Of a stretch of DNA of 64,000 nt, positions 1 through 64,000 are shown piece after piece (positions within the stretch are counted from its first letter, which is position 1; every line of letters starts with the position of its first letter). Under the pieces are notes generated by a model. The model searched no databases and was not told the origin of the DNA. It saw nothing but the letters and a program-made list of their open reading frames with translations. Both the position numbers and the translations under genes were made by a program. The stretch is from Candidatus Melainabacteria bacterium RIFCSPLOWO2_02_FULL_35_15. Its GTDB lineage: Bacteria > Cyanobacteriota > Vampirovibrionia > 2-02-FULL-35-15. Location of the stretch: positions 29,615 to 93,614 of the forward strand of contig MFRN01000004.1 in assembly GCA_001784585.1 (NCBI GenBank), in the 5' to 3' direction.

Positions 1-1
1 C

Positions 2-373
2 GTATGTAAAAACACAGAAATATCTCAGACAAAAGAAGAGTCTTCTCCAACCAGTGTAAAGATTGAAATTATTTCTGTAAAAAAGAAGAAAGATTTATTA
101 GGTGAGTCTGCCTTAAAAATAAATATTAAGTTTACAAATAACTCAGATAAACCTTATAAACTTAATAACTTCTTTTTAAAGGATTCTCAGGGCAACGAAT
201 ACACTACATCCTTTACAGATGTAAATAGTGATATATTTTTAAGCTTTCCTCCAAACGAAACTAAAAATGCACAGATTGAATTTCTGGTAGATCATCCAAA
301 AGCAAGCCACTGGCTTCTTTTAAAAGATCAAAACTTTAATGAAGTTCTCGGGATGTGGAAAATAAAGGGTTAA
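2..373 (+). CDS. C-terminal part of a secreted DUF4352-like protein (5' end outside window)
   Basis: The frame is open from the left edge for 123 codons and ends in TAA at 371. The visible part is Lys/Ser-rich at first, then shows an alternating beta-strand pattern with 'KFTNNSDKPYKL', 'DSQGNEY' and 'FPPNETKNAQIEFLV'. That layout resembles the immunoglobulin-like DUF4352 fold of bacterial lipoproteins. The residue Cys near the left edge could be anything; no signal peptide can be judged. No catalytic motif is seen, so an extracytoplasmic binding or structural role is only inferred. It ends about 27 bp before the promoter of the collagen-like gene. Confidence 0.55.
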   Translation, partial: VCKNTEISQTKEESSPTSVKIEIISVKKKKDLLGESALKINIKFTNNSDKPYKLNNFFLKDSQGNEYTTSFTDVNSDIFLSFPPNETKNAQIEFLVDHPKASHWLLLKDQNFNEVLGMWKIKG

Positions 374-399
374 TGCATTAAACTTCCCTTAATCATTTT

Positions 400-428
400 T
401 TGTTAACTTGTACAGTGCTAAATATTAT
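400..428 (+). promoter_or_regulatory. Sigma-70-type promoter of the collagen-like gene
   Basis: TTGTTA (400-405) and TATTAT (423-428) are separated by exactly 17 bp. They lie about 30 bp before a strong ribosome binding site (AAGGAGGA, 443-450) and the ATG at 459. Hexamers and spacing are close to the sigma-70 consensus; transcription would start near 435. Confidence 0.55.
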
Positions 429-458
429 TTTTTTTATCTATTAAGGAGGATTTTGAAA

Positions 459-1169
459 ATGGTAAGAGTAAATCCGACCGGAGACAATGTTCTGCCACTA
501 AACACTTCTTCTACCTCTACAGAAGCTCCTGCCACTGGAAGACAGGACAGATTAACAGAGTTAGCACGCAGACGCTCAGGCTCAGATTCTGATTCGCCAG
601 CTGGTGAACAATCGCAAGTATCATTTCAGGATGCAGTTGAAAAATTAAAAGGAACAGTTGGCACTGCTGTAACCTATGTAAATAACTTAGATGGCGGGGG
701 TTTATCTCCATCAGCAGAAACTATAACTCCTGGTAAATTATCAAACGCACTATATATAGTCGAAGGAACTTCTGTCAATCAAACTACCTCTGGTGCACCT
801 GGTCCAGATGGCAAACCTGGACCAGATGGCGCACCAGGTCCAGACGGCAAACCCGGCCCGGATGGCAAACCTGGTCCGGATGGCGCACCCGGTGGTGAAG
901 GATCGTTTTCAACTGGCACACCCGGTGGTGAAGGATCATTTTCAACTGGTAATGTAAAGAAGAAAGGTTTAAATATAGGAAAATTTGTACAAAATGGATT
1001 AAAAGATGTAATTAGCTTTCCACTAAAAGTAGCAGGCACTGTTATAGGTGGAGTAACTAATGGGGTAAAAAAAGGCGTTAATGCTGTTAAGCAAGCTACA
1101 AAACCTATATGGAAACCTATTGAAAATGGTATTAAGTCAATTGGAAAATTCTTTAAAAAACTTTTTTAA
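459..1169 (+). CDS. Collagen-like repeat protein
   Basis: The 236-residue start at ATG 459 is chosen because AAGGAGGA ends 8 bp upstream; a longer reading from TTG 408 has no such site. Residues 1-110 are Ser/Thr-rich and polar. Residues 112-147 are twelve uninterrupted Gly-X-Y triplets (mostly GPD, GKP, GAP), the collagen triple-helix pattern. Two copies of GGEGSFSTG follow. The last 75 residues are basic, with Gly/Val/Ile-rich stretches (VAGTVIGGVTNGVKKGVNAV) ending in KKLF, which could form an amphipathic membrane-binding tail. No Sec signal is evident, so export is uncertain. Bacterial collagen-like proteins often serve in surface filaments or adhesion; that role is inference. Confidence 0.75.
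   Translation: MVRVNPTGDNVLPLNTSSTSTEAPATGRQDRLTELARRRSGSDSDSPAGEQSQVSFQDAVEKLKGTVGTAVTYVNNLDGGGLSPSAETITPGKLSNALYIVEGTSVNQTTSGAPGPDGKPGPDGAPGPDGKPGPDGKPGPDGAPGGEGSFSTGTPGGEGSFSTGNVKKKGLNIGKFVQNGLKDVISFPLKVAGTVIGGVTNGVKKGVNAVKQATKPIWKPIENGIKSIGKFFKKLF
792..899 (+). repeat. Gly-X-Y encoding tandem repeat
   Basis: Twelve 9-bp units encode G-X-Y triplets, built from an 18-bp unit (GPDGKP or GPDGAP). A 33-bp direct duplication encoding PGGEGSFSTG follows it. Such arrays commonly change length by slippage. Confidence 0.85.
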
Positions 1170-2413
1170 TTGCTTGTTACAGACATTTTCTTATCTAAAC
1201 AACCAATGCCTGGCAGGTTTTTTCCTTCAATAAACTCTATGGATGCTCCGCCGCCAGTACTAACGTGAGTAAATAAATCAAAGGAAATTTTTAAATTCTC
1301 AAGAGCGCTAATAGAATCCCCGCCACCTGCTACAGTAATAGATTTTTTCTTTGTAGCTTCAACAAGAGCCTGGGCAACTGCTTTTGTACCACCAATAAAC
1401 TGAGGATCTTCAAACATACCCATAGGCCCGTTCCAGAAAAGTGTTTTTGACTGACTGATCATCTTTACAAATTTCTCAATGGTTTTAGGACCAATATCTA
1501 ACCCTGTATAACCATCAGGGATTTTATCCACAGGATAAACAATTAACTCTTTATCCGGCTTTTTATTGTCCAGGTCTCCTTTTTTTACACAAACCATATC
1601 TTCAGGTAAAATCAAAGCTACTGCATTTTCTTCCTTAAGAAGGTCAAGTTCCTTAATCAGTGGAATAATTTTTTCTTCATAGAGAGAATTCCCGATTTTT
1701 CCACCTTTAGCTTTTATAAATGTAAATGCCATAGCTCCGCCAATTAATAATGTGTCTACTTTTGGAATTAATTGTTTTATGACTTCAATTTTTGAGGAGA
1801 TTTTACTGCCACCAAGAATAGTAGTAAACGGCCTTATCGGATTAGTAAGAACCTTTGCCAAAGAGTCAACCTCTTTTTGTAGCAATAGGCCGCCAAGGCA
1901 GGGGCTTAAAAAAGCACACACTCCTGCAGTACTGGCATGAGCACGATGACTTGTACCAAAAGCATCATTGACGTATATTTCAAACGGCTTTGCCAGATTT
2001 CTGGCAAAGTCAGGATCGTTTTTTTCCTCTTCTTGATAGAATCTTATATTTTCCAGAAGACAAACTTCTCCTGGTTTCAGATTATTAATAACAGTTTGAA
2101 TTTCAGGTCCGACTGAGTCATTTAATTTTAAAACTTTCTTACCAAGCAATTCTGAAAGTTTTTCACCAACAGGATCCATCTTAAGATCACTGTCAAAACC
2201 TTTTGGTCTTCCTAAGTGTGAAACAAGAGCTGTCTTTGCTTTAGCTCCTATTAAATATCGGATAGTAGGAAGTGAGGCTCTTATTCTGAGATCATTGGTA
2301 ATTACAATCTTATTATCTTTTTTCTCAGTCGGTACATTAAAGTCAACCCTTACAAGTACTCTTCTGTTTTCTAAATCTTTTTGAGGAATGTCTTTAATAG
2401 TTAGCTGTTCCAT
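1166..2413 (-). CDS. pgk: Phosphoglycerate kinase
   Basis: Transfers phosphate between 1,3-bisphosphoglycerate and ADP in glycolysis and gluconeogenesis; cytosolic monomer. The 415-residue product has the family landmarks in order: RVDFNVP near residue 22, GRPKG, LLENIRFY, YVNDAFGTSHRAHAST (substrate-binding arginine region), ILGGSKISSK, LLIGGAMAFTF, PEDM, FWNGPMGMFE and the nucleotide loop GGGDS, then STGGGASIEF near the end. The start at 2413 (MEQLTIKDI) matches usual family length; the frame stays open to 2482 but those extra residues look non-native. It converges on the collagen-like gene with a shared TTAA, leaving no space for a terminator. Confidence 0.97.
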   Translation of the reverse strand: MEQLTIKDIPQKDLENRRVLVRVDFNVPTEKKDNKIVITNDLRIRASLPTIRYLIGAKAKTALVSHLGRPKGFDSDLKMDPVGEKLSELLGKKVLKLNDSVGPEIQTVINNLKPGEVCLLENIRFYQEEEKNDPDFARNLAKPFEIYVNDAFGTSHRAHASTAGVCAFLSPCLGGLLLQKEVDSLAKVLTNPIRPFTTILGGSKISSKIEVIKQLIPKVDTLLIGGAMAFTFIKAKGGKIGNSLYEEKIIPLIKELDLLKEENAVALILPEDMVCVKKGDLDNKKPDKELIVYPVDKIPDGYTGLDIGPKTIEKFVKMISQSKTLFWNGPMGMFEDPQFIGGTKAVAQALVEATKKKSITVAGGGDSISALENLKISFDLFTHVSTGGGASIEFIEGKNLPGIGCLDKKMSVTSN

Positions 2414-2493
2414 AAGTTTATATTTTACCTGAAATACCAGTAAGCTCCTAAAACATGCAGTATAATTAAGGTTCTTATGCAATCACAACTATA

Positions 2494-2598
2494 GGTTTGC
2501 CTGATTTATTCGGTGAATCCGATCAAACGAAAAGTAGCAATAGAGAAAAAGTTTAGCTTGTCTAAACTTAATAAAAGAAAGTGCAAACTTGTTTTGCG
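2494..2598. mobile_element. Dispersed hairpin repeat, family C, copy 1
   Basis: A 105-bp segment flanked by CTATA on both sides (2489-2493, 2599-2603). It starts GGTTTGCCTGATTTATTCGG, contains a perfect stem AGTTTAG/CTAAACT, and ends with the hairpin TGCAAACTTGTTTTGCG. Both ends match the segment at 43890-43969. It lies immediately upstream of the start codon at 2611. No protein is encoded, so it would depend on an enzyme elsewhere in the genome. Confidence 0.5.
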
Positions 2599-2610
2599 CT
2601 ATAAAAAAAT

Positions 2611-2997
2611 ATGGACGACAGTATAAAAGTAGATATTGAAGGTAATTTATATTTTGAAGGGCAAAAACTTACCCATGACAAAATTATAGAGTTTTTTAAA
2701 AAACTTGACTTTGAAAAAGTTGACGACAAAACCTATCAGTTAAAATGGCAGAATAATAATCAGACTCAAAGAATAAATATTATTCCTGAAGATACTATTT
2801 TTATAATAAAGGATGTTGTAAAAGAAAGTAATGAAATTAAACTTGTCATAAATGACGAAACCATGGAAAAGCTTGAGACATCAACGCTGGAATTTAACGG
2901 AAATATTCCATATGCATTAATAAAACGTGGGAGAATTAAAGCCAGATTCAATCGGCATGCAGCTTTTAAATTGGGTGAAGTAATGTTAGGTTCTTAA
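2611..2997 (+). CDS. DUF1285-like conserved protein
   Basis: 128 residues, no signal peptide or membrane segment. The order of features resembles DUF1285 proteins: a beta strand pair with 'IDIEGNLYFEGQKLTHDKII' style residues (IEGNLYFEGQKL, 9-20), a middle 'TYQLKW' and 'IFIIKDVV' region, then 'IPYALIKRGRIKARFNRHAAFKL' style C-terminus (RGRIKARFNRHA, 105-116). No function is established for that family here. The ATG has no clear Shine-Dalgarno sequence and sits 8 bp after repeat family C. The stop codon overlaps that of pheA by 4 bp on the other strand. Confidence 0.6.
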   Translation: MDDSIKVDIEGNLYFEGQKLTHDKIIEFFKKLDFEKVDDKTYQLKWQNNNQTQRINIIPEDTIFIIKDVVKESNEIKLVINDETMEKLETSTLEFNGNIPYALIKRGRIKARFNRHAAFKLGEVMLGS

Positions 2998-3821
2998 CTC
3001 CAGCAAGGATAGCTACCTAACCAGCGATAGAAACTGAATTCAGAAGCTACCTGACTTAAAGCTCTCTTTAATGCCGGATCCTCTCTGTGTGCTTCCAGAT
3101 CCACGTAAAAAATATATTCTCCAAGAGCTTTTCTCGACGGACGCGATTCTATTCTGGAAAGATTGATCTTTTCATTACTAAAAGAATTTAAAACTCCGAC
3201 TAATGTACCCGGCTTATCATATGGCACTCCAAATGCAATTGTAGTTTTGTCTTTTCCAGCAGGTTTCATTGTTTCAGTACCAATCACAACAAACCTGGTA
3301 AAATTTTCTTTCTCATCATTTATACCTGTTTCAAAAACCGGCACTTTATATATTTCTGCAGCCATTTTCGGACCTATTGCTGCAAGTCCGTTATTTACTT
3401 CACTTACTATTTTTACAGCCAGAGAATTACTGGCAGCAGGTTCCAGAACAGCATCAGGTAAAAACCTCTTTAAATAGCTCTGGCACTGGCTTAAAGCCTG
3501 TACATGAGCAATAACTTTTTTAACATCGTTTAAGTTTTTTGTTCTTGTAATTAAACAGTGTTCTATTGGAATAATCACTTCATGGTTTATAGTTACTTTT
3601 TGAGAAGCCCGACTTAGCTGATCCAGTGTTTCACCCACAGAGCCTTCAATAGAGTTTTCAATTGGTACAATACCGCTTTGAATCTTTCCGGAGCTTATTG
3701 AATCAATAACCTGACTTATTGTTTGAAAAGAGGATATCTCTTCCTTCTTTTTTACTTTTTCTAAGTAGGAAGATAAGGCTTGATGTGTAAAAGAACCTTC
3801 AGGACCAAGATATCCAATCAT
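2994..3821 (-). CDS. pheA: Prephenate dehydratase
   Basis: Converts prephenate to phenylpyruvate in phenylalanine synthesis. The 275-residue protein is monofunctional, with no chorismate mutase domain. The dehydratase domain occupies about 1-180: YLGPEGSFTHQAL (3-15), PIENSIEGSVGET, HCLI, and the catalytic ENFTRFVVIG with its Thr-Arg-Phe. An ACT domain follows (about 195-265) with the Phe-binding ESRPSRKALGEYIFYVD, so feedback inhibition by phenylalanine is expected. It lies 36 bp after the acidic secreted protein gene and may be the last gene of the kinase-regulator operon. Confidence 0.95.
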   Translation of the reverse strand: MIGYLGPEGSFTHQALSSYLEKVKKKEEISSFQTISQVIDSISSGKIQSGIVPIENSIEGSVGETLDQLSRASQKVTINHEVIIPIEHCLITRTKNLNDVKKVIAHVQALSQCQSYLKRFLPDAVLEPAASNSLAVKIVSEVNNGLAAIGPKMAAEIYKVPVFETGINDEKENFTRFVVIGTETMKPAGKDKTTIAFGVPYDKPGTLVGVLNSFSNEKINLSRIESRPSRKALGEYIFYVDLEAHREDPALKRALSQVASEFSFYRWLGSYPCWS

Positions 3822-3857
3822 AATTTCTTCACTTATAAATTATCAATAATAAAACCA

Positions 3858-4313
3858 TTAAAAATCATCAAAGTCATCTTCTTCATCACTTATATCATCT
3901 TCATCATCAGTAGTCGAATCGCCTAAGTCACTTAGAATTTCATCTACTAAATCCAAAGCCTCTTCATTCTCACCTTTTTTAACAAGTTTAATTATTTGTT
4001 TTATTTTTGCTGAAAGGTCACTTTTTTCCTTGCTTGTAAATTCTTTAACTTTACGAACCTCATTTTGTGCACTTTTAAGTATCTTAAGAGCTGCTTTTTT
4101 ATCGCCTTCATCAATAAGATCAAAAACATCCTCCATATCTAAAGTAAGTATTTCAAGAGAAGGAAGATCACTGGTAGAAGGCTTTGCAGGAGTATTTTTT
4201 GTAGAATCCTTTTTTTCTTTTGTATGCATTCTTGTACAATTTGCACTTACAGATAAAGAAAACAACAACTGTACACATAAAATCAATGATAAAAATTTAT
4301 TAAAGTTTTTCAC
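3858..4313 (-). CDS. Small secreted protein with acidic tail
   Basis: 151 residues. Residues 1-24 form a Sec-type signal peptide (basic start, hydrophobic LSLILCVQLLFSLSVSA). The mature part is helical and charged, built from two similar stretches ('EDVFDLIDEGDKKAALKIL' and 'IKLVKKGENEEALDLVDEIL', each a candidate helix pair), and ends in a strongly acidic tail of about 20 Asp/Glu. It begins 1 bp after the stop of the response regulator, so it is co-transcribed with the two-component pair and may be its target or sensor accessory. No known family is recognised. The acidic tail suggests calcium or cation binding, which is speculation. Confidence 0.65.
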   Translation of the reverse strand: MKNFNKFLSLILCVQLLFSLSVSANCTRMHTKEKKDSTKNTPAKPSTSDLPSLEILTLDMEDVFDLIDEGDKKAALKILKSAQNEVRKVKEFTSKEKSDLSAKIKQIIKLVKKGENEEALDLVDEILSDLGDSTTDDEDDISDEEDDFDDF

Positions 4314-4314
4314 A

Positions 4315-5001
4315 TTAACCCCCTAATCTGTAACCAAATCCCCTCACGGTCTGTAAGATTTTTGGTCTTGCAGCATCTTCTTCTATTTTTTGGCGTAACC
4401 AGCAAATATGAACATCTACTGTCTTTGTATCTCCATCGTAATCAAGCCCCCAGACACGTTCAATGAGGTCATCCCTTGAATAAACTCTTCGGGGGTTATT
4501 CATGAAAATTTCAAGAAGTGCATATTCTCTGGGTGAAAGTGAAAGTTCTTTATCTGCCAGCCATACACGATGTGAAGCAGTATCCATAATAATGTCGCCA
4601 AACCTAAGCCTTTTTCCCGGTGATTGTGAAACCTGCTGTGCACGTCTTAAAACAGAACTAATCCTTGCAAGCAGTTCTTCCCATGTAAAAGGTTTAGTTA
4701 CATAGTCATCTGCTCCTGCAGTAAGCCCTTCTACAATATCTTCTTTTGCAGTTCTTCCTGTAAGCATAATTACAGGAGTAAAATCCTGTTCTTCACGAAC
4801 CTGTTTAAGTATATCCACACCCTGCAGATCAGGAAGTGTCCAGTCCAAAATTATTAAATCTGGTTGTTCTTTTCTAAAAGCTTCAAGTGCAGTTTTTCCA
4901 TCATAAGTCGTTATAGTGTCATATCCTTTTTGCTTTAAGTTATAGGCAATTGGATCTATCAGGTTTACTTCATCATCTACTAACAAAATTTTGTTTGGCA
5001 T
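4315..5001 (-). CDS. OmpR/PhoB-family response regulator
   Basis: 228 residues. The receiver domain (4-120) has the acidic pair DD at 9-10, phosphoacceptor Asp53 in LIILDWTLPD, the switch Thr in MLTGR and the Lys in VTKPF. The winged-helix DNA-binding domain (about 130-228) has LSPREYALLEIFM, the recognition region KTVDVHICWLRQKIE and the wing LQTVRGFGYRL. The cognate kinase gene lies 99 bp upstream and has the same orientation. PhoR-PhoB/SphS-SphR type control of phosphate genes is one possibility, but the target cannot be read from this sequence. A 24-bp near-perfect palindrome lies just upstream, a candidate autoregulatory site. Confidence 0.93.
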   Translation of the reverse strand: MPNKILLVDDEVNLIDPIAYNLKQKGYDTITTYDGKTALEAFRKEQPDLIILDWTLPDLQGVDILKQVREEQDFTPVIMLTGRTAKEDIVEGLTAGADDYVTKPFTWEELLARISSVLRRAQQVSQSPGKRLRFGDIIMDTASHRVWLADKELSLSPREYALLEIFMNNPRRVYSRDDLIERVWGLDYDGDTKTVDVHICWLRQKIEEDAARPKILQTVRGFGYRLGG

Positions 5002-5045
5002 TTCTGTCCCCTTTTTAATTCTTTTAAGGTATTTATAAGATTAAC

Positions 5046-5069
5046 TTACCATAATCTAGATTAAGGTAA
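5046..5069. promoter_or_regulatory. 24-bp dyad upstream of the response regulator
   Basis: TTACC at 5046 and GGTAA at 5065 flank a symmetric core centred on TCTAGA; eleven of twelve base pairs match. It lies in the 99-bp gap between the kinase stop and the regulator start. There is no T-run, so it is more likely an operator than a terminator. Confidence 0.45.
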
Positions 5070-5100
5070 ACCTTCTTTAATCGTATTCCTTAACCAATAC

Positions 5101-6063
5101 TTAGTCAATCGGCAGGTAGATAATGAAGCTAGAGCCCTTTGCTGGCTCAGATTTAACCTCTATTTTTCCACCGTGTAGATCAATAACATTCTTAACAATT
5201 GATAGACCTAGCCCTGAGCTTCCCTTAGCTCTTGTTTTATCAACTCTGTAAAACCTGTCAAAGATTTTTGATATCTCATTAGGGGCTATCCCTATTCCTG
5301 TATCATCAATTTTAAAACTACCGGCACTGGGCCCGGGCCTTATAAAAATATTTGCACCTTCAGGACTGTACTTAATCGCATTCTCAATTAAATTCTGAAT
5401 GACATGATCCATCTGTTCAGGATCTGCAAAAATCTCATATTCATCCGGGAGTTCGTTTGTAATTTTTATTTTATTTTTATCTGCAATTGGTTGAAGTAAC
5501 TTAACAGCCTCATCAGCCTTAGCTTTTAAATTGATTTTTTTCTTTGCCTGAGAAAGCCTGCCAGATTTGATTTTGCTGATATTTAAGAGAGCATTTACAA
5601 GTTTTGTTAATCTGTCTACTTCACCGTTAATCTGTTCTAAAAACTTTTTTAGCATTTCAGGGTCATTTTTCGCGCCAAGCAGTAAACTTTCAGTAAGAGT
5701 TTTAATGTTTGTAATTGGCCGCCTTAATTCATGACTCATCTCGCCAACAGTTTCCTGAAAAGTTTCTGAAACTAAAAGAATAATATTCCCATCTGCAGCA
5801 ATAATCTTTTTTAATTTAACCGGTTTTGAAAGCCCGACTAAATCCTTTTCATTTATCCCGGATGTATTTAAAATTTCATTTATCTGATTTTCTGTCTGAG
5901 TAAATTTTCCTTTCTTTAACTCTTCATTAGCAGTTTCCAAAAGAACAAGAGCATATTTATTCCAGGATATTAATTCTTTTTTGGAATTAAAGAGCAACAA
6001 ACCAACCGGAAAGTCATCAATGTAATTTTTTAAAAGTTCAAATGCTTCTTGTATTTCTGGCAT
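5101..6063 (-). CDS. Cytoplasmic PAS-type sensor histidine kinase
   Basis: 320 residues without membrane segments, so it probably senses an internal or protein-borne signal. An N-terminal PAS-like region (about 5-105, FPVGLLLFNSKKELISWNKYA) precedes the dimerisation/phosphoacceptor domain with the H-box VGEMSHELRRPITNIK (about 120-135). The ATPase domain has the N-box NLIENAIKYSPEG, G1 box DDTGIGIAP, F-box FDRFYRV and G2 box GSSGLGLSIVKN. It is transcribed ahead of the response regulator. The PAS-HisKA-HATPase layout is like PhoR and SphS without their membrane anchors. Confidence 0.92.
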   Translation of the reverse strand: MPEIQEAFELLKNYIDDFPVGLLLFNSKKELISWNKYALVLLETANEELKKGKFTQTENQINEILNTSGINEKDLVGLSKPVKLKKIIAADGNIILLVSETFQETVGEMSHELRRPITNIKTLTESLLLGAKNDPEMLKKFLEQINGEVDRLTKLVNALLNISKIKSGRLSQAKKKINLKAKADEAVKLLQPIADKNKIKITNELPDEYEIFADPEQMDHVIQNLIENAIKYSPEGANIFIRPGPSAGSFKIDDTGIGIAPNEISKIFDRFYRVDKTRAKGSSGLGLSIVKNVIDLHGGKIEVKSEPAKGSSFIIYLPID

Positions 6064-6162
6064 GGTTTTTAATTTTCAATTCTTTAGAATAGACGACATT
6101 TTTATAAAAATGTCGTCAAATATATAATTCTTATTCCCACATTAATAAAAAATTGCTAAATT

Positions 6163-8598
6163 TTACCCTGCAGTAACATAAGTCTCGGATTTTTCAGAAA
6201 CTAATTGCCTTAATTCGGGATAACCGTCCAATAGAGGATCTTCTTCAATAATTTGGATTGCTTTTTTTCTGGCTAAATCCAATACTTCAGCATCTCCAAT
6301 CAGATCTGCAAGTCTTAAATCAGGTAAACCGCTTTGCTTGATACCTAAGAATTCTCCCGGGCCTCTGATTCTTAGATCTTCCTGAGAAATAATAAATCCA
6401 TCGTTGGTTTGAGTCATAATACTAAGCCTTTTCATAGCTTCATCAGAGTAACTTTGAGGAGCTAAAAGGCAGTACGCCTGTTCTCTGCCTCTTCCGACAC
6501 GACCTCTTAACTGATGAAGCTGGGACAAACCAAATCGTTCAGCATTTTCAATCATCATAACAGTTGCATTTTGCACATCTACACCAACTTCAATTACTGT
6601 AGTGGTAACAAGTACATTTATTTCATTATTAACAAATAATTTCATTACTTTTTCTTTGTCAGCTGTAGGTAACTCTCCATGCATAAGTCCGACTTTCAAA
6701 TCTTTAAATACTGTCTTGGACAACTCTTCAAATTCTATAGTGGCAGCCTTTGCAGACAGTTTCTCTGATTCATCAATTAAAGGAAAAACAATATATGCCT
6801 GTCTGCCTTTAGCAACTTCCCCGCAAATTAAATGAAATGCTTTTTGTCTCTGCATTGGCTGAATTGTCGAGGTTTTAATCGGGATGCGGCCTTTAGGCAA
6901 CTCATTAATTTCAGAGAGTTCCAGATCACCATGAAGAGCTAAAGCCAGGGTTCTTGGGATAGGAGTAGCTGTCATAAATAATCTTTCTATATTTTTTCCT
7001 TTTTGTAAAAGGGCATCTCTCTGCTTTACTCCGAATCTATGCTGTTCATCTATAACTACCAAGCCAAGATTGTTAAACCGGACATCCTCCTGAATTAATG
7101 CATGAGTTCCAACTACTATTTTTATCTGACCGTTAGACAAACCCTGATAAATTTCTGTTTTTAATTTATTTGGTGTACTGCCGGTTAAAAGGGCAACCTC
7201 AATTCCTAAAGGATTTAAATATTCCTGAAATCTTCTTAGGTGCTGATTAACAAGAATTTCTGTAGGAGCCATAAGAGCTGTCTGGTAGCCATTTTCAAGA
7301 GCAAACAAAAGAGTCATAAGCGCAACAATTGTTTTACCGCTTCCCACATCACCCTGCAAAAGCCTGTGCATAGGCTTACTATTCATGAGATCTGATTTAA
7401 TCTCATTAAAAACCCTCTTTTGAGCATTTGTTAATTCAAATGGCAATGATTTGATTAATTTTTCTAAAATTCTGCCTTCTTTTTCCTTAAGACAAAGTCC
7501 GGTTCTGTTTTTGTCAATCAATCTCCGCCTGTAAGCCAGCTGTAACTGCATAAGAAAAAACTCTTCAAACACAATTCTATTCCTTGCAAATTCACACAGC
7601 TGCTGGCTTTCGGGAAAGTGTATCTGTGCTAAACTTGTTTTTAAATCAAGAAGTTTTTCATCTTTTATAATTTTCTTTGGTAAGGTTTCCTGAATTAAAC
7701 TCCCATAAGATTTAAATCCGTTTGAAACAATTTTTCTGACAAATTCTTCTGTAATGCCTTCTGTAAGGGCATAAACAGGCACAATTCGTGAAGTGTTCAG
7801 ACTTTCATCTTCAGAATGATCTTTATATATGACTTCAATAGCCGGATATGTAAGTGAAAAAGATCTGGAATATTTATCAAATGAAACTGTTCCTGAACAC
7901 ACTACTTTTGCACCAACAGGATATTGCTTTTTATATTGAGCTAAAATTATTCTGCCGAACTTTCCGGCAATAAATTTTGTAATATTAATTCTTCCGGTTC
8001 CATCTTCTACACAAATAGTAAAAATAGTTAAGTCTTTTCTCTTTGGAGGATTGTAGGCTTTAATAGATTTAATGGTTCCACAGATAGTAACACTGTCATC
8101 AAGCCTTAAATCCTTTATTGGAAGCTGCTTTTGGTAATCAATATAAGTTCTTGGATAATACTGGAATAAGTCATTTACAGAAAAAATCCCAAGCCTGTTT
8201 AATACCAGAGACATTTTAGGGCCTACACCTTTTACGTATTTAACATCAATTTTTTTTGGATCTTTCTCGAACGTTTTGTTCGTCATAGAGACGCCCCGCT
8301 GGGGCGTCTCTATAGATGATCGTTTATTTTTGTCTGATATCTCTTTTAAAATCTCCTGTGCCTTATGAATGGTATACATCCTGGCAGTGATATCCTGAAC
8401 AGGATAAGCATAAAATAAATTAATAAGAGATTTTAGCTGGTTTTTGTCATTTAAAACAGACGAAAGAGTTTTTGCATTTTGAATTATAAAATTTGAAAAG
8501 GTGTTTTTTTTACCCTTTGCATTTATATAATGCTGATCAATTTCATAGTTAATTGCACTTTGCAGTATTTTTAGTTTTTCCTGAATTACTGCACTCAT
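6163..8598 (-). CDS. recG: ATP-dependent DNA helicase RecG
   Basis: Branch-migration helicase acting on stalled forks and recombination intermediates. 811 residues, longer than the usual 680-700 because of an extra N-terminal region of about 115 residues, as in cyanobacterial RecG. Landmarks: VKYVKGVGPKMSLVLNRLGI (119-138), wedge OB-fold about 165-260, Walker A GDVGSGKT (416-423), DEQHRFG Walker B, MTATPIPRTLA motif III, and QLRGRVGRG motif VI. Residues 95-106 (IETPQRGVSM and neighbours) are encoded by a perfect inverted repeat at 8285-8313, inserted in frame in the linker between the N-terminal region and the core. The start has weak ribosome-binding complementarity. Confidence 0.96.
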   Translation of the reverse strand: MSAVIQEKLKILQSAINYEIDQHYINAKGKKNTFSNFIIQNAKTLSSVLNDKNQLKSLINLFYAYPVQDITARMYTIHKAQEILKEISDKNKRSSIETPQRGVSMTNKTFEKDPKKIDVKYVKGVGPKMSLVLNRLGIFSVNDLFQYYPRTYIDYQKQLPIKDLRLDDSVTICGTIKSIKAYNPPKRKDLTIFTICVEDGTGRINITKFIAGKFGRIILAQYKKQYPVGAKVVCSGTVSFDKYSRSFSLTYPAIEVIYKDHSEDESLNTSRIVPVYALTEGITEEFVRKIVSNGFKSYGSLIQETLPKKIIKDEKLLDLKTSLAQIHFPESQQLCEFARNRIVFEEFFLMQLQLAYRRRLIDKNRTGLCLKEKEGRILEKLIKSLPFELTNAQKRVFNEIKSDLMNSKPMHRLLQGDVGSGKTIVALMTLLFALENGYQTALMAPTEILVNQHLRRFQEYLNPLGIEVALLTGSTPNKLKTEIYQGLSNGQIKIVVGTHALIQEDVRFNNLGLVVIDEQHRFGVKQRDALLQKGKNIERLFMTATPIPRTLALALHGDLELSEINELPKGRIPIKTSTIQPMQRQKAFHLICGEVAKGRQAYIVFPLIDESEKLSAKAATIEFEELSKTVFKDLKVGLMHGELPTADKEKVMKLFVNNEINVLVTTTVIEVGVDVQNATVMMIENAERFGLSQLHQLRGRVGRGREQAYCLLAPQSYSDEAMKRLSIMTQTNDGFIISQEDLRIRGPGEFLGIKQSGLPDLRLADLIGDAEVLDLARKKAIQIIEEDPLLDGYPELRQLVSEKSETYVTAG
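8285..8313. repeat. Short palindrome (family D) inside recG
   Basis: Perfect inverted repeat with 13-bp arms (ATAGAGACGCCCC) and a 3-nt loop. The same arms recur at 49366-49398. Here it lies in the recG reading frame and adds about ten residues. Confidence 0.85.
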
Positions 8599-8714
8599 TG
8601 CATTTCACCAGTTAAACCTCTATTCGGGTATCCCGCCGGCTATAAAAACAGCTTCCATCATATATCTCTGCGTTTAGTTTACACACCCCCTATTCTAATA
8701 GATATTATAAAGGT

Positions 8715-8720
8715 TATAAT
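8715..8720 (+). promoter_or_regulatory. Candidate -10 box for a leaderless transcript
   Basis: TATAAT ends 8 bp before the ATG at 8729, with no Shine-Dalgarno sequence between. Transcription would begin at or within a few bases of the start codon. No good -35 hexamer is seen. Confidence 0.35.
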
Positions 8721-8728
8721 TACTAGAC

Positions 8729-9655
8729 ATGGCAATGATAGTAGAAACAAATTATTTTGGTGGCTTTGAACAGGCAGATGATCCTAAAATGTTAATTATT
8801 CCGGTCCCTTATGAATATACTACTTCTTACATAAAAGGAACAAAAAACGCACCTCAGGCAATCTTAAACGCAAGCAAACATTTAGACTCTTTTGATGAAG
8901 AACTCTGGGTAGATATTTCAAAAATAGGAATAAATACTTCAAATTTTGTAAGCAGTGAATTTGTAAGCAATAAATCAAAACAACCATTTGTTGAAATTGA
9001 ACAGGCTGTAAGAGCTGCAGTAATAAATGGTTCTATGCCTCTTGTAATCGGCGGAGAACATTCCATTATCTGTGGTTCCATGAAAGCTATTTATGATCTT
9101 TTTCCTGATGTTTCAATCCTGCATTTTGGAGCAAGATCTTACTTAAAATCCACAACTCTGGAAAATAAATTCAGCAATGAGTGTATTTTTAAAAGAATTA
9201 ATGAAACAATGCCGGAGTTAAAAATAGTTCAGGTAGGAATCAGATCCCTTTCAAATGAAGAATCTAACTGGCTTGAGACAAGTAATCCGAATATAGAAAT
9301 CTATTTTAGCAGGGACAGAAACAGGTGGAATGTCGCTGATATTCTGACAAATCTTTCAAAAAATGTTTATCTTAGTTTTAATTTCAATGCTCTGGATTCA
9401 TCTGTTATGCCATCTGCTTCTATTCCGGAACCGGGAGGATTTAGTTTTGAGCAGGCTTGTGACATTATTAAAAATGTTTGTGCATTCAAAGAAATAGTAG
9501 GAATGGATTTTGTAGAATTCTCTCCGGTAGCTAATTTCAATGCACCGGATTTTACAGCAGCTAAATTAATTTATAAAAGTATTGGATATTCTTTTGCAAG
9601 GGAGCTTGGAGCTTTTGAGGAAGAAGAGGCAACCTTAGTCAGCAGTAAATTATAA
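8729..9655 (+). CDS. Ureohydrolase (agmatinase/arginase) homologue lacking metal ligands
   Basis: 308 residues, the length and fold pattern of SpeB-type agmatinase: VPYEYTTSYIKGTKNAPQAIL near the start, VIGGEHS (107-112), VQVGIRSLSNEE and IPEPGGFSFEQA (232-243). In active enzymes two Mn ions are held by one His and five Asp/His residues. His111 is present, but the DAHxD motif reads GARSY (134-138) and the SFDID motif reads SFNFN (216-220), so five of six ligands are lost. The frame is intact over its whole length, so it looks like a conserved pseudoenzyme rather than a decaying gene. Its role is unknown. It overlaps the end of bioD by 6 bp. Confidence 0.85.
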   Translation: MAMIVETNYFGGFEQADDPKMLIIPVPYEYTTSYIKGTKNAPQAILNASKHLDSFDEELWVDISKIGINTSNFVSSEFVSNKSKQPFVEIEQAVRAAVINGSMPLVIGGEHSIICGSMKAIYDLFPDVSILHFGARSYLKSTTLENKFSNECIFKRINETMPELKIVQVGIRSLSNEESNWLETSNPNIEIYFSRDRNRWNVADILTNLSKNVYLSFNFNALDSSVMPSASIPEPGGFSFEQACDIIKNVCAFKEIVGMDFVEFSPVANFNAPDFTAAKLIYKSIGYSFARELGAFEEEEATLVSSKL

Positions 9656-10375
9656 TAACAAAGAATTAGTTTGGATTGAATTTATTGACTTAAAACTCAG
9701 TTCCTTAACCTTTGGTACTTTCATTAAACATGGAACCTGAGTTAGTCTAGAAATTATATCGGGCGCTGTTTTTATAACCGGATCGTCAAGAGTCTCATCA
9801 TACAGAGAGATTACAAAGCCTAAAAGATTTAACCTTTTTTGTTTTGCAAACTCAATAGTTAAGACTGTGTGATTGATAGTACCTAACGCAGCACGAGCAA
9901 CTATTACTAAAGGGTAGTTTAGGTCTTTAACCAGGTCGGCTACTAAATAGTGAATCGTGAATCGTGAATCGTGAATCGTTTTTTGTTCTTCCGAGCGACG
10001 AGCGACGAACGACGAATTACGAATTGGCACTGCAATTCCGCCTATCCCTTCTACTATTACACAGTCAAATTCTTTTTCAAGTTTTTTTATATCGGAGATT
10101 ATTTTTTCAATTTCAATTTTTTTATTTTCATGTTCTGCTGAAACTACCGGTGCAGCAGGTAGTGAGAAACTATAAGTATTAAAAATCGGAATTTTATTTC
10201 CTGTAAGTTCACCTAAAAAATCAGTATCTCTTGGAGAACCTGTCTGAATAGGTTTTGAAATACAAACTTTTTTATCCTGATTATAAAATGCAAGGGCAAG
10301 TATTGATGAAAAAATACTTTTACCAACTCCTGTATCAGTGCCGGTTATGAAAATGTTTTTAATATTTAGATCCAA
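9650..10375 (-). CDS. bioD: Dethiobiotin synthetase with in-frame repeat insertion
   Basis: Closes the ureido ring of dethiobiotin using CO2 and ATP, the step before biotin synthase. 241 residues. The P-loop is TGTDTGVGKS (10-19), the substrate lysine region CISKPIQTGSP, and VEGIGGIAVPI the Mg/substrate loop. Right after VPI the protein carries about 20 unexpected residues (RNSSFVARRSEEQK, then TIHDSRFTIH) before the normal LVADLV. They are encoded by two arrays of 7-bp repeats (9950-10026). The rest is collinear with BioD (ARAALGTINHTVLTIE). It starts 10 bp after ftsZ, so it is probably co-transcribed with it. A BioY transporter is encoded nearby. Confidence 0.9.
   Translation of the reverse strand: MDLNIKNIFITGTDTGVGKSIFSSILALAFYNQDKKVCISKPIQTGSPRDTDFLGELTGNKIPIFNTYSFSLPAAPVVSAEHENKKIEIEKIISDIKKLEKEFDCVIVEGIGGIAVPIRNSSFVARRSEEQKTIHDSRFTIHYLVADLVKDLNYPLVIVARAALGTINHTVLTIEFAKQKRLNLLGFVISLYDETLDDPVIKTAPDIISRLTQVPCLMKVPKVKELSFKSINSIQTNSLLL
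9950..10026. repeat. Heptamer repeat arrays inserted in bioD
   Basis: Four copies of GTGAATC (9950-9977) and five copies of a CGAnnnn heptamer (9992-10026: CGAGCGA twice, CGAACGA, CGAATTA, CGAATTG), separated by a short AT-rich stretch. The whole keeps the bioD frame open. Confidence 0.85.
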
Positions 10376-10385
10376 TAAAGAACTT

Positions 10386-11543
10386 TTACTTCCTGCCTCT
10401 TAAAAACTCAGGAATATCCAGAATATCTGAAGCCATTCTTTTTACTTTGTCATCGACAATAGTCCTTATGGGTTTAGCTTCAACTACTTTTTCTTCTTTT
10501 TTATCACCTACACCGCCAAAAAATTCTTTAGTAAATTCTTTCGGCTGGGCTTTTTGTTTTTCAGAAGCTTGTTCCTGCATTGAAAAGCCAGTAGCTATAA
10601 CCGTTATCTGGACTTCGCTCTGGAACTTAGGATCGATTACTGCACCAATGATAATATTTGCATCATCCTGTGCAAGTTCATAGACAAGTCCTGCTGATTC
10701 ATGAACTTCATGAAGTGTAAGATCAGGTCCGCCGGTAACATTGAATATAATTCCGGAAGCACCGTTAATAGTGGTCTTCAGCAATGGACTTTCAATTGCT
10801 TTTCTGGCAGCTTCTGTAGCTCGTCCTTCACCGGTGGCTCTGCCAATTCCCATGAGTGCTGAACCTGCTGCACTCATAATATTTTTTACATCAGCAAAGT
10901 CTACATTTATTAATCCGGGAATAGTAATTATGTCAGAGATTCCCTGTACACCCTGAAGTAAAACATCATCTGCCTGTTTAAACGCATCATATACTGTGGT
11001 TCTTCTTTCAATTACCTGAAGCAGTTTGTCATTTGGAATGGTAATTAATGCATCTACTTTTTGTTTCAGGGCTTCAATGCCTTGCTCTGCCTGATTAATT
11101 CTTCTTCGGCCTTCAAAAGTAAATGGCTCTGTACAAACTCCAACTGTAAGTGTTCCCAGATCCCGTGCTACTTCAGCTACGATAGAAACACCACCGGTAC
11201 CTGTTCCACCGCCCATTCCACAAGTTATAAAAACCATATCAGAACCTTCAAGTGCAACTGCAAGCTCATCACGGCTTTCTTCAGCTGCTTTTAATCCGAC
11301 AGTAGGATTGCCACCTGCTCCAAGTCCTTTTGTTAATTTGGCTCCAATCTGAATCTTATTTGGAGCTGAACATAATTGAAGCGCCTGAGCATCTGTGTTA
11401 ACTGCCCAGAATTCTACATTGCTTAAATTTGCTTCAATCATTCTGTTTACAGCATTGCAGCCTGCACCTCCAACACCAAAAACTTTTATTTTCGCAAGTG
11501 AAATATTTAAATTTGAATTTGAATCAAAACTTTGTTCTTTCAT
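10386..11543 (-). CDS. ftsZ: Cell division protein FtsZ
   Basis: Tubulin-like GTPase forming the division ring. 385 residues. GTPase domain: [15 protein letters not shown] (21-35), NTDAQAL, the tubulin signature [19 protein letters not shown], and the T7 loop [10 protein letters not shown]. The C-terminal domain has [10 protein letters not shown] and ITVIATGF. A variable linker of about 45 residues (Lys/Glu-rich) leads to the conserved tail [10 protein letters not shown], which binds membrane tethers and regulators. It is first in a likely ftsZ-bioD transcript; ftsA and ftsQ are not adjacent. Confidence 0.97.
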
Positions 11544-11690
11544 AGTTCTATTTTTTCCCTCTTTTTAAATTCCTAACCTACTTTAGACCTATCTTAGATA
11601 TGCTATGACCACACTTAAAAAAATGCAAGTATCTATTTGGCATATCTTTTCAGATAAACATTTTTTGTCACTTCCTAAAAAAATGAATTT

Positions 11691-11724
11691 GGCCTTTAAA
11701 CTCATATTTAAGGCCTTTTTTTTA
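11691..11724 (-). terminator. Terminator-like hairpin after rsgA
   Basis: GGCCTTTAAA and TTTAAGGCC pair around a short loop. On the plus strand eight T follow; on the minus strand a weaker T-run follows after AAATTCA. It lies between the end of rsgA and the start of ftsZ, so it probably ends the minus-strand bioY-rsgA transcript and can work both ways. The rest of 11544-11803 shows no gene. Confidence 0.55.
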
Positions 11725-11803
11725 GATATTTACAATTAAAAAATTGTGCTTAAATAAGGTTCCCGAAAACTTTACGTTTAGTTATTATTTGGTAATACAC
11801 ACT

Positions 11804-12832
11804 TCAATATTCTCCCTCTTCTCCGGATTTTAATAGATCCTGTTTTTCTCTTTTTCTGGATTTTGCTCTTTTTTGGTGATCTATTTTAGGCAAACTTAAA
11901 TCTTTGCCACCTGTTGATTTAGCTTTTGATTCTTGTTTTGTACTATATATAATTTCTTTTTTTGCTTCTGCGAGAATTTTAAGATAGCTATTATATCTGG
12001 ACAGGGATACTTCTCCTTTTTTAATCATTTCTTCCATCACACAACCCTCCTCACCATTATGAAGACAATTATAAAAACCACACTTTATAATTTTTAAATC
12101 TTCAAAGGTAGTTAATATCTGATTCAAATTCAACCCGCCAAAACTAAACTGCGTAAACCCCGGCGTATCCACTAAAAAGCTTTCATTACCAGAATGGCCG
12201 TTTTTTATATCAATCAGCTGAACATTTCTTGTAATATGTTTACCTTGTCTAATCGAACTTAAATCTCCAATCAGTACAGAAGCATGCGGAGCTAATGCTT
12301 TTATCAGGCTTGATTTTCCTACACCTGACGGTCCGGCAAGAACTGAAGTTTTATTTTTTAATTTCTCTGCAAAACTATCCAGTCCTTCTTTTGTAAGTGC
12401 AGAAACATGGGAAATGTCAAAGCCGGATTTTTGATAAAGTTTATTAATATCAATTTTTTTCAGATCTATTTTATTTATGCAGATTAAACACTTTTCATCC
12501 GGCAGTTCATAACGTACAAATGATAAATAACGATCCAGATTATACTCATCAAAATCAGGTTCAACACTGGAAAAAACAGTTATTACCTGATCAATATTTG
12601 CAACGGGTGGTTTGCTTAATTTGTTTTTTCTGTCTTTTACATTAATTATAATCCCGTGTTTTGAGTCCGAAGTTTCAAATTCAACATTATCTCCTACAAA
12701 AAGATATTTCCCTTCTTTAAGCAAACGTGCTCTTGCAAAGCACTCCCAGACTTTATTTTCAGTATCAGTTACATAATAAAAATTTGCCAGGATTTTTGTA
12801 ATTTTCCCGTTTAAGTTCATGATTTTCGCCAC
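11804..12832 (-). CDS. rsgA: Ribosome small-subunit GTPase RsgA
   Basis: Late-stage 30S maturation GTPase with circularly permuted motifs. 342 residues: OB fold at about 8-70 (KITKILANFYYV, FVGDNVEFE), G4 INKIDL, G1 GPSGVGKSSLI (about 166-176), G3 DTPGFTQF. The zinc-binding C-terminal region has CGFYNCLHNGEEGCV (about 271-285). The tail after 310 is Lys-rich. The first ATG overlaps the end of bioY by 16 bp, so the two genes are translated from one message; an internal Met at residue 5 is an alternative start. Confidence 0.94.
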   Translation of the reverse strand: MAKIMNLNGKITKILANFYYVTDTENKVWECFARARLLKEGKYLFVGDNVEFETSDSKHGIIINVKDRKNKLSKPPVANIDQVITVFSSVEPDFDEYNLDRYLSFVRYELPDEKCLICINKIDLKKIDINKLYQKSGFDISHVSALTKEGLDSFAEKLKNKTSVLAGPSGVGKSSLIKALAPHASVLIGDLSSIRQGKHITRNVQLIDIKNGHSGNESFLVDTPGFTQFSFGGLNLNQILTTFEDLKIIKCGFYNCLHNGEEGCVMEEMIKKGEVSLSRYNSYLKILAEAKKEIIYSTKQESKAKSTGGKDLSLPKIDHQKRAKSRKREKQDLLKSGEEGEY

Positions 12833-13479
12833 ATAATGCTTGATCCGTTTTGAGTGAGTTCCGGCACCTCCTGAATAAACAGCTCTGTCAGAAAAAAAGA
12901 AATAAATGGTAAAAAGGGCATTAACACTAAAGCTAAAATTAAATCATATCCAATCATGCTAAAAGATAAATACCAGGTAATGTCCAGCCAGCCAGTTTTA
13001 AAAAACAAAAGATAAATAACCCCCAGAAGATGCGTAGTCAAAATTGGGACAAAAACCGCCAGGATTTTTTTATTATTGCTATAAAACCAACCGCTTAAAA
13101 AAGCATTAAAAGGCAGAGAAATTAAATATCCAAAAGTCGGTTCTTTAAAGTAATCAAATCCGCCGCCGCCTGCAAATGCAGGAAAACCTAAAAACCCAAT
13201 TAAAAGATAAGTAATCAAAGTTAAAAAACCTGCTCTTGGTCCAAGCAAAACCCCGCATGACCAGACAATGACAGTTTGTATATTATAAGTCTGCATTTCA
13301 AAATTAAAGCGCGGACAAAAACTCAGCAAAAAATCAATCAAACTGTGTTCTAAGTCCTTTTTGGGGAAATTTATTCCAATGAAAGGTAATTTTACAAGTA
13401 TAAAATTACTCAAAAAGATTAAGAAAAGGAATATAAGAATAATTAGCCAACGATTCTGATATACAATCTTATGCTTCAT
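12817..13479 (-). CDS. bioY: BioY-family biotin transporter S component
   Basis: Substrate-specific membrane component for biotin uptake, working alone or with an ECF energy-coupling module. 220 residues with about six hydrophobic segments, including one at 13-35. The family core is visible in the middle: QTYNIQTVIVW, LLGPRAGFLTLITYLLIGF and PAFAGGGGFDYF (about 72-125), followed by PTFGYLISLPFNAFLSGW. No ECF ATPase gene is adjacent. Together with bioD 2.5 kb away it indicates attention to biotin supply by both synthesis and uptake. Confidence 0.88.
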   Translation of the reverse strand: MKHKIVYQNRWLIILIFLFLIFLSNFILVKLPFIGINFPKKDLEHSLIDFLLSFCPRFNFEMQTYNIQTVIVWSCGVLLGPRAGFLTLITYLLIGFLGFPAFAGGGGFDYFKEPTFGYLISLPFNAFLSGWFYSNNKKILAVFVPILTTHLLGVIYLLFFKTGWLDITWYLSFSMIGYDLILALVLMPFLPFISFFLTELFIQEVPELTQNGSSIMWRKS

Positions 13480-13507
13480 AACATGTTTTCAATTATCACA
13501 TAATTTG

Positions 13508-13534
13508 CAGAGGCATGGTAGCCCCATGCCTCTG
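13508..13534. repeat. Intergenic palindrome related to family D
   Basis: Perfect 11-bp arms (CAGAGGCATGG) with a 5-nt loop, in the 142-bp gap between bioY and the coiled-coil gene. Arm style (GAGGCATGG) resembles the in-frame palindromes in recG and the patatin gene. Confidence 0.75.
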
Positions 13535-13621
13535 TACATGTATCAAATTGGTAAGGTTTCAAACAACGGAACAATCTTAATCTAATGAAATCTGATAACA
13601 TGTGAGCAAAGAATAAATATT

Positions 13622-14401
13622 ATGGATGAAGTTATAAATTCACCTCTAACCAAAGCTGAAATAAAGCCTGCAATCAGGAAAAATGTTATTCCCATAACAT
13701 CTATTTCAGATCTTGGCAGTATTGTGGCAGAAATTCAAAATCAATTAGGTTCTTTGATTGCAAAGCTTGATAATGATGTAAGCCCTGAATTTAAAGCTCT
13801 TATGGAAGGCTATGTAAACAAGGCAAATGAAACAGAAGGACTGAAAGTTAATCTGGAAAATGCCTCTTCAGGATATGAAGAATTAAAAGGAGAGATAAGC
13901 AAGCTTAGAGAAACAAACAGAAACTTAATCCATGAGCTTCAAAATACCAGAGAAACCCTGAGAAATTTAGAAAATGAACTGAATAATTTTCAGGATATTG
14001 CAAAAAGAAATGAAGATGACTACAAAGATAAAATTAAAAATTTGACGAAACAAAATCTGGATTATGAAACCAGAGCAAAAACCTTAGAAACAAAAATTAC
14101 CGAGCTGAAAGAAAATCAAGACAGCATTAAACAGGAATATGCAGATCAAAACTTTAAATACCGCCAGAGCGAGCAGGAACTGGTAATTGAAAAAGAGAAG
14201 TTAAAGAAACAGCTTGAAGAGTTTGAAGTTCTCCTGGTAGAACAAAGAGAACAGATAGAGTTTAAGACCAAAGAAGCCGAATACAAAGATGCTCTTTTAA
14301 ATCAGCTTATTAAAAAGACTACTACAGATAAAGCACTGGCTCAGGAAACTGAAAATAATAAAGAGCCTGAACCAAAAAAGAAAAAAGGCTGGTTTTGTTA
14401 G
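13622..14401 (+). CDS. Coiled-coil protein ending in GWFC
   Basis: 259 residues, no signal peptide. Residues 75-235 are an almost unbroken heptad-type coiled coil rich in Glu, Lys, Asn and Leu (LRETNRNLIHELQNTRETL and similar). The N-terminal 70 residues contain SDLGSIVAEIQNQLGSLIAKL, possibly a short helical head. The C-terminus is EPEPKKKKGWFC: a proline-acid stretch, four lysines, and a final Cys. That end could be a membrane or protein anchor, but no known family is recognised. Structural or scaffold role is inference. It shares a 4-bp stop overlap with the Fic gene. Confidence 0.65.
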   Translation: MDEVINSPLTKAEIKPAIRKNVIPITSISDLGSIVAEIQNQLGSLIAKLDNDVSPEFKALMEGYVNKANETEGLKVNLENASSGYEELKGEISKLRETNRNLIHELQNTRETLRNLENELNNFQDIAKRNEDDYKDKIKNLTKQNLDYETRAKTLETKITELKENQDSIKQEYADQNFKYRQSEQELVIEKEKLKKQLEEFEVLLVEQREQIEFKTKEAEYKDALLNQLIKKTTTDKALAQETENNKEPEPKKKKGWFC

Positions 14402-15573
14402 CCAATATATAGTTTTGGAAACCAATCATCCAATATTTCACTTGAAAATCCTAAAGTTACCGGTTCTTTCTTATTAGCAGAAACTAAAAGTCCTTTTTTT
14501 AAAAGAGTAGAGAGAACAGTTCTTGCCTGCCTATCTTTATAGCCAGATATTTGTGAAGCTTTTCCTCTTTCAAACTCTCCATTTAATACGGCATAACGAA
14601 GTAAGGAAGTGCTGCCTTTGGGCAAGTCTCCGGATTTAATTTTGTCTTCAGTATATAACTCTACTCTTCTTAAAAGATTTGCACCTTCAAGAAGTGAAGA
14701 CATAAAATCTACCTGATCAATACAACACTCCAGGAAAAACTTACAAAACTTACTAAGACCAGCTTCAGACAGATTTCCTCTTCCATCAAGATCTCCCTGC
14801 CTTGGACTATCAGCTTCAACTAATGCTGATTTATACTCTTGAACCCTCCTGGCAAGTCCTCTAGACACAGACCAAAGACTACAACCTATACCAATATGTT
14901 TTAAATATGAATGTGAAAGTAACCTTGCCACTCTTCCATTCCCATCATAAAAAGGATGAATCCAGAGTAATCTGTGATGTGATGCTGCTACTGCAATAAC
15001 TTGTTTTATCTTCGATAAGTTTTTAGACTTATAAGCTTCCTCATAACGTGCTAAAAGACTTTCTAATGATTTGTATCTTGGAGCAATATGTTTACCAACC
15101 TGGACATCTCCGTCTCTAACTTTCCCTGGAATCATTTTTACAATTTTTCCTGTATCAGGATTCTTTACAACTTTTAGTTCTTCAGGAAGTAACTTATAAA
15201 ACTCTTCATGTATCCAGGAAATATATTCTCTTGAAACCACATTTTCTACTGTCTCCTCATCAATTTTTTTTTGTACCTCTATGTGAGACTTTGCTTCAAG
15301 CTGCAAATTTCTTTTTTCTTTATTTTTAGAAAAATCTTCCTGAAGAGCCTTTTCTATATCTCGTGGATGTGTATGATGTCCTTCTATTAAATTACTGTAA
15401 TAGCAATTCATAGAACGAACTAAATCACCAATACTTTTTATTACCTGTGGCTTTAATTGTGAAGCTAGTCTGTTAGCCTTACTAATAAAATCAGAGACCA
15501 AATCTTCCAATTCTTTCATGTTACTTTCTGGCATAAGTGGTTCCATTTCTGAAATTGTGGTTAACTTGCCCAT
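14398..15573 (-). CDS. Fic-family adenylyltransferase with winged-helix tail
   Basis: 391 residues from ATG 15573; the frame stays open to 15627. The Fic core has the active-site motif HPFYDGNGR (206-214), which binds ATP for AMP transfer to hydroxyl groups of targets. The inhibitory helix motif [ST]xxxE[GN] is present as SNLIEG (60-65), placing it in the class with an N-terminal intramolecular inhibitor. The C-terminal 85 residues (LRYAVLNGEFERGKASQISG, then LVSANKKEPV) look like a winged helix, so it may bind its own DNA. Three TTGCCG repeats spaced 12 bp lie upstream, a fitting operator. Target unknown. Confidence 0.88.
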   Translation of the reverse strand: MGKLTTISEMEPLMPESNMKELEDLVSDFISKANRLASQLKPQVIKSIGDLVRSMNCYYSNLIEGHHTHPRDIEKALQEDFSKNKEKRNLQLEAKSHIEVQKKIDEETVENVVSREYISWIHEEFYKLLPEELKVVKNPDTGKIVKMIPGKVRDGDVQVGKHIAPRYKSLESLLARYEEAYKSKNLSKIKQVIAVAASHHRLLWIHPFYDGNGRVARLLSHSYLKHIGIGCSLWSVSRGLARRVQEYKSALVEADSPRQGDLDGRGNLSEAGLSKFCKFFLECCIDQVDFMSSLLEGANLLRRVELYTEDKIKSGDLPKGSTSLLRYAVLNGEFERGKASQISGYKDRQARTVLSTLLKKGLLVSANKKEPVTLGFSSEILDDWFPKLYIG

Positions 15574-15577
15574 ATTA

Positions 15578-15671
15578 TTGCCGATATTAAACCTCTTATT
15601 TCTTAGAATTATACTACAATAACTCAAGTAATAACATTACATTGCCGATAAAATTGCCGTTTAATTTGCCG
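15578..15671. promoter_or_regulatory. TTGCCG direct repeats upstream of the Fic gene
   Basis: TTGCCG occurs at 15642, 15654 and 15666, exactly 12 bp apart, with a further TTGCCGAT at 15578. They cover the promoter and start region of the Fic gene and reach the end of the acyl-CoA dehydrogenase gene. Regular spacing near one helical turn suggests a multi-site operator. Confidence 0.45.
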
Positions 15672-15678
15672 ATTCAAA

Positions 15679-16875
15679 TTAATCATTTTCAAAAGGCCAT
15701 GACGGAAGATTTTTTTCCAGTGGTTTATCCTGCCTGTATCCAAGAGCGTATTCAGCTTGCATAATGGTATGTATTTCGCGAGTGCCTTCATATATCATTG
15801 CTCCCCTGGAATTACGAAAGTACCTTTCTATATCAAACTCATTGGAGTATCCGTATGCACCTAAAATTTGCAGTGCATCATTTGCTGATTCGAAAGCATT
15901 GTTGCAGTTAATCCATTTGGCTAGTGATGTTTCTTTGGTATTCCTTCTGCCATGATTTTTAAGATATCCGGCATTGTAAAAAAGAAGGCGTCCGATATCC
16001 CGGGATGCAGCCATTTTAGCAATCATTTGCTGGACAAGCTGATGTCTGCCTATTTCCTGTCCGAAAGTTTCTCTTTCATGGGCGTATTTAACACTTGTTT
16101 CAAGACATGCTTCAATAATTCCAACTGCACCGCTGGCTACAGTATAACGACCATTGTCTAAGGCACTCATTGCAATCTTAAAACCATCCCCCTCTTTTCC
16201 TAAAAGATTTTCTCTGGGTATTTTTACATCCTGAAAAGAGATACTCCCTGTATTTCCTGCTCTTACTCCTAATTTTCCACAAATTGTGCTTGTGGTAACA
16301 CCAGGAGAATTTTTTTCCACTATAAAAGCTGAAATGCCATTGTGTTTTTTTTCTTTATTCGTATAAGCAAAAATCAAAAAAATATCTGCTATTTCAGCAA
16401 GCGATATCCATGTTTTCTCACCGTTTAAAATGTAGTTGTCTCCTTTAAGCTGTGCAGTTGCCTGAATACCTAAAACATCTGAACCGGCGTTTGGCTCAGT
16501 AAGACCAAAAGCACCTATTTTTTCTCCTTGTGCCAGCGGGGTTAAATATTTTGTTTTTTGCTCTTCACTGCCCCACTGAAGAAGAGAAAGGGAATTCAGT
16601 CCTGTATGAACAGAGAGAACTACGCGGGCAGATGTATCAATTTTTTCAAACTCAAGACAAATAAGACCCAGTGAAATATAATCCATTCCCTGTCCGCCAT
16701 ATTTTTTTGGAATACAAATGCCTAAAAATCCATCTTTACCCATTTTTTTTAAGGCTTTATAGTCAGGCTCTGCTTTTTCATCACGTTCTTTTAAGGTAGG
16801 ATAAATTTCTCTTTTTGCAAATTCTTTAGCTGAATTTGCAATCAATAAATGTTCTTTTGTTAGTTCTATATCCAC
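15679..16875 (-). CDS. Acyl-CoA dehydrogenase
   Basis: FAD enzyme for alpha,beta-dehydrogenation of an acyl-CoA. 398 residues, usual length for the short/branched-chain class. Visible: GGQGMDYISLGLICLEFEKI (about 62-81), FGLTEPNAGSD (FAD/substrate loop), TWISLAEIADIF, the helical domain VGIIEACLETSVKYAHERETFG, and the catalytic-base region IYEGTREIHTIM, where Glu of YEGT is the expected base. It begins 14 bp after the PAS kinase, so it may belong to the same transcript. With the CoA-transferase at 23.4 kb it points to fatty or branched acid breakdown. Confidence 0.93.
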   Translation of the reverse strand: MDIELTKEHLLIANSAKEFAKREIYPTLKERDEKAEPDYKALKKMGKDGFLGICIPKKYGGQGMDYISLGLICLEFEKIDTSARVVLSVHTGLNSLSLLQWGSEEQKTKYLTPLAQGEKIGAFGLTEPNAGSDVLGIQATAQLKGDNYILNGEKTWISLAEIADIFLIFAYTNKEKKHNGISAFIVEKNSPGVTTSTICGKLGVRAGNTGSISFQDVKIPRENLLGKEGDGFKIAMSALDNGRYTVASGAVGIIEACLETSVKYAHERETFGQEIGRHQLVQQMIAKMAASRDIGRLLFYNAGYLKNHGRRNTKETSLAKWINCNNAFESANDALQILGAYGYSNEFDIERYFRNSRGAMIYEGTREIHTIMQAEYALGYRQDKPLEKNLPSWPFEND

Positions 16876-16888
16876 AAAAACTTTCAGT

Positions 16889-17977
16889 TTAAGAGTATAT
16901 CATTGGCAGAGTAAAATAAAATGTACTTCCTTTTCCTTCTTCAGATTCAACCCAGATTTTCCCGCCATGCAGGTCTACAATTTTTTTACAGATAGCAAGC
17001 CCAATACCAGTTCCTTCATATTCTTCCTTTGTATGTAATCTTTGGAAGATTTGAAATATCCTTTCTTTTTGCTCTTTTGGTATTCCTATACCATTGTCCT
17101 TAATAGCAAACAGCCAATCGCTGCCTTCTTGTTTGCAAGAAATATTTATTTCAGGACTTCCATGTTTTGTAAACTTAATAGCATTAACAATCAGATTTTG
17201 AAAGAGTACAGAAATTTGATTCTCATCAGTAAAAATTTCCGGTAATGAATCACAGGCAACCTTAGCATTATTTTCACTAATTACTACCTTTAAATTCTTA
17301 AGAACTGTCTCCAGAAGTTTATTACAATCGGTCTTTGTAAGTGGTTTTCGCTTTGAGCCAATATGAGTATATTCTAACAAATCGTTGATAAGACTTTCCA
17401 TTCTCTTTGCACCACCAACAATAAAATTAATATAATCATCTGCATTTTTATCTAATTTTTCCTTATACTTTTTTTCAAGCAAGGCTGCATAGCTATACAT
17501 TGCACGCAACGGTTCTTTTAAATCGTGAGATGTAATATAAGCATACTGCTCAAGCTGTCCATTTAAAAAAGCTATTTCTTTTGCAGAATCCTTTAATTTT
17601 TGTTCTATTTTTTTTCGCTCAGTAATATCAATAACAGAAGCAAGTACAAAAATTTCTTCGGCAGTTTTAATTGGATTTAGTCCAATTTCAATGGGAACTT
17701 CAGTCCCATCTTTTTTACATCCAAACAAATCTCTGCCAGCACCTAGTGAACGAATTTTAGGATCAGCAAAGAAACTGTCTCTTTGTTCCACATGGGCAGC
17801 TCTAAAGCGCTCAGGTACCAGCACTTCAATTTTCTGACCAGTCAGTTCTCCTTTTTTATACCCAAAGAGAACTTCAGCTGTGGGATTAGCAAGAGTAATT
17901 GTCCCTTCTTTGTTAACCACAAGCATTGCATTTAATGCTGCTTCAGCTAGTATATCCTCAAGAAAAAGAACCTTCAT
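16889..17977 (-). CDS. PAS-domain sensor histidine kinase
   Basis: 362 residues, no membrane segment. PAS domain (about 8-125, AMLVVNKEGTITLANPTAEVLFGY and a PAC tail EIFVLASVIDITERK), a short coil, then a HisKA domain with the H-box ITSHDLKEPLRAM (about 153-165), of the type seen in phytochrome-like and Hik kinases. ATPase domain: NLIVNAIKFTKHG, DNGIGIPKEQ, FQRLHTKEEYEGTGIGLAICK. The receiver-only protein encoded 61 bp upstream on the same strand is a likely partner. Confidence 0.92.
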   Translation of the reverse strand: MKVLFLEDILAEAALNAMLVVNKEGTITLANPTAEVLFGYKKGELTGQKIEVLVPERFRAAHVEQRDSFFADPKIRSLGAGRDLFGCKKDGTEVPIEIGLNPIKTAEEIFVLASVIDITERKKIEQKLKDSAKEIAFLNGQLEQYAYITSHDLKEPLRAMYSYAALLEKKYKEKLDKNADDYINFIVGGAKRMESLINDLLEYTHIGSKRKPLTKTDCNKLLETVLKNLKVVISENNAKVACDSLPEIFTDENQISVLFQNLIVNAIKFTKHGSPEINISCKQEGSDWLFAIKDNGIGIPKEQKERIFQIFQRLHTKEEYEGTGIGLAICKKIVDLHGGKIWVESEEGKGSTFYFTLPMIYS

Positions 17978-18038
17978 TTGTTTTACAGTTAAAATTCTTC
18001 GTCCGCTTATAAGTTAATCAGTCACTAATAATAACATA

Positions 18039-18482
18039 TTAAGTTTGAGTTGCAGATTTAAAATCTTTAGAGTGTTTACTTAGTTTTGTAAACTTAATAG
18101 CGTTAACAATTTCATTAACAAAGTCTTTATCATTTCCCACAGATTTTCTAATATATCCGCTTGCACCACTATTCATAGCTTTAATTACTTCATTTGCATC
18201 TGAAGGATAATTTGTTATTAAAAAAACATCTATCTCGGGAAAATTATTTTTAACATGCTTTAAAAGATCAAAACCATCTTTAGCAGGCATTCGAATATCA
18301 GACAGGACAAGGTCATAACTATAATCAAGCTTTTTAATAGCTTCTTCTGCGGAAAATGCAGAATCAATCTTTATATTACTTGCATGAAACTCGTCTAATA
18401 ACTCACGCACCAACCTATGTTCTGCTGTATCATCATCGACAAGAAGAATTTTTGATCTGTTTGTTTCGTTAGTATTTGGCAT
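18039..18482 (-). CDS. Receiver-only response regulator
   Basis: 147 residues from ATG 18482 (MPNTNETNRSKILLVDDD); the frame continues to 18554, but that would add a hydrophobic segment unusual for a receiver. Acidic pair DDD at about 16-18, phosphoacceptor Asp in LVLSDIRMPAKDG, Thr in FLITNYP and Lys in YIRKSVG. No output domain; it ends in a short basic/Ser tail. Most likely a phosphorelay intermediate for the adjacent PAS kinase. Neither start has a good ribosome binding site. Confidence 0.85.
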   Translation of the reverse strand: MPNTNETNRSKILLVDDDTAEHRLVRELLDEFHASNIKIDSAFSAEEAIKKLDYSYDLVLSDIRMPAKDGFDLLKHVKNNFPEIDVFLITNYPSDANEVIKAMNSGASGYIRKSVGNDKDFVNEIVNAIKFTKLSKHSKDFKSATQT

Positions 18483-18588
18483 ATAAAGACTGGTATAAAA
18501 AATACTTCTTAAAACTACATAAGCAGCAAAAGGCATAACTACTATCAGGGACATTGCTTCGAATTAAAAATTCAGACAGAAGAAATTG

Positions 18589-18650
18589 AGGTGTAATTAG
18601 TACCATCCCTAAAATGTTTTACAAGGATACCCCTGACACTAATTCATCCT
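18589..18650. promoter_or_regulatory. Imperfect dyad between divergent receiver genes
   Basis: GGTGTAATTAGTAC and GACACTAATTCATCC are near-complementary arms separated by about 30 bp in the gap between two divergently transcribed receiver genes. It is a candidate shared operator; no T-run follows. Confidence 0.3.
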
Positions 18651-18731
18651 GCCGATGACATTACTTTTGGATGTGGGTACAGTATGGCTATCCTGGTAAA
18701 AGTAAGCAGTAATAACCCTAAGGATAAAAAA

Positions 18732-19640
18732 ATGGAATCTATAACACAAATAAATAAGAGCTCATTAAAAGAGCAAATAAGAGAATCAAAGATAATTAAG
18801 ATTTTACTGATTGAGGATAACCCGCCGGATGCAAGGCTTATAAAAGAATATTTAAATGAAACAAACAATGTAAAAATAAATTTGACACAAGCAAGTAATC
18901 TTGCTTGTGGTCTGGATACTCTAAGTGTAGGAAAATTTGACCTGGTGCTTTTAGATTTATATCTGGATGACAGTTTCGGGTCGGATACATTCTATAAAAC
19001 ACAATTCATGTTTCCAGAGCTTCCAATAATTGTGCTAACTGGTCTAAAAGATAAAGAAATCGGAGTAAAAGTAATAAAAGGTGGAGCACAAGACTATTTA
19101 ACAAAAGAAGGTATTAATAATGAAATTTTAGAACATGCTATTTACTATGCCATTGAAAGAAAAAAATATGAAAACAGGCTAAATCAATCTAAGCATAATG
19201 ATGCATTTAAAAATGAGATGGAAATCATTGAAATACTTTTAAAAGAAGAATTAAATAACAAAAAAAATTATTTAATGCCGGTACAAAAATCAACCCGAAA
19301 AGAATTTAATAACTTTGTTGCAACATTTGAGAACTTACTGGAAGAGTCAACTCAACAAACTAATTTAAATAACTTCCTTTTAATTAAAACCAGTAAATTA
19401 AATGATTTGGCTCATAAAATAGGAAGCTGTTATGGCGGAGTACAGGAAATTCTTGAACTCTACAGGATTGCTTTAAATAATAAAATAATACAAGCTACAA
19501 AAATCAAAAGAGAAATATATTTAGAACAAGGACGTTTATTATTTTTAAAGCTATTAAGTAGTGTGGTTAACTATTATAAAGATCTGTCATTATTTGAAGA
19601 GTATAGTCTTGAAGCACTAAATGATTTAAAGTGCAAATAA
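18732..19640 (+). CDS. Response regulator with helical C-terminal domain
   Basis: 302 residues. ATG 18732 is chosen because AAGGA lies 7 bp upstream; the frame is open to 18684. Receiver (about 22-145): LLIEDNPPDARLI, phosphoacceptor Asp in LVLLDLYLDD, VLTGLKDKE, and YLTKEG. Residues 165-302 are all-helical (EFNNFVATFENLLEES, LNDLAHKIGSCYGGVQEIL, ELYRIALNNKIIQATKI). The pattern recalls the KaiA C-terminal/RsbU N-terminal fold that binds partner proteins, but I cannot confirm it by eye. It leads a plus-strand row of three receiver genes. Confidence 0.8.
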   Translation: MESITQINKSSLKEQIRESKIIKILLIEDNPPDARLIKEYLNETNNVKINLTQASNLACGLDTLSVGKFDLVLLDLYLDDSFGSDTFYKTQFMFPELPIIVLTGLKDKEIGVKVIKGGAQDYLTKEGINNEILEHAIYYAIERKKYENRLNQSKHNDAFKNEMEIIEILLKEELNNKKNYLMPVQKSTRKEFNNFVATFENLLEESTQQTNLNNFLLIKTSKLNDLAHKIGSCYGGVQEILELYRIALNNKIIQATKIKREIYLEQGRLLFLKLLSSVVNYYKDLSLFEEYSLEALNDLKCK

Positions 19641-19742
19641 TATAAATAAGGAGAAAGCACAGATATAAGTGAAATTCTAATAAAAACCTAAATATAACAA
19701 AGAAAGTGGTAAAATAATTAGAAATTAAGGGGAAACAAGCCA

Positions 19743-20165
19743 ATGTTGAATACAGTAGAAGCCACCAGCAAATTAAACAAGAATTGGAAAATTCATTATA
19801 TAGAAGACAATCAGGCTGATATTGAATTAATTAATGAATTGTTGCTTGATAGCAGTTTAAACGGCCTGAAGATTTCTTCAAGCAACAAACTACAAGACGG
19901 GCTTGATTACTTACAAAAAAATAAAGTTGATCTTATTTTACTCGATCTTTCACTGCCTGATTGTACAGGATATAAAACAGTTGAAAAAATCAAATTAATT
20001 GCACCTGATATCCCGGTTATAATTCTTACCGGTTCTTCTTTACAAAGAGAGTCATTAAGACAATGCATAAGCTCATCAGAAACTTATTTGGTAAAAGGAG
20101 AAATAGATAGTGATTCTTTAGCAAGTGCCATTATTAGAGCTATTCAATCTGAACATAATTTTTAA
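19743..20165 (+). CDS. Receiver-only response regulator
   Basis: 140 residues with AAGGGG a few bases upstream of the ATG. IHYIEDNQADIELIN gives the acidic pair at about 21-22; the phosphoacceptor Asp is in LILLDLSLPDCTG; Thr in ILTGSS; Lys in YLVKGEID. No output domain. It is most similar to the next gene and to the receiver of the previous one (shared LVKGEID), so the three look like products of duplication. Confidence 0.85.
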   Translation: MLNTVEATSKLNKNWKIHYIEDNQADIELINELLLDSSLNGLKISSSNKLQDGLDYLQKNKVDLILLDLSLPDCTGYKTVEKIKLIAPDIPVIILTGSSLQRESLRQCISSSETYLVKGEIDSDSLASAIIRAIQSEHNF

Positions 20166-20185
20166 TAACCCTACAAAATAAAAAC

Positions 20186-20638
20186 ATGGAACCAGATTCT
20201 GTAAAACTACTCCTGATAGAAGATAATTCTGCTGACGCAAGATTAGTTCAGGAAGAACTTTCCGGTGAAATATCTTTTGATATTACTACCATCGGTAGTC
20301 TCAGTGAAGCTATTCTAAAAATTAGAGATATCAATACAGATGTTATATTGTTAGATCTTGATTTGCCGGACAGTAAAGGAATTAATACATTTATAAAACT
20401 CTATGAACATGCAGAAAATATACCAATTGTAATTTTAAGCGGGATAAAAGATGAAAACCTGGCTCTTAAAGCAGTTAGTCAGGGAGCGCAGGATTACCTG
20501 GTAAAAGGAGAGATTGATACTTCTCTTTTAATCAGAGTCATTCGTTATGCAATTGAGAGACATAAAGTTTACAAGGAACTTAAACAGTGCAAGGTTGAAC
20601 TTGAGAAGCACAAAAATTTATATAACAGCAGTAAATAA
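20186..20638 (+). CDS. Receiver-only response regulator
   Basis: 150 residues. LLLIEDNSADARLVQEEL at 8-25, phosphoacceptor Asp in VILLDLDLPDSKG, Ser (in place of Thr) in VILSGIKDE, and Lys in YLVKGEID. A short coiled tail (ELKQCKVELEKHKNL) follows the receiver; in hybrid kinases this position links to a kinase, so the gene may be a shortened relative. It starts 20 bp after its neighbour and shares its orientation. Confidence 0.85.
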   Translation: MEPDSVKLLLIEDNSADARLVQEELSGEISFDITTIGSLSEAILKIRDINTDVILLDLDLPDSKGINTFIKLYEHAENIPIVILSGIKDENLALKAVSQGAQDYLVKGEIDTSLLIRVIRYAIERHKVYKELKQCKVELEKHKNLYNSSK

Positions 20639-20648
20639 TTTCATTAGG

Positions 20649-20654
20649 TATAAT
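20649..20654 (+). promoter_or_regulatory. Candidate -10 box for a leaderless transcript
   Basis: TATAAT ends 7 bp before the ATG at 20662, and no Shine-Dalgarno sequence is present. Confidence 0.35.
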
Positions 20655-20661
20655 AAAACCA

Positions 20662-23358
20662 ATGAAGTTTAATTTCTCATTTTGGTTGCTTGTCTTATGC
20701 CTGGTTTATCTGGTGCTTTTTTGTTCTGTAAAAAATTATTCAAAGGAATTAATTAATAAAAAACAGGTTTTTCAAAATCAGTGGCAAAAATTAAACGGAC
20801 CTTTTGGTGGTCAGGGTTATACAATCAGATTTGATAAAAATAATTCCAACAAGATTATTGTTACTGATTCTTTTGCCGGTATTCATATTTCATATGATCG
20901 TGGATTGACATGGATTGAAAGTGTTAATGGAATAGATGCACGCACAGGGAGAGCAGGAGACAGCGTTCCTGTTTTTATTACTACAATAGATCCGAATGAT
21001 TCGAACAGGATCTGGTGTGGTGTAAAAAATGCAATGGGTGTTTTTCTCTCAACTGATGGTGGAATGTCATGGCAGAGAAAAGACAATGGCCTGCCAGAAG
21101 GGACTGAGGTGGAAATACGAGGACTTGCAGTTAAGCCGGGGGATTCAAATACTGTTTTTGCAGCAGGAGATCTGGAAGAAATTGGTCCTTTTATGGGCAG
21201 CTTTCAGAGGACACAGGGAATAGTTTACAGAACAACAGATGGCGGGGAAAACTGGATGCAGGTTTTATCAGGAGGAAATTTATTTAAGGACATAATTATT
21301 GATCCAAATAATCCTGATGTTGTTTATGTTGATAGCGGCATTTTTGACAGACAGCAGCTTGAAAAACTTGAAGGTGTTCATAAGAGTACTGATAGTGGAA
21401 ATACCTGGACTCAGATAAATAACGGGATTAAAAATCTTTATGTTACATCATTAAAATTTGATCCTACAAATTCAAATATTCTTTGGGGAACTACAGGAAT
21501 GCTACCTCAGTTTGAGACAGACTTTGAAAATTATGATGGTGCAATTATAGTTTCCAGAGATGCCGGCATGAGCTGGACAGAAGCCAAGCATGGAAGACTC
21601 GATGGAAACAAGCAAATATACTCAGCCCTTGGCATAAGCCCTACAAATCCAAAAGTAATTTATGCAGGAGCATTTGGATTTTTTGTAAGAAGCACTGATG
21701 GAGGGATGACATGGAAAGAACTTGGTTTTGGGCCATTGGGTTCAAATGCCGGACACCCGATAGATATTGCAGTGGATCCTGCCAATGAAGATATTGTCTA
21801 TGTAGATAGTTATATTGGTGGGGTTTTTAAATCTACAGATGGAGGTGAGACCTGGGTGACAAATGCGTTTGGATATTCAGGTGCTGAGACACGAGGTCTT
21901 GCAGTGGCTCCTGATGGAGAAAGCGTGTTTGTTACATCACGCTCAGGTGTGTTTTTAAGCAAAGACAAAGGCATTAACTGGCTTCCTGTAGGTCTTGGCG
22001 ATATTGAGCTTGATGAACTGCTGTCTGTTAGTCCACATCCGACAGATAAGAATAAGATTCTTCTTGGGAACAATCAGAATGGTAAGAGTTCAATTTTTCT
22101 AAGCACAGATGGTGGAATGATCTGGAAAACTGTATTCATGATTCAAGGTACTGATCCTCATTTTCCCAATGCACTTGGTTTAGCCGGGTCAGTTGGTTTT
22201 ACTGATATTGAATGGTCAAAGTCAAATCCAAATATTGCTTTTGCTTCATGTGCAAAAAAATCGCTCCTTCATGATTCTATAGATTCTATTAGCTGGGGAG
22301 TATTTAAATCCACTGATGGCGGAATGACATGGCAAAACAAGCAAAAAGGGATTCCCGGATTTAAAAACACATGGTCTCTGGCTATTGATCCAAAAAATGA
22401 AGATGTGGTTTACGTGGCTACAAATGGTTCTGGAATACTAAAAACAACTGATGGCGGTGAAAACTGGACACAAATAAACAACGGCTTGCAGGATGTAACA
22501 ACTTTTCGTTCCATTGTAATAAGTCCTGTCAACTCCCAGATTTTACTTGCTGGCAATGAAAACGGACAAATATTTAGATCTGAAGATGCAGGCACCAACT
22601 GGCAGGCTGGTTCCATAGAGTTTAAACCACATGATGATGTAACCTCTATAATTTTTAATCCTGTTAATCCAAATCAGGTTTTTGCTTCATGTGATGCAAC
22701 AGGATTTTATGTTTCAAATGATGGTGGCATTAACTGGGAACAGTTCAACGATGGGCTTTTAGTTCGTGATGTACAGGGACTAGCTATAACTCCTGATGGC
22801 TCAGCAGTTTATGCCAGCACCAACGGCGGCGGAATTTTCAGATTAGCACTAAGAGGAGAAAATTTAATCTTAACAAAGAGACAAATTGAAATTCCAAGCA
22901 ATGCAGGAGTTGATGCTAAAAACAATATAGCTGTCGGTATTACATCTACTTCAAGTTCAAGCTCAAGCACAGGAGGTGTAGAGTCAGGATTTTCTTTAAG
23001 TATAACCGGGCCTGGACTTGACGGGATTATGCTTTTTGAAAATATGCTGGCAAAAACTTTTTTAAGTATTGGATTTGATCAAAATCTGTTTACTAATCAA
23101 TTACTTCCTTCAAAAGTGCAGGTAAGCAGTAATCTTCCGACTAATGCTATAAAAATCAGACCTCAAAGTTTTCTTTTAACTGCTCAAGACTCAGGCAAAA
23201 AAGTAACCATTGTTGTTCCATCTTTAAATAAACTTGGCAAGATAAAAGCAATAAATGATTTATTTGGTGACAGTCCTCCTGATTCAGTTACTCTAACGGT
23301 TACTCAGACAACTCAAGGAATGATATTTTTAAAAGATATTGATATTCCGGTTAATTAA
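20662..23358 (+). CDS. Secreted BNR/Asp-box beta-propeller protein
   Basis: 898 residues. A signal anchor covers about 5-24 (FWLLVLCLVYLVLFCSV). Residues 40-735 contain thirteen Asp-box motifs of form SxDxGxxW (for example STDGGMSW, TTDGGENW, STDGGMTW), alternating with 'DPxNxxxVY' turns, typical of sortilin/Vps10 and plant HCF136-like propellers; thirteen boxes would fit one large or two stacked propellers. A Ser-rich linker (STSSSSSSTGG) leads to a beta-rich C-terminal domain of about 125 residues (GFSLSITGPGLDG onward), possibly TIG-like. Sialidase catalytic residues are not evident. Extracytoplasmic assembly, binding or glycan role is inference. Confidence 0.85.
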   Translation: MKFNFSFWLLVLCLVYLVLFCSVKNYSKELINKKQVFQNQWQKLNGPFGGQGYTIRFDKNNSNKIIVTDSFAGIHISYDRGLTWIESVNGIDARTGRAGDSVPVFITTIDPNDSNRIWCGVKNAMGVFLSTDGGMSWQRKDNGLPEGTEVEIRGLAVKPGDSNTVFAAGDLEEIGPFMGSFQRTQGIVYRTTDGGENWMQVLSGGNLFKDIIIDPNNPDVVYVDSGIFDRQQLEKLEGVHKSTDSGNTWTQINNGIKNLYVTSLKFDPTNSNILWGTTGMLPQFETDFENYDGAIIVSRDAGMSWTEAKHGRLDGNKQIYSALGISPTNPKVIYAGAFGFFVRSTDGGMTWKELGFGPLGSNAGHPIDIAVDPANEDIVYVDSYIGGVFKSTDGGETWVTNAFGYSGAETRGLAVAPDGESVFVTSRSGVFLSKDKGINWLPVGLGDIELDELLSVSPHPTDKNKILLGNNQNGKSSIFLSTDGGMIWKTVFMIQGTDPHFPNALGLAGSVGFTDIEWSKSNPNIAFASCAKKSLLHDSIDSISWGVFKSTDGGMTWQNKQKGIPGFKNTWSLAIDPKNEDVVYVATNGSGILKTTDGGENWTQINNGLQDVTTFRSIVISPVNSQILLAGNENGQIFRSEDAGTNWQAGSIEFKPHDDVTSIIFNPVNPNQVFASCDATGFYVSNDGGINWEQFNDGLLVRDVQGLAITPDGSAVYASTNGGGIFRLALRGENLILTKRQIEIPSNAGVDAKNNIAVGITSTSSSSSSTGGVESGFSLSITGPGLDGIMLFENMLAKTFLSIGFDQNLFTNQLLPSKVQVSSNLPTNAIKIRPQSFLLTAQDSGKKVTIVVPSLNKLGKIKAINDLFGDSPPDSVTLTVTQTTQGMIFLKDIDIPVN

Positions 23359-24518
23359 AAAAGGTTTTCAATTTCTTTTTTTGAATAACCCAGGCTACTT
23401 AAGATCTTTCCTGTATGTTCACCATGCATCGGAGCTGATTTGTCGACTTTAAATTCAAAACTGCTGAACTTTAATGGCAGATTAAACTGGGTTACGTCAC
23501 CTTCAAGCGGATGTTTTTTTGTAATTATCATGTTTCTGGCTCTGACTTGCTCATTGTTAACAGATTCCTGTACAGTTAAAACAGGAGAGATACAGCAGTC
23601 AGTGTTTTTAAAATAATCCATCCATTCTTTAAGAGTTTTAGTCTTAAATATTAATGACAGTTCTTTATAAATTTTTTTACTTTTCTTTCCTGATACCATC
23701 TGATATGGAATTAAATCATTTCTGCTGACTGCTTCACAAAAACGTTTCCAGAACTTAAGTTCAATTGCTGCTAATGCCAGATATCTCTTATCAAGTGTTT
23801 TATAGAGGTTATAACATGGTGTTGCACCGGTTAATAAATCAATATTTGAAATATTATTTTTTGAAGATATCAGCTCAGATAATCCTGTTACATAGTTAGC
23901 TAATGTCCCGTCCATAATAGAAACATCTATGTATTGCCCGCATCCTGTGGTCTTTTGATATACAAGAGCAGCTAAAATTCCCGTTAGTGCATTAAATGCT
24001 CCACCGACTACATCAGCAATCTGGAATCTTGGTATGGAAGGTTTTTCTCCTTTATCAGCCTGTTGTTTAATAATTCCGCTGTAAGAGCAAAAATTTAAAT
24101 CGTGTCCGGCTTTCTTACTGTAAGGACCGGTCTGCCCGTAAGCAGAAACAGAACAATAAATTATTTTTGGATTTTCTTTTTTAATAATTTCATAATCAAT
24201 ACCAAGTTTTTTAACTACACCAGGCCGGAAGCTCTCTATAATTACATCACTTGATTTTGACAGCTTCAAAAATATTTTTCCCCCTTCTTCCTTAGTCAGA
24301 TCAAGTATCATTGAAGATTTGTTTCTGTTAATTGCCAAAAAGAGAGAAGAATTTATTTTTTGAAGAGGCGGAATAAATCTGCAATAGTCACCCTTATCAG
24401 GGTCTTCTATTTTAAGAACCTCAGCACCCATATCTGCCAGATACAGTGTACATAAAGGGCCAGGTAAGAGCCTGCTTAGATCTAAAACCTTAATACCACT
24501 TAGAGGTTTGTTCTGCAT
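23355..24518 (-). CDS. Family III CoA-transferase (CaiB/BaiF type)
   Basis: Moves CoA between organic acids, or epimerises alpha-methylacyl-CoA. 387 residues. N-terminal GIKVLDLSRLLPGPLCTLYL and AEVLKIEDP; LFLAINRNKSSMILDL; ESFRPGVVKKLGIDYE; and the active-site region AYGQTGPYSKKAGHDLNF, where the Asp of GHDLNF is the catalytic aspartate. The CTGLLAALV-type segment (ALTGILAALVYQKTTGCGQYIDVS) also fits. Overall closer to the alpha-methylacyl-CoA racemase branch, as inference. It ends in a 4-bp overlap with the Asp-box gene. Confidence 0.88.
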   Translation of the reverse strand: MQNKPLSGIKVLDLSRLLPGPLCTLYLADMGAEVLKIEDPDKGDYCRFIPPLQKINSSLFLAINRNKSSMILDLTKEEGGKIFLKLSKSSDVIIESFRPGVVKKLGIDYEIIKKENPKIIYCSVSAYGQTGPYSKKAGHDLNFCSYSGIIKQQADKGEKPSIPRFQIADVVGGAFNALTGILAALVYQKTTGCGQYIDVSIMDGTLANYVTGLSELISSKNNISNIDLLTGATPCYNLYKTLDKRYLALAAIELKFWKRFCEAVSRNDLIPYQMVSGKKSKKIYKELSLIFKTKTLKEWMDYFKNTDCCISPVLTVQESVNNEQVRARNMIITKKHPLEGDVTQFNLPLKFSSFEFKVDKSAPMHGEHTGKILSSLGYSKKEIENLF

Positions 24519-24561
24519 TTTATAAATCTCTATTCAGTAATAAGTATAAATGAAACCGGGC

Positions 24562-24567
24562 TATAAT
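24562..24567 (+). promoter_or_regulatory. Candidate -10 box for the cytochrome gene
   Basis: TATAAT ends 12 bp before ATG 24580. It lies after the alternative upstream ATG (24550), which argues for the downstream start. Confidence 0.3.
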
Positions 24568-24579
24568 AAAATACTTCTT

Positions 24580-26019
24580 ATGAAGCTCACAACCAAACTC
24601 ATTGTTCTTTTATTCTCAGTAATTCTATCATTATTCTTTTTGTCTTACTTTTCAAATTCAATAGCCAAAAGAGATGCTAACACATCAGAGCCATTAATAC
24701 TGGCAATGCATGAACCAAATCAAATAACAAAATGCACCCTGAATCAGTGGTTTAATCCTGCAATTAATGATGAGGAAGGGGTAAGACTTTTAAAAAACTG
24801 CTCACACTGTCATATGGCAGGCTATAAGGAATGGATAAATGATAAACATTCAATGTCACAAAGTAATCCTTTTTTTCTTTCAATTTACAGTGGGACTGAT
24901 AAAGAGGGAAATGAAAATATTGCACCTGGATTCAGGCTTGATCATCCTAAGCAAAATGGAAACTGTATTCTGTGCCACAATCCTGAAGCAGCACTGGACA
25001 ATAATTTTGATATTGATTTAAGAAACGCAGAAAATACAAATGGGATCTCCTGCAATTTCTGTCACAAGATAGAAAGTATCGATAAAAACCACTTAAAGCA
25101 GGGAGTAAGAGGATTAACAATCTCAAGAGTATGCAAAGGTCAAAAAGAAATTGGATTTGGACCATTAAATGATTTAGTGGAATCCACGGATATAGTAGAG
25201 TTTAAGTACAATCCGATTTATAAAGAAAGTTTGTACTGCGCAAAATGCCATGACGGCTTTCAGGGAAATACCCAAATCTACTCAACCTTTACTGAATGGC
25301 TAAACAGCCCGGCAAAAAAACAAGGGATACAGTGTCAGTCCTGCCACATGCCGGTACGAGAACACACAGCCAAAAAAATCCATATTGTTGACAATCCAGA
25401 TGTCAAATCAAAACTCAGACCATATTACCAGCTACACAGCCACAGCTTTTTAACAAATAATCCTCATAAGTTTAGAAAGACGTTTCTTGACCTAAAAATA
25501 AAAGTAAAAGTAAAAAACAACATTTTAAAAGTTACAGCAAAAGTAATAAACAAAAATACAGGTCACAGTTTCCCTACCGGCTCTCCAATGAGAAATGCAC
25601 TTTTAGTTCTTGAAGTTAAAGATGAAAACAATAATAAATTAGAGTTAATTAAAGGTCCACAACTGCCGGTCTACGCAGGTTCTCTAAAAGGCAAACCTGG
25701 CAGACTTTTTGCAAAAATATTATCGGAAACATCCAATCAGTACGCACAAACCCATGGTGAAGATGGTATTAGATTTAGAAAAACAGCAGGCACACTTGGC
25801 ATACCAGCACAGCAGTGGTGGAATATTTTTATTTTAAGTGATACAAGAATAAAGGCACTAAAGAATGATATTTCAATATATGAATTTTTCATAGAGCCAC
25901 ACCGGAAAATCTCTGTTACAGCAAAACTAATCTGGAGAAATACATGGCCAGGGCTGGCAAAAGTAAAAGAGTTTATTATAAAGGAAGAAACTCTGATTGA
26001 AAAAACATTACTGCTTTAG
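24580..26019 (+). CDS. Five-heme c-type cytochrome
   Basis: 479 residues from ATG 24580; an in-frame ATG at 24550 would add ten residues before the signal peptide. A signal sequence (KLIVLLFSVILSLFFLSYF) exports it. Five CxxCH heme sites are seen: CSHCH, CILCH, CNFCH, CAKCH and CQSCH, all in the first 280 residues, with the spacing of cytochrome c554/NrfA-related multiheme proteins. The C-terminal 190 residues (beta-rich, VINKNTGHSFPTGSPMRNAL) lack heme motifs. Periplasmic electron transfer to or from an external acceptor or donor is likely. No cytochrome maturation or quinol oxidase gene is nearby. Confidence 0.88.
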   Translation: MKLTTKLIVLLFSVILSLFFLSYFSNSIAKRDANTSEPLILAMHEPNQITKCTLNQWFNPAINDEEGVRLLKNCSHCHMAGYKEWINDKHSMSQSNPFFLSIYSGTDKEGNENIAPGFRLDHPKQNGNCILCHNPEAALDNNFDIDLRNAENTNGISCNFCHKIESIDKNHLKQGVRGLTISRVCKGQKEIGFGPLNDLVESTDIVEFKYNPIYKESLYCAKCHDGFQGNTQIYSTFTEWLNSPAKKQGIQCQSCHMPVREHTAKKIHIVDNPDVKSKLRPYYQLHSHSFLTNNPHKFRKTFLDLKIKVKVKNNILKVTAKVINKNTGHSFPTGSPMRNALLVLEVKDENNNKLELIKGPQLPVYAGSLKGKPGRLFAKILSETSNQYAQTHGEDGIRFRKTAGTLGIPAQQWWNIFILSDTRIKALKNDISIYEFFIEPHRKISVTAKLIWRNTWPGLAKVKEFIIKEETLIEKTLLL

Positions 26020-26026
26020 GTAGTAT

Positions 26027-27361
<1,335 letters not shown>

Positions 27362-27421
27362 TCATAATTTTACACTATACGGTAATATTAATAAATGTAG
27401 TAAAATATCTACTCAATTAAC

Positions 27422-29038
27422 ATGTCTACAAGCACAAATCAAATGTCAAACACAGATCAGTATACCGATAAAAACATAGAGTTTTTTGATTCAGTAATAG
27501 TTCTGGATTTTGGATCCCAGTATTCAGAACTAATTGCCAGAAGAATAAGAGAATTAAATGTTTATTCCGAACTTGTTTCTTACAGAACTACTTCTGAACA
27601 AATTAAAAAGCTCTCACCAAAAGGAATTATTTTATCCGGTGGTCCAAACAGCGTTTATGATCAAGGTGCACCGGATTGTGATCCAAAAATATTTGAGCTT
27701 GGTATTCCGGTTCTTGGAGTTTGTTATGGCATGCAGCTTATGTCAAAGACTCTGGGCGGAAAAGTCATTCAGACAGAAAAACATGAATATGGGAAAGCAG
27801 TCCTGGAAGTTAATCCAAAAGATAAATTATTCCTGGATCTTGAAAGTAAGTTTGTAAGCTGGATGAGCCATGGTGACAGTGTCACCGATCTGCCTGGAGG
27901 ATTTATCATAAGTGCAAAAACAAAAAACACTCCATGTGCTGCCATATCAAATCACGATAAAAAACTTTATGGTGTTCAGTTTCATCCTGAAGTTATCCAT
28001 ACAATGAACGGGCTTGAAGTCCTCCGAAACTTTGTAATAAATATCTGCCTTGCTAAGCCTTCATGGACAATGGATAAGTTTATCGGGGATTCTATCAGCC
28101 AGATCCATGCAAAGATAGGTGACAGGCGGGTTTTACTGGCACTGTCTGGCGGTGTAGACAGCTCAACCCTTGCATTTTTATTACATAAGGCAGTTCCTGA
28201 AAATCTTATGTGTATGTTTATAGATCAGGGTTTTATGAGAAAAGGTGAGCCTGAAAGATTAACTACGACTTTCCAGAATGAATTTGCTATTAAACTTCAC
28301 TATGTAAATGCCAAAGAAAGATTTATCTTGGCACTAAAAGGCATTATTGATCCTGAAGAAAAAAGAAAAATTATTGGCAGGGAATTTATAAGGGTTTTTG
28401 AAGAGGAGTCTAAAAAAATTGGTCCGTTTGATTATCTGGCACAAGGCACCTTATACCCGGATGTCATCGAATCTGCAGACTCTAATATCGATCCAAAAAC
28501 CGGTGAACGTGTAGCAGTAAAAATAAAATCACATCATAATGTCGGCGGGCTTCCAAAGGATCTTCAGTTTAAACTTATTGAACCGTTTAGAAAACTTTTT
28601 AAGGATGAGGTGAGAAAAGTAGCACGGCAGCTGGGTGTACCAAAACGAATCATAGAGCGGCACCCGTTTCCCGGTCCTGGTCTTGCTATAAGGATTATCG
28701 GAGAAGTTACCGAGGAAAAACTTTATAAATTACGTGAAGCTGACTCCATAATAAGAGATGAAGTAAACAAATCTGGTTTGTATAATTCTATCTGGCAGGT
28801 ATTTGGGGTGCTTTTACCGGTACAAAGTGTCGGTGTTATGGGTGATAAAAGAACTTACTCAAACCCCATTGTTCTTAGAGCAATAACCAGTGAAGATGGC
28901 ATGACGGCAGACTGGGCAAAATTACCTTATGAAGTCTTGGAAAAAATCAGCACACGCCTGGTTAATGAAGTTCCTGGAATTAACCGGGTAGTCTATGACA
29001 TAACATCCAAACCTCCGGCAACAATAGAATGGGAGTAA
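27422..29038 (+). CDS. guaA: GMP synthase (glutamine-hydrolysing)
   Basis: Converts XMP to GMP. 538 residues: glutamine amidotransferase domain (24-215) with [18 protein letters not shown], catalytic Cys in GVCYGMQLM and His/Glu in [12 protein letters not shown]-pyrophosphatase domain with PP-loop [13 protein letters not shown] (about 239-251); dimerisation domain with [30 protein letters not shown] and the C-terminal [11 protein letters not shown] mobile repeat is inserted exactly at the stop codon: the last codons GAATGGGAGTA are repeated 153 bp later, and the stop is restored as TAA. The extra N-terminal 20 residues are polar and probably disordered. Confidence 0.97.
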
Positions 29039-29201
29039 CTGCTCAGGTACTCCAAGTGCATCATGATCATGCCCTAAATCTGGGCCATCTAAGGAAGCGA
29101 GGTTTGCCTGATTCATTCAGCAAACTGAGCGGTCTATGCAAAGGTGGCTCTGAGGAGCAACGTCACCGCAAGAGCCACCTGAGTAATAACGAATGGGAGT
29201 A
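29027..29201. mobile_element. MITE-like repeat, family B, long copy, at the guaA stop codon
   Basis: The element (29038-29190, or 29035-29190 counting the full terminal repeat) is flanked by an exact 11-bp direct repeat, GAATGGGAGTA, at 29027-29037 and 29191-29201. Its ends are imperfect inverted repeats (GTAACTGCTCAGGT / GTTATTACTCAGGT, 11 of 14). An 85-bp reverse-oriented copy at 47011-47095 is identical to its outer parts; this copy has 71 extra bp (29102-29172) containing two hairpins, GTTTGCCTGA/TTCAGCAAAC and AGGTGGCTCT/AGAGCCACCT. It encodes no protein. Confidence 0.8.
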
Positions 29202-29217
29202 GTATATTGTGTGTGGT

Positions 29218-29688
29218 TTATATTGCCTGTAGTGATTCAAGTGCCTGTGACTCTGAGTCATGGATATTGAGTACAGTGTCTAGTTTAAGGATTTTCATAA
29301 GCTTTGTTAATTGGTCTGGCAGGCAACAAATTTTTAATGTACCGCCATTATTTTGAAGTCTTTTATTTAATGATACAAGAGTACCAAGTCCTGCTGCATT
29401 CATATAATCTGCTTCTTTAAAATTAAGTACAACTTTTTTGTAGTCTTTATAGTTTTGGTTATAAGCCAGACTTGCTACTTCATGATTAAATCTGACGGCA
29501 TCTTTAGGAGGAAAATCTTTTCCTTTAACGTCTATTACTAAAACATCATTTATCTGACAAAAAGAAATTTTTGTGTAACCTTCTCTTTTTATTGCATTAA
29601 AAGCTGCTTCTCTATCAATTGCAAATATAGTATTTAAAGAAGAACCTAACTCTTCAAGTACTTTATTAATTGTTGTAAGTACAAACAT
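29218..29688 (-). CDS. STAS-domain protein lacking the phosphorylatable serine
   Basis: 156 residues. Residues 43-150 are a STAS (anti-anti-sigma) domain: LVIDVKGKDF, VVLNFKEADYMNAAGLGTLVSLNKRL and GTLKICCLPDQLTKLMKILKL. In SpoIIAA-type proteins the loop reads DSSGLG with Ser phosphorylated by the anti-sigma kinase. Here it reads NAAGLG (97-102), so that switch is absent. The N-terminal 40 residues are helical. A sigma factor regulator without phospho-control, or a scaffold, is likely. No anti-sigma kinase gene is adjacent. Confidence 0.82.
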   Translation of the reverse strand: MFVLTTINKVLEELGSSLNTIFAIDREAAFNAIKREGYTKISFCQINDVLVIDVKGKDFPPKDAVRFNHEVASLAYNQNYKDYKKVVLNFKEADYMNAAGLGTLVSLNKRLQNNGGTLKICCLPDQLTKLMKILKLDTVLNIHDSESQALESLQAI

Positions 29689-29767
29689 AGTATTAAGCTT
29701 TTATACTGAAATTATTTTACACCTGTCTACATCATTTGGTGTATATAGGATTATAAGAAATAAAAGA

Positions 29768-29933
29768 GTTACTGCCTAGCTATGTTACTAAGTCTCATCC
29801 AACTAACTTACAAAGAAAGGTTTTGCCTGGTTTATCCAGCAAAACCTGGAAAATGATACAAAAGGCAGACTGCGAGCACTTTGCAAAGCCCGACAAGCGA
29901 GGTACGAAGCAAGGAGGGCGGTAGGCAAAAACA
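29768..29933. mobile_element. MITE-like repeat, family A, copy 1
   Basis: 166 bp, about 97% identical (five differences) to 63214-63379. The ends are imperfect inverted repeats: GTTACTGCCTAGC at the left, GTTTTTGCCTACC reading in from the right. Flanking 7-bp direct repeats TAAAAGA/CAAAAGA match at six positions. Internally it carries a strong hairpin (GGTTTTGC...GCAAAACC, 29819-29847) and a GC-richer tail. No protein is encoded. Confidence 0.82.
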
Positions 29934-29957
29934 CAAAAGATAAGTCTTTTAACCTAA

Positions 29958-30019
29958 GGTTAACTTAATTTTAGTTAGTTTTTTAAAGATTTTGTCTATA
30001 TAGTATTTGGTTAACTTAA
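29958..30019 (+). promoter_or_regulatory. Promoter region with two GGTTAACTTAA repeats
   Basis: The 11-bp repeat occurs at 29958-29968 and 30009-30019, 51 bp apart, bracketing a possible TATAGT box (29999-30004). The second copy overlaps the ribosome binding site (AAGGAG) of the small Cys-rich gene, so a bound protein could block both transcription and translation. Confidence 0.35.
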
Positions 30020-30032
30020 GGAGATCTTCCGG

Positions 30033-30305
30033 ATGCAAAGTATCCTCAAAGTATTTTTAGTATTCATTATATTAGTATTTTCTTTTAGTAGTTTAAATTC
30101 ATATGCCTTATCATCAGATGAATATTGTACTGAACACAATGATGCTATGGCCGGCGGAATATGCATAAAATGTGAAGATGATTGTCTGGTAATAATTGGA
30201 AACCTTGGAGACAGAATCTGCAAACAATGCAACGAGGTTCAATGCACACTGGCAGATAACTGTGATAAAGATTGTCCCAGCTGTCCAGCGTCAGAAGAAG
30301 AGTAA
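30033..30305 (+). CDS. Small secreted cysteine-rich protein
   Basis: 90 residues with AAGGAG about 10 bp upstream of ATG. A Sec signal peptide covers 1-26 (ILKVFLVFIILVFSFSS, cleavage likely after SYA). The 64-residue mature part has ten Cys, including two units of the form ICxxC-x3-C (ICIKCEDDC, ICKQCNEVQC) and a final CPSC. That spacing suits two small metal-binding knuckles or a disulphide-rich fold. It ends in SEEE. No named family is recognised. It sits alone between a repeat element and a zinc peptidase gene on the other strand. Confidence 0.68.
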   Translation: MQSILKVFLVFIILVFSFSSLNSYALSSDEYCTEHNDAMAGGICIKCEDDCLVIIGNLGDRICKQCNEVQCTLADNCDKDCPSCPASEEE

Positions 30306-30348
30306 ATAAATTAAAAATGAAAAAATTATTTTAGAAGCCGGACAGAAC

Positions 30349-31038
30349 TCAGTTTCTATTCCTGTTACTAAACAAGATTAATGCCCAGCGAATTATTTCT
30401 ACAAGGCTGAACAGCGCAGCAGCAACATAAGTAAAAGCACATGCCTGTAAAATCTTTTTTGCATTTTCTTTTTCATCATTAGAAATATATCCTGATCCTT
30501 CAAGCACAGGCACAGCACGGACAAAACTGGCATCAAGTTCTACAGGAAGAGTTAGCACCTGAAAAAAGAAAATACCAATGTACATAAATAGTCCTATTAT
30601 TGCTGTTATCTTCCAGATCGGGCTAGTTAGAAATGCAGTAAGCATTAAACTAAATACAAGCAACATGGGACCAAACTGACAAACCTGAACAACTGGTGTC
30701 ACTAGGGCTCTAAGTTTCATAAATCCATAATTTTCTGCATCCTGAATAGCATGTCCACACTCATGTGCAGCAACAGTTACCGCAGCAAGTGATTTTCCAT
30801 GATAAAAGTTTTCAGACAGTCTTACTGATTTGTTTTGAGGATCATAATGATCACCCTGATTTGTCGCCTCTACAGTAACAGTAGTAAGTCCGTGTCTGTT
30901 TAATATTTCTCTGGCAACTTCGGCGCCTGTCCTCCCGACTGAAGAAGGTTCATTTGAATATTTATTTAGTGTACTTCTAACCCAAAGCTGGGGAAGAATT
31001 ATTAAAATTATTCCGGTTATCCATAATAGTGTCAGCAT
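30349..31038 (-). CDS. Membrane zinc metallopeptidase (YugP-like)
   Basis: 229 residues. An N-terminal membrane segment (MLTLLWITGIILIILPQLW) precedes the motif AAHECGHAIQ (about 92-101), an HExxH zinc site, and the sequence is of the YugP/Zn_peptidase_2 family (TGAEVAREILNRHGL, YDPQNKSVRLSENFY). Three to four further hydrophobic segments follow, with LPVELDASFVRAVPVLEG between the last two. Expected to be an integral membrane peptidase; substrate unknown. It is transcribed directly after fmt. Confidence 0.88.
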   Translation of the reverse strand: MLTLLWITGIILIILPQLWVRSTLNKYSNEPSSVGRTGAEVAREILNRHGLTTVTVEATNQGDHYDPQNKSVRLSENFYHGKSLAAVTVAAHECGHAIQDAENYGFMKLRALVTPVVQVCQFGPMLLVFSLMLTAFLTSPIWKITAIIGLFMYIGIFFFQVLTLPVELDASFVRAVPVLEGSGYISNDEKENAKKILQACAFTYVAAALFSLVEIIRWALILFSNRNRN

Positions 31039-31056
31039 TTTTTATTTTCTCCCTGA

Positions 31057-32010
31057 TTAATTATACTCAAATTTATCCCCTACTTTTGCCCTGGCACCAT
31101 TGATCCAATCTTTAGCATTAATAATTCCTTTATTTTCAGGCTGAAGTTTATATATATTTATACAACCGTCTTTTGTTTTTACTTTTATATAATCTGAAAT
31201 TTCTACAATTGCTCCCGAAGGAACTTTTTGTATAGCATCATCTTGGGCGTTCCATGGGACGCCCCTACATTCCCAAATCTTTATGATTTTCCCGTTAAAG
31301 TGTGTATATGCAGAAGGCCAGGACTGTAATCCGCGAATTTGATTGTGAATTTTTTCTGTAGTTTGATTCCAGTCTATCAAACCAAATTCTTTTTTTAACA
31401 TCGGGGCTTTTGTAGCTTTTGAATTATCCTGTGGAATAAAATCTGCTTTTCCGTTTTTTATTAGTTCAAGAGCTTTAATAAGAGCACTGGCTCCAAGAAT
31501 ACTTAGTTTTTTTGTCAGATCAACAGATGTTTCATTTTCACCAATACTGCATTTTTCCTGAAGGATCACAGGACCTGTATCCAGACCAATTTCAGTTTTC
31601 ATAATTGATATGCCGCTTTCTTTTTCACCGTTTAAAATTGCCCAGTTAATCGGAGCTGCACCTCTATATTTTGGAAGTAATGATGCATGGACATTAATGG
31701 CAGGGGCAATATTTAAAATTTCTTCATTTAATATCTGGCCAAATGCACAGGTTATTAAAATATCAGGATTAAGATCTTTTATCTTTTGTATAATCCCGGG
31801 CTCTTTGGATATTTTCCGGCATTGTAAAACCACCAGGCCATTTTGAAGTGCTAATTTTTTTACTGGCGGTTCATGTATTTTTTTTCCACGACCAGCTTCT
31901 TTATCAGTCTGAGTGCATATAGCAAGCACCTGAATCCATGAAGTTCTTAACAAAGCTTCCAGTGAAGCAACTGCAAACTCCGGCGTGCCTAAAAAGATTA
32001 TTTTCATCAT
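31057..32010 (-). CDS. fmt: Methionyl-tRNA formyltransferase
   Basis: Formylates initiator Met-tRNA using 10-formyl-tetrahydrofolate. 317 residues: KIIFLGTPEFAVASLEALL (3-21), DILITCAFGQIL, catalytic NVHASLLPKYRGAAPINWA with Asn-His and Asp in IGLDTGPVI, then the C-terminal OB-like domain from about 210. In that domain ECRGVPWNAQDDA is encoded by a near-palindromic 20-bp sequence (31245-31264), a likely in-frame insertion. The end of the protein (GARAKVGDKFEYN) is as expected. Starts with two Met codons; either could be used. A deformylase gene (def) is also in this window. Confidence 0.96.
   Translation of the reverse strand: MMKIIFLGTPEFAVASLEALLRTSWIQVLAICTQTDKEAGRGKKIHEPPVKKLALQNGLVVLQCRKISKEPGIIQKIKDLNPDILITCAFGQILNEEILNIAPAINVHASLLPKYRGAAPINWAILNGEKESGISIMKTEIGLDTGPVILQEKCSIGENETSVDLTKKLSILGASALIKALELIKNGKADFIPQDNSKATKAPMLKKEFGLIDWNQTTEKIHNQIRGLQSWPSAYTHFNGKIIKIWECRGVPWNAQDDAIQKVPSGAIVEISDYIKVKTKDGCINIYKLQPENKGIINAKDWINGARAKVGDKFEYN
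31245..31264. repeat. Near-palindrome (family D) inside fmt
   Basis: GGGCGTTCCATGGGACGCCC is 18 of 20 symmetric and is followed by CCTAC on the right only, suggesting an eroded GTAGGGGCGT-type palindrome. It is translated in frame in the Fmt C-terminal domain. Confidence 0.6.
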
Positions 32011-32216
32011 TGTCTTTTCTTAACCTGACATCTTAATTATAGATTTACTTATATAAATTAGCTAGGCCTTGAAAAAATTTTAACAAAAAACAAAAGGAAA
32101 GATTGATTATTACTTTTCAGTAAATTTACCTGTTTAAGATACAGCAATACAAAGATAATAAGTACCAGGTAAAAGCAAAGACGCTTATTTTAGAAACTGA
32201 AGGACATTTAAAAATT

Positions 32217-33299
32217 ATGGCTGGAGCTGTTGATTCAGTTAGAACTCCGGGAGAAGTTCTTCATAAGCCTCTTCAGTCGTTTTTTCACTGGATAAACGGG
32301 AAACTTGAAGTAAAAAACAAAAGCAGTCCGACATTTTTTGAACGAACAAATGGTTATCCATTAAAAGCTACAAAAGCAGTATGGGCATTCACCCCGATAT
32401 TACAGGTTATTGGACTGTTTAATGAAAGCACCGGAAAACTTGCAAGGGCATTTTATGGTTCCTGCTGGGCAATTGTTTACACATGCTACAGACCATGGAC
32501 TTATGCCAGATCCTCGCTTCCTGAAAAAAATAATATAAAAAAAATTCCGGAGAATTATAGAATTCTTTTTAAGATAAACGAGCACTTTAGATTTGGGATG
32601 GGAACTCTGGTAAGCTCTGTCTATGGCGGCGGTGCATTTGGAATGCTCTGGTCATGGTTTAAAGGAGATGATGATCTTTTTGATAAAGCAGCAAATGTGT
32701 ACCAGACAGGTATGTTTAATCAAAATCAGATATTTGATTCAATGAACCTTGCTGAAGTTTTAAAGAGAAGATTTATTCCGGAACAATTAAAAGATTTTGA
32801 AAAAAATGAGACAAACGCAAAAGCAAAACTTGAAATGATTGATTCACTTATGTTTATTCCAAGCATTATTACAAGAGCTATGGATACCTTTAGATTATTT
32901 GGTGCAGAGTTTAGCGAAAATATTCAGAAAATTATAAATGTCTTTGCTTATCTTGGTTACGGTACCTGGGCAGCCAGATATGGCTTAATTAAACAAACAG
33001 CAGATAAAAAAATTGAACGTGGTGAAGGTTTGTTAGACGATCCAAATTCAAGCCTAAAAGGAATTGTACAAAGAGCAGATAAAATTTTTCATGACATGCA
33101 AAAATACGGAGGCAGGGCATTTTATACAATTCTGCCAGGACTTTCATGGCTGGCTGCAGGTACAGAATTATTCGGATTTAAAGAATTTGCCCAAAGTGCA
33201 TTTAAACTAGAGGGAATATTTGAAAGATTAAATCCGGCTATTGGTTCGTGGTGTATTAGAAATACATGGTTAAAGTTATTTGAAGATAACAGGTTATAA
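32217..33299 (+). CDS. Conserved-looking protein of unknown function
   Basis: 360 residues, not recognised. No signal peptide. It is rich in aromatic residues and has hydrophobic stretches (FTPILQVIGLF, LVSSVYGGGAFGMLWSWF, IINVFAYLGYGTWAARYGL, FYTILPGLSWLAAGTELFGF) that are moderately hydrophobic and might be membrane-associated helices. A weak purine-rich site precedes the ATG. Codon use looks like its neighbours. It is followed 39 bp later by pyrB on the same strand. No function is proposed. Confidence 0.7.
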   Translation: MAGAVDSVRTPGEVLHKPLQSFFHWINGKLEVKNKSSPTFFERTNGYPLKATKAVWAFTPILQVIGLFNESTGKLARAFYGSCWAIVYTCYRPWTYARSSLPEKNNIKKIPENYRILFKINEHFRFGMGTLVSSVYGGGAFGMLWSWFKGDDDLFDKAANVYQTGMFNQNQIFDSMNLAEVLKRRFIPEQLKDFEKNETNAKAKLEMIDSLMFIPSIITRAMDTFRLFGAEFSENIQKIINVFAYLGYGTWAARYGLIKQTADKKIERGEGLLDDPNSSLKGIVQRADKIFHDMQKYGGRAFYTILPGLSWLAAGTELFGFKEFAQSAFKLEGIFERLNPAIGSWCIRNTWLKLFEDNRL

Positions 33300-33338
33300 T
33301 ATTCTCAAACGATCAACAAATCAATCCAGGGTTACATT

Positions 33339-34358
33339 GTGATAAAAAAAGAAACAGAGGAGATAAAAATAAACATAACAAAGCCGGAAGATATTAATAT
33401 TGAGATTTTAGAAAAGAGAGATTTTAAGTGGAACAAAAAAAGCCTTTTATCCACCAGAGATTTATTAAAAGAAGAAATTGATCTGATACTAATTACAGCA
33501 AAGTCATTTTCAGAAATACTTACAAGAGCAGTTAAAAAAGTTCCTACCCTTCGCGGCAAAGTAATTATTAATTTGTTTTACGAAAACAGTACCAGAACAA
33601 GATCCAGCTTTGAGCTGGCAGGAAAGTATTTATCCGGAGATGTTACAAACTTTTCTGTCTCCACTTCATCTGTTAAAAAAGGGGAAACTCTTCAGGATAC
33701 TGCCCAGACACTCATTCAGATGGGGGCAGATGCAGTAATAATAAGACATCAGCACTCGGGAATTCCATTTCAGCTTGCAAAATTAATGCCAGAAAATATT
33801 TCATTAATCAACGCCGGCGACGGTACAAACGAACATCCTACGCAGGCTCTTTTGGATCTGTATACCATAAAAGAAGCTCTGGATATCGTCAGCGGAAGGA
33901 AAATAGCAATTGTAGGAGATATTTTACACAGCAGGGTAGCCAGATCAAATATATGGCTTTTACAAAAGCTGGGAATGGACATTCATGTCTGTGGTCCACC
34001 CACACTTTTGCCAAAGAGTTTTTCTGACTATGGTGTAAAAGTCCACTGGAACTTAAATGATGCCATCAAGGACGCTGACATAGTAATGGCACTCAGGTTA
34101 CAGATGGAAAGACAATCAAAAGGTTTAATTCCATCTCTTGATGAATATCACAGACTATTTGGGCTTGATCATGAAAAAATAAAACTAGCAAAGAAAAATG
34201 TAAAACTACTTCACCCGGGCCCGGTAAACAGAGGAGTCGAAGTTACTTCAGAGCTGGCTGATGATCTGAATTATTCTCTTATAAACAAACAGGTTGCAAA
34301 TGGTGTAGCAGTAAGAATGGCGCTTTTGTATCTGTTAATATTTGCAGCAGGAAAATAG
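33339..34358 (+). CDS. pyrB: Aspartate carbamoyltransferase catalytic chain
   Basis: Second step of pyrimidine synthesis. 339 residues from GTG 33339, with about 30 residues more than usual at the N-terminus (Lys/Glu-rich). Motifs: carbamoyl-phosphate loop FYENSTRTRSSFELAGK (about 85-101), SVKKGETLQDT, IIRHQHSGIPFQLA, aspartate-binding GDGTNEHPTQALLDLYT, and LHPGPVNRGVE. No regulatory pyrI or dihydroorotase gene is adjacent. Next gene, gcvPA, begins 17 bp later. Confidence 0.95.
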   Translation: MIKKETEEIKINITKPEDINIEILEKRDFKWNKKSLLSTRDLLKEEIDLILITAKSFSEILTRAVKKVPTLRGKVIINLFYENSTRTRSSFELAGKYLSGDVTNFSVSTSSVKKGETLQDTAQTLIQMGADAVIIRHQHSGIPFQLAKLMPENISLINAGDGTNEHPTQALLDLYTIKEALDIVSGRKIAIVGDILHSRVARSNIWLLQKLGMDIHVCGPPTLLPKSFSDYGVKVHWNLNDAIKDADIVMALRLQMERQSKGLIPSLDEYHRLFGLDHEKIKLAKKNVKLLHPGPVNRGVEVTSELADDLNYSLINKQVANGVAVRMALLYLLIFAAGK

Positions 34359-34375
34359 AAAAGTGAAGACAGGTT

Positions 34376-35788
34376 ATGGAAACATTGGCTAAAAATCCTA
34401 AAAAAGATAAAGACAGTTCAAAATTAGAAATTTCTATGAGGCCCATACCTTACCTGCCACACACTAATGAAGATCGAAAAGAAATGTTTGATTTTCTTGG
34501 CATTAAGTCTATGGACGATTTGCTAAAAAGTATTCCGGAAGAATTAAGGAGTTTTGAACTTAATATTCCGGACGGAAAATCAGAAATAGAAATTACCGAG
34601 GAGTTTCGTAAACTTTCAAATAAAAATGTTTCTTTAGCAGAACAAATTTCATTTTGCGGCGGAGGTGTTTATCACAGATATATTCCAAGTGTAGTTAACG
34701 AAATAATTTCAAAAGGTGAGTTTTATACAGCTTATACACCATATCAGCCGGAGGTAAGTCAGGGTACATTACAGGCCATATATGAGTTTCAGAGTTTAGT
34801 CTGCAATCTTACAGGAATGGATGCTGCCAATGCTTCTGTTTATGATGGCTCTACTGCTGTTGTGGAAGCTGCTCTTATGGCTTGTAGAATTACAAAAAGA
34901 AAGAAAATTCTCGTAGCGAAAAATATTAACCCTGAAGCCATTCAGGTCTGTAAAACCTATTCATGGGGCTTAAATCTTGAATTAGAATTTATGGATTTTG
35001 AAAATGGGGTTATTGATTTAGAAAAATTAAAATTGCATATAGATGAAGAAACTGCATGTTTTGTAATTTCATATCCAAATTTTGCAGGCTGCATTGAACC
35101 TGTTTCTAAAATTGCTGAAATTGTCCACAGTAAAGGTGCACTGCTTGTATCTAATGTAGATCTTATAAACCTGGCTGTATTAAAATCCCCTAAAGAGTCA
35201 GGTATAGATATAGCAGCTGGAGATGGGCAGTCACTTGGAAATTTTTCAAATTACGGCGGGCCGCATGTAGGTTTTATAAGCTGTTTAAAAGATTCAGTAA
35301 GACAGCTTCCGGGAAGAATTGTAGGGCTTACAAAAGACATAGAAGGAAAAAGAGCTTTCACTTTAACTTTACAAACCAGAGAACAGCACATAAGACGCGA
35401 ACATGCTACCAGTAACATTTGCACTAATCAGTCTTTAAATGCTTTGGCTGTCTTAGTCTATCTGGCATACATGGGACCTCAGGGTTTGAAAAAGATAGCT
35501 GAAATTTCACTAAATCGTGCTCATTACCTGGCAGAGAAGCTTACTAAAGATATTAAAAATTGCAAACTTGCATTTAATGCACCATTCTTTAGTGAATTTG
35601 TACTTGAAATACCAATAAGTGCATCAAAACTAATAGCCATCTTATCAAAAGAGAATATACTGCCAGGGCTTGACTTAAATGAAATAGATGGATATAAAAC
35701 AAACCAGGTACTTGTATCGGTTACTGAGATAAACAATATGGAACAAATAAATTATTTTGTTGAAAGATTAAAAAAATTATTTTCATAA
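34376..35788 (+). CDS. gcvPA: Glycine dehydrogenase (decarboxylating) subunit 1
   Basis: One half of the split P-protein, a PLP enzyme that decarboxylates glycine in the glycine cleavage system. 470 residues: RPIPYLPHTNEDRKEMFDFLG (22-42), FCGGGVYHRYIPSVVNEI, FYTAYTPYQPEVSQGTLQAIYEFQS, DAANASVYDGSTAVVEAALMA and TREQHIRREHATSNICTNQSL. The PLP lysine resides in subunit 2 (gcvPB), which is not found here; two small genes follow instead. A double-ACT regulator of GcvR type lies at 62.5 kb. Confidence 0.92.
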   Translation: METLAKNPKKDKDSSKLEISMRPIPYLPHTNEDRKEMFDFLGIKSMDDLLKSIPEELRSFELNIPDGKSEIEITEEFRKLSNKNVSLAEQISFCGGGVYHRYIPSVVNEIISKGEFYTAYTPYQPEVSQGTLQAIYEFQSLVCNLTGMDAANASVYDGSTAVVEAALMACRITKRKKILVAKNINPEAIQVCKTYSWGLNLELEFMDFENGVIDLEKLKLHIDEETACFVISYPNFAGCIEPVSKIAEIVHSKGALLVSNVDLINLAVLKSPKESGIDIAAGDGQSLGNFSNYGGPHVGFISCLKDSVRQLPGRIVGLTKDIEGKRAFTLTLQTREQHIRREHATSNICTNQSLNALAVLVYLAYMGPQGLKKIAEISLNRAHYLAEKLTKDIKNCKLAFNAPFFSEFVLEIPISASKLIAILSKENILPGLDLNEIDGYKTNQVLVSVTEINNMEQINYFVERLKKLFS

Positions 35789-35801
35789 ATGGAGGTTTTC
35801 A

Positions 35802-36008
35802 ATGGGAATAAGTAAATCAAACATAGTAGATATAGCATCAGACTGGTCGCTGGAATCCGGGGAATTAAAAAATGCAATTGGCCGTGCACTCATGGCAATC
35901 AGCGATGCCATAGACTCTATAGAAGCACAGAATGATGATGACATAGTAGATGGTTTAGAAGAAATTGCAAATGAATTATATGAGCTAGTAGAGGAACAAG
36001 AGGAATAA
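35802..36008 (+). CDS. Small acidic helical protein
   Basis: 68 residues; GGAGG lies 8 bp upstream of ATG. Composition: helical and acidic (IGRALMAISDAIDSIEAQN, DGLEEIANELYELVEEQEE). No family is recognised. Spacing of 13 bp after gcvPA implies co-transcription. Its last six codons including the stop are repeated 123 bp downstream, marking an inserted repeat element. Confidence 0.65.
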   Translation: MGISKSNIVDIASDWSLESGELKNAIGRALMAISDAIDSIEAQNDDDIVDGLEEIANELYELVEEQEE

Positions 36009-36113
36009 CAGAAAATCTAAGCGAGGATTTTTCAAAAGCAAAAATCCGAGCGCATGAAGTGAGATATCTAATAGCCGAGGAATCTGCGTAGCAGTTTCGA
36101 GGCGTTTGAAAAA
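36009..36113. mobile_element. Structured repeat element E between two small genes
   Basis: 105 bp flanked by an 18-bp imperfect direct repeat (16 of 18) that begins GAGGAACA and contains the stop codon and end of the upstream gene (35991-36008 and 36114-36131). It contains a strong hairpin GGATTTTT/AAAAATCC (36024-36048) and a second, CTGC-GTA-GCAG centred stem near 36088. No protein is encoded. Confidence 0.6.
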
Positions 36114-36142
36114 GAGGAACAGGAAGAATAAGGAGAAAAAGT

Positions 36143-36325
36143 ATGCTTAAAGTTTTAATGAAATTAACTGGTATTGGAAAAAGACCAGCAGCAAATACAC
36201 CTGAATTAAAGCCAGAACTTAAAGAAGAGTCAGGTTTACCTAAAGAATTAACAGATGAAATCAAAAGATGGCGCTATATACAAGGTTATGCAAATTCTTT
36301 ACGTGCTCACATGGGTGAACGCTAA
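36143..36325 (+). CDS. Small basic protein
   Basis: 60 residues; AGGAG 7 bp before ATG is a strong ribosome site. Sequence: hydrophobic start (LKVLMKLTGIG), a Pro/Glu stretch (PELKPELKEES), then a helical basic end (KRWRYIQGYANSLRAHMGER). No family recognised. It follows the inserted element and ends in a 4-bp stop overlap (CTAA) with the CPBP protease gene on the other strand. Confidence 0.6.
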   Translation: MLKVLMKLTGIGKRPAANTPELKPELKEESGLPKELTDEIKRWRYIQGYANSLRAHMGER

Positions 36326-36900
36326 ATATTTTTCTTATTTGCCATTCTGGTTAATAAAACCATCCCGATAAAATTATTTGTAAAATGAGCTACAATCGGC
36401 AGCCAGAGAGAATTTGATAAAAAGAAAAGATATGCAAAAAGTGCTGCAGAACAGGTAGCCCATACAGCATAAATCCAGTATTTTTTCCCGGGAAAATGTA
36501 ATAAGCCAAATGCAAGACTGGATAAAATTATTCCAATTCTCGGAAAAAGAAGTCCACGAAAAAAAACCTCTTCATTAAATCCTGATATAAATGACAGCAA
36601 GAAAAGATCTATAAATTTTAAATTTTTAAATGCCGGTGAAAGAACCTGTTCAAACAGTTCAACAGCCTCGTAGAATTTTTTGGTTTTCTTTGCAAAAAAA
36701 TAAAATCCATAACCAGCCAGAGCCAGTCCAAAGCCTGTTAATAAGCCTTCAAATAAAATCCAAAGACTAAAATTGAAATATTTATACACATTATCTTTTG
36801 GAAAAAAATAAATCCATAATATTGAAATTAACAATATTGCTATCTGAGGAGTAACAATCATCCAGATTGTTTTTTCTCTTGTAACTTCAGGTCTGGACAC
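36322..36900 (-). CDS. CPBP-family intramembrane metalloprotease
   Basis: 192 residues with about five or six membrane segments. The CPBP/CAAX-type motif is present: FNEEVFFRGLLFPRIG (about 109-124, EExxxR), then ASLAFGLLHF (FxxxH) and the final VAHFTNNFIG (HxxxN). Such proteases process membrane proteins or protect against peptides; the substrate is unknown. Its first codons overlap the end of truB by 14 bp, so it is the last gene of the translation operon. Confidence 0.85.
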   Translation of the reverse strand: MSRPEVTREKTIWMIVTPQIAILLISILWIYFFPKDNVYKYFNFSLWILFEGLLTGFGLALAGYGFYFFAKKTKKFYEAVELFEQVLSPAFKNLKFIDLFLLSFISGFNEEVFFRGLLFPRIGIILSSLAFGLLHFPGKKYWIYAVWATCSAALFAYLFFLSNSLWLPIVAHFTNNFIGMVLLTRMANKKNI

Positions 36901-37786
36901 TGGAAACCATCCCCTCTTTTAAAAATATTTTCTTTGGTTTAAGCATATAATTTTCTGTCAATAAACCAATACCGATTAATCTATCATTAGTATCCAGTAT
37001 TTGTAAGTTTTTGTTTATATTAGGCATAAAATCCAGTGAAACTTTTATTTCTCTGCCATGCATTATTTCATTTATTTGTTTTGAATCCAGGTGTATTTTT
37101 TTAAGTTTAATAACATCCTGTGGTTGTATTAAATAATTAAAAATGTTTGTTTTATTTATTAACTCAGGAGATACACTCTCCTGAATAGTAAACCCATTTC
37201 CTGTAATTCTCTGAAGTCTGGATAAAACTGCACATGAATTAAGGACATTTCCAAGATCTCTGGCAAGAGAGCGAATGTAGGTACCACCAGAGCAATGGAT
37301 TTTTAAATTCAACCGTGGTGGAGTGTATAAAATGATTTCAATCGAATAAATCTCAATTTCTCTTTCATTCATTTTGTCCTGAGAAATCTTATTTTCTCTC
37401 GCAAGATCATATGACCTGTTTCCATTTATTTTTATAGCAGAATATATCGGCGGCTTTTGTCTTATTTTTCCAAAAAATTGCTTCGATACATTTTTTATTT
37501 CATCGACAGATGGAATAAAATTTGATTTTTTTATGACTTGTCCTGTAATATCATCCGTATCGGTTCCAGTTCCAAAAGTAATTTCAGCCAGATAAATTTT
37601 ATCCTGCGGCAAATATTCAAGCAATCTTGTCGCATCCCCCACACCAATGACTAAAACTCCACCAGCAAACGGATCAAGCGTACCGCTGTGTCCTGTTTTT
37701 TTTATGCCCAGAGATTTACGCAGTATTGCCACAACATCGTGAGATGTACAGTCAGGAGGTTTATTTATGTTTAGAAATCCAAACAT
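36887..37786 (-). CDS. truB: tRNA pseudouridine(55) synthase
   Basis: Forms pseudouridine 55 in the T-loop of tRNAs. 299 residues: NKPPDCTSHDVVAILRKSL (8-26), catalytic Asp in HSGTLDPFAGGVLVIG (about 37-52), LPQDKIYLAEITFGTGTDTDD, KQFFGKIRQKPPIYSAIKINGNRSYDLAR, and HCSGGTYIRSLARDLG. A C-terminal PUA-like domain follows. Third from last in the nusA operon, 26 bp after rbfA. Confidence 0.96.
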   Translation of the reverse strand: MFGFLNINKPPDCTSHDVVAILRKSLGIKKTGHSGTLDPFAGGVLVIGVGDATRLLEYLPQDKIYLAEITFGTGTDTDDITGQVIKKSNFIPSVDEIKNVSKQFFGKIRQKPPIYSAIKINGNRSYDLARENKISQDKMNEREIEIYSIEIILYTPPRLNLKIHCSGGTYIRSLARDLGNVLNSCAVLSRLQRITGNGFTIQESVSPELINKTNIFNYLIQPQDVIKLKKIHLDSKQINEIMHGREIKVSLDFMPNINKNLQILDTNDRLIGIGLLTENYMLKPKKIFLKEGMVSSVQT

Positions 37787-37811
37787 GTTTTACAAAAAAG
37801 CGATAAATAGC

Positions 37812-38171
37812 CTACAGTTCTTCCCGTTTAATCTTTTCAAGCAATTCAGTAATCCTATCTCCACGTTCTAATGAATCATCCAGTTTGAAAACCAGCTCTG
37901 GTGCAAATCTTATCCTTAATCTTCTGCAAAGCTCGCCCCTTAAAAATCCACTGGCATTTTCAAGTGCAGCAAGGGTACCGGTTTTTTGTGCTTCTTCTCC
38001 ATAAACACTAAAAAAAACTTTTACATTCCGCAGGTCACCGGACACTTCAACATCTGTTATAGAAACTAACCCGCCAATCCTGTCATCTTTAATTTCATTT
38101 CTTTGAATTATTTCAGAAAGTTCTCTTTTGATTTGATGACTGATTCGATCCGAACGATTATATGACTTCAT
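37812..38171 (-). CDS. rbfA: Ribosome-binding factor A
   Basis: Assembly factor for the 30S 5' domain and cold adaptation. 119 residues, single KH-like domain: SDRISHQIKRELSEIIQRN (6-24), LVSITDVEVSGDLRNVKVFFSVYG, ALENASGFLRGELCRRLRIRFAPELVFKLDDSLERGDRI. Follows infB with a 12-bp gap. Confidence 0.95.
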   Translation of the reverse strand: MKSYNRSDRISHQIKRELSEIIQRNEIKDDRIGGLVSITDVEVSGDLRNVKVFFSVYGEEAQKTGTLAALENASGFLRGELCRRLRIRFAPELVFKLDDSLERGDRITELLEKIKREEL

Positions 38172-38183
38172 AACAGATTCTCC

Positions 38184-40643
38184 TTAAGAGCTGGTTCTTT
38201 CTTTCTCAATTATAGTAAAACATTCTACCTGATCTCCCTCCTCCAGATCCTGAAACTGATCAAATGAAATACCACATTCAAATCCGGTCTGGACTTCACG
38301 GGCATCATCCTTAAATCGTTTTAAGCCATCAATTTTTCCTTCAAAAATAATTTTTCCGCTGCGTTTAACTTTTGCAATCTGATTTCTCTGTACTTTTCCT
38401 TCTGTCACATAACAACCAGCGATTTTATTTCCTTTTCCGTAAGTAAATATCTTACGGACTTCAGCAACGCCTAATTTAACTTCTTCTTTTTCCGGCTCAA
38501 GCAAACCTAAAACAGCTTTTTCAAGATCTTCTGTTATTTTATAAATAATTTCATAAAGTCTTATATCAACACCCTGATCTGTAGCAGCTTTCTGGGCATT
38601 TGCATCTGCATTTACGTGAAACCCGATAACAATTGCATTTGTGCTTGCTGCCAGATTAATATCATTTTCAGAAATATTTCCACTGCCTACATGTACCGGC
38701 CTTACAAGAACATCTTTTGTTGAAAGGTTTACTATTTCTTTAGCTACAGCTTCGGCAGAACCATGTACATCTGCTTTTATAATAATTTTAAGTTCATGAG
38801 CCTGCCCTTCTCTAACCTTTGAAGCAAAATCCATAAGACCAAAAACTCTATGACTTTCCTGCTCTTTTAATAATCTTTGGCCTGCCACTTCTTTTGCTTC
38901 CTGATAAGTCTTATAGACCTGGAAGGTATCCCCTGCATTTGGAACATCAGGTAAACCAATAATTTCTACAGGCATTGACGGTGGAGCTTCTTCTACTTCT
39001 TTGCTGTGATCATCAAACATTGCTCTTACACGTCCTGCCACCTTACCGGCCACCAAACAATCTCCTTTTCTTAAAGTCCCGTTTTGCACTAAAAGATGTG
39101 CAACAGGTCCTCTTTCTTTTGATAGCTGTGCTTCTATTACTGCACCTACTGCTAATCTGTTTGGATTTGCTCTAAGTTTATTTGCCAGTTCAGCATCAGC
39201 TACAAGTGTAATCTTTGTCAAAAGATCATCCAGATTTAATCTTTTCTTTGCACTGATTTTTGAGCAAACTGTTTTACCTCCATAATCTTCCACTAAAAGA
39301 TCATGCTCAGTCAGCTGCCCAAGAAGCTTGTCAGGTTGTGCTTCTGGTTTATCAATTTTATTCAGTGCAATTACAATAGGCACGCCTGCGGCCCTGGCAT
39401 GATTAATAGCTTCAATGGTTTGCGGCATAACACCATCATCAGCAGCTACTACTAAAATAGCAATATCAGTGACCTGTGCACCGCGTGCACGCATAGCAGT
39501 AAATGCCTCATGACCAGGAGTATCTAAAAAAGTAATTTTTCTTTTTCTTCCGTCATAGTCCAAAATTTCAACCTGATATGCTCCGATATGCTGGGTAATA
39601 CCACCTGCTTCCTGATCAGTAATCTTAAATTTTGTTTCTCTAATAGCATCAAGCAACGATGTTTTGCCATGATCAACGTGTCCCATAATAGTTACAACAG
39701 GAGGTCTTGGTAATAAATCAGCTTCAGCTTCAAGCGAAATATCTGCCTGTAAATTCTTTTCTTCCTCTTCTGTTTCCGTAACCACTTCATATCCAAGAGA
39801 TTTTGCACATTCTATAGCTACTTCAAGCTCAATAGTCTGGTTTACTGTTTTTATGATTCCCTTTGCAAATAAATTTTTTACTACTTCTGTCTCAGGCAAA
39901 AGCAACCTGTCTGCAAGTTCTTTTACTGACAGCGCTCTGGGTATAACAACTACAGCTGGTTTAGCTGTGATTGCAGATGTTTCAGGCTCTTTTTCTTTTT
40001 TTTCTCTTTGCTGGTGGGGTGTCCTGGAAGGCCTTTTGGTTCTCCCCATCATTGATGGAACCATCGTAGGTTTTGCTACACGAAATGGCTGAATCGGCAG
40101 GTTTGTTAAAGGCTCATGTTTTTTAGGTTCTACACCTGATTCTTCTTTTTTGGGTTGTATGCGGGGAATTACGGGTGGACTAACTATAGATTCTGCTTTA
40201 ACAATTTTTACTGCACTTGAACCAACACCAGGTTGTTTACTTTCACCTGGAGGTAATTCCTGCGGCTTATCTTCAGTAATAACAGCTGGTGGTTTAATTC
40301 TTCTTACAATTTTTAACTGCTTTTTAACCGGTGGCGGAGGTTCTGGTATTACTTCAGGTTCTTTGGCAGCTTTAGATTTTGATTTTTTTTCTTCTTTTAG
40401 TTCATCAGTTATGTTTTCAACATTTATATTAATCCCACGCTCCTGAAGTGCAATTAAAATTTTTCCCATTACAGTATCATCAATAGAACTTGATGCACTT
40501 TTTACAGGATAGCCCAGATTTTCACAGATAGAAATAATTTGCTTGGTGAGACTGGTTTGTTTTTGTTTGCGAACCTTTTGATCCTGTTCATCAGAGGTAA
40601 CAACGCGGGTAATATCATAAATACGGGCTTTTGTGGTGGTCAT
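38184..40643 (-). CDS. infB: Translation initiation factor IF-2
   Basis: GTPase placing fMet-tRNA on the small subunit. 819 residues. The N-terminal 225 residues are a Lys/Pro-rich variable region. A second small domain ([21 protein letters not shown], about 235-255) follows. GTPase core: [18 protein letters not shown] (G1), DTPGHEAF (G3), NKIDKPEAQ (G4), SAKK (G5), then domains II, III and IV with [17 protein letters not shown] and [18 protein letters not shown]. The ATG overlaps the ylxR stop (ATGA), implying translational coupling. Confidence 0.97.
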
Positions 40644-40918
40644 CTTGCTAACACCACCTTCCCGGAAAATTCTTCTAATTTAGGAATAACGTTTTCCAGA
40701 CTTCTTAGTGAAACCCTGAGCATCTTTGGAATCCTTTTTTCTTTTATTGCCAAATTTATACAAGTAGTTGATTTGCATAAATAAACTGATCTACCCAGTT
40801 GAAATCTGCCAGGATTTAAAACTATTTCACCAGAACATTTAGTCAAACGAATAAGCTCATTCCGCAATAACTGATTCCGACATGAAATACATTGTCTGAT
40901 TGGAAATTTCTTGTTAAT
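40640..40918 (-). CDS. ylxR: YlxR family RNA-binding protein with probable ATT start
   Basis: 92 residues if translation begins at ATT 40918, six bases after GGAGGG. This adds the hallmark YlxR beginning INKKFPIRQCISCRNQLLRNELIRL; no ATG, GTG or TTG lies between an upstream stop and the internal TTG at 40867, which would remove the two Cys. The rest, NPGRFQLGRSVYLCKSTTCINLAI, fits DUF448/YlxR. Family members bind RNA and associate with nusA and infB. The gene lies between them here, as usual, and overlaps infB by 4 bp. The start is inference but strongly favoured by homology pattern. Confidence 0.8.
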   Translation of the reverse strand: MNKKFPIRQCISCRNQLLRNELIRLTKCSGEIVLNPGRFQLGRSVYLCKSTTCINLAIKEKRIPKMLRVSLRSLENVIPKLEEFSGKVVLAR

Positions 40919-40920
40919 TT

Positions 40921-42126
40921 TTATCCCTCCTTTACACTTTTTTGTGTTTCGTTTTTTATTTCATCTAAAGGAGCCTCAGTTTGTTTTTCAGCTTTTTCTT
41001 TTTGTTCAATGACTACTGTAGTAGTAGCACCGACTCCAAAAGGCTGGCCTTTAATCTGAGTTTCACTTCTTATATCAATCTTCCATTCTGTCAACTTTGC
41101 TGCTAGTCTGACATTTTGTCCATTTCGTCCTATTGCCAGACTTAGCTGATCATCAGGGACTATAACTTCAGCTCTTCTGCCAGCAGGATCATCATACAAA
41201 GCCACCGTAGTAATACGTGCCGGACTTAGGGCATTTGAAATAAAATCGATTGGATCAGGTGACCAGCGGATTACATCAATTTTTTCATTTTTTAACTCAC
41301 TGACTACGTTCTGAATCCTTGCACCTCTACTGCCAATGCATGCACCTACAGGATCAATATCTGCATCATTTGAATGAACTGCAATCTTGGTTCTGTATCC
41401 TGCTTCTCTGGCAATTGACTTTATTTCAACAGTACCGTCATCAATTTCAGGCACTTCAAGTTCAAACATCTCCCTGACAAGTTCTTCATTTGTATGTGAA
41501 ACAACAACTGTAGGTACTCTTCCTGACTCTCTAAGCTCTTTTACGTAGACTCTAATTCTTGAGCCTACTTTATAAGTTTCACCGGGTAGTTGCTCTCGCG
41601 GTGGAATGTGTCCTTCAAAACGGCCAAGATCCACTACAACATTTGGCTTACCATTATTCAGGATTTCAATTCTTTTAATCTGACCTGTCATCATTGTTCC
41701 CTGACGACCGACAAATTCCTGTTTAATTAAATCCTTTTCAGCTTCTCTTAAACGCTGAGTCATAATTTGTTTTGCTGCCTGTGCTGCAATTCTTCCATAC
41801 TCTGCAAAATCATCAGGTGTAACATCCAGCTCAAGAATCTCACCCAGTTCTACATCAGGTAAAAGCTCCTTTGCCTCGGCAATTGCAATTTCACGATATT
41901 CATTTGTAACCGCTTCAACAATTGTTTTTGGAGCAAATATTCCTATTTCTCCGGTAACCTCATCAAACTGGGTATGTACCCCGTCAACATTATGATCCGG
42001 TACTTTCTTTTTATATGCAGCAAGAATCGCATCACAAATAGCATTGATAAAAACCTGCTTTGGAATGTTTCTTTCACTTTCAAGTTGTTCTGCTGCCTCA
42101 AGCAACTGTGTTCCTATTTTATACAT
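40921..42126 (-). CDS. nusA: Transcription termination/antitermination protein NusA
   Basis: Binds RNA polymerase and nascent RNA to modulate pausing, termination and antitermination. 401 residues: N-terminal domain (1-130) with PKTIVEAVTNEYREIAI, S1 domain (about 135-200, GRQGTMMTGQIKRIEILNNGKPNVVVDLGRFEGHIP), two KH domains (GACIGSRGARIQNVV, VPDDQLSLAIGRNGQNVRLAA). The tail is Lys/Glu-rich. The last residues lack extra HhH repeats. AGGAGG precedes the start. Between rimP and ylxR. Confidence 0.96.
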   Translation of the reverse strand: MYKIGTQLLEAAEQLESERNIPKQVFINAICDAILAAYKKKVPDHNVDGVHTQFDEVTGEIGIFAPKTIVEAVTNEYREIAIAEAKELLPDVELGEILELDVTPDDFAEYGRIAAQAAKQIMTQRLREAEKDLIKQEFVGRQGTMMTGQIKRIEILNNGKPNVVVDLGRFEGHIPPREQLPGETYKVGSRIRVYVKELRESGRVPTVVVSHTNEELVREMFELEVPEIDDGTVEIKSIAREAGYRTKIAVHSNDADIDPVGACIGSRGARIQNVVSELKNEKIDVIRWSPDPIDFISNALSPARITTVALYDDPAGRRAEVIVPDDQLSLAIGRNGQNVRLAAKLTEWKIDIRSETQIKGQPFGVGATTTVVIEQKEKAEKQTEAPLDEIKNETQKSVKEG

Positions 42127-42139
42127 AGGTCATTTCCTC

Positions 42140-42505
42140 CTAAGATCTCACCGTTAAACCTGTCTTTTCTAAAATAAATTCATGCTCTGTATTTTGAGAA
42201 GGTGTGGTTATCGCACCTCTGCTCTGGACTTCAAGCATATATGCAAATGGTACCGGATCTGAAGAATCCAGTTCTTTCCCTACATTTCTACTAATAATTT
42301 CACAGTCAAGAGTAGAAACAGGGCGATCTTCATGCATAACAGTAATCCTTAAATAATTTTCCTGATTTTCTTTTATAAAAGAAACTTCAACCAAATGAAA
42401 TCCCAGATTACTTACAATTTTTTCAATAACAGGACGAACCAGGCTTTTATATTTGCTAAGCTCAGCAACACTAACTACCTGTTTGTTTCTTTTCTTTTGC
42501 TTCAT
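42140..42505 (-). CDS. rimP: Ribosome maturation factor RimP
   Basis: Acts in 30S maturation. 121 residues, shorter than the usual 150: N-terminal domain (VRPVIEKIVSNLGFHLVEVSFI, 23-44; ENYLRITVMHEDRPVSTLDCEIISRNVGKELD) and a short C-terminal part (DPVPFAYMLEVQSRG). The second domain is truncated compared with other RimP. First gene after a terminator-like leader, and followed by nusA 14 bp later. Confidence 0.9.
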   Translation of the reverse strand: MKQKKRNKQVVSVAELSKYKSLVRPVIEKIVSNLGFHLVEVSFIKENQENYLRITVMHEDRPVSTLDCEIISRNVGKELDSSDPVPFAYMLEVQSRGAITTPSQNTEHEFILEKTGLTVRS

Positions 42506-42521
42506 AAGATCCTCATTAAAA

Positions 42522-42552
42522 CTGAAAAAGCTGGAAGTTTTAAGAACTCCAG
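42522..42552 (-). terminator. Terminator or attenuator hairpin upstream of rimP
   Basis: On the minus strand, GCTGGAGTTC and AACTTCCAGC pair (one bulge), followed by TTTTTCAGTTTT, a rho-independent terminator form. It stands between the small ORF after nusG and the rimP start. It may end the secE-nusG transcript or act as an attenuator of the rimP-nusA operon, which NusA itself could regulate. Confidence 0.6.
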
Positions 42553-42631
42553 CCCATGCGGCTTCCTGTTTTACGTGGATATTATACCTCGAAACTACCT
42601 TTTTAATACACTAAAGTGCTAACTATGCAGG

Positions 42632-42901
42632 TTATCTTAATGTTTTCCTTGTCAAATTAAAGCCTGTTTTTACCCATTGGCAAAAGACACAACCCTGAAA
42701 AAATAGTGAGAATACAGATAAGATAAAATCTTTAAGATTCTTTATGACCTCTTTTTTCCCATGGACACAGATTTTTTCAAATTCTTTTAAATTAAAATAA
42801 ACTTTTTTACTGTTTAAAATAAATAAAACGCAAAATGTTATTAAACTCCAAAGATAAAAAAGTAAAAATAATTTTGCCGGAAAATAAAAATCAGTTTGCA
42901 T
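42632..42901 (-). CDS. Small membrane protein after nusG
   Basis: 89 residues with two hydrophobic segments (LFLLFYLWSLITFCVLFIL, about 9-28; FILSVFSLFFQGCVFC, about 58-73) and four Cys (CVFC and two more). No ribosome site is clear. It begins 10 bp after nusG and may be a real gene or only an open frame; the length, position and hydrophobicity favour a real gene slightly. No family recognised. Confidence 0.45.
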   Translation of the reverse strand: MQTDFYFPAKLFLLFYLWSLITFCVLFILNSKKVYFNLKEFEKICVHGKKEVIKNLKDFILSVFSLFFQGCVFCQWVKTGFNLTRKTLR

Positions 42902-42910
42902 GAGGGTTCA

Positions 42911-43477
42911 TTATAACTTCGCGATTTGATCAAACTGGAGTTCAACTGGTGTCGATCTTCCAAAAATACTTACAAGAGCTTTAACAGTTTCCCTCTCTTC
43001 ATTAATCTCAGTTATTTCACCAATAAAGTCTTCAAAAGGACCAGACTGAATTTTTACTGATTCACCTACCACAACATCAATAACTTTTTTACCTTCTTTT
43101 GTCTTTGTAAATACCTGGCTTTTCCTCAGTATTCTTCTTACTTCCGAAGGCGGAACAGGAAGCGGCTGTTTGTTTGCTCCGATGAATCTGGTTACTCCTG
43201 GAGTATCTTTTATAATTCTCCAGGCAATATCATCCATTATCATTTCTATTAAGACATAGCCCGGAAATTCTCTTTCTTTTTTCTCCACTCTTTTACCATC
43301 GTGGATTTTAGTAATTTCCTTTTCAGGAACAATAACATTAAAAATCTTATCGTCTGCATTTAAAGTTTTAATACGCTTTTCAATATGCTCTTTGACTTTG
43401 TTTTCATGTCCTGACGCAGTCTGAACTACATACCAGCTCCTGGTTTGTGCTTTTTGTGCTTGTTTTGCCTTTGGCAT
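42911..43477 (-). CDS. nusG: Transcription termination/antitermination protein NusG
   Basis: Binds RNA polymerase and couples transcription to Rho and ribosomes. 188 residues: NGN domain (SWYVVQTASGHENKVKEHIEKR, 14-35; EKEREFPGYVLIEMIMDDIAWRIIKDTPGVTRFIG), KOW motif in the C-terminal domain (VVGESVKIQSGPFEDFIGEI, about 130-150). Follows secE by 24 bp as expected. In most bacteria rplK, rplA, rplJ, rplL and rpoBC come next; here the rimP operon comes instead. Confidence 0.96.
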   Translation of the reverse strand: MPKAKQAQKAQTRSWYVVQTASGHENKVKEHIEKRIKTLNADDKIFNVIVPEKEITKIHDGKRVEKKEREFPGYVLIEMIMDDIAWRIIKDTPGVTRFIGANKQPLPVPPSEVRRILRKSQVFTKTKEGKKVIDVVVGESVKIQSGPFEDFIGEITEINEERETVKALVSIFGRSTPVELQFDQIAKL

Positions 43478-43501
43478 CTTTTATCTCTAATTAATTTATT
43501 T

Positions 43502-43753
43502 TTAGAAAAGTCTCCCGTTAAAGAAATTAACAATGAATTCAAATACTTTATCCAACAGAAAGATTATACCCGCAATTACAAAAACCAATAACAATACTGA
43601 AAAAAACTCCCTTGTAACCTGCTCTCTGGAAGGCCATGTAATCTTAACAAACTCCACTCTAACCTCCCGAAGAAACTTCATAAGGTTAAATGGTTCAGCC
43701 GTAGTGCTGGCCCTTTCTTCTATTATTTCTTTTTCATTCACAATTGTCGACAT
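43502..43753 (-). CDS. secE: Protein translocase subunit SecE
   Basis: Small essential component of the SecYEG channel. 83 residues, the short single-span type: cytoplasmic helix FLREVRVEFVKITWPSREQV (28-47) and one membrane segment LLLVFVIAGIIFLLDKVFEFIV. Located ahead of nusG on the minus strand. tRNA-Trp lies 228 bp away on the other strand. Confidence 0.94.
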   Translation of the reverse strand: MSTIVNEKEIIEERASTTAEPFNLMKFLREVRVEFVKITWPSREQVTREFFSVLLLVFVIAGIIFLLDKVFEFIVNFFNGRLF

Positions 43754-43862
43754 ATATTGGGGACTGGATAATCAGGAAACCTATTATAACTAATCTTTAT
43801 ATTATTGTAATCTATAAACTATAGGAAATATGATAAATACCAGTTCAAGTATAATTATGTTC

Positions 43863-43891
43863 TTGAGTTCTTTTTGGTTCTTAATTATAGG
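43863..43891 (+). promoter_or_regulatory. Promoter upstream of tRNA-Trp
   Basis: TTGAGT (43863-43868), 17-bp spacer, TATAGG (43886-43891). It lies about 90 bp upstream of the tRNA. The intervening sequence is repeat element C, so its transcript would carry the element as a leader. Confidence 0.45.
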
Positions 43892-43969
43892 ATTTGTTCC
43901 GCCTGAGGCGGACAAATCCGATCCTGTGAAAAGGATTTACAGACGGAAGCTGCAAACTTGTTTTGCAGC
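43890..43969. mobile_element. Dispersed hairpin repeat, family C, copy 2
   Basis: 80 bp flanked by ATTATA (43884-43889 and 43970-43975). It starts with a hairpin (GGATTTGTTCCGCC / GGCGGACAAATCC) and ends with GCTGCAAACTTGTTTTGCAGC-type stem. The two ends match copy 1 at 2494-2598 while the centre differs in length. Confidence 0.5.
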
Positions 43970-43981
43970 ATTATAAAAAAT

Positions 43982-44054
43982 GCGCCCTTAGTTCAGTTGG
44001 TAGAACGCAGGTCTCCAAAACCTGATGTCGGGAGTTCGAGTCTCTCAGGGCGCG
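43982..44054 (+). tRNA. trnW: tRNA-Trp (CCA anticodon)
   Basis: 73 nt. Acceptor stem GCGCCCT pairs with AGGGCGC (44047-44053), discriminator G at 44054. D arm TTAGTTCAGTTGGTAGA, anticodon stem CAGGT/ACCTG around loop CTCCAAA with anticodon CCA, T arm GGGAGTTCGAGTCTCTC. The 3' CCA is not encoded (TAGG follows). A T-run follows shortly. Beside secE-nusG, as common, but on the opposite strand. Confidence 0.96.
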
Positions 44055-44068
44055 TAGGATTTTTTTAA

Positions 44069-44227
44069 TCAAGCAGTTTTTTTGTGCTTTAACGATTTCT
44101 TATATTTTTCTGCTTCTTTTCTTATATATCTTACATACTCAGCTGGAGACATTTTTTTTGTCTCTTCGTAAATTTCTTTTCTTATTTTATGTAGCTCCTT
44201 AAGAGGATCTTTTTCTTTCCTTTTCAT
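44069..44227 (-). CDS. Small basic protein, probable antitoxin of the PIN toxin
   Basis: 52 residues, found by reading the minus strand; AAGGAG precedes the ATG. It is highly charged and helical (DPLKELHKIRKEIYEETKKM, SPAEYVRYIRKEAEKYKKSL). Genes for such short helical proteins commonly sit directly beside VapC/PIN toxins in cyanobacteria-type genomes. It begins 13 bp after the stop of the PIN gene, so the toxin is transcribed first, the less common order. Function as antitoxin is inference from position and composition. Confidence 0.65.
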   Translation of the reverse strand: MKRKEKDPLKELHKIRKEIYEETKKMSPAEYVRYIRKEAEKYKKSLKHKKTA

Positions 44228-44240
44228 ATATACTCCTTAT

Positions 44241-44708
44241 TTAAACAAATTCCCTTGGCGATACAATTTCAATCAAGCTATATCCCTCCCGTAAGTTAAT
44301 TACATGTACACCTTTAATGGTTTTAGCTCTAACAATATGCTTAAAATTCCAGGAAACAATAAAATCACAATGATTTAAACTAGCTATAGCAATATGAATA
44401 GCATCATTTATAGCATTAGCTGGCATCAACCCTTCAGAAATATAAATTTTAGCTAAAGCATAGGCTTCATTACTAGGAATTAAAACTTCAGGCTTGTATT
44501 TTTCAATTAATTTCAATAGGTGTTTCCGTCTGGTATCATAAGCTCTGTTTACTTCAACTTCAACAACTTCTGATATGACAAGTAAATTGTTTTTGCTTTT
44601 GCTATGAATTTCTAGAAAATCATGGGTTAATATGCTCTCATCTCTTTCAGTCTCAAGAGCCAAATTCCATATAGAGGTATCAATATATAATTTTACTTTT
44701 TTATACAT
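44241..44708 (-). CDS. PIN-domain ribonuclease toxin
   Basis: 155 residues, single PIN domain of the VapC type. Acidic active-site residues are placed as expected: Asp10 in LYIDTSIWNLAL, Glu in SEVVEVEV, Asp in AINDAIHIAIASLN and Asp in CDFIVSWNFKHI. The chain ends SPREFV. VapC toxins cut tRNA or rRNA; the target is unknown. Its partner lies downstream. Decayed relatives are seen just upstream at 44.8-45.0 kb. Confidence 0.85.
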   Translation of the reverse strand: MYKKVKLYIDTSIWNLALETERDESILTHDFLEIHSKSKNNLLVISEVVEVEVNRAYDTRRKHLLKLIEKYKPEVLIPSNEAYALAKIYISEGLMPANAINDAIHIAIASLNHCDFIVSWNFKHIVRAKTIKGVHVINLREGYSLIEIVSPREFV

Positions 44709-44810
44709 AAAGTCATTGTATCAAACATCAGTAATAACACACTTTTTCAAATCCTTTTTCAAAGGGATTTTACTCCAAACTTACTATCAATAAAACTTAT
44801 AAACTTTTGA

Positions 44811-44884
44811 TCAGTTTTTTAAGACTTCATCCCAATCCATGTGCTGACCATTTTGAAAATCTTCATATAACTTTTTAGCACGTC
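44811..44884 (-). pseudogene. Fragment of an antitoxin-type gene
   Basis: Minus-strand frame RAKKLYEDFQNGQHMDWDEV and then LKN, ending TGA, preceded in frame by a stop. It looks like the C-terminus of a small DNA-binding antitoxin (pattern AKxLYEDFxNGxxxDWDEx). Only the tail remains, so it is a decayed gene. Confidence 0.4.
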
Positions 44885-45197
44885 AAAAAAGCTACAATTT
44901 ATCTATAAAAAACAAGCATTAACACCAGTTATAAAAAAATAGAACTTATAGACTTTCAATCAGTTAGTGCAATACCTTAAATGTCCTAAAGTCTTTAAAG
45001 ACTATGCAGGAGTATTTGATGACAAGTCAGGAAGAAGTGGTTAAGGAGATGCAAGCGTGATGGTTCCTTTAACCTAAATCTTAAGCCATTATAAATATTG
45101 TTTGAGCTTACTATTTAAGAGCTTTATTTAAGCAGTTTTTACTACCATTAATAATTTTTAATTTTTCATTTAAGAAAAACCCATTGATCTGAGTTGA

Positions 45198-45226
45198 TTG
45201 AATGTGTTAAACTGAAGTTATCTATA
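45198..45226 (+). promoter_or_regulatory. Possible promoter for the 45.3-kb gene
   Basis: TTGAAT (45198) and TCTATA (45221) with 17-bp spacing, about 28 bp before the ATG. The -10 element is imperfect. Confidence 0.35.
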
Positions 45227-45253
45227 TTTAAGAATTAATTAAGGAGGAAAAAT

Positions 45254-45772
45254 ATGTCACTTGTTACAGCAAATATTCCTGGAGTTGTTCAACAGTCTCA
45301 ACCTAATTTTCTTGCGATTGCTAAAGCTGCAATGAAAGTATTTAGAGAGGCAAGTGCTGACTTTCGTATACAACATAATCCTGAGACCGTAATAGTAAGG
45401 TCTTCTGGAACAGTAGGTCAACGTGAAATAGCAAATTATTTTAACGTAGTCCTTGCTGAATATTTTCGTGGTTTACCTAATGTTTCATCTGAAAATATTG
45501 GGGAAGCAGTAAAACTATTAAGTAGAAAACTCCGAGAAGGCGTTGATATTAAAGCTGCAGCATCTAGCGCAGGTATTGATGATGACACACTTGCAAAACT
45601 TGCCACTCTGTTTAAATCTGGTAATTTAAAAATATCATATGATGGTGAAGCTCAAGTTATTAATACAGACGTTGAATTTACTCTATCAAAGCCAGCATTG
45701 ACTGATTTGGTGGAAAGAGTGATTGAATTACAAGAAGCTGCCAATAAAAGGGTGTCGGGTAAAGTAGATTAG
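45254..45772 (+). CDS. Hypothetical protein
   Basis: 172 residues; AAGGAGG lies 7 bp upstream of ATG, among the strongest ribosome sites in the window. No signal peptide. It is mostly helical and Ala-rich (LAIAKAAMKVFREASADFRI, AVKLLSRKLREGVDIKAAAS, ALTDLVERVIELQEAANKR) with a short beta pattern in the middle (ETVIVRSSGTVG, KISYDGEAQVI). No family recognised. The promoter, ribosome site and lack of stop codons support a real, possibly well-expressed, gene. Confidence 0.7.
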   Translation: MSLVTANIPGVVQQSQPNFLAIAKAAMKVFREASADFRIQHNPETVIVRSSGTVGQREIANYFNVVLAEYFRGLPNVSSENIGEAVKLLSRKLREGVDIKAAASSAGIDDDTLAKLATLFKSGNLKISYDGEAQVINTDVEFTLSKPALTDLVERVIELQEAANKRVSGKVD

Positions 45773-45799
45773 GCGCAAGTAGGACACGAGTGCGCGATT

Positions 45800-46960
45800 T
45801 TAATCTATCAAACCTGGCAAGAACTTCAAGTAATTACTCCAAGGTAAAACTTCTACTTTGTTAAGTTCATATTTGTTTTTTGTCACACAGACCAGATAAG
45901 CTGGAACCTTAGGATTCTCTTCTTTAAAGGCTCTAAGTCCGGACAAATGAGAACCTGAAATATTTGATGTAGATTTTATTTCAATAGCTGCAATAAGCTT
46001 TCCATGCTTTTCAATTAACAAATCTACTTCTGCACCGTGATTAGTTCTCCAATAAAAAATGTTTGATTCGCTTTGCATATAATGAATCATTCTGTGCGTT
46101 TCAAGAATTATAAATTGTTCAAACAATCTACCGCGAAGCTGGCTATCAAGTGAGGCAGTAAGACGTTTATTTATAGCATTAACTACACCAGAATCAAAAA
46201 AGTAAAATTTTGGATGTGCACTTAATCTTTTTCTTATACTTTTTCTCCACGGCTCAAGCTTAAACCCGATTAAAGTATCTTCTAATATTTCATAATAAGA
46301 CTGGACTGTACGAACAGGAAGCTGACATTCTCTGCTGATTGCAGAATAACTGGTAAGTTCGCCAAATTGACTAGCTGCCATATCCAAAAATCTTGAAAAT
46401 CCTCCAAGATTTCTAACTATTCCCTCGCTCTGTATCTCTTCTCTAAGATATGAGTTAATGTAAGAATTTAAAATATCTGTTTTTTCTTTACTTGATTTTC
46501 CGATTATCGGTGGTAACGTTCCAAACAAAAGAACATCATCAAACTTAAATAAATCTCTAATTTCTTCATATGTAAATGGGAAGAGATATCTTTGTACTGC
46601 TCTTCCACCAAGCAAATTAGCTCCTCCTCTTCTAAGCTTTCTTGCACTTGAACCTGTAAGAATAAAATGACAATCAAAATTTTGCATTAAATACTGAACT
46701 TCATTTAACAATTCTGGTAATCTTTGAACTTCATCTATAAAAATAGTTTTTATTTTTTCATTTCTAATTTTTTCAATAGCCTCATTTCTAAAAAGTGACG
46801 GATTCCTGGAATAAAGAAAAAAAGTATCATTTAAAAGGAGATTTATCTCCCAGATGTTTTTTGTATACACTTCTTTAATAAGGGTACTTTTCCCAACCTG
46901 CCTTGGTCCAAGCAAAAAGAAAGATTTATTTTTTGGTAAAGAAATTAGTCTCTTTAACAT
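45800..46960 (-). CDS. AAA ATPase with DUF4143 domain
   Basis: 386 residues. Walker A LLGPRQVGKSTLIKEV (17-32), Walker B TIFIDEVQRLPELL (about 72-85), sensor FILTGSSARKLRRGGANLLGGRA. A middle winged-helix region and the DUF4143 C-terminal domain follow, ending in a nuclease-like pattern FYWRTNHGAEVDLLIEKHGKLIAAIEIKS (D-x-n-E-x-K). Such proteins occur next to toxins and mobile elements but a defined role is lacking. Repeat B copy 2 lies just upstream of the start. Confidence 0.85.
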   Translation of the reverse strand: MLKRLISLPKNKSFFLLGPRQVGKSTLIKEVYTKNIWEINLLLNDTFFLYSRNPSLFRNEAIEKIRNEKIKTIFIDEVQRLPELLNEVQYLMQNFDCHFILTGSSARKLRRGGANLLGGRAVQRYLFPFTYEEIRDLFKFDDVLLFGTLPPIIGKSSKEKTDILNSYINSYLREEIQSEGIVRNLGGFSRFLDMAASQFGELTSYSAISRECQLPVRTVQSYYEILEDTLIGFKLEPWRKSIRKRLSAHPKFYFFDSGVVNAINKRLTASLDSQLRGRLFEQFIILETHRMIHYMQSESNIFYWRTNHGAEVDLLIEKHGKLIAAIEIKSTSNISGSHLSGLRAFKEENPKVPAYLVCVTKNKYELNKVEVLPWSNYLKFLPGLID

Positions 46961-47010
46961 ACTGCAAGATTGTACGGTATTCTTGCAGTATAGTCAAGCA
47001 GTCTTCTATG

Positions 47011-47095
47011 GTTATTACTCAGGTGGCTCTCGCTTCCTTAGATGGCCCAGATTTAGGGCATGATCATGATGCACTTGGAGTACCTGAGCAGTTAC
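47011..47095. mobile_element. MITE-like repeat, family B, short copy
   Basis: 85 bp, identical to the outer parts of the 29.0-kb copy in reverse orientation, missing that copy's 71-bp central segment. Ends GTTATTACTCAGGT and ACCTGAGCAGTTAC form imperfect terminal inverted repeats. No clear target duplication is seen here. Confidence 0.8.
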
Positions 47096-47110
47096 GGTTC
47101 TACTTTGAGC

Positions 47111-47187
47111 ACAGTATCTTACGCAAAGTTAGCATATTTAAAACTGACGCACCAGTTTAGTTAGATGACATATGCGTAAGATACTGT
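47111..47187. repeat. 77-bp structure with perfect 15-bp inverted repeats
   Basis: ACAGTATCTTACGCA (47111-47125) and its exact complement TGCGTAAGATACTGT (47173-47187) bracket 47 bp that contains an inner AAACTG/CAGTTT stem. It could be another small element, or a large stem-loop; no T-run follows. Upstream of the sigma factor gene. Confidence 0.65.
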
Positions 47188-47365
47188 TAAAGAGAATAAT
47201 TAGATTACCACGATTTTTTAACGAAACCTTAATCTGCTTTTTAATATTAGAACTTTTTTTCTAAAATTGCTATCAACTTTTTCTTCTTAACTTCTTTTTA
47301 TATATCAGACAGACTTAGATACTGCAGATTCTTACGTCTTGCAGGTTCAAAAAACGGAGATAATA

Positions 47366-48313
47366 ATGAAAACTATAAATAAGAATATTATTAAAGAAAT
47401 TACAGAAACAGATGAGCTTACTAAAGATGCTTTCTTTGAAGAAGAAATGGAACTTGAGGCAGGTAATGCAGCTTCCCTGGTAACAGATGATCTGGTAAAA
47501 ATCTATCTGAGGGAAATAGGAAAAATGTCTGTTTTGGGTACTGAAGAAGAACTGGATCTGGCCAGAAAAAGTCTGTGCGGTGACATAAAAGCAAAACAGG
47601 AGCTGGTCAGGCATAATTTACGATTAGTAGTTTCTATTGCAAAAAAATATTTAAACCGTGGCATGTCATTTTTGGATCTTATTCAGGAAGGAAATCTCGG
47701 GTTAATGAAAGCCGTGGATAAATTTGATCCTGAAAGAGGATATAAATTTTCTACATATGCTACCTGGTGGGTCAGGCAGGGAATAACCAGATCTCTGTCA
47801 GATAAATCAAGAACAATTAGAATACCAGTTCACGTGGTCGAACTTATAAGTAAACTTAAAAAAGCAAAGAAAAAGTTAAGTGAAAAATCAGATTACACGC
47901 CAAGCGATGAAGACCTGGCTTTTGAATTAAAGCTCGATGTAAGCAGGATAAAAGAAATTAATCAGATTATGGAACTCCCTGTTTCGCTCCATTCGCCTGT
48001 AAATTCTGAAGAAGAAGGAGACTTGGAAGGTTTTATAACTGATGAGGATGCTTCACCGGAATTTGCAGCTAATGGTATCCTGCTTGGAATTAATATAAAT
48101 AAAGCACTGACCTGTCTAACATTAAAAGAAGCTGCTGTAATCAGGCTTAGATTTGGACTTGACTGTGGTCAGGAAAGAACCCTTGAAGAGGTTGGAAAAA
48201 TTTTAGGTGTAACAAGAGAAAGAATTCGCCAGCTTGAACACCGTGCCTTGAAAAAACTCCGCCAGCCAGGTGCCTGTGATAATTTAAAAGATTATTTTGC
48301 CTACACCATTTGA
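47366..48313 (+). CDS. Sigma-70 family RNA polymerase sigma factor (group 1/2)
   Basis: 315 residues from ATG 47366, which has GGAG 8 bp upstream; the frame is open from TTG 47339. Regions: 1.2 ([17 protein letters not shown]), 2 ([38 protein letters not shown]; -10 recognition [19 protein letters not shown]), 3 ([20 protein letters not shown]) and 4 ([39 protein letters not shown]). It is short and lacks the long region 1.1, like cyanobacterial group 2 sigma factors (SigB/C/D), but could be the main factor. It lies about 120 bp after an inverted repeat that may affect it. Confidence 0.92.
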
Positions 48314-48339
48314 TGGATTTGCTATCTAAAAAGCGCTCC

Positions 48340-48390
48340 CCCTAAGGGTTTTACATGGATTTATTAAAAGAATCTAAGAAACCATTAGGG
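48340..48390. repeat. Inverted repeat after the sigma factor gene
   Basis: CCCTAAGGGTTTT and GAAACCATTAGGG form an 11-of-13 stem around a loop with an inner stem. No T-run follows, so it is not a typical terminator. The 215-bp gap up to the next gene shows no reading frame. Confidence 0.45.
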
Positions 48391-48528
48391 ATAACGATTA
48401 GATGAATCCCGCTTAATTTCACAAATAATATATGGACGTAGAAATACCCCAGCAGGTATATCTACAAATCCCAGTATAATCGCCGAATTCATTTCAATTC
48501 CCCGGCCATAAAAGCGGATTTAATCATA

Positions 48529-49359
48529 ATGATTCAAAAATTAATTGTTATTGTAATTGCAATACTTTGTATAAGCCTACAAAGTATTGCACAGCCAAAT
48601 CAAGTTACTATTACTGATGAAAATACTGATCAGACTCTTGATAAAGCAAATAAACAACCGGAAGGACTAATCCCTGTAGAAAATACAGAAACTAAAACCC
48701 AGGCACGGACTAAACATAGTTTGTCTTATGAAGTATTAGGAAGAGAACTTACAGACAGGGAGCAGGAAAGTTATAGAAATACTTTATCCAAGGAAGATCT
48801 TAAAAATATTTTATCCGGAGAACAAAAACTTGCAATTGTAAGAGCTCTTATAACAGTAGGTGAAAAAGATTCTATAAAAGATGTACTAGGTATCTATAGC
48901 ATTTCAAAATTACAGACCTATAGTGAGCTTGTGGATTATTTCAATGGAATGATAGAAAAATATGGCTCTGTAAAAACCGGTATTGAAGATGAATATGTTT
49001 ACAATATAAAAGACAATCGACGAGCTTTTGAGAAAGCAGCTTCTAAAGCTTATGAAACAGTCTTTGGCATACCGGAAGATAAACAAAACAAAGATCAAAT
49101 TTTTAGCTTTTTAACCCAAAGCAATGCACTTACATATTCAAAAATGATTCAGGCCTTAATGCAGACCATTACTCCTGATATAAAAAAACAAATTTTATTT
49201 AATGCTCTGGATCAAATCGGGAGACCTGATTTAAAAACAAATGATAAGTTTGTAACCAAAATGCTCGAACAACAGTTTACGTATAAAAACTTAACCGAGC
49301 TTTTAAAAGAGCTGAAACAAACGGCTCCATTACCACAAAAAAATCTTCAGAAGAAATAA
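48529..49359 (+). CDS. Secreted or periplasmic protein of unknown function
   Basis: 276 residues. A signal peptide covers 1-21 (MIQKLIVIVIAILCISLQSIAQ). The mature part is mostly helical and charged; segments such as DREQESYRNTLSKEDLKNIL, YVYNIKDNRRAFEKAASKAYETVFG and FLTQSNALTYSKMIQALMQTI look like a helical scaffold with an FGIPEDKQNKDQI loop. No family recognised. A palindrome and a terminator follow it. Confidence 0.65.
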   Translation: MIQKLIVIVIAILCISLQSIAQPNQVTITDENTDQTLDKANKQPEGLIPVENTETKTQARTKHSLSYEVLGRELTDREQESYRNTLSKEDLKNILSGEQKLAIVRALITVGEKDSIKDVLGIYSISKLQTYSELVDYFNGMIEKYGSVKTGIEDEYVYNIKDNRRAFEKAASKAYETVFGIPEDKQNKDQIFSFLTQSNALTYSKMIQALMQTITPDIKKQILFNALDQIGRPDLKTNDKFVTKMLEQQFTYKNLTELLKELKQTAPLPQKNLQKK

Positions 49360-49365
49360 CCCCAG

Positions 49366-49398
49366 AGATAGAGACGCCCCGTCGGGGCGTCTCTATCT
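49366..49398. repeat. Intergenic palindrome, family D
   Basis: 15-bp perfect arms (AGATAGAGACGCCCC) with a 3-nt loop GTC, six bases after the stop of the secreted-protein gene. It shares TAGAGACGCCCC with the recG palindrome. It may also serve as a weak terminator. Confidence 0.85.
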
Positions 49399-49510
49399 CG
49401 CCACCTCTATTATTCTTTAACTAAAAATAAAATTTCAAAGGGCATAATTATTACCTTCTTTTAATATCGATCCTGTATTCTAATAATATTCACAAGTTAC
49501 CTAGCCCAAG

Positions 49511-49538
49511 ACCTCGCTTTTAGCGGGGTTTATTTTTT
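49511..49538 (+). terminator. Rho-independent terminator
   Basis: ACCTCGC and GCGGGGT pair around TTTTA and are followed by TTATTTTTTT. It would end plus-strand transcripts from 48.5 kb. It overlaps the last codon of the patatin gene on the minus strand. Confidence 0.65.
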
Positions 49539-50303
49539 TGATGCCTCAGAGGATATGCCATTGCAAATTTGCTTTGCACTCTCATAGCCCAGATTAAACA
49601 TTTCTATATGATCTTCTGTTTTTACACTAAATAAATCCAGTTGTGAAATCGAGTTTAAATCTGGCTCTACATAAACAGTAGGGACATGCCATGACATGTC
49701 CCTACTTTGGATATATTCTAAAAAAGTTAATCCTGCTTTTTCAATTTTATGCACCATTTTGTCAAATGGATATCGTGACTTGGTTTTATTTTTACATTTG
49801 AGTTTTACTGAAATTGTCTTGCCGTCATTCCATAAATCATCCGGACAATACTTTGCAAAAATACCATCCACATGTAATCCGTTAGAATAAACCACAGGCT
49901 TAAATAGACCCGGGATAGAAGTGGTAGCAGTAAGGATTTTTGAAAGATTAAAATTTTCCCCGTTCCATATTTGCTTTTTCATCTTTAAAAGATTAAATGT
50001 AACAATCCAGAGATTTTTCCTGGGTTTACAATAAGCGCTTATTATTTTTCCAAAAATACTGTGATCAAATAATCCTCCCGGCATTAGCGAAAACTTTGTA
50101 AAAAATTTTGTGTATCCAAACTGAACAGTAAGTTTTAAGAGTTCTCTTGCAGGCAGATTATTTGCACCCCAGCATGCCACAATAGCCCCGCCGGAAGTTC
50201 CTGAATAATTTTTAATTTTTATTTTATTGTCCTGTAAATATGCAAGCACTCCTACATGAGTCGCAAATAATACTCCGGAGCTTGAGAATGCTAAGTTATA
50301 CAT
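49530..50303 (-). CDS. Patatin-like phospholipase
   Basis: 257 residues. Ser-Asp dyad lipase fold: nucleophile elbow GTSGGAIVACW (about 36-46), and the catalytic Asp in HVDGIFAKYCP (about 148). The oxyanion loop SSSGVLFATHVGV is shifted from the usual GGGxRG. It has no signal peptide. In the C-terminal part IQSRDMSWHVPTVYVE is encoded by a perfect palindrome (49677-49706) in frame. Acts on lipid acyl esters; precise substrate unknown. It starts 62 bp from the LCP gene on the other strand. Confidence 0.85.
   Translation of the reverse strand: MYNLAFSSSGVLFATHVGVLAYLQDNKIKIKNYSGTSGGAIVACWGANNLPARELLKLTVQFGYTKFFTKFSLMPGGLFDHSIFGKIISAYCKPRKNLWIVTFNLLKMKKQIWNGENFNLSKILTATTSIPGLFKPVVYSNGLHVDGIFAKYCPDDLWNDGKTISVKLKCKNKTKSRYPFDKMVHKIEKAGLTFLEYIQSRDMSWHVPTVYVEPDLNSISQLDLFSVKTEDHIEMFNLGYESAKQICNGISSEASKK
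49677..49706. repeat. Palindrome (family D type) inside the patatin gene
   Basis: 12-bp perfect arms (AGTAGGGACATG) around a 6-nt loop. Translated in frame as SRDMSWHVPT. Related in style to the recG and fmt palindromes (GTAGGGnC... arms). Confidence 0.8.
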
Positions 50304-50365
50304 ATCCTTCTAACCGATGTTATGCTAAATTGTTTAGTTCCTGTATTTGTAAATATTGTATACCT

Positions 50366-51634
50366 ATGCCACAAGAAAAATACTTAAAATTCATAGAAGA
50401 GCGAAGACAGCGTAAAAAGCCCTCGTTGTTATTTGGTTCTACGGTATTTATCATAGGACTTTTTATAACAATTATTTCACTGAACATTTATAACCCGTCT
50501 TTAGTACCAAAAGAACTAAGAGTTATCAGCTTAAATAAAAAACTAAATATTCTTGTACTTGGCTGTGATGAAGTATTCGTAGAAAATGAAAACGGTTCAA
50601 AAGTTATAAAAGGAAGATCTGATACTATCATAGTTTTAAGCTGTAACCCTTTTAACAATACCCTGAGTGTTTTAAATATTCCAAGAGACACAAAAATAAA
50701 TATTCCGGGACATGGATCAGAAAAAATCAATTTTTTAAATTCAATCGGCGGACCGGTTTTTACAAAAAACTGTATTGAAAAACTTTTAAGGATTCACATT
50801 GATAACTATGTAATGATAAATGTTCAGGGGTTAAATAAAATTATTGATGAAATTGGCGGAATTATAGTAGATGTTCCTCAAAAAATGCAGTATAAGGACA
50901 TTTCTGCAATGTTAAACATTAATTTATTTCCCGGGAGACAGATTTTAAACGGAGAGCAGGCTGTTGGTTTTGTTCGTTTTAGACACGATAGTTTAGGTGA
51001 TATCGGAAGAATACAAAGACAACAGATATTTATGAGAGCCATTATTAAAAAACTTCTGGACCCCATTACTTTTACAAAACTTCCTGAAGTAATTTCAATT
51101 TATAAAAAAACAATTCTTACTGATTTAAAATCAAAAGAGATAATTAAAATCGCAAACTTTATAAGAAATGTACCTTCTTCACATCAGAATATTGTAATTT
51201 TGCCCGGAGAATTTGGACACTATAACAAAGTAGGTTACTGGATACCAAACCAGGACGAAATAAATAAAATTGTAAGAAAAATATTCTATAGCAGGGATGA
51301 TCTTTTAAAACTTAAGCACTTAAATCCGAAAGATATAAAAATCTCTGTTTTAAATGGAAGCAAAAGAGATAATCATTTAGGTACAAAGATTTCAAATATA
51401 TTAAGAGAACATGGATATACAGTTATACTCTGTCAGGATTATGAAACTTATGTTTCAAAAACAAAAATTTATGCACAAAAGGCAAATTCTGAGGTTGCTG
51501 TACAGGTTAAATATAACATTGGTAATGTTGGAGAATTGTTAAGCGGAAATCTGGGTCCACCCGATTCAGATATCACTATTTTAGCCGGCGATGATCTTAT
51601 AAATCAAATTGATAGAATAAGTAGTAAGAATTAA
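50366..51634 (+). CDS. LytR-CpsA-Psr (LCP) family protein
   Basis: 422 residues from ATG 50366 (MPQEKYLKF); the frame is open back to 50240 but the extra part overlaps the patatin gene. One N-terminal membrane segment (LLFGSTVFIIGLFITIISLNIY). LCP domain (about 60-260): GRSDTIIVLSCNPFNNTLSVLNIPRDTKI, IDEIGGIIVDVPQKM, LFPGRQILNGEQAVGFVRFRHD and DIGRIQRQQIFMRAI, with Arg and Asp of the pyrophosphate site. A LytR_C domain ends the protein (ISVLNGSKRDNHLGTKISNILREHGY). Transfers polymers from lipid carriers to the cell wall. Followed 8 bp later by a glycosyltransferase. Confidence 0.92.
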   Translation: MPQEKYLKFIEERRQRKKPSLLFGSTVFIIGLFITIISLNIYNPSLVPKELRVISLNKKLNILVLGCDEVFVENENGSKVIKGRSDTIIVLSCNPFNNTLSVLNIPRDTKINIPGHGSEKINFLNSIGGPVFTKNCIEKLLRIHIDNYVMINVQGLNKIIDEIGGIIVDVPQKMQYKDISAMLNINLFPGRQILNGEQAVGFVRFRHDSLGDIGRIQRQQIFMRAIIKKLLDPITFTKLPEVISIYKKTILTDLKSKEIIKIANFIRNVPSSHQNIVILPGEFGHYNKVGYWIPNQDEINKIVRKIFYSRDDLLKLKHLNPKDIKISVLNGSKRDNHLGTKISNILREHGYTVILCQDYETYVSKTKIYAQKANSEVAVQVKYNIGNVGELLSGNLGPPDSDITILAGDDLINQIDRISSKN

Positions 51635-51642
51635 ATCAATAA

Positions 51643-53001
51643 ATGTTGCACGACAGAATATTTTTAACAAGTTTAATAATCGGGGTTTGGGCTTCAATAA
51701 AAATCTTTGAAGAATTATTACCTGATAAAGCTTTAAACTATCTTCCCAAACCACTAGCTCTCTATGCAATTTTAATCCTTGTTCTTGCAATGATTATACA
51801 CACTTTCTGGCTGGCACTTGCACAGAGAAGAAAAGGATACTTTAAAACAAAATTTGAAACTATTACAAATCAGGTTCCGGTAGTCAGCCGCTATCCAAGC
51901 ATTGATATTTTTGTAGCAATTCACAATGAAGAAAAAGTAATTTCAAGCACCATTGAAAATCTTTTAGAATTAAACTATCCGGATTATTTAATTTATCTCG
52001 TAAATGACCATTCAATTGATTTAACAAAACAAATACTGGACAAATATCAATCCAAATTTCCTGAAAAAATTAGAGTTATTCACAGATTAAATGAACATAC
52101 AAGAGGAAAAGCAGCTGCACTTAACTATGCACTGGCACAGTCCAGAGGAGAATTAATTGCTGTTTTTGATGCTGACGCAAGGGTAGAAGCTGATTATCTT
52201 TTAAAGATGCTTCCTTATATAGAAGATGACTCTACCGCTAGTGTTCAATCCCAAAAAAGAGTTTCAAATCCAAATATAAATTATCTAACGAAACTTCAGG
52301 AAAATGAATATTGTCTCGATAATTATTTTCAATGCGGTAAAGATCTCATTGAAGGAAATGTTGAATTGAGAGGCAACGGATTTCTTATTAAAAGAAATGT
52401 TTTAAAAGCAGTTGGTTTATTGGATGAAGAAGCACTGACAGAAGATCTTGAACTGTCAAGTAGATTAATTATAAGCGGCTGGCATATAAGGTTTTGCCGT
52501 GAGGCAATTGTTCTGGAGCAGGCACCCGTAAAATTTAAATCACTCTTATTGCAAAGATTGCGATGGACAGAGGGCAGTCTCAGAAGATATTTATCCAACC
52601 TTACCAAAATATTTGGACCTTCAAAAGAAACAAGCTTTTCACAACAATTTGATGCTTTTGTGTTTTTAAGCCAGTTTGCAATACCGATATGGATTTTCCT
52701 GGATATCATTTCAGAAATTGCAAGATATCTGAAGGATCAGGAAACTCATTTAACAAGTTTAATGTTAATATCACTTGTAATCTGGCTCATTACATATATT
52801 AACCTTGCTTTTGGAATAAGGATTTATAGAAAATTCTCATGGAGAACCAGTTTAAAGCGTGCAATTGAAACTAATTTTTATTTCCTTACGGTATGGCCTC
52901 TTATAGTTCTGCTTACATTTAGAAAAATTCTTTTCAGCAGGACAAAAGGTAAGTGGCATAAAACAGAAAGGCATGACGAAACAAAAGTTTCCATTATCTA
53001 A
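51643..53001 (+). CDS. Membrane-bound family 2 glycosyltransferase
   Basis: 452 residues: N-terminal membrane segment with a hydrophobic 30-60 region, a GT-A catalytic domain with SIDIFVAIHNEEKVISSTIENLL (about 86-108), the DxD motif FDADARVE, acceptor site ELRGNGFLIKRN, base EALTEDLELSSRLI, and QRLRWTEGS (QxxRW), then two or three C-terminal membrane segments. This is the layout of synthases making beta-linked polymers, such as PgaC, NodC or cellulose synthase. It is co-transcribed with the LCP gene, suggesting an exported polysaccharide. Confidence 0.9.
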   Translation: MLHDRIFLTSLIIGVWASIKIFEELLPDKALNYLPKPLALYAILILVLAMIIHTFWLALAQRRKGYFKTKFETITNQVPVVSRYPSIDIFVAIHNEEKVISSTIENLLELNYPDYLIYLVNDHSIDLTKQILDKYQSKFPEKIRVIHRLNEHTRGKAAALNYALAQSRGELIAVFDADARVEADYLLKMLPYIEDDSTASVQSQKRVSNPNINYLTKLQENEYCLDNYFQCGKDLIEGNVELRGNGFLIKRNVLKAVGLLDEEALTEDLELSSRLIISGWHIRFCREAIVLEQAPVKFKSLLLQRLRWTEGSLRRYLSNLTKIFGPSKETSFSQQFDAFVFLSQFAIPIWIFLDIISEIARYLKDQETHLTSLMLISLVIWLITYINLAFGIRIYRKFSWRTSLKRAIETNFYFLTVWPLIVLLTFRKILFSRTKGKWHKTERHDETKVSII

Positions 53002-53005
53002 AACA

Positions 53006-54664
53006 ATGACAAAACTGCTTGACTTTCTATACAACAGACTTAAATCATACGGTGTTGATCATGTGTTTGGTATAGCTGGTGAATCAGTGCATGTTCACTT
53101 TCACTATCTTGAAAAAAGTCCCCTCAAATCAGTCCTTATGACACATGAACCCTGTGTAGGTTATGCAGCAGATGCATATTCCAGGATTCGTGGCTTAGGT
53201 GCAGCTCTTGTAAGTTATGGAGTTGGTTCTTTAAATCTTGTTAATGCAGTCGGGCAGGCATATGCAGAGTGTTCTCCTCTTGTTGTTATTAGCGGAGGGC
53301 CAGGTGTAGCTGAAAGAAGAAAATACTCACACCTCCACCATAAAATCAGAACTTATGAAACTCACCAGAGAGTAATGAGTGAAATAACTGCTCTGAGTAT
53401 AATAATCGATAATCCGATTACTGCCGGAAAAGAAATTGAGCGGGCTCTGCAAATGGCAATGACTTTTAAGCGTCCTGTTTATATAGAAATTCCACGTGAT
53501 ATGGGTGAAGTGGAAATCCAGGAAGAACCTTTTCAGCCGACAAACAAACCTGAAGACCATGCTGCACTTGAAGAAGCGCTGGATGAAATTGTTAAAATGT
53601 TAAACAATGCAAAAAATCCGGTAATCATTGCTGATGCAGAGCTTGCAAGAATTGGACTGCAAAAAGAATTAATTACATTTGCAGAAAGAGTAAATATTCC
53701 CGTAGCATCAACACTTCTTGGAAAATCAATTTTTCCTGAAGAACATCCTCTTGCAATGGGAGTTTATTTCGGGCAATTAAGTAATTCCAAAGTAGCTGAG
53801 TTTATTCATAATTCGGATTTTCGCTTAATGTTAGGGGTAATTTTAAGTGATATAAATCTTGGAATGTTTACAGCAAAGTTTTCTCCTGATGATGCCATCT
53901 GTGCAAACATAGACGGACTAAAAATGAAAAACCATTTTTACCCGCAAATTGGTCTGGATCTTTTTATGAAAGGGTTACTTGCCAGAAAAGATATAAAAAG
54001 CCATAATACTCCTTTTCCAAGAATCCAAATCCCAAATTATCCGACAGGTGAAGACAAAGATAAAATAACCGTTAAAGCTCTTCTTTCAATAACAAATGAT
54101 TTTATAGACAAAGGTTACAGGGTTATTTGTGATGTCGGGGATTGTTTATTTGGCGGGCAGGAGTTACAAATGCGGGGAGCATCTACTTTTCTTTCACCGG
54201 CATATTATTTAAGTATGGGCTTTGCTATTCCAGGGGCTGTGGGTGCACAGATAGCCGATCCGGCTCGTCGTCCGATTGTAATGGTCGGAGACGGTGCATT
54301 TCAGATGACAGGACTGGAATTAATTACAATGGCTAAATATAAATTAAATCCAATTATTATTTTATTCGATAATAAAATCTATGCTACATTAAAATATTGT
54401 GAACCGCCAAAAACCATGCAACCACATAATATCCCTACTATGGACTATGCCAAAATGGCTGAGATAATGGGCGGCAGAGGTGTTACAGTAAATACTGTAG
54501 GTGATTTCAGGAAAGCACTTCAAACTGCAAAGAACACTGAAGATACATTTATACTTCTGGATGTAAAACTTGACGAAAAAGATATTTCACCAGCACTTAG
54601 AACATTTGGGGAAAGTTTTGGAAATTTCGTAGAAGCATCTGCAGTTGGGAAGATAAAGGTTTAA
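53006..54664 (+). CDS. ThDP-dependent 2-keto acid decarboxylase (PDC/IPDC type)
   Basis: 552 residues from ATG 53006; another ATG at 52973 would add eleven residues and overlap the glycosyltransferase by 29 bp. N-terminal ThDP half: LLDFLYNRLKSYGVDHVFGIAG, catalytic Glu in MTHEPCVGYAADAYSR, and the decarboxylase HH pair in SHLHHKIRTYETHQ. C-terminal half: ThDP motif GDGAFQMTGLELITMAKYKL to FDNKIYATLK. The HH pair points to pyruvate or indole/phenylpyruvate decarboxylase instead of acetolactate synthase. The natural substrate is open. It sits 4 bp after the glycosyltransferase and is followed 20 bp later by proS. Confidence 0.88.
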   Translation: MTKLLDFLYNRLKSYGVDHVFGIAGESVHVHFHYLEKSPLKSVLMTHEPCVGYAADAYSRIRGLGAALVSYGVGSLNLVNAVGQAYAECSPLVVISGGPGVAERRKYSHLHHKIRTYETHQRVMSEITALSIIIDNPITAGKEIERALQMAMTFKRPVYIEIPRDMGEVEIQEEPFQPTNKPEDHAALEEALDEIVKMLNNAKNPVIIADAELARIGLQKELITFAERVNIPVASTLLGKSIFPEEHPLAMGVYFGQLSNSKVAEFIHNSDFRLMLGVILSDINLGMFTAKFSPDDAICANIDGLKMKNHFYPQIGLDLFMKGLLARKDIKSHNTPFPRIQIPNYPTGEDKDKITVKALLSITNDFIDKGYRVICDVGDCLFGGQELQMRGASTFLSPAYYLSMGFAIPGAVGAQIADPARRPIVMVGDGAFQMTGLELITMAKYKLNPIIILFDNKIYATLKYCEPPKTMQPHNIPTMDYAKMAEIMGGRGVTVNTVGDFRKALQTAKNTEDTFILLDVKLDEKDISPALRTFGESFGNFVEASAVGKIKV

Positions 54665-54684
54665 GATTTTTTAATATATTCACT

Positions 54685-56142
54685 ATGTCAAAAACAGAAA
54701 ATCTTGAATCTCAGGAAAAAGATTTAGATCAGGGTGAAAGTCTTTTGGCAAAACTTGCACTTGAAGCAGAGCTGGCAGATTATTCTCCTGTAAAAGGATG
54801 CATGGTCATAAGACCATATGGTTATGCGCTCTGGGAAATGATTCAGTCATCTTTAGACAGGATGATAAAAGAGACCGGACATCAGAATGCTTATTTTCCA
54901 TTATTTATTCCTGAGAGTTTTTTAAAAAAAGAAGCAGAGCATGTAGAGGGTTTTGCACCTGAGTGTGCAGTAGTTACTCATGGCGGCGGAAAAGAGCTGG
55001 AAGAAAAGTTAGTTATCCGTCCGACTTCGGAAACCATAATTAATTATATGTTTAGTAAGTGGATTCATTCTTACCGTGACTTACCGCTTCTTTTAAATCA
55101 GTGGGCAAATATAGTCAGATGGGAAATGAGAACAAGATTATTTTTAAGAACTACAGAGTTCTTATGGCAGGAGGGACACACTGCACATGCTAATAAGGAA
55201 GAAGCTGAAGCTGAGGCGCTAAAGATGCTTGAGGTTTACAAAACTTTAAGTGAAAAGTTTCTTGCCATCCCTGTAATTGATGGGATAAAAACTGATAGCC
55301 AGAGATTTGCAGGAGCCATAACTACTTATTGCATTGAAGGGTTAATGAAAGACGGGAAAGCACTGCAAATGGGCACATCCCATTATCTGGGACAAAACTT
55401 TGCAAAAGCATTTGATACTAAGTTTCAGGATCAAGGCGGACAGCTTCAATATGTTTATCAGACAAGCTGGGGAGTCTCCACCAGATTAATCGGAGCAATC
55501 ATTATGGCTCATAATGACGAGAAAGGATTGAAACTTCCACCAAATATTGCACCGGTTCAAATTATTGTTGTGCCGATTTATAAAGAGGCAGCTGAAAAAG
55601 AAATTGTTTTGAAGAAATGTAAAGAGCTTGAAGAAACTTTACAAGGATCTTTTAGATTAAAAATTGACGACAGAGATCAATACAGCCCGGGATGGAAATT
55701 TAATCACTGGGAATTAAAAGGTATACCAATTCGTATAAATTTGGGGCCAAAAGACATTAATAACAACGTGGTTGAAATTGTAAGAAGAGATACAAATGAA
55801 AAATTAAAAAATGTACCACAAAACGGCCTACTACAGTATTTATTAAAGTTGTCAACCGAGATACAGGAAAATTTGTTCAGACAGGCAAAGGATTTTCAAA
55901 GTAAAAATACATTTAATGTAAATAATGAAAAGGAATTTGCAGAAAAGATTGTAAATGGAGGTTTTTTAACAGCATTTTGGTGCGGAAATAATTCCTGCGA
56001 GGAAAACATAAAACAAAAAACCAGGGCAACAATAAGGTGCATACCTTTTAAATTACCTGTTGACCAAAGTAAAAAAGAAGGTTATTGTATCTCATGTAAT
56101 AAAGATTCAAAACAAAAAGTTTTTTTTGCAAAAGCATATTAA
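54685..56142 (+). CDS. proS: Prolyl-tRNA synthetase, type 3
   Basis: Class II synthetase charging tRNA-Pro. 485 residues, the archaeal/eukaryal-like type without an inserted editing domain: PVKGCMVIRPYGYALWEMIQ (35-54), RPTSETIINYMF (motif 1/2 region), MRTRLFLRTTEFLWQEGHTAHA (motif 2), LGQNFAKAF, and VSTRLIGAIIMAHNDEKG (motif 3). The C-terminal zinc-like domain has a CGNNSC and CISC pattern. Distribution of this type is mixed across bacteria. Same transcript as the preceding decarboxylase. Confidence 0.95.
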   Translation: MSKTENLESQEKDLDQGESLLAKLALEAELADYSPVKGCMVIRPYGYALWEMIQSSLDRMIKETGHQNAYFPLFIPESFLKKEAEHVEGFAPECAVVTHGGGKELEEKLVIRPTSETIINYMFSKWIHSYRDLPLLLNQWANIVRWEMRTRLFLRTTEFLWQEGHTAHANKEEAEAEALKMLEVYKTLSEKFLAIPVIDGIKTDSQRFAGAITTYCIEGLMKDGKALQMGTSHYLGQNFAKAFDTKFQDQGGQLQYVYQTSWGVSTRLIGAIIMAHNDEKGLKLPPNIAPVQIIVVPIYKEAAEKEIVLKKCKELEETLQGSFRLKIDDRDQYSPGWKFNHWELKGIPIRINLGPKDINNNVVEIVRRDTNEKLKNVPQNGLLQYLLKLSTEIQENLFRQAKDFQSKNTFNVNNEKEFAEKIVNGGFLTAFWCGNNSCEENIKQKTRATIRCIPFKLPVDQSKKEGYCISCNKDSKQKVFFAKAY

Positions 56143-56181
56143 ATTAATATCAAGCAAAATAACATAAGAAAGGGGAATTAA

Positions 56182-56964
56182 ATGCTAGCAGCTGTTGAGG
56201 CACCGGTTTTAAATGTTCTACCAAAACAATCAAATGAAATCCCATGGAAAGTTCTAGTCGTGGATGATGAAGCAGCCATACGTAGAATCGTAGCTTTTAG
56301 ATTACAGCAGAATGGATACCAGATTTTAACAGCTGTCAATGGAGTTGAAGCACTGGAAATTTTTAATCAAACACTCCCTGATCTTGTAATAATTGATTTA
56401 ATGCTTCCGGAAATGTCTGGTTTTGAATTAACAGAACAGATTAGAAAAAAATCTTATGTACCGATTATTATTCTTTCAGCAGCAAATGATGAACCAAGCA
56501 TAATTAAAGGACTTGAGTTTGGGGCAGATGACTTCGTTAAAAAACCTTTTAGCCCTCTTGAGCTTGAAATAAGAATTAAGGGACTTCTCAAGCGAATTGG
56601 CAGAGTACACTCTGTAGAAGAACAAACTCAAAATCAGACCTCACATGTCGGACAGGTTATTTTAATTGAAGATGTAAAAATTGATGTTGCAAAAAGACAG
56701 GTTTTTAGAAAAGGTCAAAGAGTCCATTTGACTGAAAAAGAATTTGCCTTACTTGAAACACTAATTAAATATGCAGGGGAACCCATGACCCATGAACACC
56801 TTTTAGAAGAAGCCTGGGGGTTCCCGGTTAGGACACAATCAGATGTTTATATAGTAAGAACGCATGTTAGCAGGCTAAGGAGTAAGTTAGAAGATAACCC
56901 GGATGAACCTACCTTGATACAAACCGTCAGAGGTATAGGTTATAAATTACCAAAGGTTAGTTAA
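56182..56964 (+). CDS. OmpR-family response regulator, RpaB-like
   Basis: 260 residues; AAAGGGG precedes the ATG. Receiver (about 28-145): VLVVDDEAAIRRIVAFRLQQNGY, phosphoacceptor Asp in LVIIDLMLPEMSG, Ser in ILSAAND (usual Thr replaced) and Lys in FVKKPFSP. DNA-binding domain (about 165-258): VHLTEKEFALLETLIKYAGE, TQSDVYIVRTHVSRLRSKLEDNPDEPTLIQTVRGIGYKL. Overall arrangement follows RpaB/Ycf27, a regulator kept across Cyanobacteria, which supports the organism inference. The 25 extra N-terminal residues are variable. Genes under its control are unknown. Confidence 0.9.
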   Translation: MLAAVEAPVLNVLPKQSNEIPWKVLVVDDEAAIRRIVAFRLQQNGYQILTAVNGVEALEIFNQTLPDLVIIDLMLPEMSGFELTEQIRKKSYVPIIILSAANDEPSIIKGLEFGADDFVKKPFSPLELEIRIKGLLKRIGRVHSVEEQTQNQTSHVGQVILIEDVKIDVAKRQVFRKGQRVHLTEKEFALLETLIKYAGEPMTHEHLLEEAWGFPVRTQSDVYIVRTHVSRLRSKLEDNPDEPTLIQTVRGIGYKLPKVS

Positions 56965-56986
56965 CAAATTTAAATAATTACAAAAA

Positions 56987-58003
56987 ATGTTGTTGAAGAA
57001 ACTTTCCAAATTTTTTCTTCTTTGTATAATTGTTGCTTTTAGTTTTTCCTGCAGTGTACAAAAAGAAAGCTACAAATTCTTAAGCAAGAAAAAAATAAAG
57101 ATTGCTCTTGTTCTTGCAGGACCAATTAATGATTCTTCATGGAATGAAGCTGCATATAAAGGATTAAAAAGGTTTCAGAGTGATCACAAAACAGATATTG
57201 CTGTAGTGGAAAAAGTAAGCTTAGCTGATTCAAAGGATGTTTTTTCAGAACTTGCAGACAGAAAATTTGATTTAATAATAGGCCATGGTTATGAATACGG
57301 CTTCATTTTAAAAAAGATAGCGAGAAAATATCCCGAAACATTTTTTTGTTGCCTGGGCGGGGAAATAAGTATGGAGCCTAATCTGTGTTCATTTAAATTT
57401 AAGGATGAACAATATGGATATTTAATTGGCTTAGTGGCAGGATTAAATACTGCTACAAATAAAGTAGGGATTGTCGTAGGTAAAAATGTACCTTCTGTTG
57501 AAAGAACGATAACTGGAATGAGGAAAGGACTAAGATCTGTAAACCCTAAAGCTGATTTAATTGTCTCATATATTAATACATGGAGTGACATTGCAAAAGG
57601 AAGAGAAGCAGGGATTGCACAGATAAACACAGGAGTAGATGTAATAACCCATCTGGCTGATGTAAGTGGAATTGGGGTAATTAAAGCTGCTGAAGAATCA
57701 GATATTTCAGTAATAGGCGCTGTTACAGATCAGCATGATCTGGCACCTACTACTGTTATAACAAGCGGTATTGAAGATGCATCCCAGCTTGTGTATTTAG
57801 TATGTGAAAACTATTATGAAAAAATCCTGGAACCCAGAACTTACAGCTTTGGTTTAAAAGAGCAGGTTATAGATCTGACTCCGGCCTATGGAAACATAGA
57901 TCCGACTACAGAAACCAAAATAAACAGGCTGAAAGATCAGCTTGTGAATTTAGAAGCAGCTCAGGAAGAAATATTAGAAAATGCCCATAAAAAAAGTAAA
58001 TGA
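56987..58003 (+). CDS. BMP-family substrate-binding lipoprotein
   Basis: 338 residues. Signal peptide with a Cys at residue 22 (LCIIVAFSFSC), consistent with lipid anchoring although the lipobox is not ideal. The fold region starts KIKIALVLAGPINDSSWNEAAYKGLKRF (34-61), with GHGYEYGFIL, GLVAGLNTATNKVGIVVG and ITHLADVSGIGVIKAAEE as in the BMP/PnrA and Med families, which bind nucleosides or similar ligands. No ABC permease or ATPase gene is adjacent; the partner genes must be elsewhere. Follows the RpaB-like gene by 22 bp. Confidence 0.88.
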   Translation: MLLKKLSKFFLLCIIVAFSFSCSVQKESYKFLSKKKIKIALVLAGPINDSSWNEAAYKGLKRFQSDHKTDIAVVEKVSLADSKDVFSELADRKFDLIIGHGYEYGFILKKIARKYPETFFCCLGGEISMEPNLCSFKFKDEQYGYLIGLVAGLNTATNKVGIVVGKNVPSVERTITGMRKGLRSVNPKADLIVSYINTWSDIAKGREAGIAQINTGVDVITHLADVSGIGVIKAAEESDISVIGAVTDQHDLAPTTVITSGIEDASQLVYLVCENYYEKILEPRTYSFGLKEQVIDLTPAYGNIDPTTETKINRLKDQLVNLEAAQEEILENAHKKSK

Positions 58004-58006
58004 AAT

Positions 58007-59227
58007 TCATGAAAATAATTTAGACAAAACAAATTTGGTATGGAAATAATTTAAACCACCCTGCCAGTATAAAGTATAAGGTTTGCGCATTGGGGCATCA
58101 CATGAAAGCTCTATAGTAGAGCCTTCTATAAATGTTCCGCCGGCCATAATTACCTCATCTTTGTATCCGGGTAACTTACATGGAACAGGTGTAAGGTAAT
58201 TGTTTACAGGACTATTTGCCTGAACTGTTTTGCAGATTTTTTCCAGGAAAGTTTTGTCATTTAATTTTACTGATATAACAATATCTGTTTTTATCTCATC
58301 CGGTTTTGGATTAACTTCATATCCGCTTTTTTGAAACATATAACCTGTAAGTGAAATACCTTTTAATACCTGATTTATAACATGAGGTGCAAAAAATAAT
58401 CCCTGAAAGATTGACCTGCTCATATCAAACATACATCCGCCAGCCTCTGCAATTCCAGGTGCTGTAAGTCTGCTGGCTGCCATATGAACATACTCTTTCT
58501 TTCCTGCAATATAACCACCTGAAGGGACTATTCCTCCACCAAGATTTTTAATCAGCGATCCACATGTAATATCAGCTCCTGCATCTGTAGGTTCTCTGTC
58601 TTCCGTAAACTCACCAAAGCAGTTATCAACAAAACAAATAATATTTTTGTTAATGCTTTTTACAAGAGAAATAATCTTTGCGATTTCAGAAACAGTTAAA
58701 GATTGTCGCCAATGATAACCTTTTGATCTCTGAATAAAAACCATTTTTGTTTCAGGAGAAAGATGTTCTGGAATAGCATCAAAATCTATTGTCGGGACAG
58801 GTACAGGACCTGCTCTTACCAAGGGTATTTCTTTATATGTAATCCCAAAATCAGCCAATGATTTAATTATCGGATTTAATGTATCATAAGGTTCCCCTGC
58901 TATTGAAATCAGCTCATCGCCCGGTCTCAAACATCCAAACAAACAACACGAAATAGCATGTGTACCTGAAACAAAGTGCGGTCTTACAACAGCAGCCTCT
59001 GTATTAAATATCTGTGCAAAAATCTGATCTATTTTTGCCCGTCCAAGATCGTCATGCCCGTATCCTGTAACCCAGCTAAAATGCTGCTCACCGACCTGAT
59101 TATCAATAAATGCTTTTAATACCTTATTAAAATTTATTTGTTCAATTTTATCAAGGGACAGGAAATATGAGGCAAGATATTTTTCGCCATCTGCTATTAA
59201 GGTATCTGCAAGTTCTTTAATTTGCAA
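58007..59227 (-). CDS. Methionine gamma-lyase family protein (aluminium resistance protein)
   Basis: 406 residues, PLP fold type I. The family pattern FSWVTGYGHDDLGRAKIDQIFAQIFNTEAAVVRP (55-90) and SGTHAISCCLFGCLRPGDEL are clear, then FVDNCFGEFTEDREPTDAGADITCGSLIKNLGGGIVPSGGYIAG, where Lys in SLIKN is the PLP-binding residue. These proteins are annotated as aluminium resistance or methionine gamma-lyase-like and occur in Firmicutes and Cyanobacteria; the reaction here is not proven. It overlaps miaB by 11 bp and is translated after it. Confidence 0.9.
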   Translation of the reverse strand: MQIKELADTLIADGEKYLASYFLSLDKIEQINFNKVLKAFIDNQVGEQHFSWVTGYGHDDLGRAKIDQIFAQIFNTEAAVVRPHFVSGTHAISCCLFGCLRPGDELISIAGEPYDTLNPIIKSLADFGITYKEIPLVRAGPVPVPTIDFDAIPEHLSPETKMVFIQRSKGYHWRQSLTVSEIAKIISLVKSINKNIICFVDNCFGEFTEDREPTDAGADITCGSLIKNLGGGIVPSGGYIAGKKEYVHMAASRLTAPGIAEAGGCMFDMSRSIFQGLFFAPHVINQVLKGISLTGYMFQKSGYEVNPKPDEIKTDIVISVKLNDKTFLEKICKTVQANSPVNNYLTPVPCKLPGYKDEVIMAGGTFIEGSTIELSCDAPMRKPYTLYWQGGLNYFHTKFVLSKLFS

Positions 59228-60593
59228 TTGTTAATTCTCCATTTAATGACCACGGATTTGCCCGGGTGATTTTGACGTTTACAATTTTACCCATTAACTT
59301 ATTACAATTGGCTCCTGCAACATCGTAATTCACAAGTGTATTTTTTCTGGTTCGTCCCATTAATCTGTTTTTATTTGTCTGACTTACATCTTCCACTAAA
59401 ACTTCCTGAAGGGTATTGAGCAGTTTCTTGTTTTTCTTTTCCATAATTTCATTTACAACTGAATTTAAATATCTTAGATGTTCGTTTTTTTCTTCTTCTG
59501 AGATTTGATTTTCCCACATTACACTTGGTGTATCTGGTCTTGGAGAATATGCAGCAGTGTTACATGCATCAAATTCAATCTCCTGAACAGCTTTTACAGT
59601 ATTTAAAAACTGTTCCTGTGTTTCACCGGGAAAACCTGCTATAAAATCACTTGTAATTGCAGCATCAGGTATTTTTGATCTGATTTTTTCCACCATTTTT
59701 TTATACTTGTCCACTGAGTAAATTCTTGCCATGCGCTTTAAAACTGTATCATCTCCGGACTGCATCGGAATATGAAAATACTCACATGCTTTTGGTAGTT
59801 CAGCTATTGTATCAATTAACTCATCTGTAACATGAAAAGGATGCCCTGTAAGAAACCGAATCCTTTCAATGCCTTCAATATCATGAATATACTTTAAAAG
59901 CTTTGCCAGTGAGTATTCCGGATCTTCAGGAATGTATCCAAAATTTGCTTTTTCTTTGGAATAGTTTGATGAAATATCATAGCCATATGCAGTAACATTT
60001 TGTCCAAGCAAGGTTACCTCTTTAAAACCTTCAGATGCCAATCTCTGAACTTCTTTTAAAATCACCTCGGGTGTTCTGCTTTTTTCTCTGCCGCGTACTG
60101 ACGGAACAATACAGTAAGTACAGTTAAAATTACACCCGAGAATTACATTGACCCATGCAGTTACTTTTGTCTGTCTGATTACAGGAAGCTCTGGAAGTTC
60201 AAATGGAAGCTCTTCTTCAATCTCACAGGTTTTTTTTCCGGCTTCTGCTTTTTGTATAAGTTCAGGGAGCTTATGAATATTATTTGTCCCAAAAACAATA
60301 TCTACATAAGGAAAATTAGATTGCAGCCATTTTCTTTTATCCTGAGCCAGGCAGCCAGCTACTCCAATTAAAAGATCAGGATTTTGTTTCTTTTTCTTTC
60401 CTGCAATTCCAAGCTGGCTGTAAAAGCGATGATTTGCTGCTTCCCGAATAGTACACGTATTAAAAATTACAAGATCTGCCTTATCAATATTTTCAGTAAG
60501 TTTATAATCAATTTCATTTAAGAGCCCAAGCATGTGCTCTGAGTCTGCTTTGTTCATCTGGCATCCAAAGGTTTCTATATAGATCTGTTTCAT
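59217..60593 (-). CDS. miaB: tRNA-2-methylthio-N6-dimethylallyladenosine synthase
   Basis: Radical-SAM methylthiotransferase modifying A37 of tRNAs. 458 residues: N-terminal UPF0004 domain (IYIETFGCQMNKADSEHML, 4-22, with three cluster Cys), radical SAM Cys triad in LGCNFNCTYCIVPSVRGRE (about 152-170), GFKEVTLLGQNVTAYG, IHDIEGIERIRFLTGHPFHV, SDFIAGFPGETQEQF, and a C-terminal TRAM domain. Divergent from the PfkB kinase gene. Confidence 0.96.
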   Translation of the reverse strand: MKQIYIETFGCQMNKADSEHMLGLLNEIDYKLTENIDKADLVIFNTCTIREAANHRFYSQLGIAGKKKKQNPDLLIGVAGCLAQDKRKWLQSNFPYVDIVFGTNNIHKLPELIQKAEAGKKTCEIEEELPFELPELPVIRQTKVTAWVNVILGCNFNCTYCIVPSVRGREKSRTPEVILKEVQRLASEGFKEVTLLGQNVTAYGYDISSNYSKEKANFGYIPEDPEYSLAKLLKYIHDIEGIERIRFLTGHPFHVTDELIDTIAELPKACEYFHIPMQSGDDTVLKRMARIYSVDKYKKMVEKIRSKIPDAAITSDFIAGFPGETQEQFLNTVKAVQEIEFDACNTAAYSPRPDTPSVMWENQISEEEKNEHLRYLNSVVNEIMEKKNKKLLNTLQEVLVEDVSQTNKNRLMGRTRKNTLVNYDVAGANCNKLMGKIVNVKITRANPWSLNGELTIAN

Positions 60594-60727
60594 GGATGAA
60601 ATTATACCTTAGTTTGCAAAAATCTTTTTACAGAAAAATTACATAGATTTGTCATTATCAAACATTATTTCTTACATAGTTTCATTAATATAAAAATTAA
60701 ATAATACAAATCAAACAAAGGTCACAC

Positions 60728-61990
60728 ATGGAGATTACAAAGGCGTATCCTCCAAATTTTAATCGACTTACACAGGACTTAACAGGTTCAATTAATCAGC
60801 ATTTGAATACCCCTTCTGATGTACCTATTACAATACAAACATTAGACAGTCTAATGAACAAATTTTGGTCTAATCCACTTCAAACACAATCATTTTTTTG
60901 CCTCAATCTTTGGAATGCCTGTGAGAAAGTAGTTTCCACTCTGACACAGGAAGCACAAAAAATAAGCAAAGAAGATAATTCATTTAGTAGTGTACATAAA
61001 TGTCCGGTAATTTTTAGCACAAGAGAGGGTTTAGTTATTGCATTAAACTTGAAGTCTAACGGAGGTAGTTTTGAAGTAGATTCTGTGGCTGCAAACCCAG
61101 GAGGTTGTTCAATAGATGTTGCAAGGGCATTAAATAATTTTGGTACACCATTTAAACTAATTGGAATGAGAGGAATTGGGACTATAAGCGATAATTTTAA
61201 TCTTTTACTGGAGAAAGAGGGAATAGATCCTCATCATTTACTGGAGATAAACGGTGACACTAGGTATTTCATGTGCTTTCTTGCTAATAAAAAAGAACAC
61301 TGGGTTGTTTCTTCATCGCCATGTTTAACATCTCAAGAGCTGGATAGTCTTACCAGTCAGTTAATGGATGCATGCAGAAATAATAAAGGACAAGTTTTAG
61401 CCCTTGCAACTAATCCGCCGCTTGGCGCAAAAAATAATTATATGCCAGATATTATAAAAGAGACAAAAAATAAATCAAGCATGTTTGTAATATATGACAC
61501 AAAGTTACATACAGTTGGAAAAGAATTATTAGATGCTGTTCTTGAATCTGCACCAGGAATGATAAAGCCAAATTTGGCTGAGTATGCAGAAATTGTTGGT
61601 ATAGAGGAAGAAAAATTAAGAAGCGATAAAAATTTAATTATACATTTAGCACAAGAGGTAATTAAACAATATGGAATTAAAATGATTTTAGTTTCAATGG
61701 ATAAAGACGGAGCTATGCTTATAGATAAACATAGAGCTGCCATTGCAAGTGCTCTTCCAGTAGAAGTAGTTAGTACAATTGGTGCGGGAGATACAGGAAT
61801 TGCTGCAATAATAGATAAAAGTAAAAAACAAAAAATGTCAATCAGAAAACCAAGTGATAGTCATTTTAAAGAATTTCTTAAAGCTTTTGTTGCAGCAGGA
61901 TCTGCAACAGCTAAAAAGCCAGGAACAGAGCTTGCTACCTTAGAAGAAGTACAGGATATGGAAAAAAATGTAAGCGTAAAGTTCGTTTAA
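60728..61990 (+). CDS. PfkB-family carbohydrate kinase
   Basis: 420 residues; an N-terminal extension of about 105 residues (polar, with no recognised domain) precedes the PfkB fold. Signature motifs: SVAANPGGCSIDVARALNNFG (about 118-138, substrate side) and EVVSTIGAGDTGIAAI (about 342-357), with the catalytic Asp of GAGDT. Substrate class resembles 1-phosphofructokinase or tagatose-6-phosphate kinase, but is not determined. A G/A-rich AAAGG lies near the start. Its stop shares TTAA with def. Confidence 0.86.
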   Translation: MEITKAYPPNFNRLTQDLTGSINQHLNTPSDVPITIQTLDSLMNKFWSNPLQTQSFFCLNLWNACEKVVSTLTQEAQKISKEDNSFSSVHKCPVIFSTREGLVIALNLKSNGGSFEVDSVAANPGGCSIDVARALNNFGTPFKLIGMRGIGTISDNFNLLLEKEGIDPHHLLEINGDTRYFMCFLANKKEHWVVSSSPCLTSQELDSLTSQLMDACRNNKGQVLALATNPPLGAKNNYMPDIIKETKNKSSMFVIYDTKLHTVGKELLDAVLESAPGMIKPNLAEYAEIVGIEEEKLRSDKNLIIHLAQEVIKQYGIKMILVSMDKDGAMLIDKHRAAIASALPVEVVSTIGAGDTGIAAIIDKSKKQKMSIRKPSDSHFKEFLKAFVAAGSATAKKPGTELATLEEVQDMEKNVSVKFV

Positions 61991-62487
61991 TATCTCACCC
62001 TTCTAAACAAATCACTTGCCGGGTTAGAAATTTTATCCAAAAACAGAACTCCGTCCAGATGATCTATCTCATGCTGAATAGCATGTGCCTCAAAATCTTT
62101 TGTAGACAGGATTTTTGCTTCCCCTTTAGCATTCTGATAGGCCACTACTATATGCATTGCCCGTTTTACATTTGCAGTAAAATCAGGAATGCTCAGGCAT
62201 CCTTCCCGTACAATTTTGAAATCTGACACTTCTAAAATTTTCGGATTGATTAAAATCAATAACCCATTATTTAGGTGTGGTTTTCTGGCTCTTGAAATAT
62301 CAATTCCAATTATTCTTTGAAGATTTCCTGTCTGTGGAGCAGCAAGCCCTACACAATATTTATGGCTGTTAAGGGTTTCAATAAAATCTTTAAGAAAAGT
62401 TTCCAAAGAAGAATTAAAATTTGTTACTTCTTTTGAAAGTTGCTTTAGAATTGGATCTGGATATTCTAAAATTTGTAATACTGCCAT
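61987..62487 (-). CDS. def: Peptide deformylase
   Basis: Removes the formyl group from nascent proteins, complementing Fmt. 166 residues from ATG 62487; the frame opens at 62505 but MAVLQILEYPDPIL is the usual start. The three motifs are present: GLAAPQTG (motif 1), EGCLSIPDF (motif 2, with the metal Cys) and HEIDHLDGVLFLD (motif 3, HExxH). The GxGLAAxQ motif reads CVGLAAPQTG. Confidence 0.95.
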   Translation of the reverse strand: MAVLQILEYPDPILKQLSKEVTNFNSSLETFLKDFIETLNSHKYCVGLAAPQTGNLQRIIGIDISRARKPHLNNGLLILINPKILEVSDFKIVREGCLSIPDFTANVKRAMHIVVAYQNAKGEAKILSTKDFEAHAIQHEIDHLDGVLFLDKISNPASDLFRRVRY

Positions 62488-62546
62488 AATTTCAATACAA
62501 TGCAAATAAGGCGAGATTAATTACGCCTCTACAATTTTTTTTACCT

Positions 62547-63104
62547 TTAGAGGCTTGCTACCTCTTCTAGTTCGTATTTGATCTCTACATTGAGACTTAA
62601 TGCTAACTTGTTTAAATCACTTCCTAATTTTCTGGTATCAATATTATTTGGCACTTCAGCTTCTAAATACATTATATAAATTGGTTTTGATTCACTCCCA
62701 AAACGCCTTGTACTCAGATCAGTTATATTTACACTGTTTTTTGCCAGTAAACTTGTTACCTGATAAACAATGCCTGGCTTATCTGCTCCGTATAAATGAA
62801 TTACACATAACTGTCCCGGCTCAGAACTTTTCCTATAAACATCTTCATGCCTAAGCTGATGAGTATAAACTGTTAATCCTCTTTTTTGGGTTACTATCTG
62901 AAAGGCGTTTTGTATTGTTTCTGTGTTATAAACCGGTTCAGTTGAAATCAAAAGTAACATTGCAAATTGATTCCCGATAATTGTATGGGATGAGTCATTA
63001 ATATTTGCACCAAGCTCAAACAGGGCCTTACTAATATCTGCTACTATCCCGGGACTGTCTGTTCCTAGTACAAAAACTGCAAAATAATTCTTTGATTCAT
63101 TCAT
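62547..63104 (-). CDS. Double ACT-domain regulatory protein (GcvR-like)
   Basis: 185 residues with two ACT domains in tandem: AVFVLGTDSPGIVADISKALFELGANIND (about 9-37) and VIHLYGADKPGIVYQVTSLLAKNSVNITD (about 101-129). The 'DxPGI' ligand loop is in both. This layout matches GcvR, which controls the glycine cleavage regulator by sensing glycine. A gcvPA gene is present in the window, consistent with, but not proof of, that role. Confidence 0.85.
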   Translation of the reverse strand: MNESKNYFAVFVLGTDSPGIVADISKALFELGANINDSSHTIIGNQFAMLLLISTEPVYNTETIQNAFQIVTQKRGLTVYTHQLRHEDVYRKSSEPGQLCVIHLYGADKPGIVYQVTSLLAKNSVNITDLSTRRFGSESKPIYIMYLEAEVPNNIDTRKLGSDLNKLALSLNVEIKYELEEVASL

Positions 63105-63213
63105 ATGGGAAAAGTTATTGGGTTAATTCTACTGATAGTATAAAGGAAAATCAATATTAATCCCTGTTTTTTTATATTTCACAAAAATTAACTTACATTC
63201 CAGGTGTTTATTT

Positions 63214-63379
63214 GTTACTGCCTAGCTATGTTACTAAGTCTAATCTGACTAACTTACAAAGAAAGGTTTTGCCTGGTTTATCCAGCAAAACCTGAAAAAT
63301 GATACAAAAGGTAGACTGCGAGCACTTTGCAAAGCCCGACAAGCGAGGTACGAAGCAAGGAGGGCGGTAGGCAAAAACA
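63214..63379. mobile_element. MITE-like repeat, family A, copy 2
   Basis: 166 bp, 161 of 166 identical to 29768-29933. It is bordered by exact 7-bp direct repeats TTTATTT (63207-63213, 63380-63386). The hairpin GGTTTTGCCTGG/CCAGCAAAACC lies at about 63265-63292. It sits just after the stop codon of the TIG-domain gene (63392). Confidence 0.85.
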
Positions 63380-63391
63380 TTTATTTCTTAA

Positions 63392-64000
63392 CTAATTTGG
63401 TGCACAGCGTAAAAGATATGCTTTACAGTTAAGAGATCTGTTGTCCTGTTTACAGCAATCGGGTGTTTTTTGAGGAAAGCCGGCAATGCATTTTAAAGAA
63501 TAATCAGAGTTTGTACAGTAAGCTTTAAGCCCGTTAGAACAAATGACCTTTCCACTTACAGAACAAAACGCCTCTCCCTGCAAATTAGCTACTGGTTTTC
63601 CCGGAGTCCCGACTTCTGACTTTAAAGTAAATAACCGGGAAGCTATTCCACTGGGTGTAGAAGCTATAAGTTCTGCATCAGTTTTCTGGGCTATAACACT
63701 AAATGGAAAATCAATAACTACTTTCATTTCTGTTCCATGATTAAAGACAGAAACTTTTTTAATATCTGCCATTAGAGATGACGGGAAAATAGTAACCTTG
63801 GTACTGGATATACCTTTTGGATTTTGAACAAGATTGTCTATATTGTCTTTATCCTTATACAGAAATGATCTCCCTATAAAATTATCTCCTTTTACATTTA
63901 AAGTAACTCTGTTTTTAATTTTGCTACTTGAAATCCTTGTAATTAACGGCTTTGCGACTTTTCTTGTTTTTATGCTTTTCCCTTTAAAGACAGAAATTTC
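63392..64000 (-). CDS. C-terminal part of a TIG-domain, Cys-rich secreted protein (5' end outside window)
   Basis: The frame runs unbroken from the right edge for 203 codons including stop; an ATG at 63772 is internal and the gene does not start there. The first part (KPLITRISSSKIKNRVTLNV, NPKGISSTKVTIFPSSL, KVSVFNHGTEMKVVIDFPF) has the beta-strand pattern of a TIG/IPT domain. The last 65 residues hold ten Cys, including QGEAFCSVSGKVICSNGLKAYC and DCCKQDN, a disulphide-rich end ending RCAPN. Cell-surface or extracellular location is inferred. A mobile repeat lies 12 bp after the stop. Confidence 0.7.
   Translation of the reverse strand, partial: EISVFKGKSIKTRKVAKPLITRISSSKIKNRVTLNVKGDNFIGRSFLYKDKDNIDNLVQNPKGISSTKVTIFPSSLMADIKKVSVFNHGTEMKVVIDFPFSVIAQKTDAELIASTPSGIASRLFTLKSEVGTPGKPVANLQGEAFCSVSGKVICSNGLKAYCTNSDYSLKCIAGFPQKTPDCCKQDNRSLNCKAYLLRCAPN

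Follow-up and report, generated by a model that had tools for sequence, protein, structure and literature searches.

A high-copy MITE family with a conserved structured core in Caenarcanales genomes, probably moved by an IS66-type transposase

In this study, we identified a new MITE family, family A, with an unusually conserved structured core in the genome of a Candidatus Melainabacteria (Caenarcanales) MAG (G000, the source genome; 1.94 Mb in 45 contigs). We consider family A to be a MITE moved by an IS66-type transposase that is made elsewhere in the genome, and we put the probability of this reading at about 85%. The window, that is, the whole stretch of 64,000 nucleotides that was analysed (C4:29615-93614), holds two copies of this short, non-coding, multi-copy element, and a covariance model found 31 matches in the source genome. 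Family A stands out for its abundance across the order, its structured core and the bias in its orientation. The features located in the window are collected in Table 1.

Table 1. Coordinates of family A, its parts and related elements in the window
Feature	Position	Strand	Remarks
Family-A MITE, copy 1	29768..29932	+	165 bp; 18 BLAST matches in own genome; model score 166.1 bits
Family-A MITE, copy 2	63214..63378	+	165 bp; 97% identity to copy 1; model score 167.0 bits
Left terminal repeat, copy 1	29768..29780	+	GTTACTGCCTAGC; identical to right end of IS66-type element
Right terminal repeat, copy 1	29920..29932	-	inward reading GTTTTTGCCTACC
Target duplication, copy 1, left	29760..29767		ATAAAAGA
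Target duplication, copy 1, right	29933..29940		ACAAAAGA; 7/8 matching
Target duplication, copy 2, left	63206..63213		GTTTATTT
Target duplication, copy 2, right	63379..63386		ATTTATTT; 7/8 matching
Hairpin H1	29818..29847	+	8 + 3 base pairs; compensatory changes; copy 2: 63264-63293
Conserved linker GCACTTTGCAAAG	29876..29888	+	near-invariant alignment columns
Hairpin H2	29888..29919	+	GCCC...GGGC; copy 2: 63334-63365
Second MITE type	29035..29190	+	156 bp; ends GTAACTGCTCAGG / GTTATTACTCAGG; 577 bp before copy 1
Internally deleted second-type copy	47011..47095	-	85 bp; lacks H1

The preliminary description had reported two copies of equal length, beginning at 29768 and 63214 and differing at five positions. 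This was borne out (differences at positions 29, 33, 34, 82 and 99), and the two copies are the longest repeat pair detected within the window. The length of 166 bp given there is wrong by one: the flanks of many other copies in the genome set the boundaries at GTTACTG...GCAAAAAC, which gives an element of 165 bp with an 8-bp duplication. The terminal inverted repeats are imperfect, as had been described (GTTACTGCCTAGC / GTTTTTGCCTACC; 9 of the first 11 bases match), and covariation between the two ends exceeds that in shuffles (1210 versus a mean of 1109, 143 copies). Promoter and terminator scans of both window copies gave matches at chance level only. A -35-like TAGGCA lies inside the left end of copy 1.

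A genome-wide search for copies found about 10 with 96-100% identity in the source genome, most of them with 8-bp duplications at unrelated sites. This supports the earlier view of a recently moved, non-autonomous transposable element. Elsewhere in the window, a weak model match (43843-43981, E 0.0055) immediately precedes a tRNA gene (at 43982) and is probably a chance match or a decayed copy. An 18-bp tandem repeat at 779-893, inside an ORF (408-1169), is collagen-like by sequence.

The target duplications, previously taken to be 7 bp, are 8 bp long. We compared the left and right flanks of 78 copies from seven genomes at lengths from 4 to 12, and found that flank identity was 69% at length 8 versus 33-38% at every other length tested. 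In 40 of the 78 copies the 8-bp duplication had at most one mismatch, compared with 1.0 expected (maximum 4) when flanks were shuffled between copies. In a pooled set, 69 of 144 distinct copies matched at 7 or more of the 8 bases. Clear duplications in the source genome include TATAATTG, CTAAAGTG, GAACTTTA, ATTAAATA, ATTAAATT, ATTTTATC, TAAATTAG and GAATAATG; the duplicated target sites are AT-rich. The termini show no TA insertion signature: the ends, G...C, stand beside 8-bp duplications without a fixed TA. In a tandem pair of elements in G010 (C51, L098:1501-1846), the duplication ATTATAAC occurs three times, once between the two elements and once on each outer side.

The preliminary description had placed the parent outside the window and proposed a search for a transposase with matching terminal repeats. 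We found no IS66 homologue in the window, and the broader statement that it contains no transposase holds for a sample of its remaining ORFs. The search with the end motif led to three further places in the genome that begin with GTTACTGCCTAGCATGAGC, the 3' end of an IS66-family transposase. This gene is intact once (462 aa, C31:22122-23507), with the right end GTTACTGCCTAGC, and its stop codon sits within the terminal repeat. The product matches PF03050 (DDE domain, TnpC; E 7e-42) and NF033517 (281.6 bits, cut-off 180). A likely parent resides in the same genome: the IS66-type element and the family-A MITE end in 13 identical bases and share the same duplication length. IS66-family ends generally begin GTAA. 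Those of the resident IS66-type element are GTTACTGCC.

Another IS66 copy lies across two contigs, C8 and C25, which break off 77-79 bases into its left and right ends. The bases adjoining these ends are AAACTATG / AAACTATG. We take them to be an 8-bp duplication flanking an IS66 copy that was not spanned in the assembly. We assign the C8 end as the IS66 left end because of this shared duplication and its similarity to the left terminus of an internally deleted IS66 in a genome of another genus (G007, C160; L053:1497-1751). The deleted copy is 255 bp long with intact ends, its right end is identical over 30 bases, and it is possibly a MITE in the making. The intact C31 copy shows no target duplication. 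The sequence GTTTCTGCCTAGG at C31:21930 was tried as the IS left end and is plausible by sequence; it has no target duplication, and the C8/C25 pair was preferred. The right end of the MITE (GTTTTTGCCTACC) agrees more poorly with the IS left end (GTTACTGCCTAGG) than the MITE left end does with the IS right end. The MITE is not a simple deletion derivative of the IS, with which its interior has no detectable similarity. The missing duplication of the C31 copy, the unrelated interior and the poorer agreement of the right end count against the IS66 reading. One broken IS66 copy, on C21, has a family-A element within its transposase gene, and this element is flanked by a duplication of its own, ATTTTATC.

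The transposition mechanism of family A is well supported, and from the shared ends and duplication length we infer the action of the resident IS66 transposase on the MITE. The IS66-type transposase, produced from a gene outside the MITE, would recognise the MITE ends, and the MITE would insert into AT-rich intergenic DNA. Repair of an 8-bp stagger would then produce the target duplication.

To describe the interior, we aligned copies across genera. Copies from different genera are about 70-80% alike in sequence, and H1, the linker GCACTTTGCAAAG and H2 persist. H1 follows the pattern AGGTTTTG.CYGR-loop-YCRG.AAAACCT or AGATTTTA..TAAAATCT. The H2 stem is replaced wholesale between genera with pairing retained: GCCC/GGGC in the genus of the source genome and in G004, GCCGGTTTT/AAAACCGGC in G006 and G010, GCCGGC/GCCGGC in G007, and GCAACACAATTTT/AAATTGTGTTGC in one old copy. 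Among 78 distinct copies, the two helices of H1 are paired in 99.5% and 98.7% of cells with eight pairs changed on both sides, and the whole model is paired in 94.4% of cells versus 22-45% with partners slid by 1-3 columns; these percentages are inflated by an alignment fitted to the model. Changes on both sides occur in 16 of 25 pairs, with double changes in 158 cells versus 41 in shuffles, where cells of related copies are not independent events. Double changes in H1 and H2 were also seen in an unfitted MAFFT alignment. The preliminary description had further proposed a stable hairpin. The fold of the whole element is unremarkable, with a folding energy no better than that of shuffles (z -0.6 and -0.8), but the element does contain a conserved internal hairpin of 30 nt. 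No covariance model of Rfam matched at gathering or lax thresholds.

We next consider placement. Among the copies examined, none lies inside a called ORF except the one in the broken IS66 gene. Random insertion between co-directional genes would give both orientations equally. We found that the element points with the genes in 46:12 cases overall (p 8e-6): 17:4 in a first sample and 29:8 in a second, which was fetched as a test. Stricter ORF cut-offs gave 47:15 and 41:13. The ratio was 27:4 for copies without intact duplications versus 19:8 for those with intact ones, an apparent excess in older copies, in the direction expected under selection against the opposite orientation. Copies of the source genome show no bias (2:4), and much of the overall bias is supplied by G004 and G010. 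The hairpins and the orientation bias suggest that the plus strand may be tolerated, or used, in RNA. The earlier idea that the element may be transcribed thus gains indirect support from co-orientation with neighbouring genes, though none from the whole-element fold. We disregarded short distances from the element to the following ORF, which arise artificially when the longest ORF is called.

These observations raise the possibility of a mobile structured RNA, whose transcribed plus strand would fold into H1 and H2 and act on neighbouring transcripts, with selection on the RNA in addition to transposition. We regard this as conceivable, but rather doubtful. The covariation in both hairpins and the co-orientation, found in two separate samples and apparently stronger in older copies, are consistent with it, and there are precedents in ERIC and NEMIS transcripts that affect mRNA stability (PMC2229807). 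G-U mispairs also exceed A-C mispairs (16:6 and 16:10); these counts are small, and we rejected them as proof of an RNA strand. Against this reading, DNA hairpins required for transposition would covary too, and the unremarkable whole-element fold, the lack of bias in the source genome and the lack of an Rfam match also count against it. A broader version, also tentative and rather improbable, is an RNA module throughout the Caenarcanales that would be carried by more than one transposon end type and affect transcript processing, stability or insulation. For the MITE moved by an IS66-type transposase, copies transcribed along with neighbouring genes would presumably be better tolerated. On this main reading, the hairpins are probably retained in still-active lineages for their benefit to transposition or because they lessen the damage done by insertions.

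To determine the distribution of family A, we searched related genomes. BLAST detected relatives in every one of the family's 10 other genomes; the 49 genomes searched elsewhere in the class had none. A covariance model built from 19 diverse copies gave at least 609 matches at E 0.01 across all 11 genomes of the family (31 in the source genome, then 85, 19, 13, 89, 29, 53, at least 128, 10, 24 and at least 128). With stricter filters, model matches among 146 genomes of the class occurred only in those 11, and in none of the 135 others. Phages, plasmids and viral contigs gave no match, so nothing points to carriage by a phage or plasmid. One copy in G001 (L089:1501-1656) has an ordinary 8-bp duplication, ACTCACTT, but its 5' part is replaced by a palindrome, GAGACGTTTCATGAAACGCCTCT.

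We also identified a second MITE type in the window, flanked by a perfect 8-bp duplication, GAATGGGA, at 29027-29034 and 29191-29198. It is inserted exactly at the 3' end of guaA, and the gene takes both the end of its last codon (Glu) and its TAA stop from the first four bases of the element. Its layout is the same as that of family A, with an H1-like hairpin, TGCAAAG and an H2 stem (GGTGGCTC/GAGCCACC); the covariance model recognises only its H1. Two further long matches were found in the source genome (96-98% over 131-135 of 158 query bases). Ends like those of the second type also occur on model-detected copies in relatives, which points to a superfamily with more than one transposase specificity. 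At about C30:35995 of the source genome (L040), a further repeat combines GAGCGAGGCGAGCAAGCGAGG with an H1-like hairpin next to a GTTTCTGCCTAAG end, and is possibly a mosaic of both MITE types.

The different end types on the same core suggest more than one transposase, in line with a reading in which another transposase moves the same MITE and the resident IS66 merely resembles it in its ends. We consider this unlikely. It would agree with the search for IS66 transposase in the other element-carrying genomes, which found none in nine of ten (G001-G006 and G008-G010), including G004 with its identical pair of copies. The driver in most of the order is accordingly lost, unassembled or different. 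However, multi-copy IS are often lost from MAG assemblies, and one is broken at contig ends here. The 13 identical terminal bases and the equal, rather specific duplication length within one genome also argue for the resident IS66. The ages of the copies agree in part with IS66 loss: they are 99% alike in the source genome, which has an intact IS66 gene, and none exceeds 90% in G001, with G004 as the exception.

A fixed regulatory or structural repeat of the REP type, which the palindromic interior hairpins recall, has practically no chance of being correct, as it is already refuted by the statistics of the 8-bp duplications, which repeat differing targets flush with the element ends, and is further contradicted by the insertion into a transposase gene and by a comparable site without the element in a congener. 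The preliminary description had named fixed positions without duplications as the pattern that would speak against mobility, and our observations differ from it on both counts. Specifically, where the site could be compared, the ACT-domain orthologue in the congener G001 lacks an upstream element. At copy 2, the G002 contig ends, and for the site of copy 1 we found no orthologue of the STAS gene in congeners.

Taken together, family A, a MITE probably moved by an IS66-type transposase, is a high-copy transposon family, apparently not described before, of an entire order of uncultured, non-photosynthetic relatives of Cyanobacteria. The likely transposase, the exact duplication length and the covariance model can be used for its annotation. 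It is an unusually clean MITE case, with the inside as well as the ends under compensatory change and an orientation that follows transcription, so that selection on the RNA of a MITE becomes testable.

We found no report of an IS66-type MITE or of the family-A element in the open-access papers searched, and a review (PMC10969869) names neither IS66-type MITEs nor Melainabacteria. Nezha, cited in that review, is likewise a MITE of the broader Cyanobacteriota. The resident transposase belongs to the IS66 family, whose members with 8-bp duplications are already known (PMC3281130), and its tentative assignment to the ISBst12-like group (single tnpC) follows from the presence of a single ORF. The MITE shares the 8-bp duplication and the end GTTACTGCCTAGC with the resident element, but has no gene and an interior unrelated to the IS. 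MITEs with a parent IS recognised by ends and duplication include MITEAba12 (PMC6382973) and MITEPsy1 (PMC3189936), which are likewise short and non-coding with terminal repeats and duplications; they belong to other IS families, with 9-bp and 4-bp duplications. In MITEAba12 the interior varies, the predicted structure is weak and neither orientation is preferred (PMC6382973), whereas family A has a covarying interior and a biased orientation. CIR, ERIC/IRU and NEMIS/Correia are mobile intergenic repeats of 100-200 bp with conserved RNA structure (PMC2229807). They have other hosts than family A, which lacks a TA-type insertion signature and has varied 8-bp duplications. Family A nevertheless resembles them in its conserved stem-loops with compensatory changes, and CIR RNAs have two arms and a linker (PMC2229807), as family A does.
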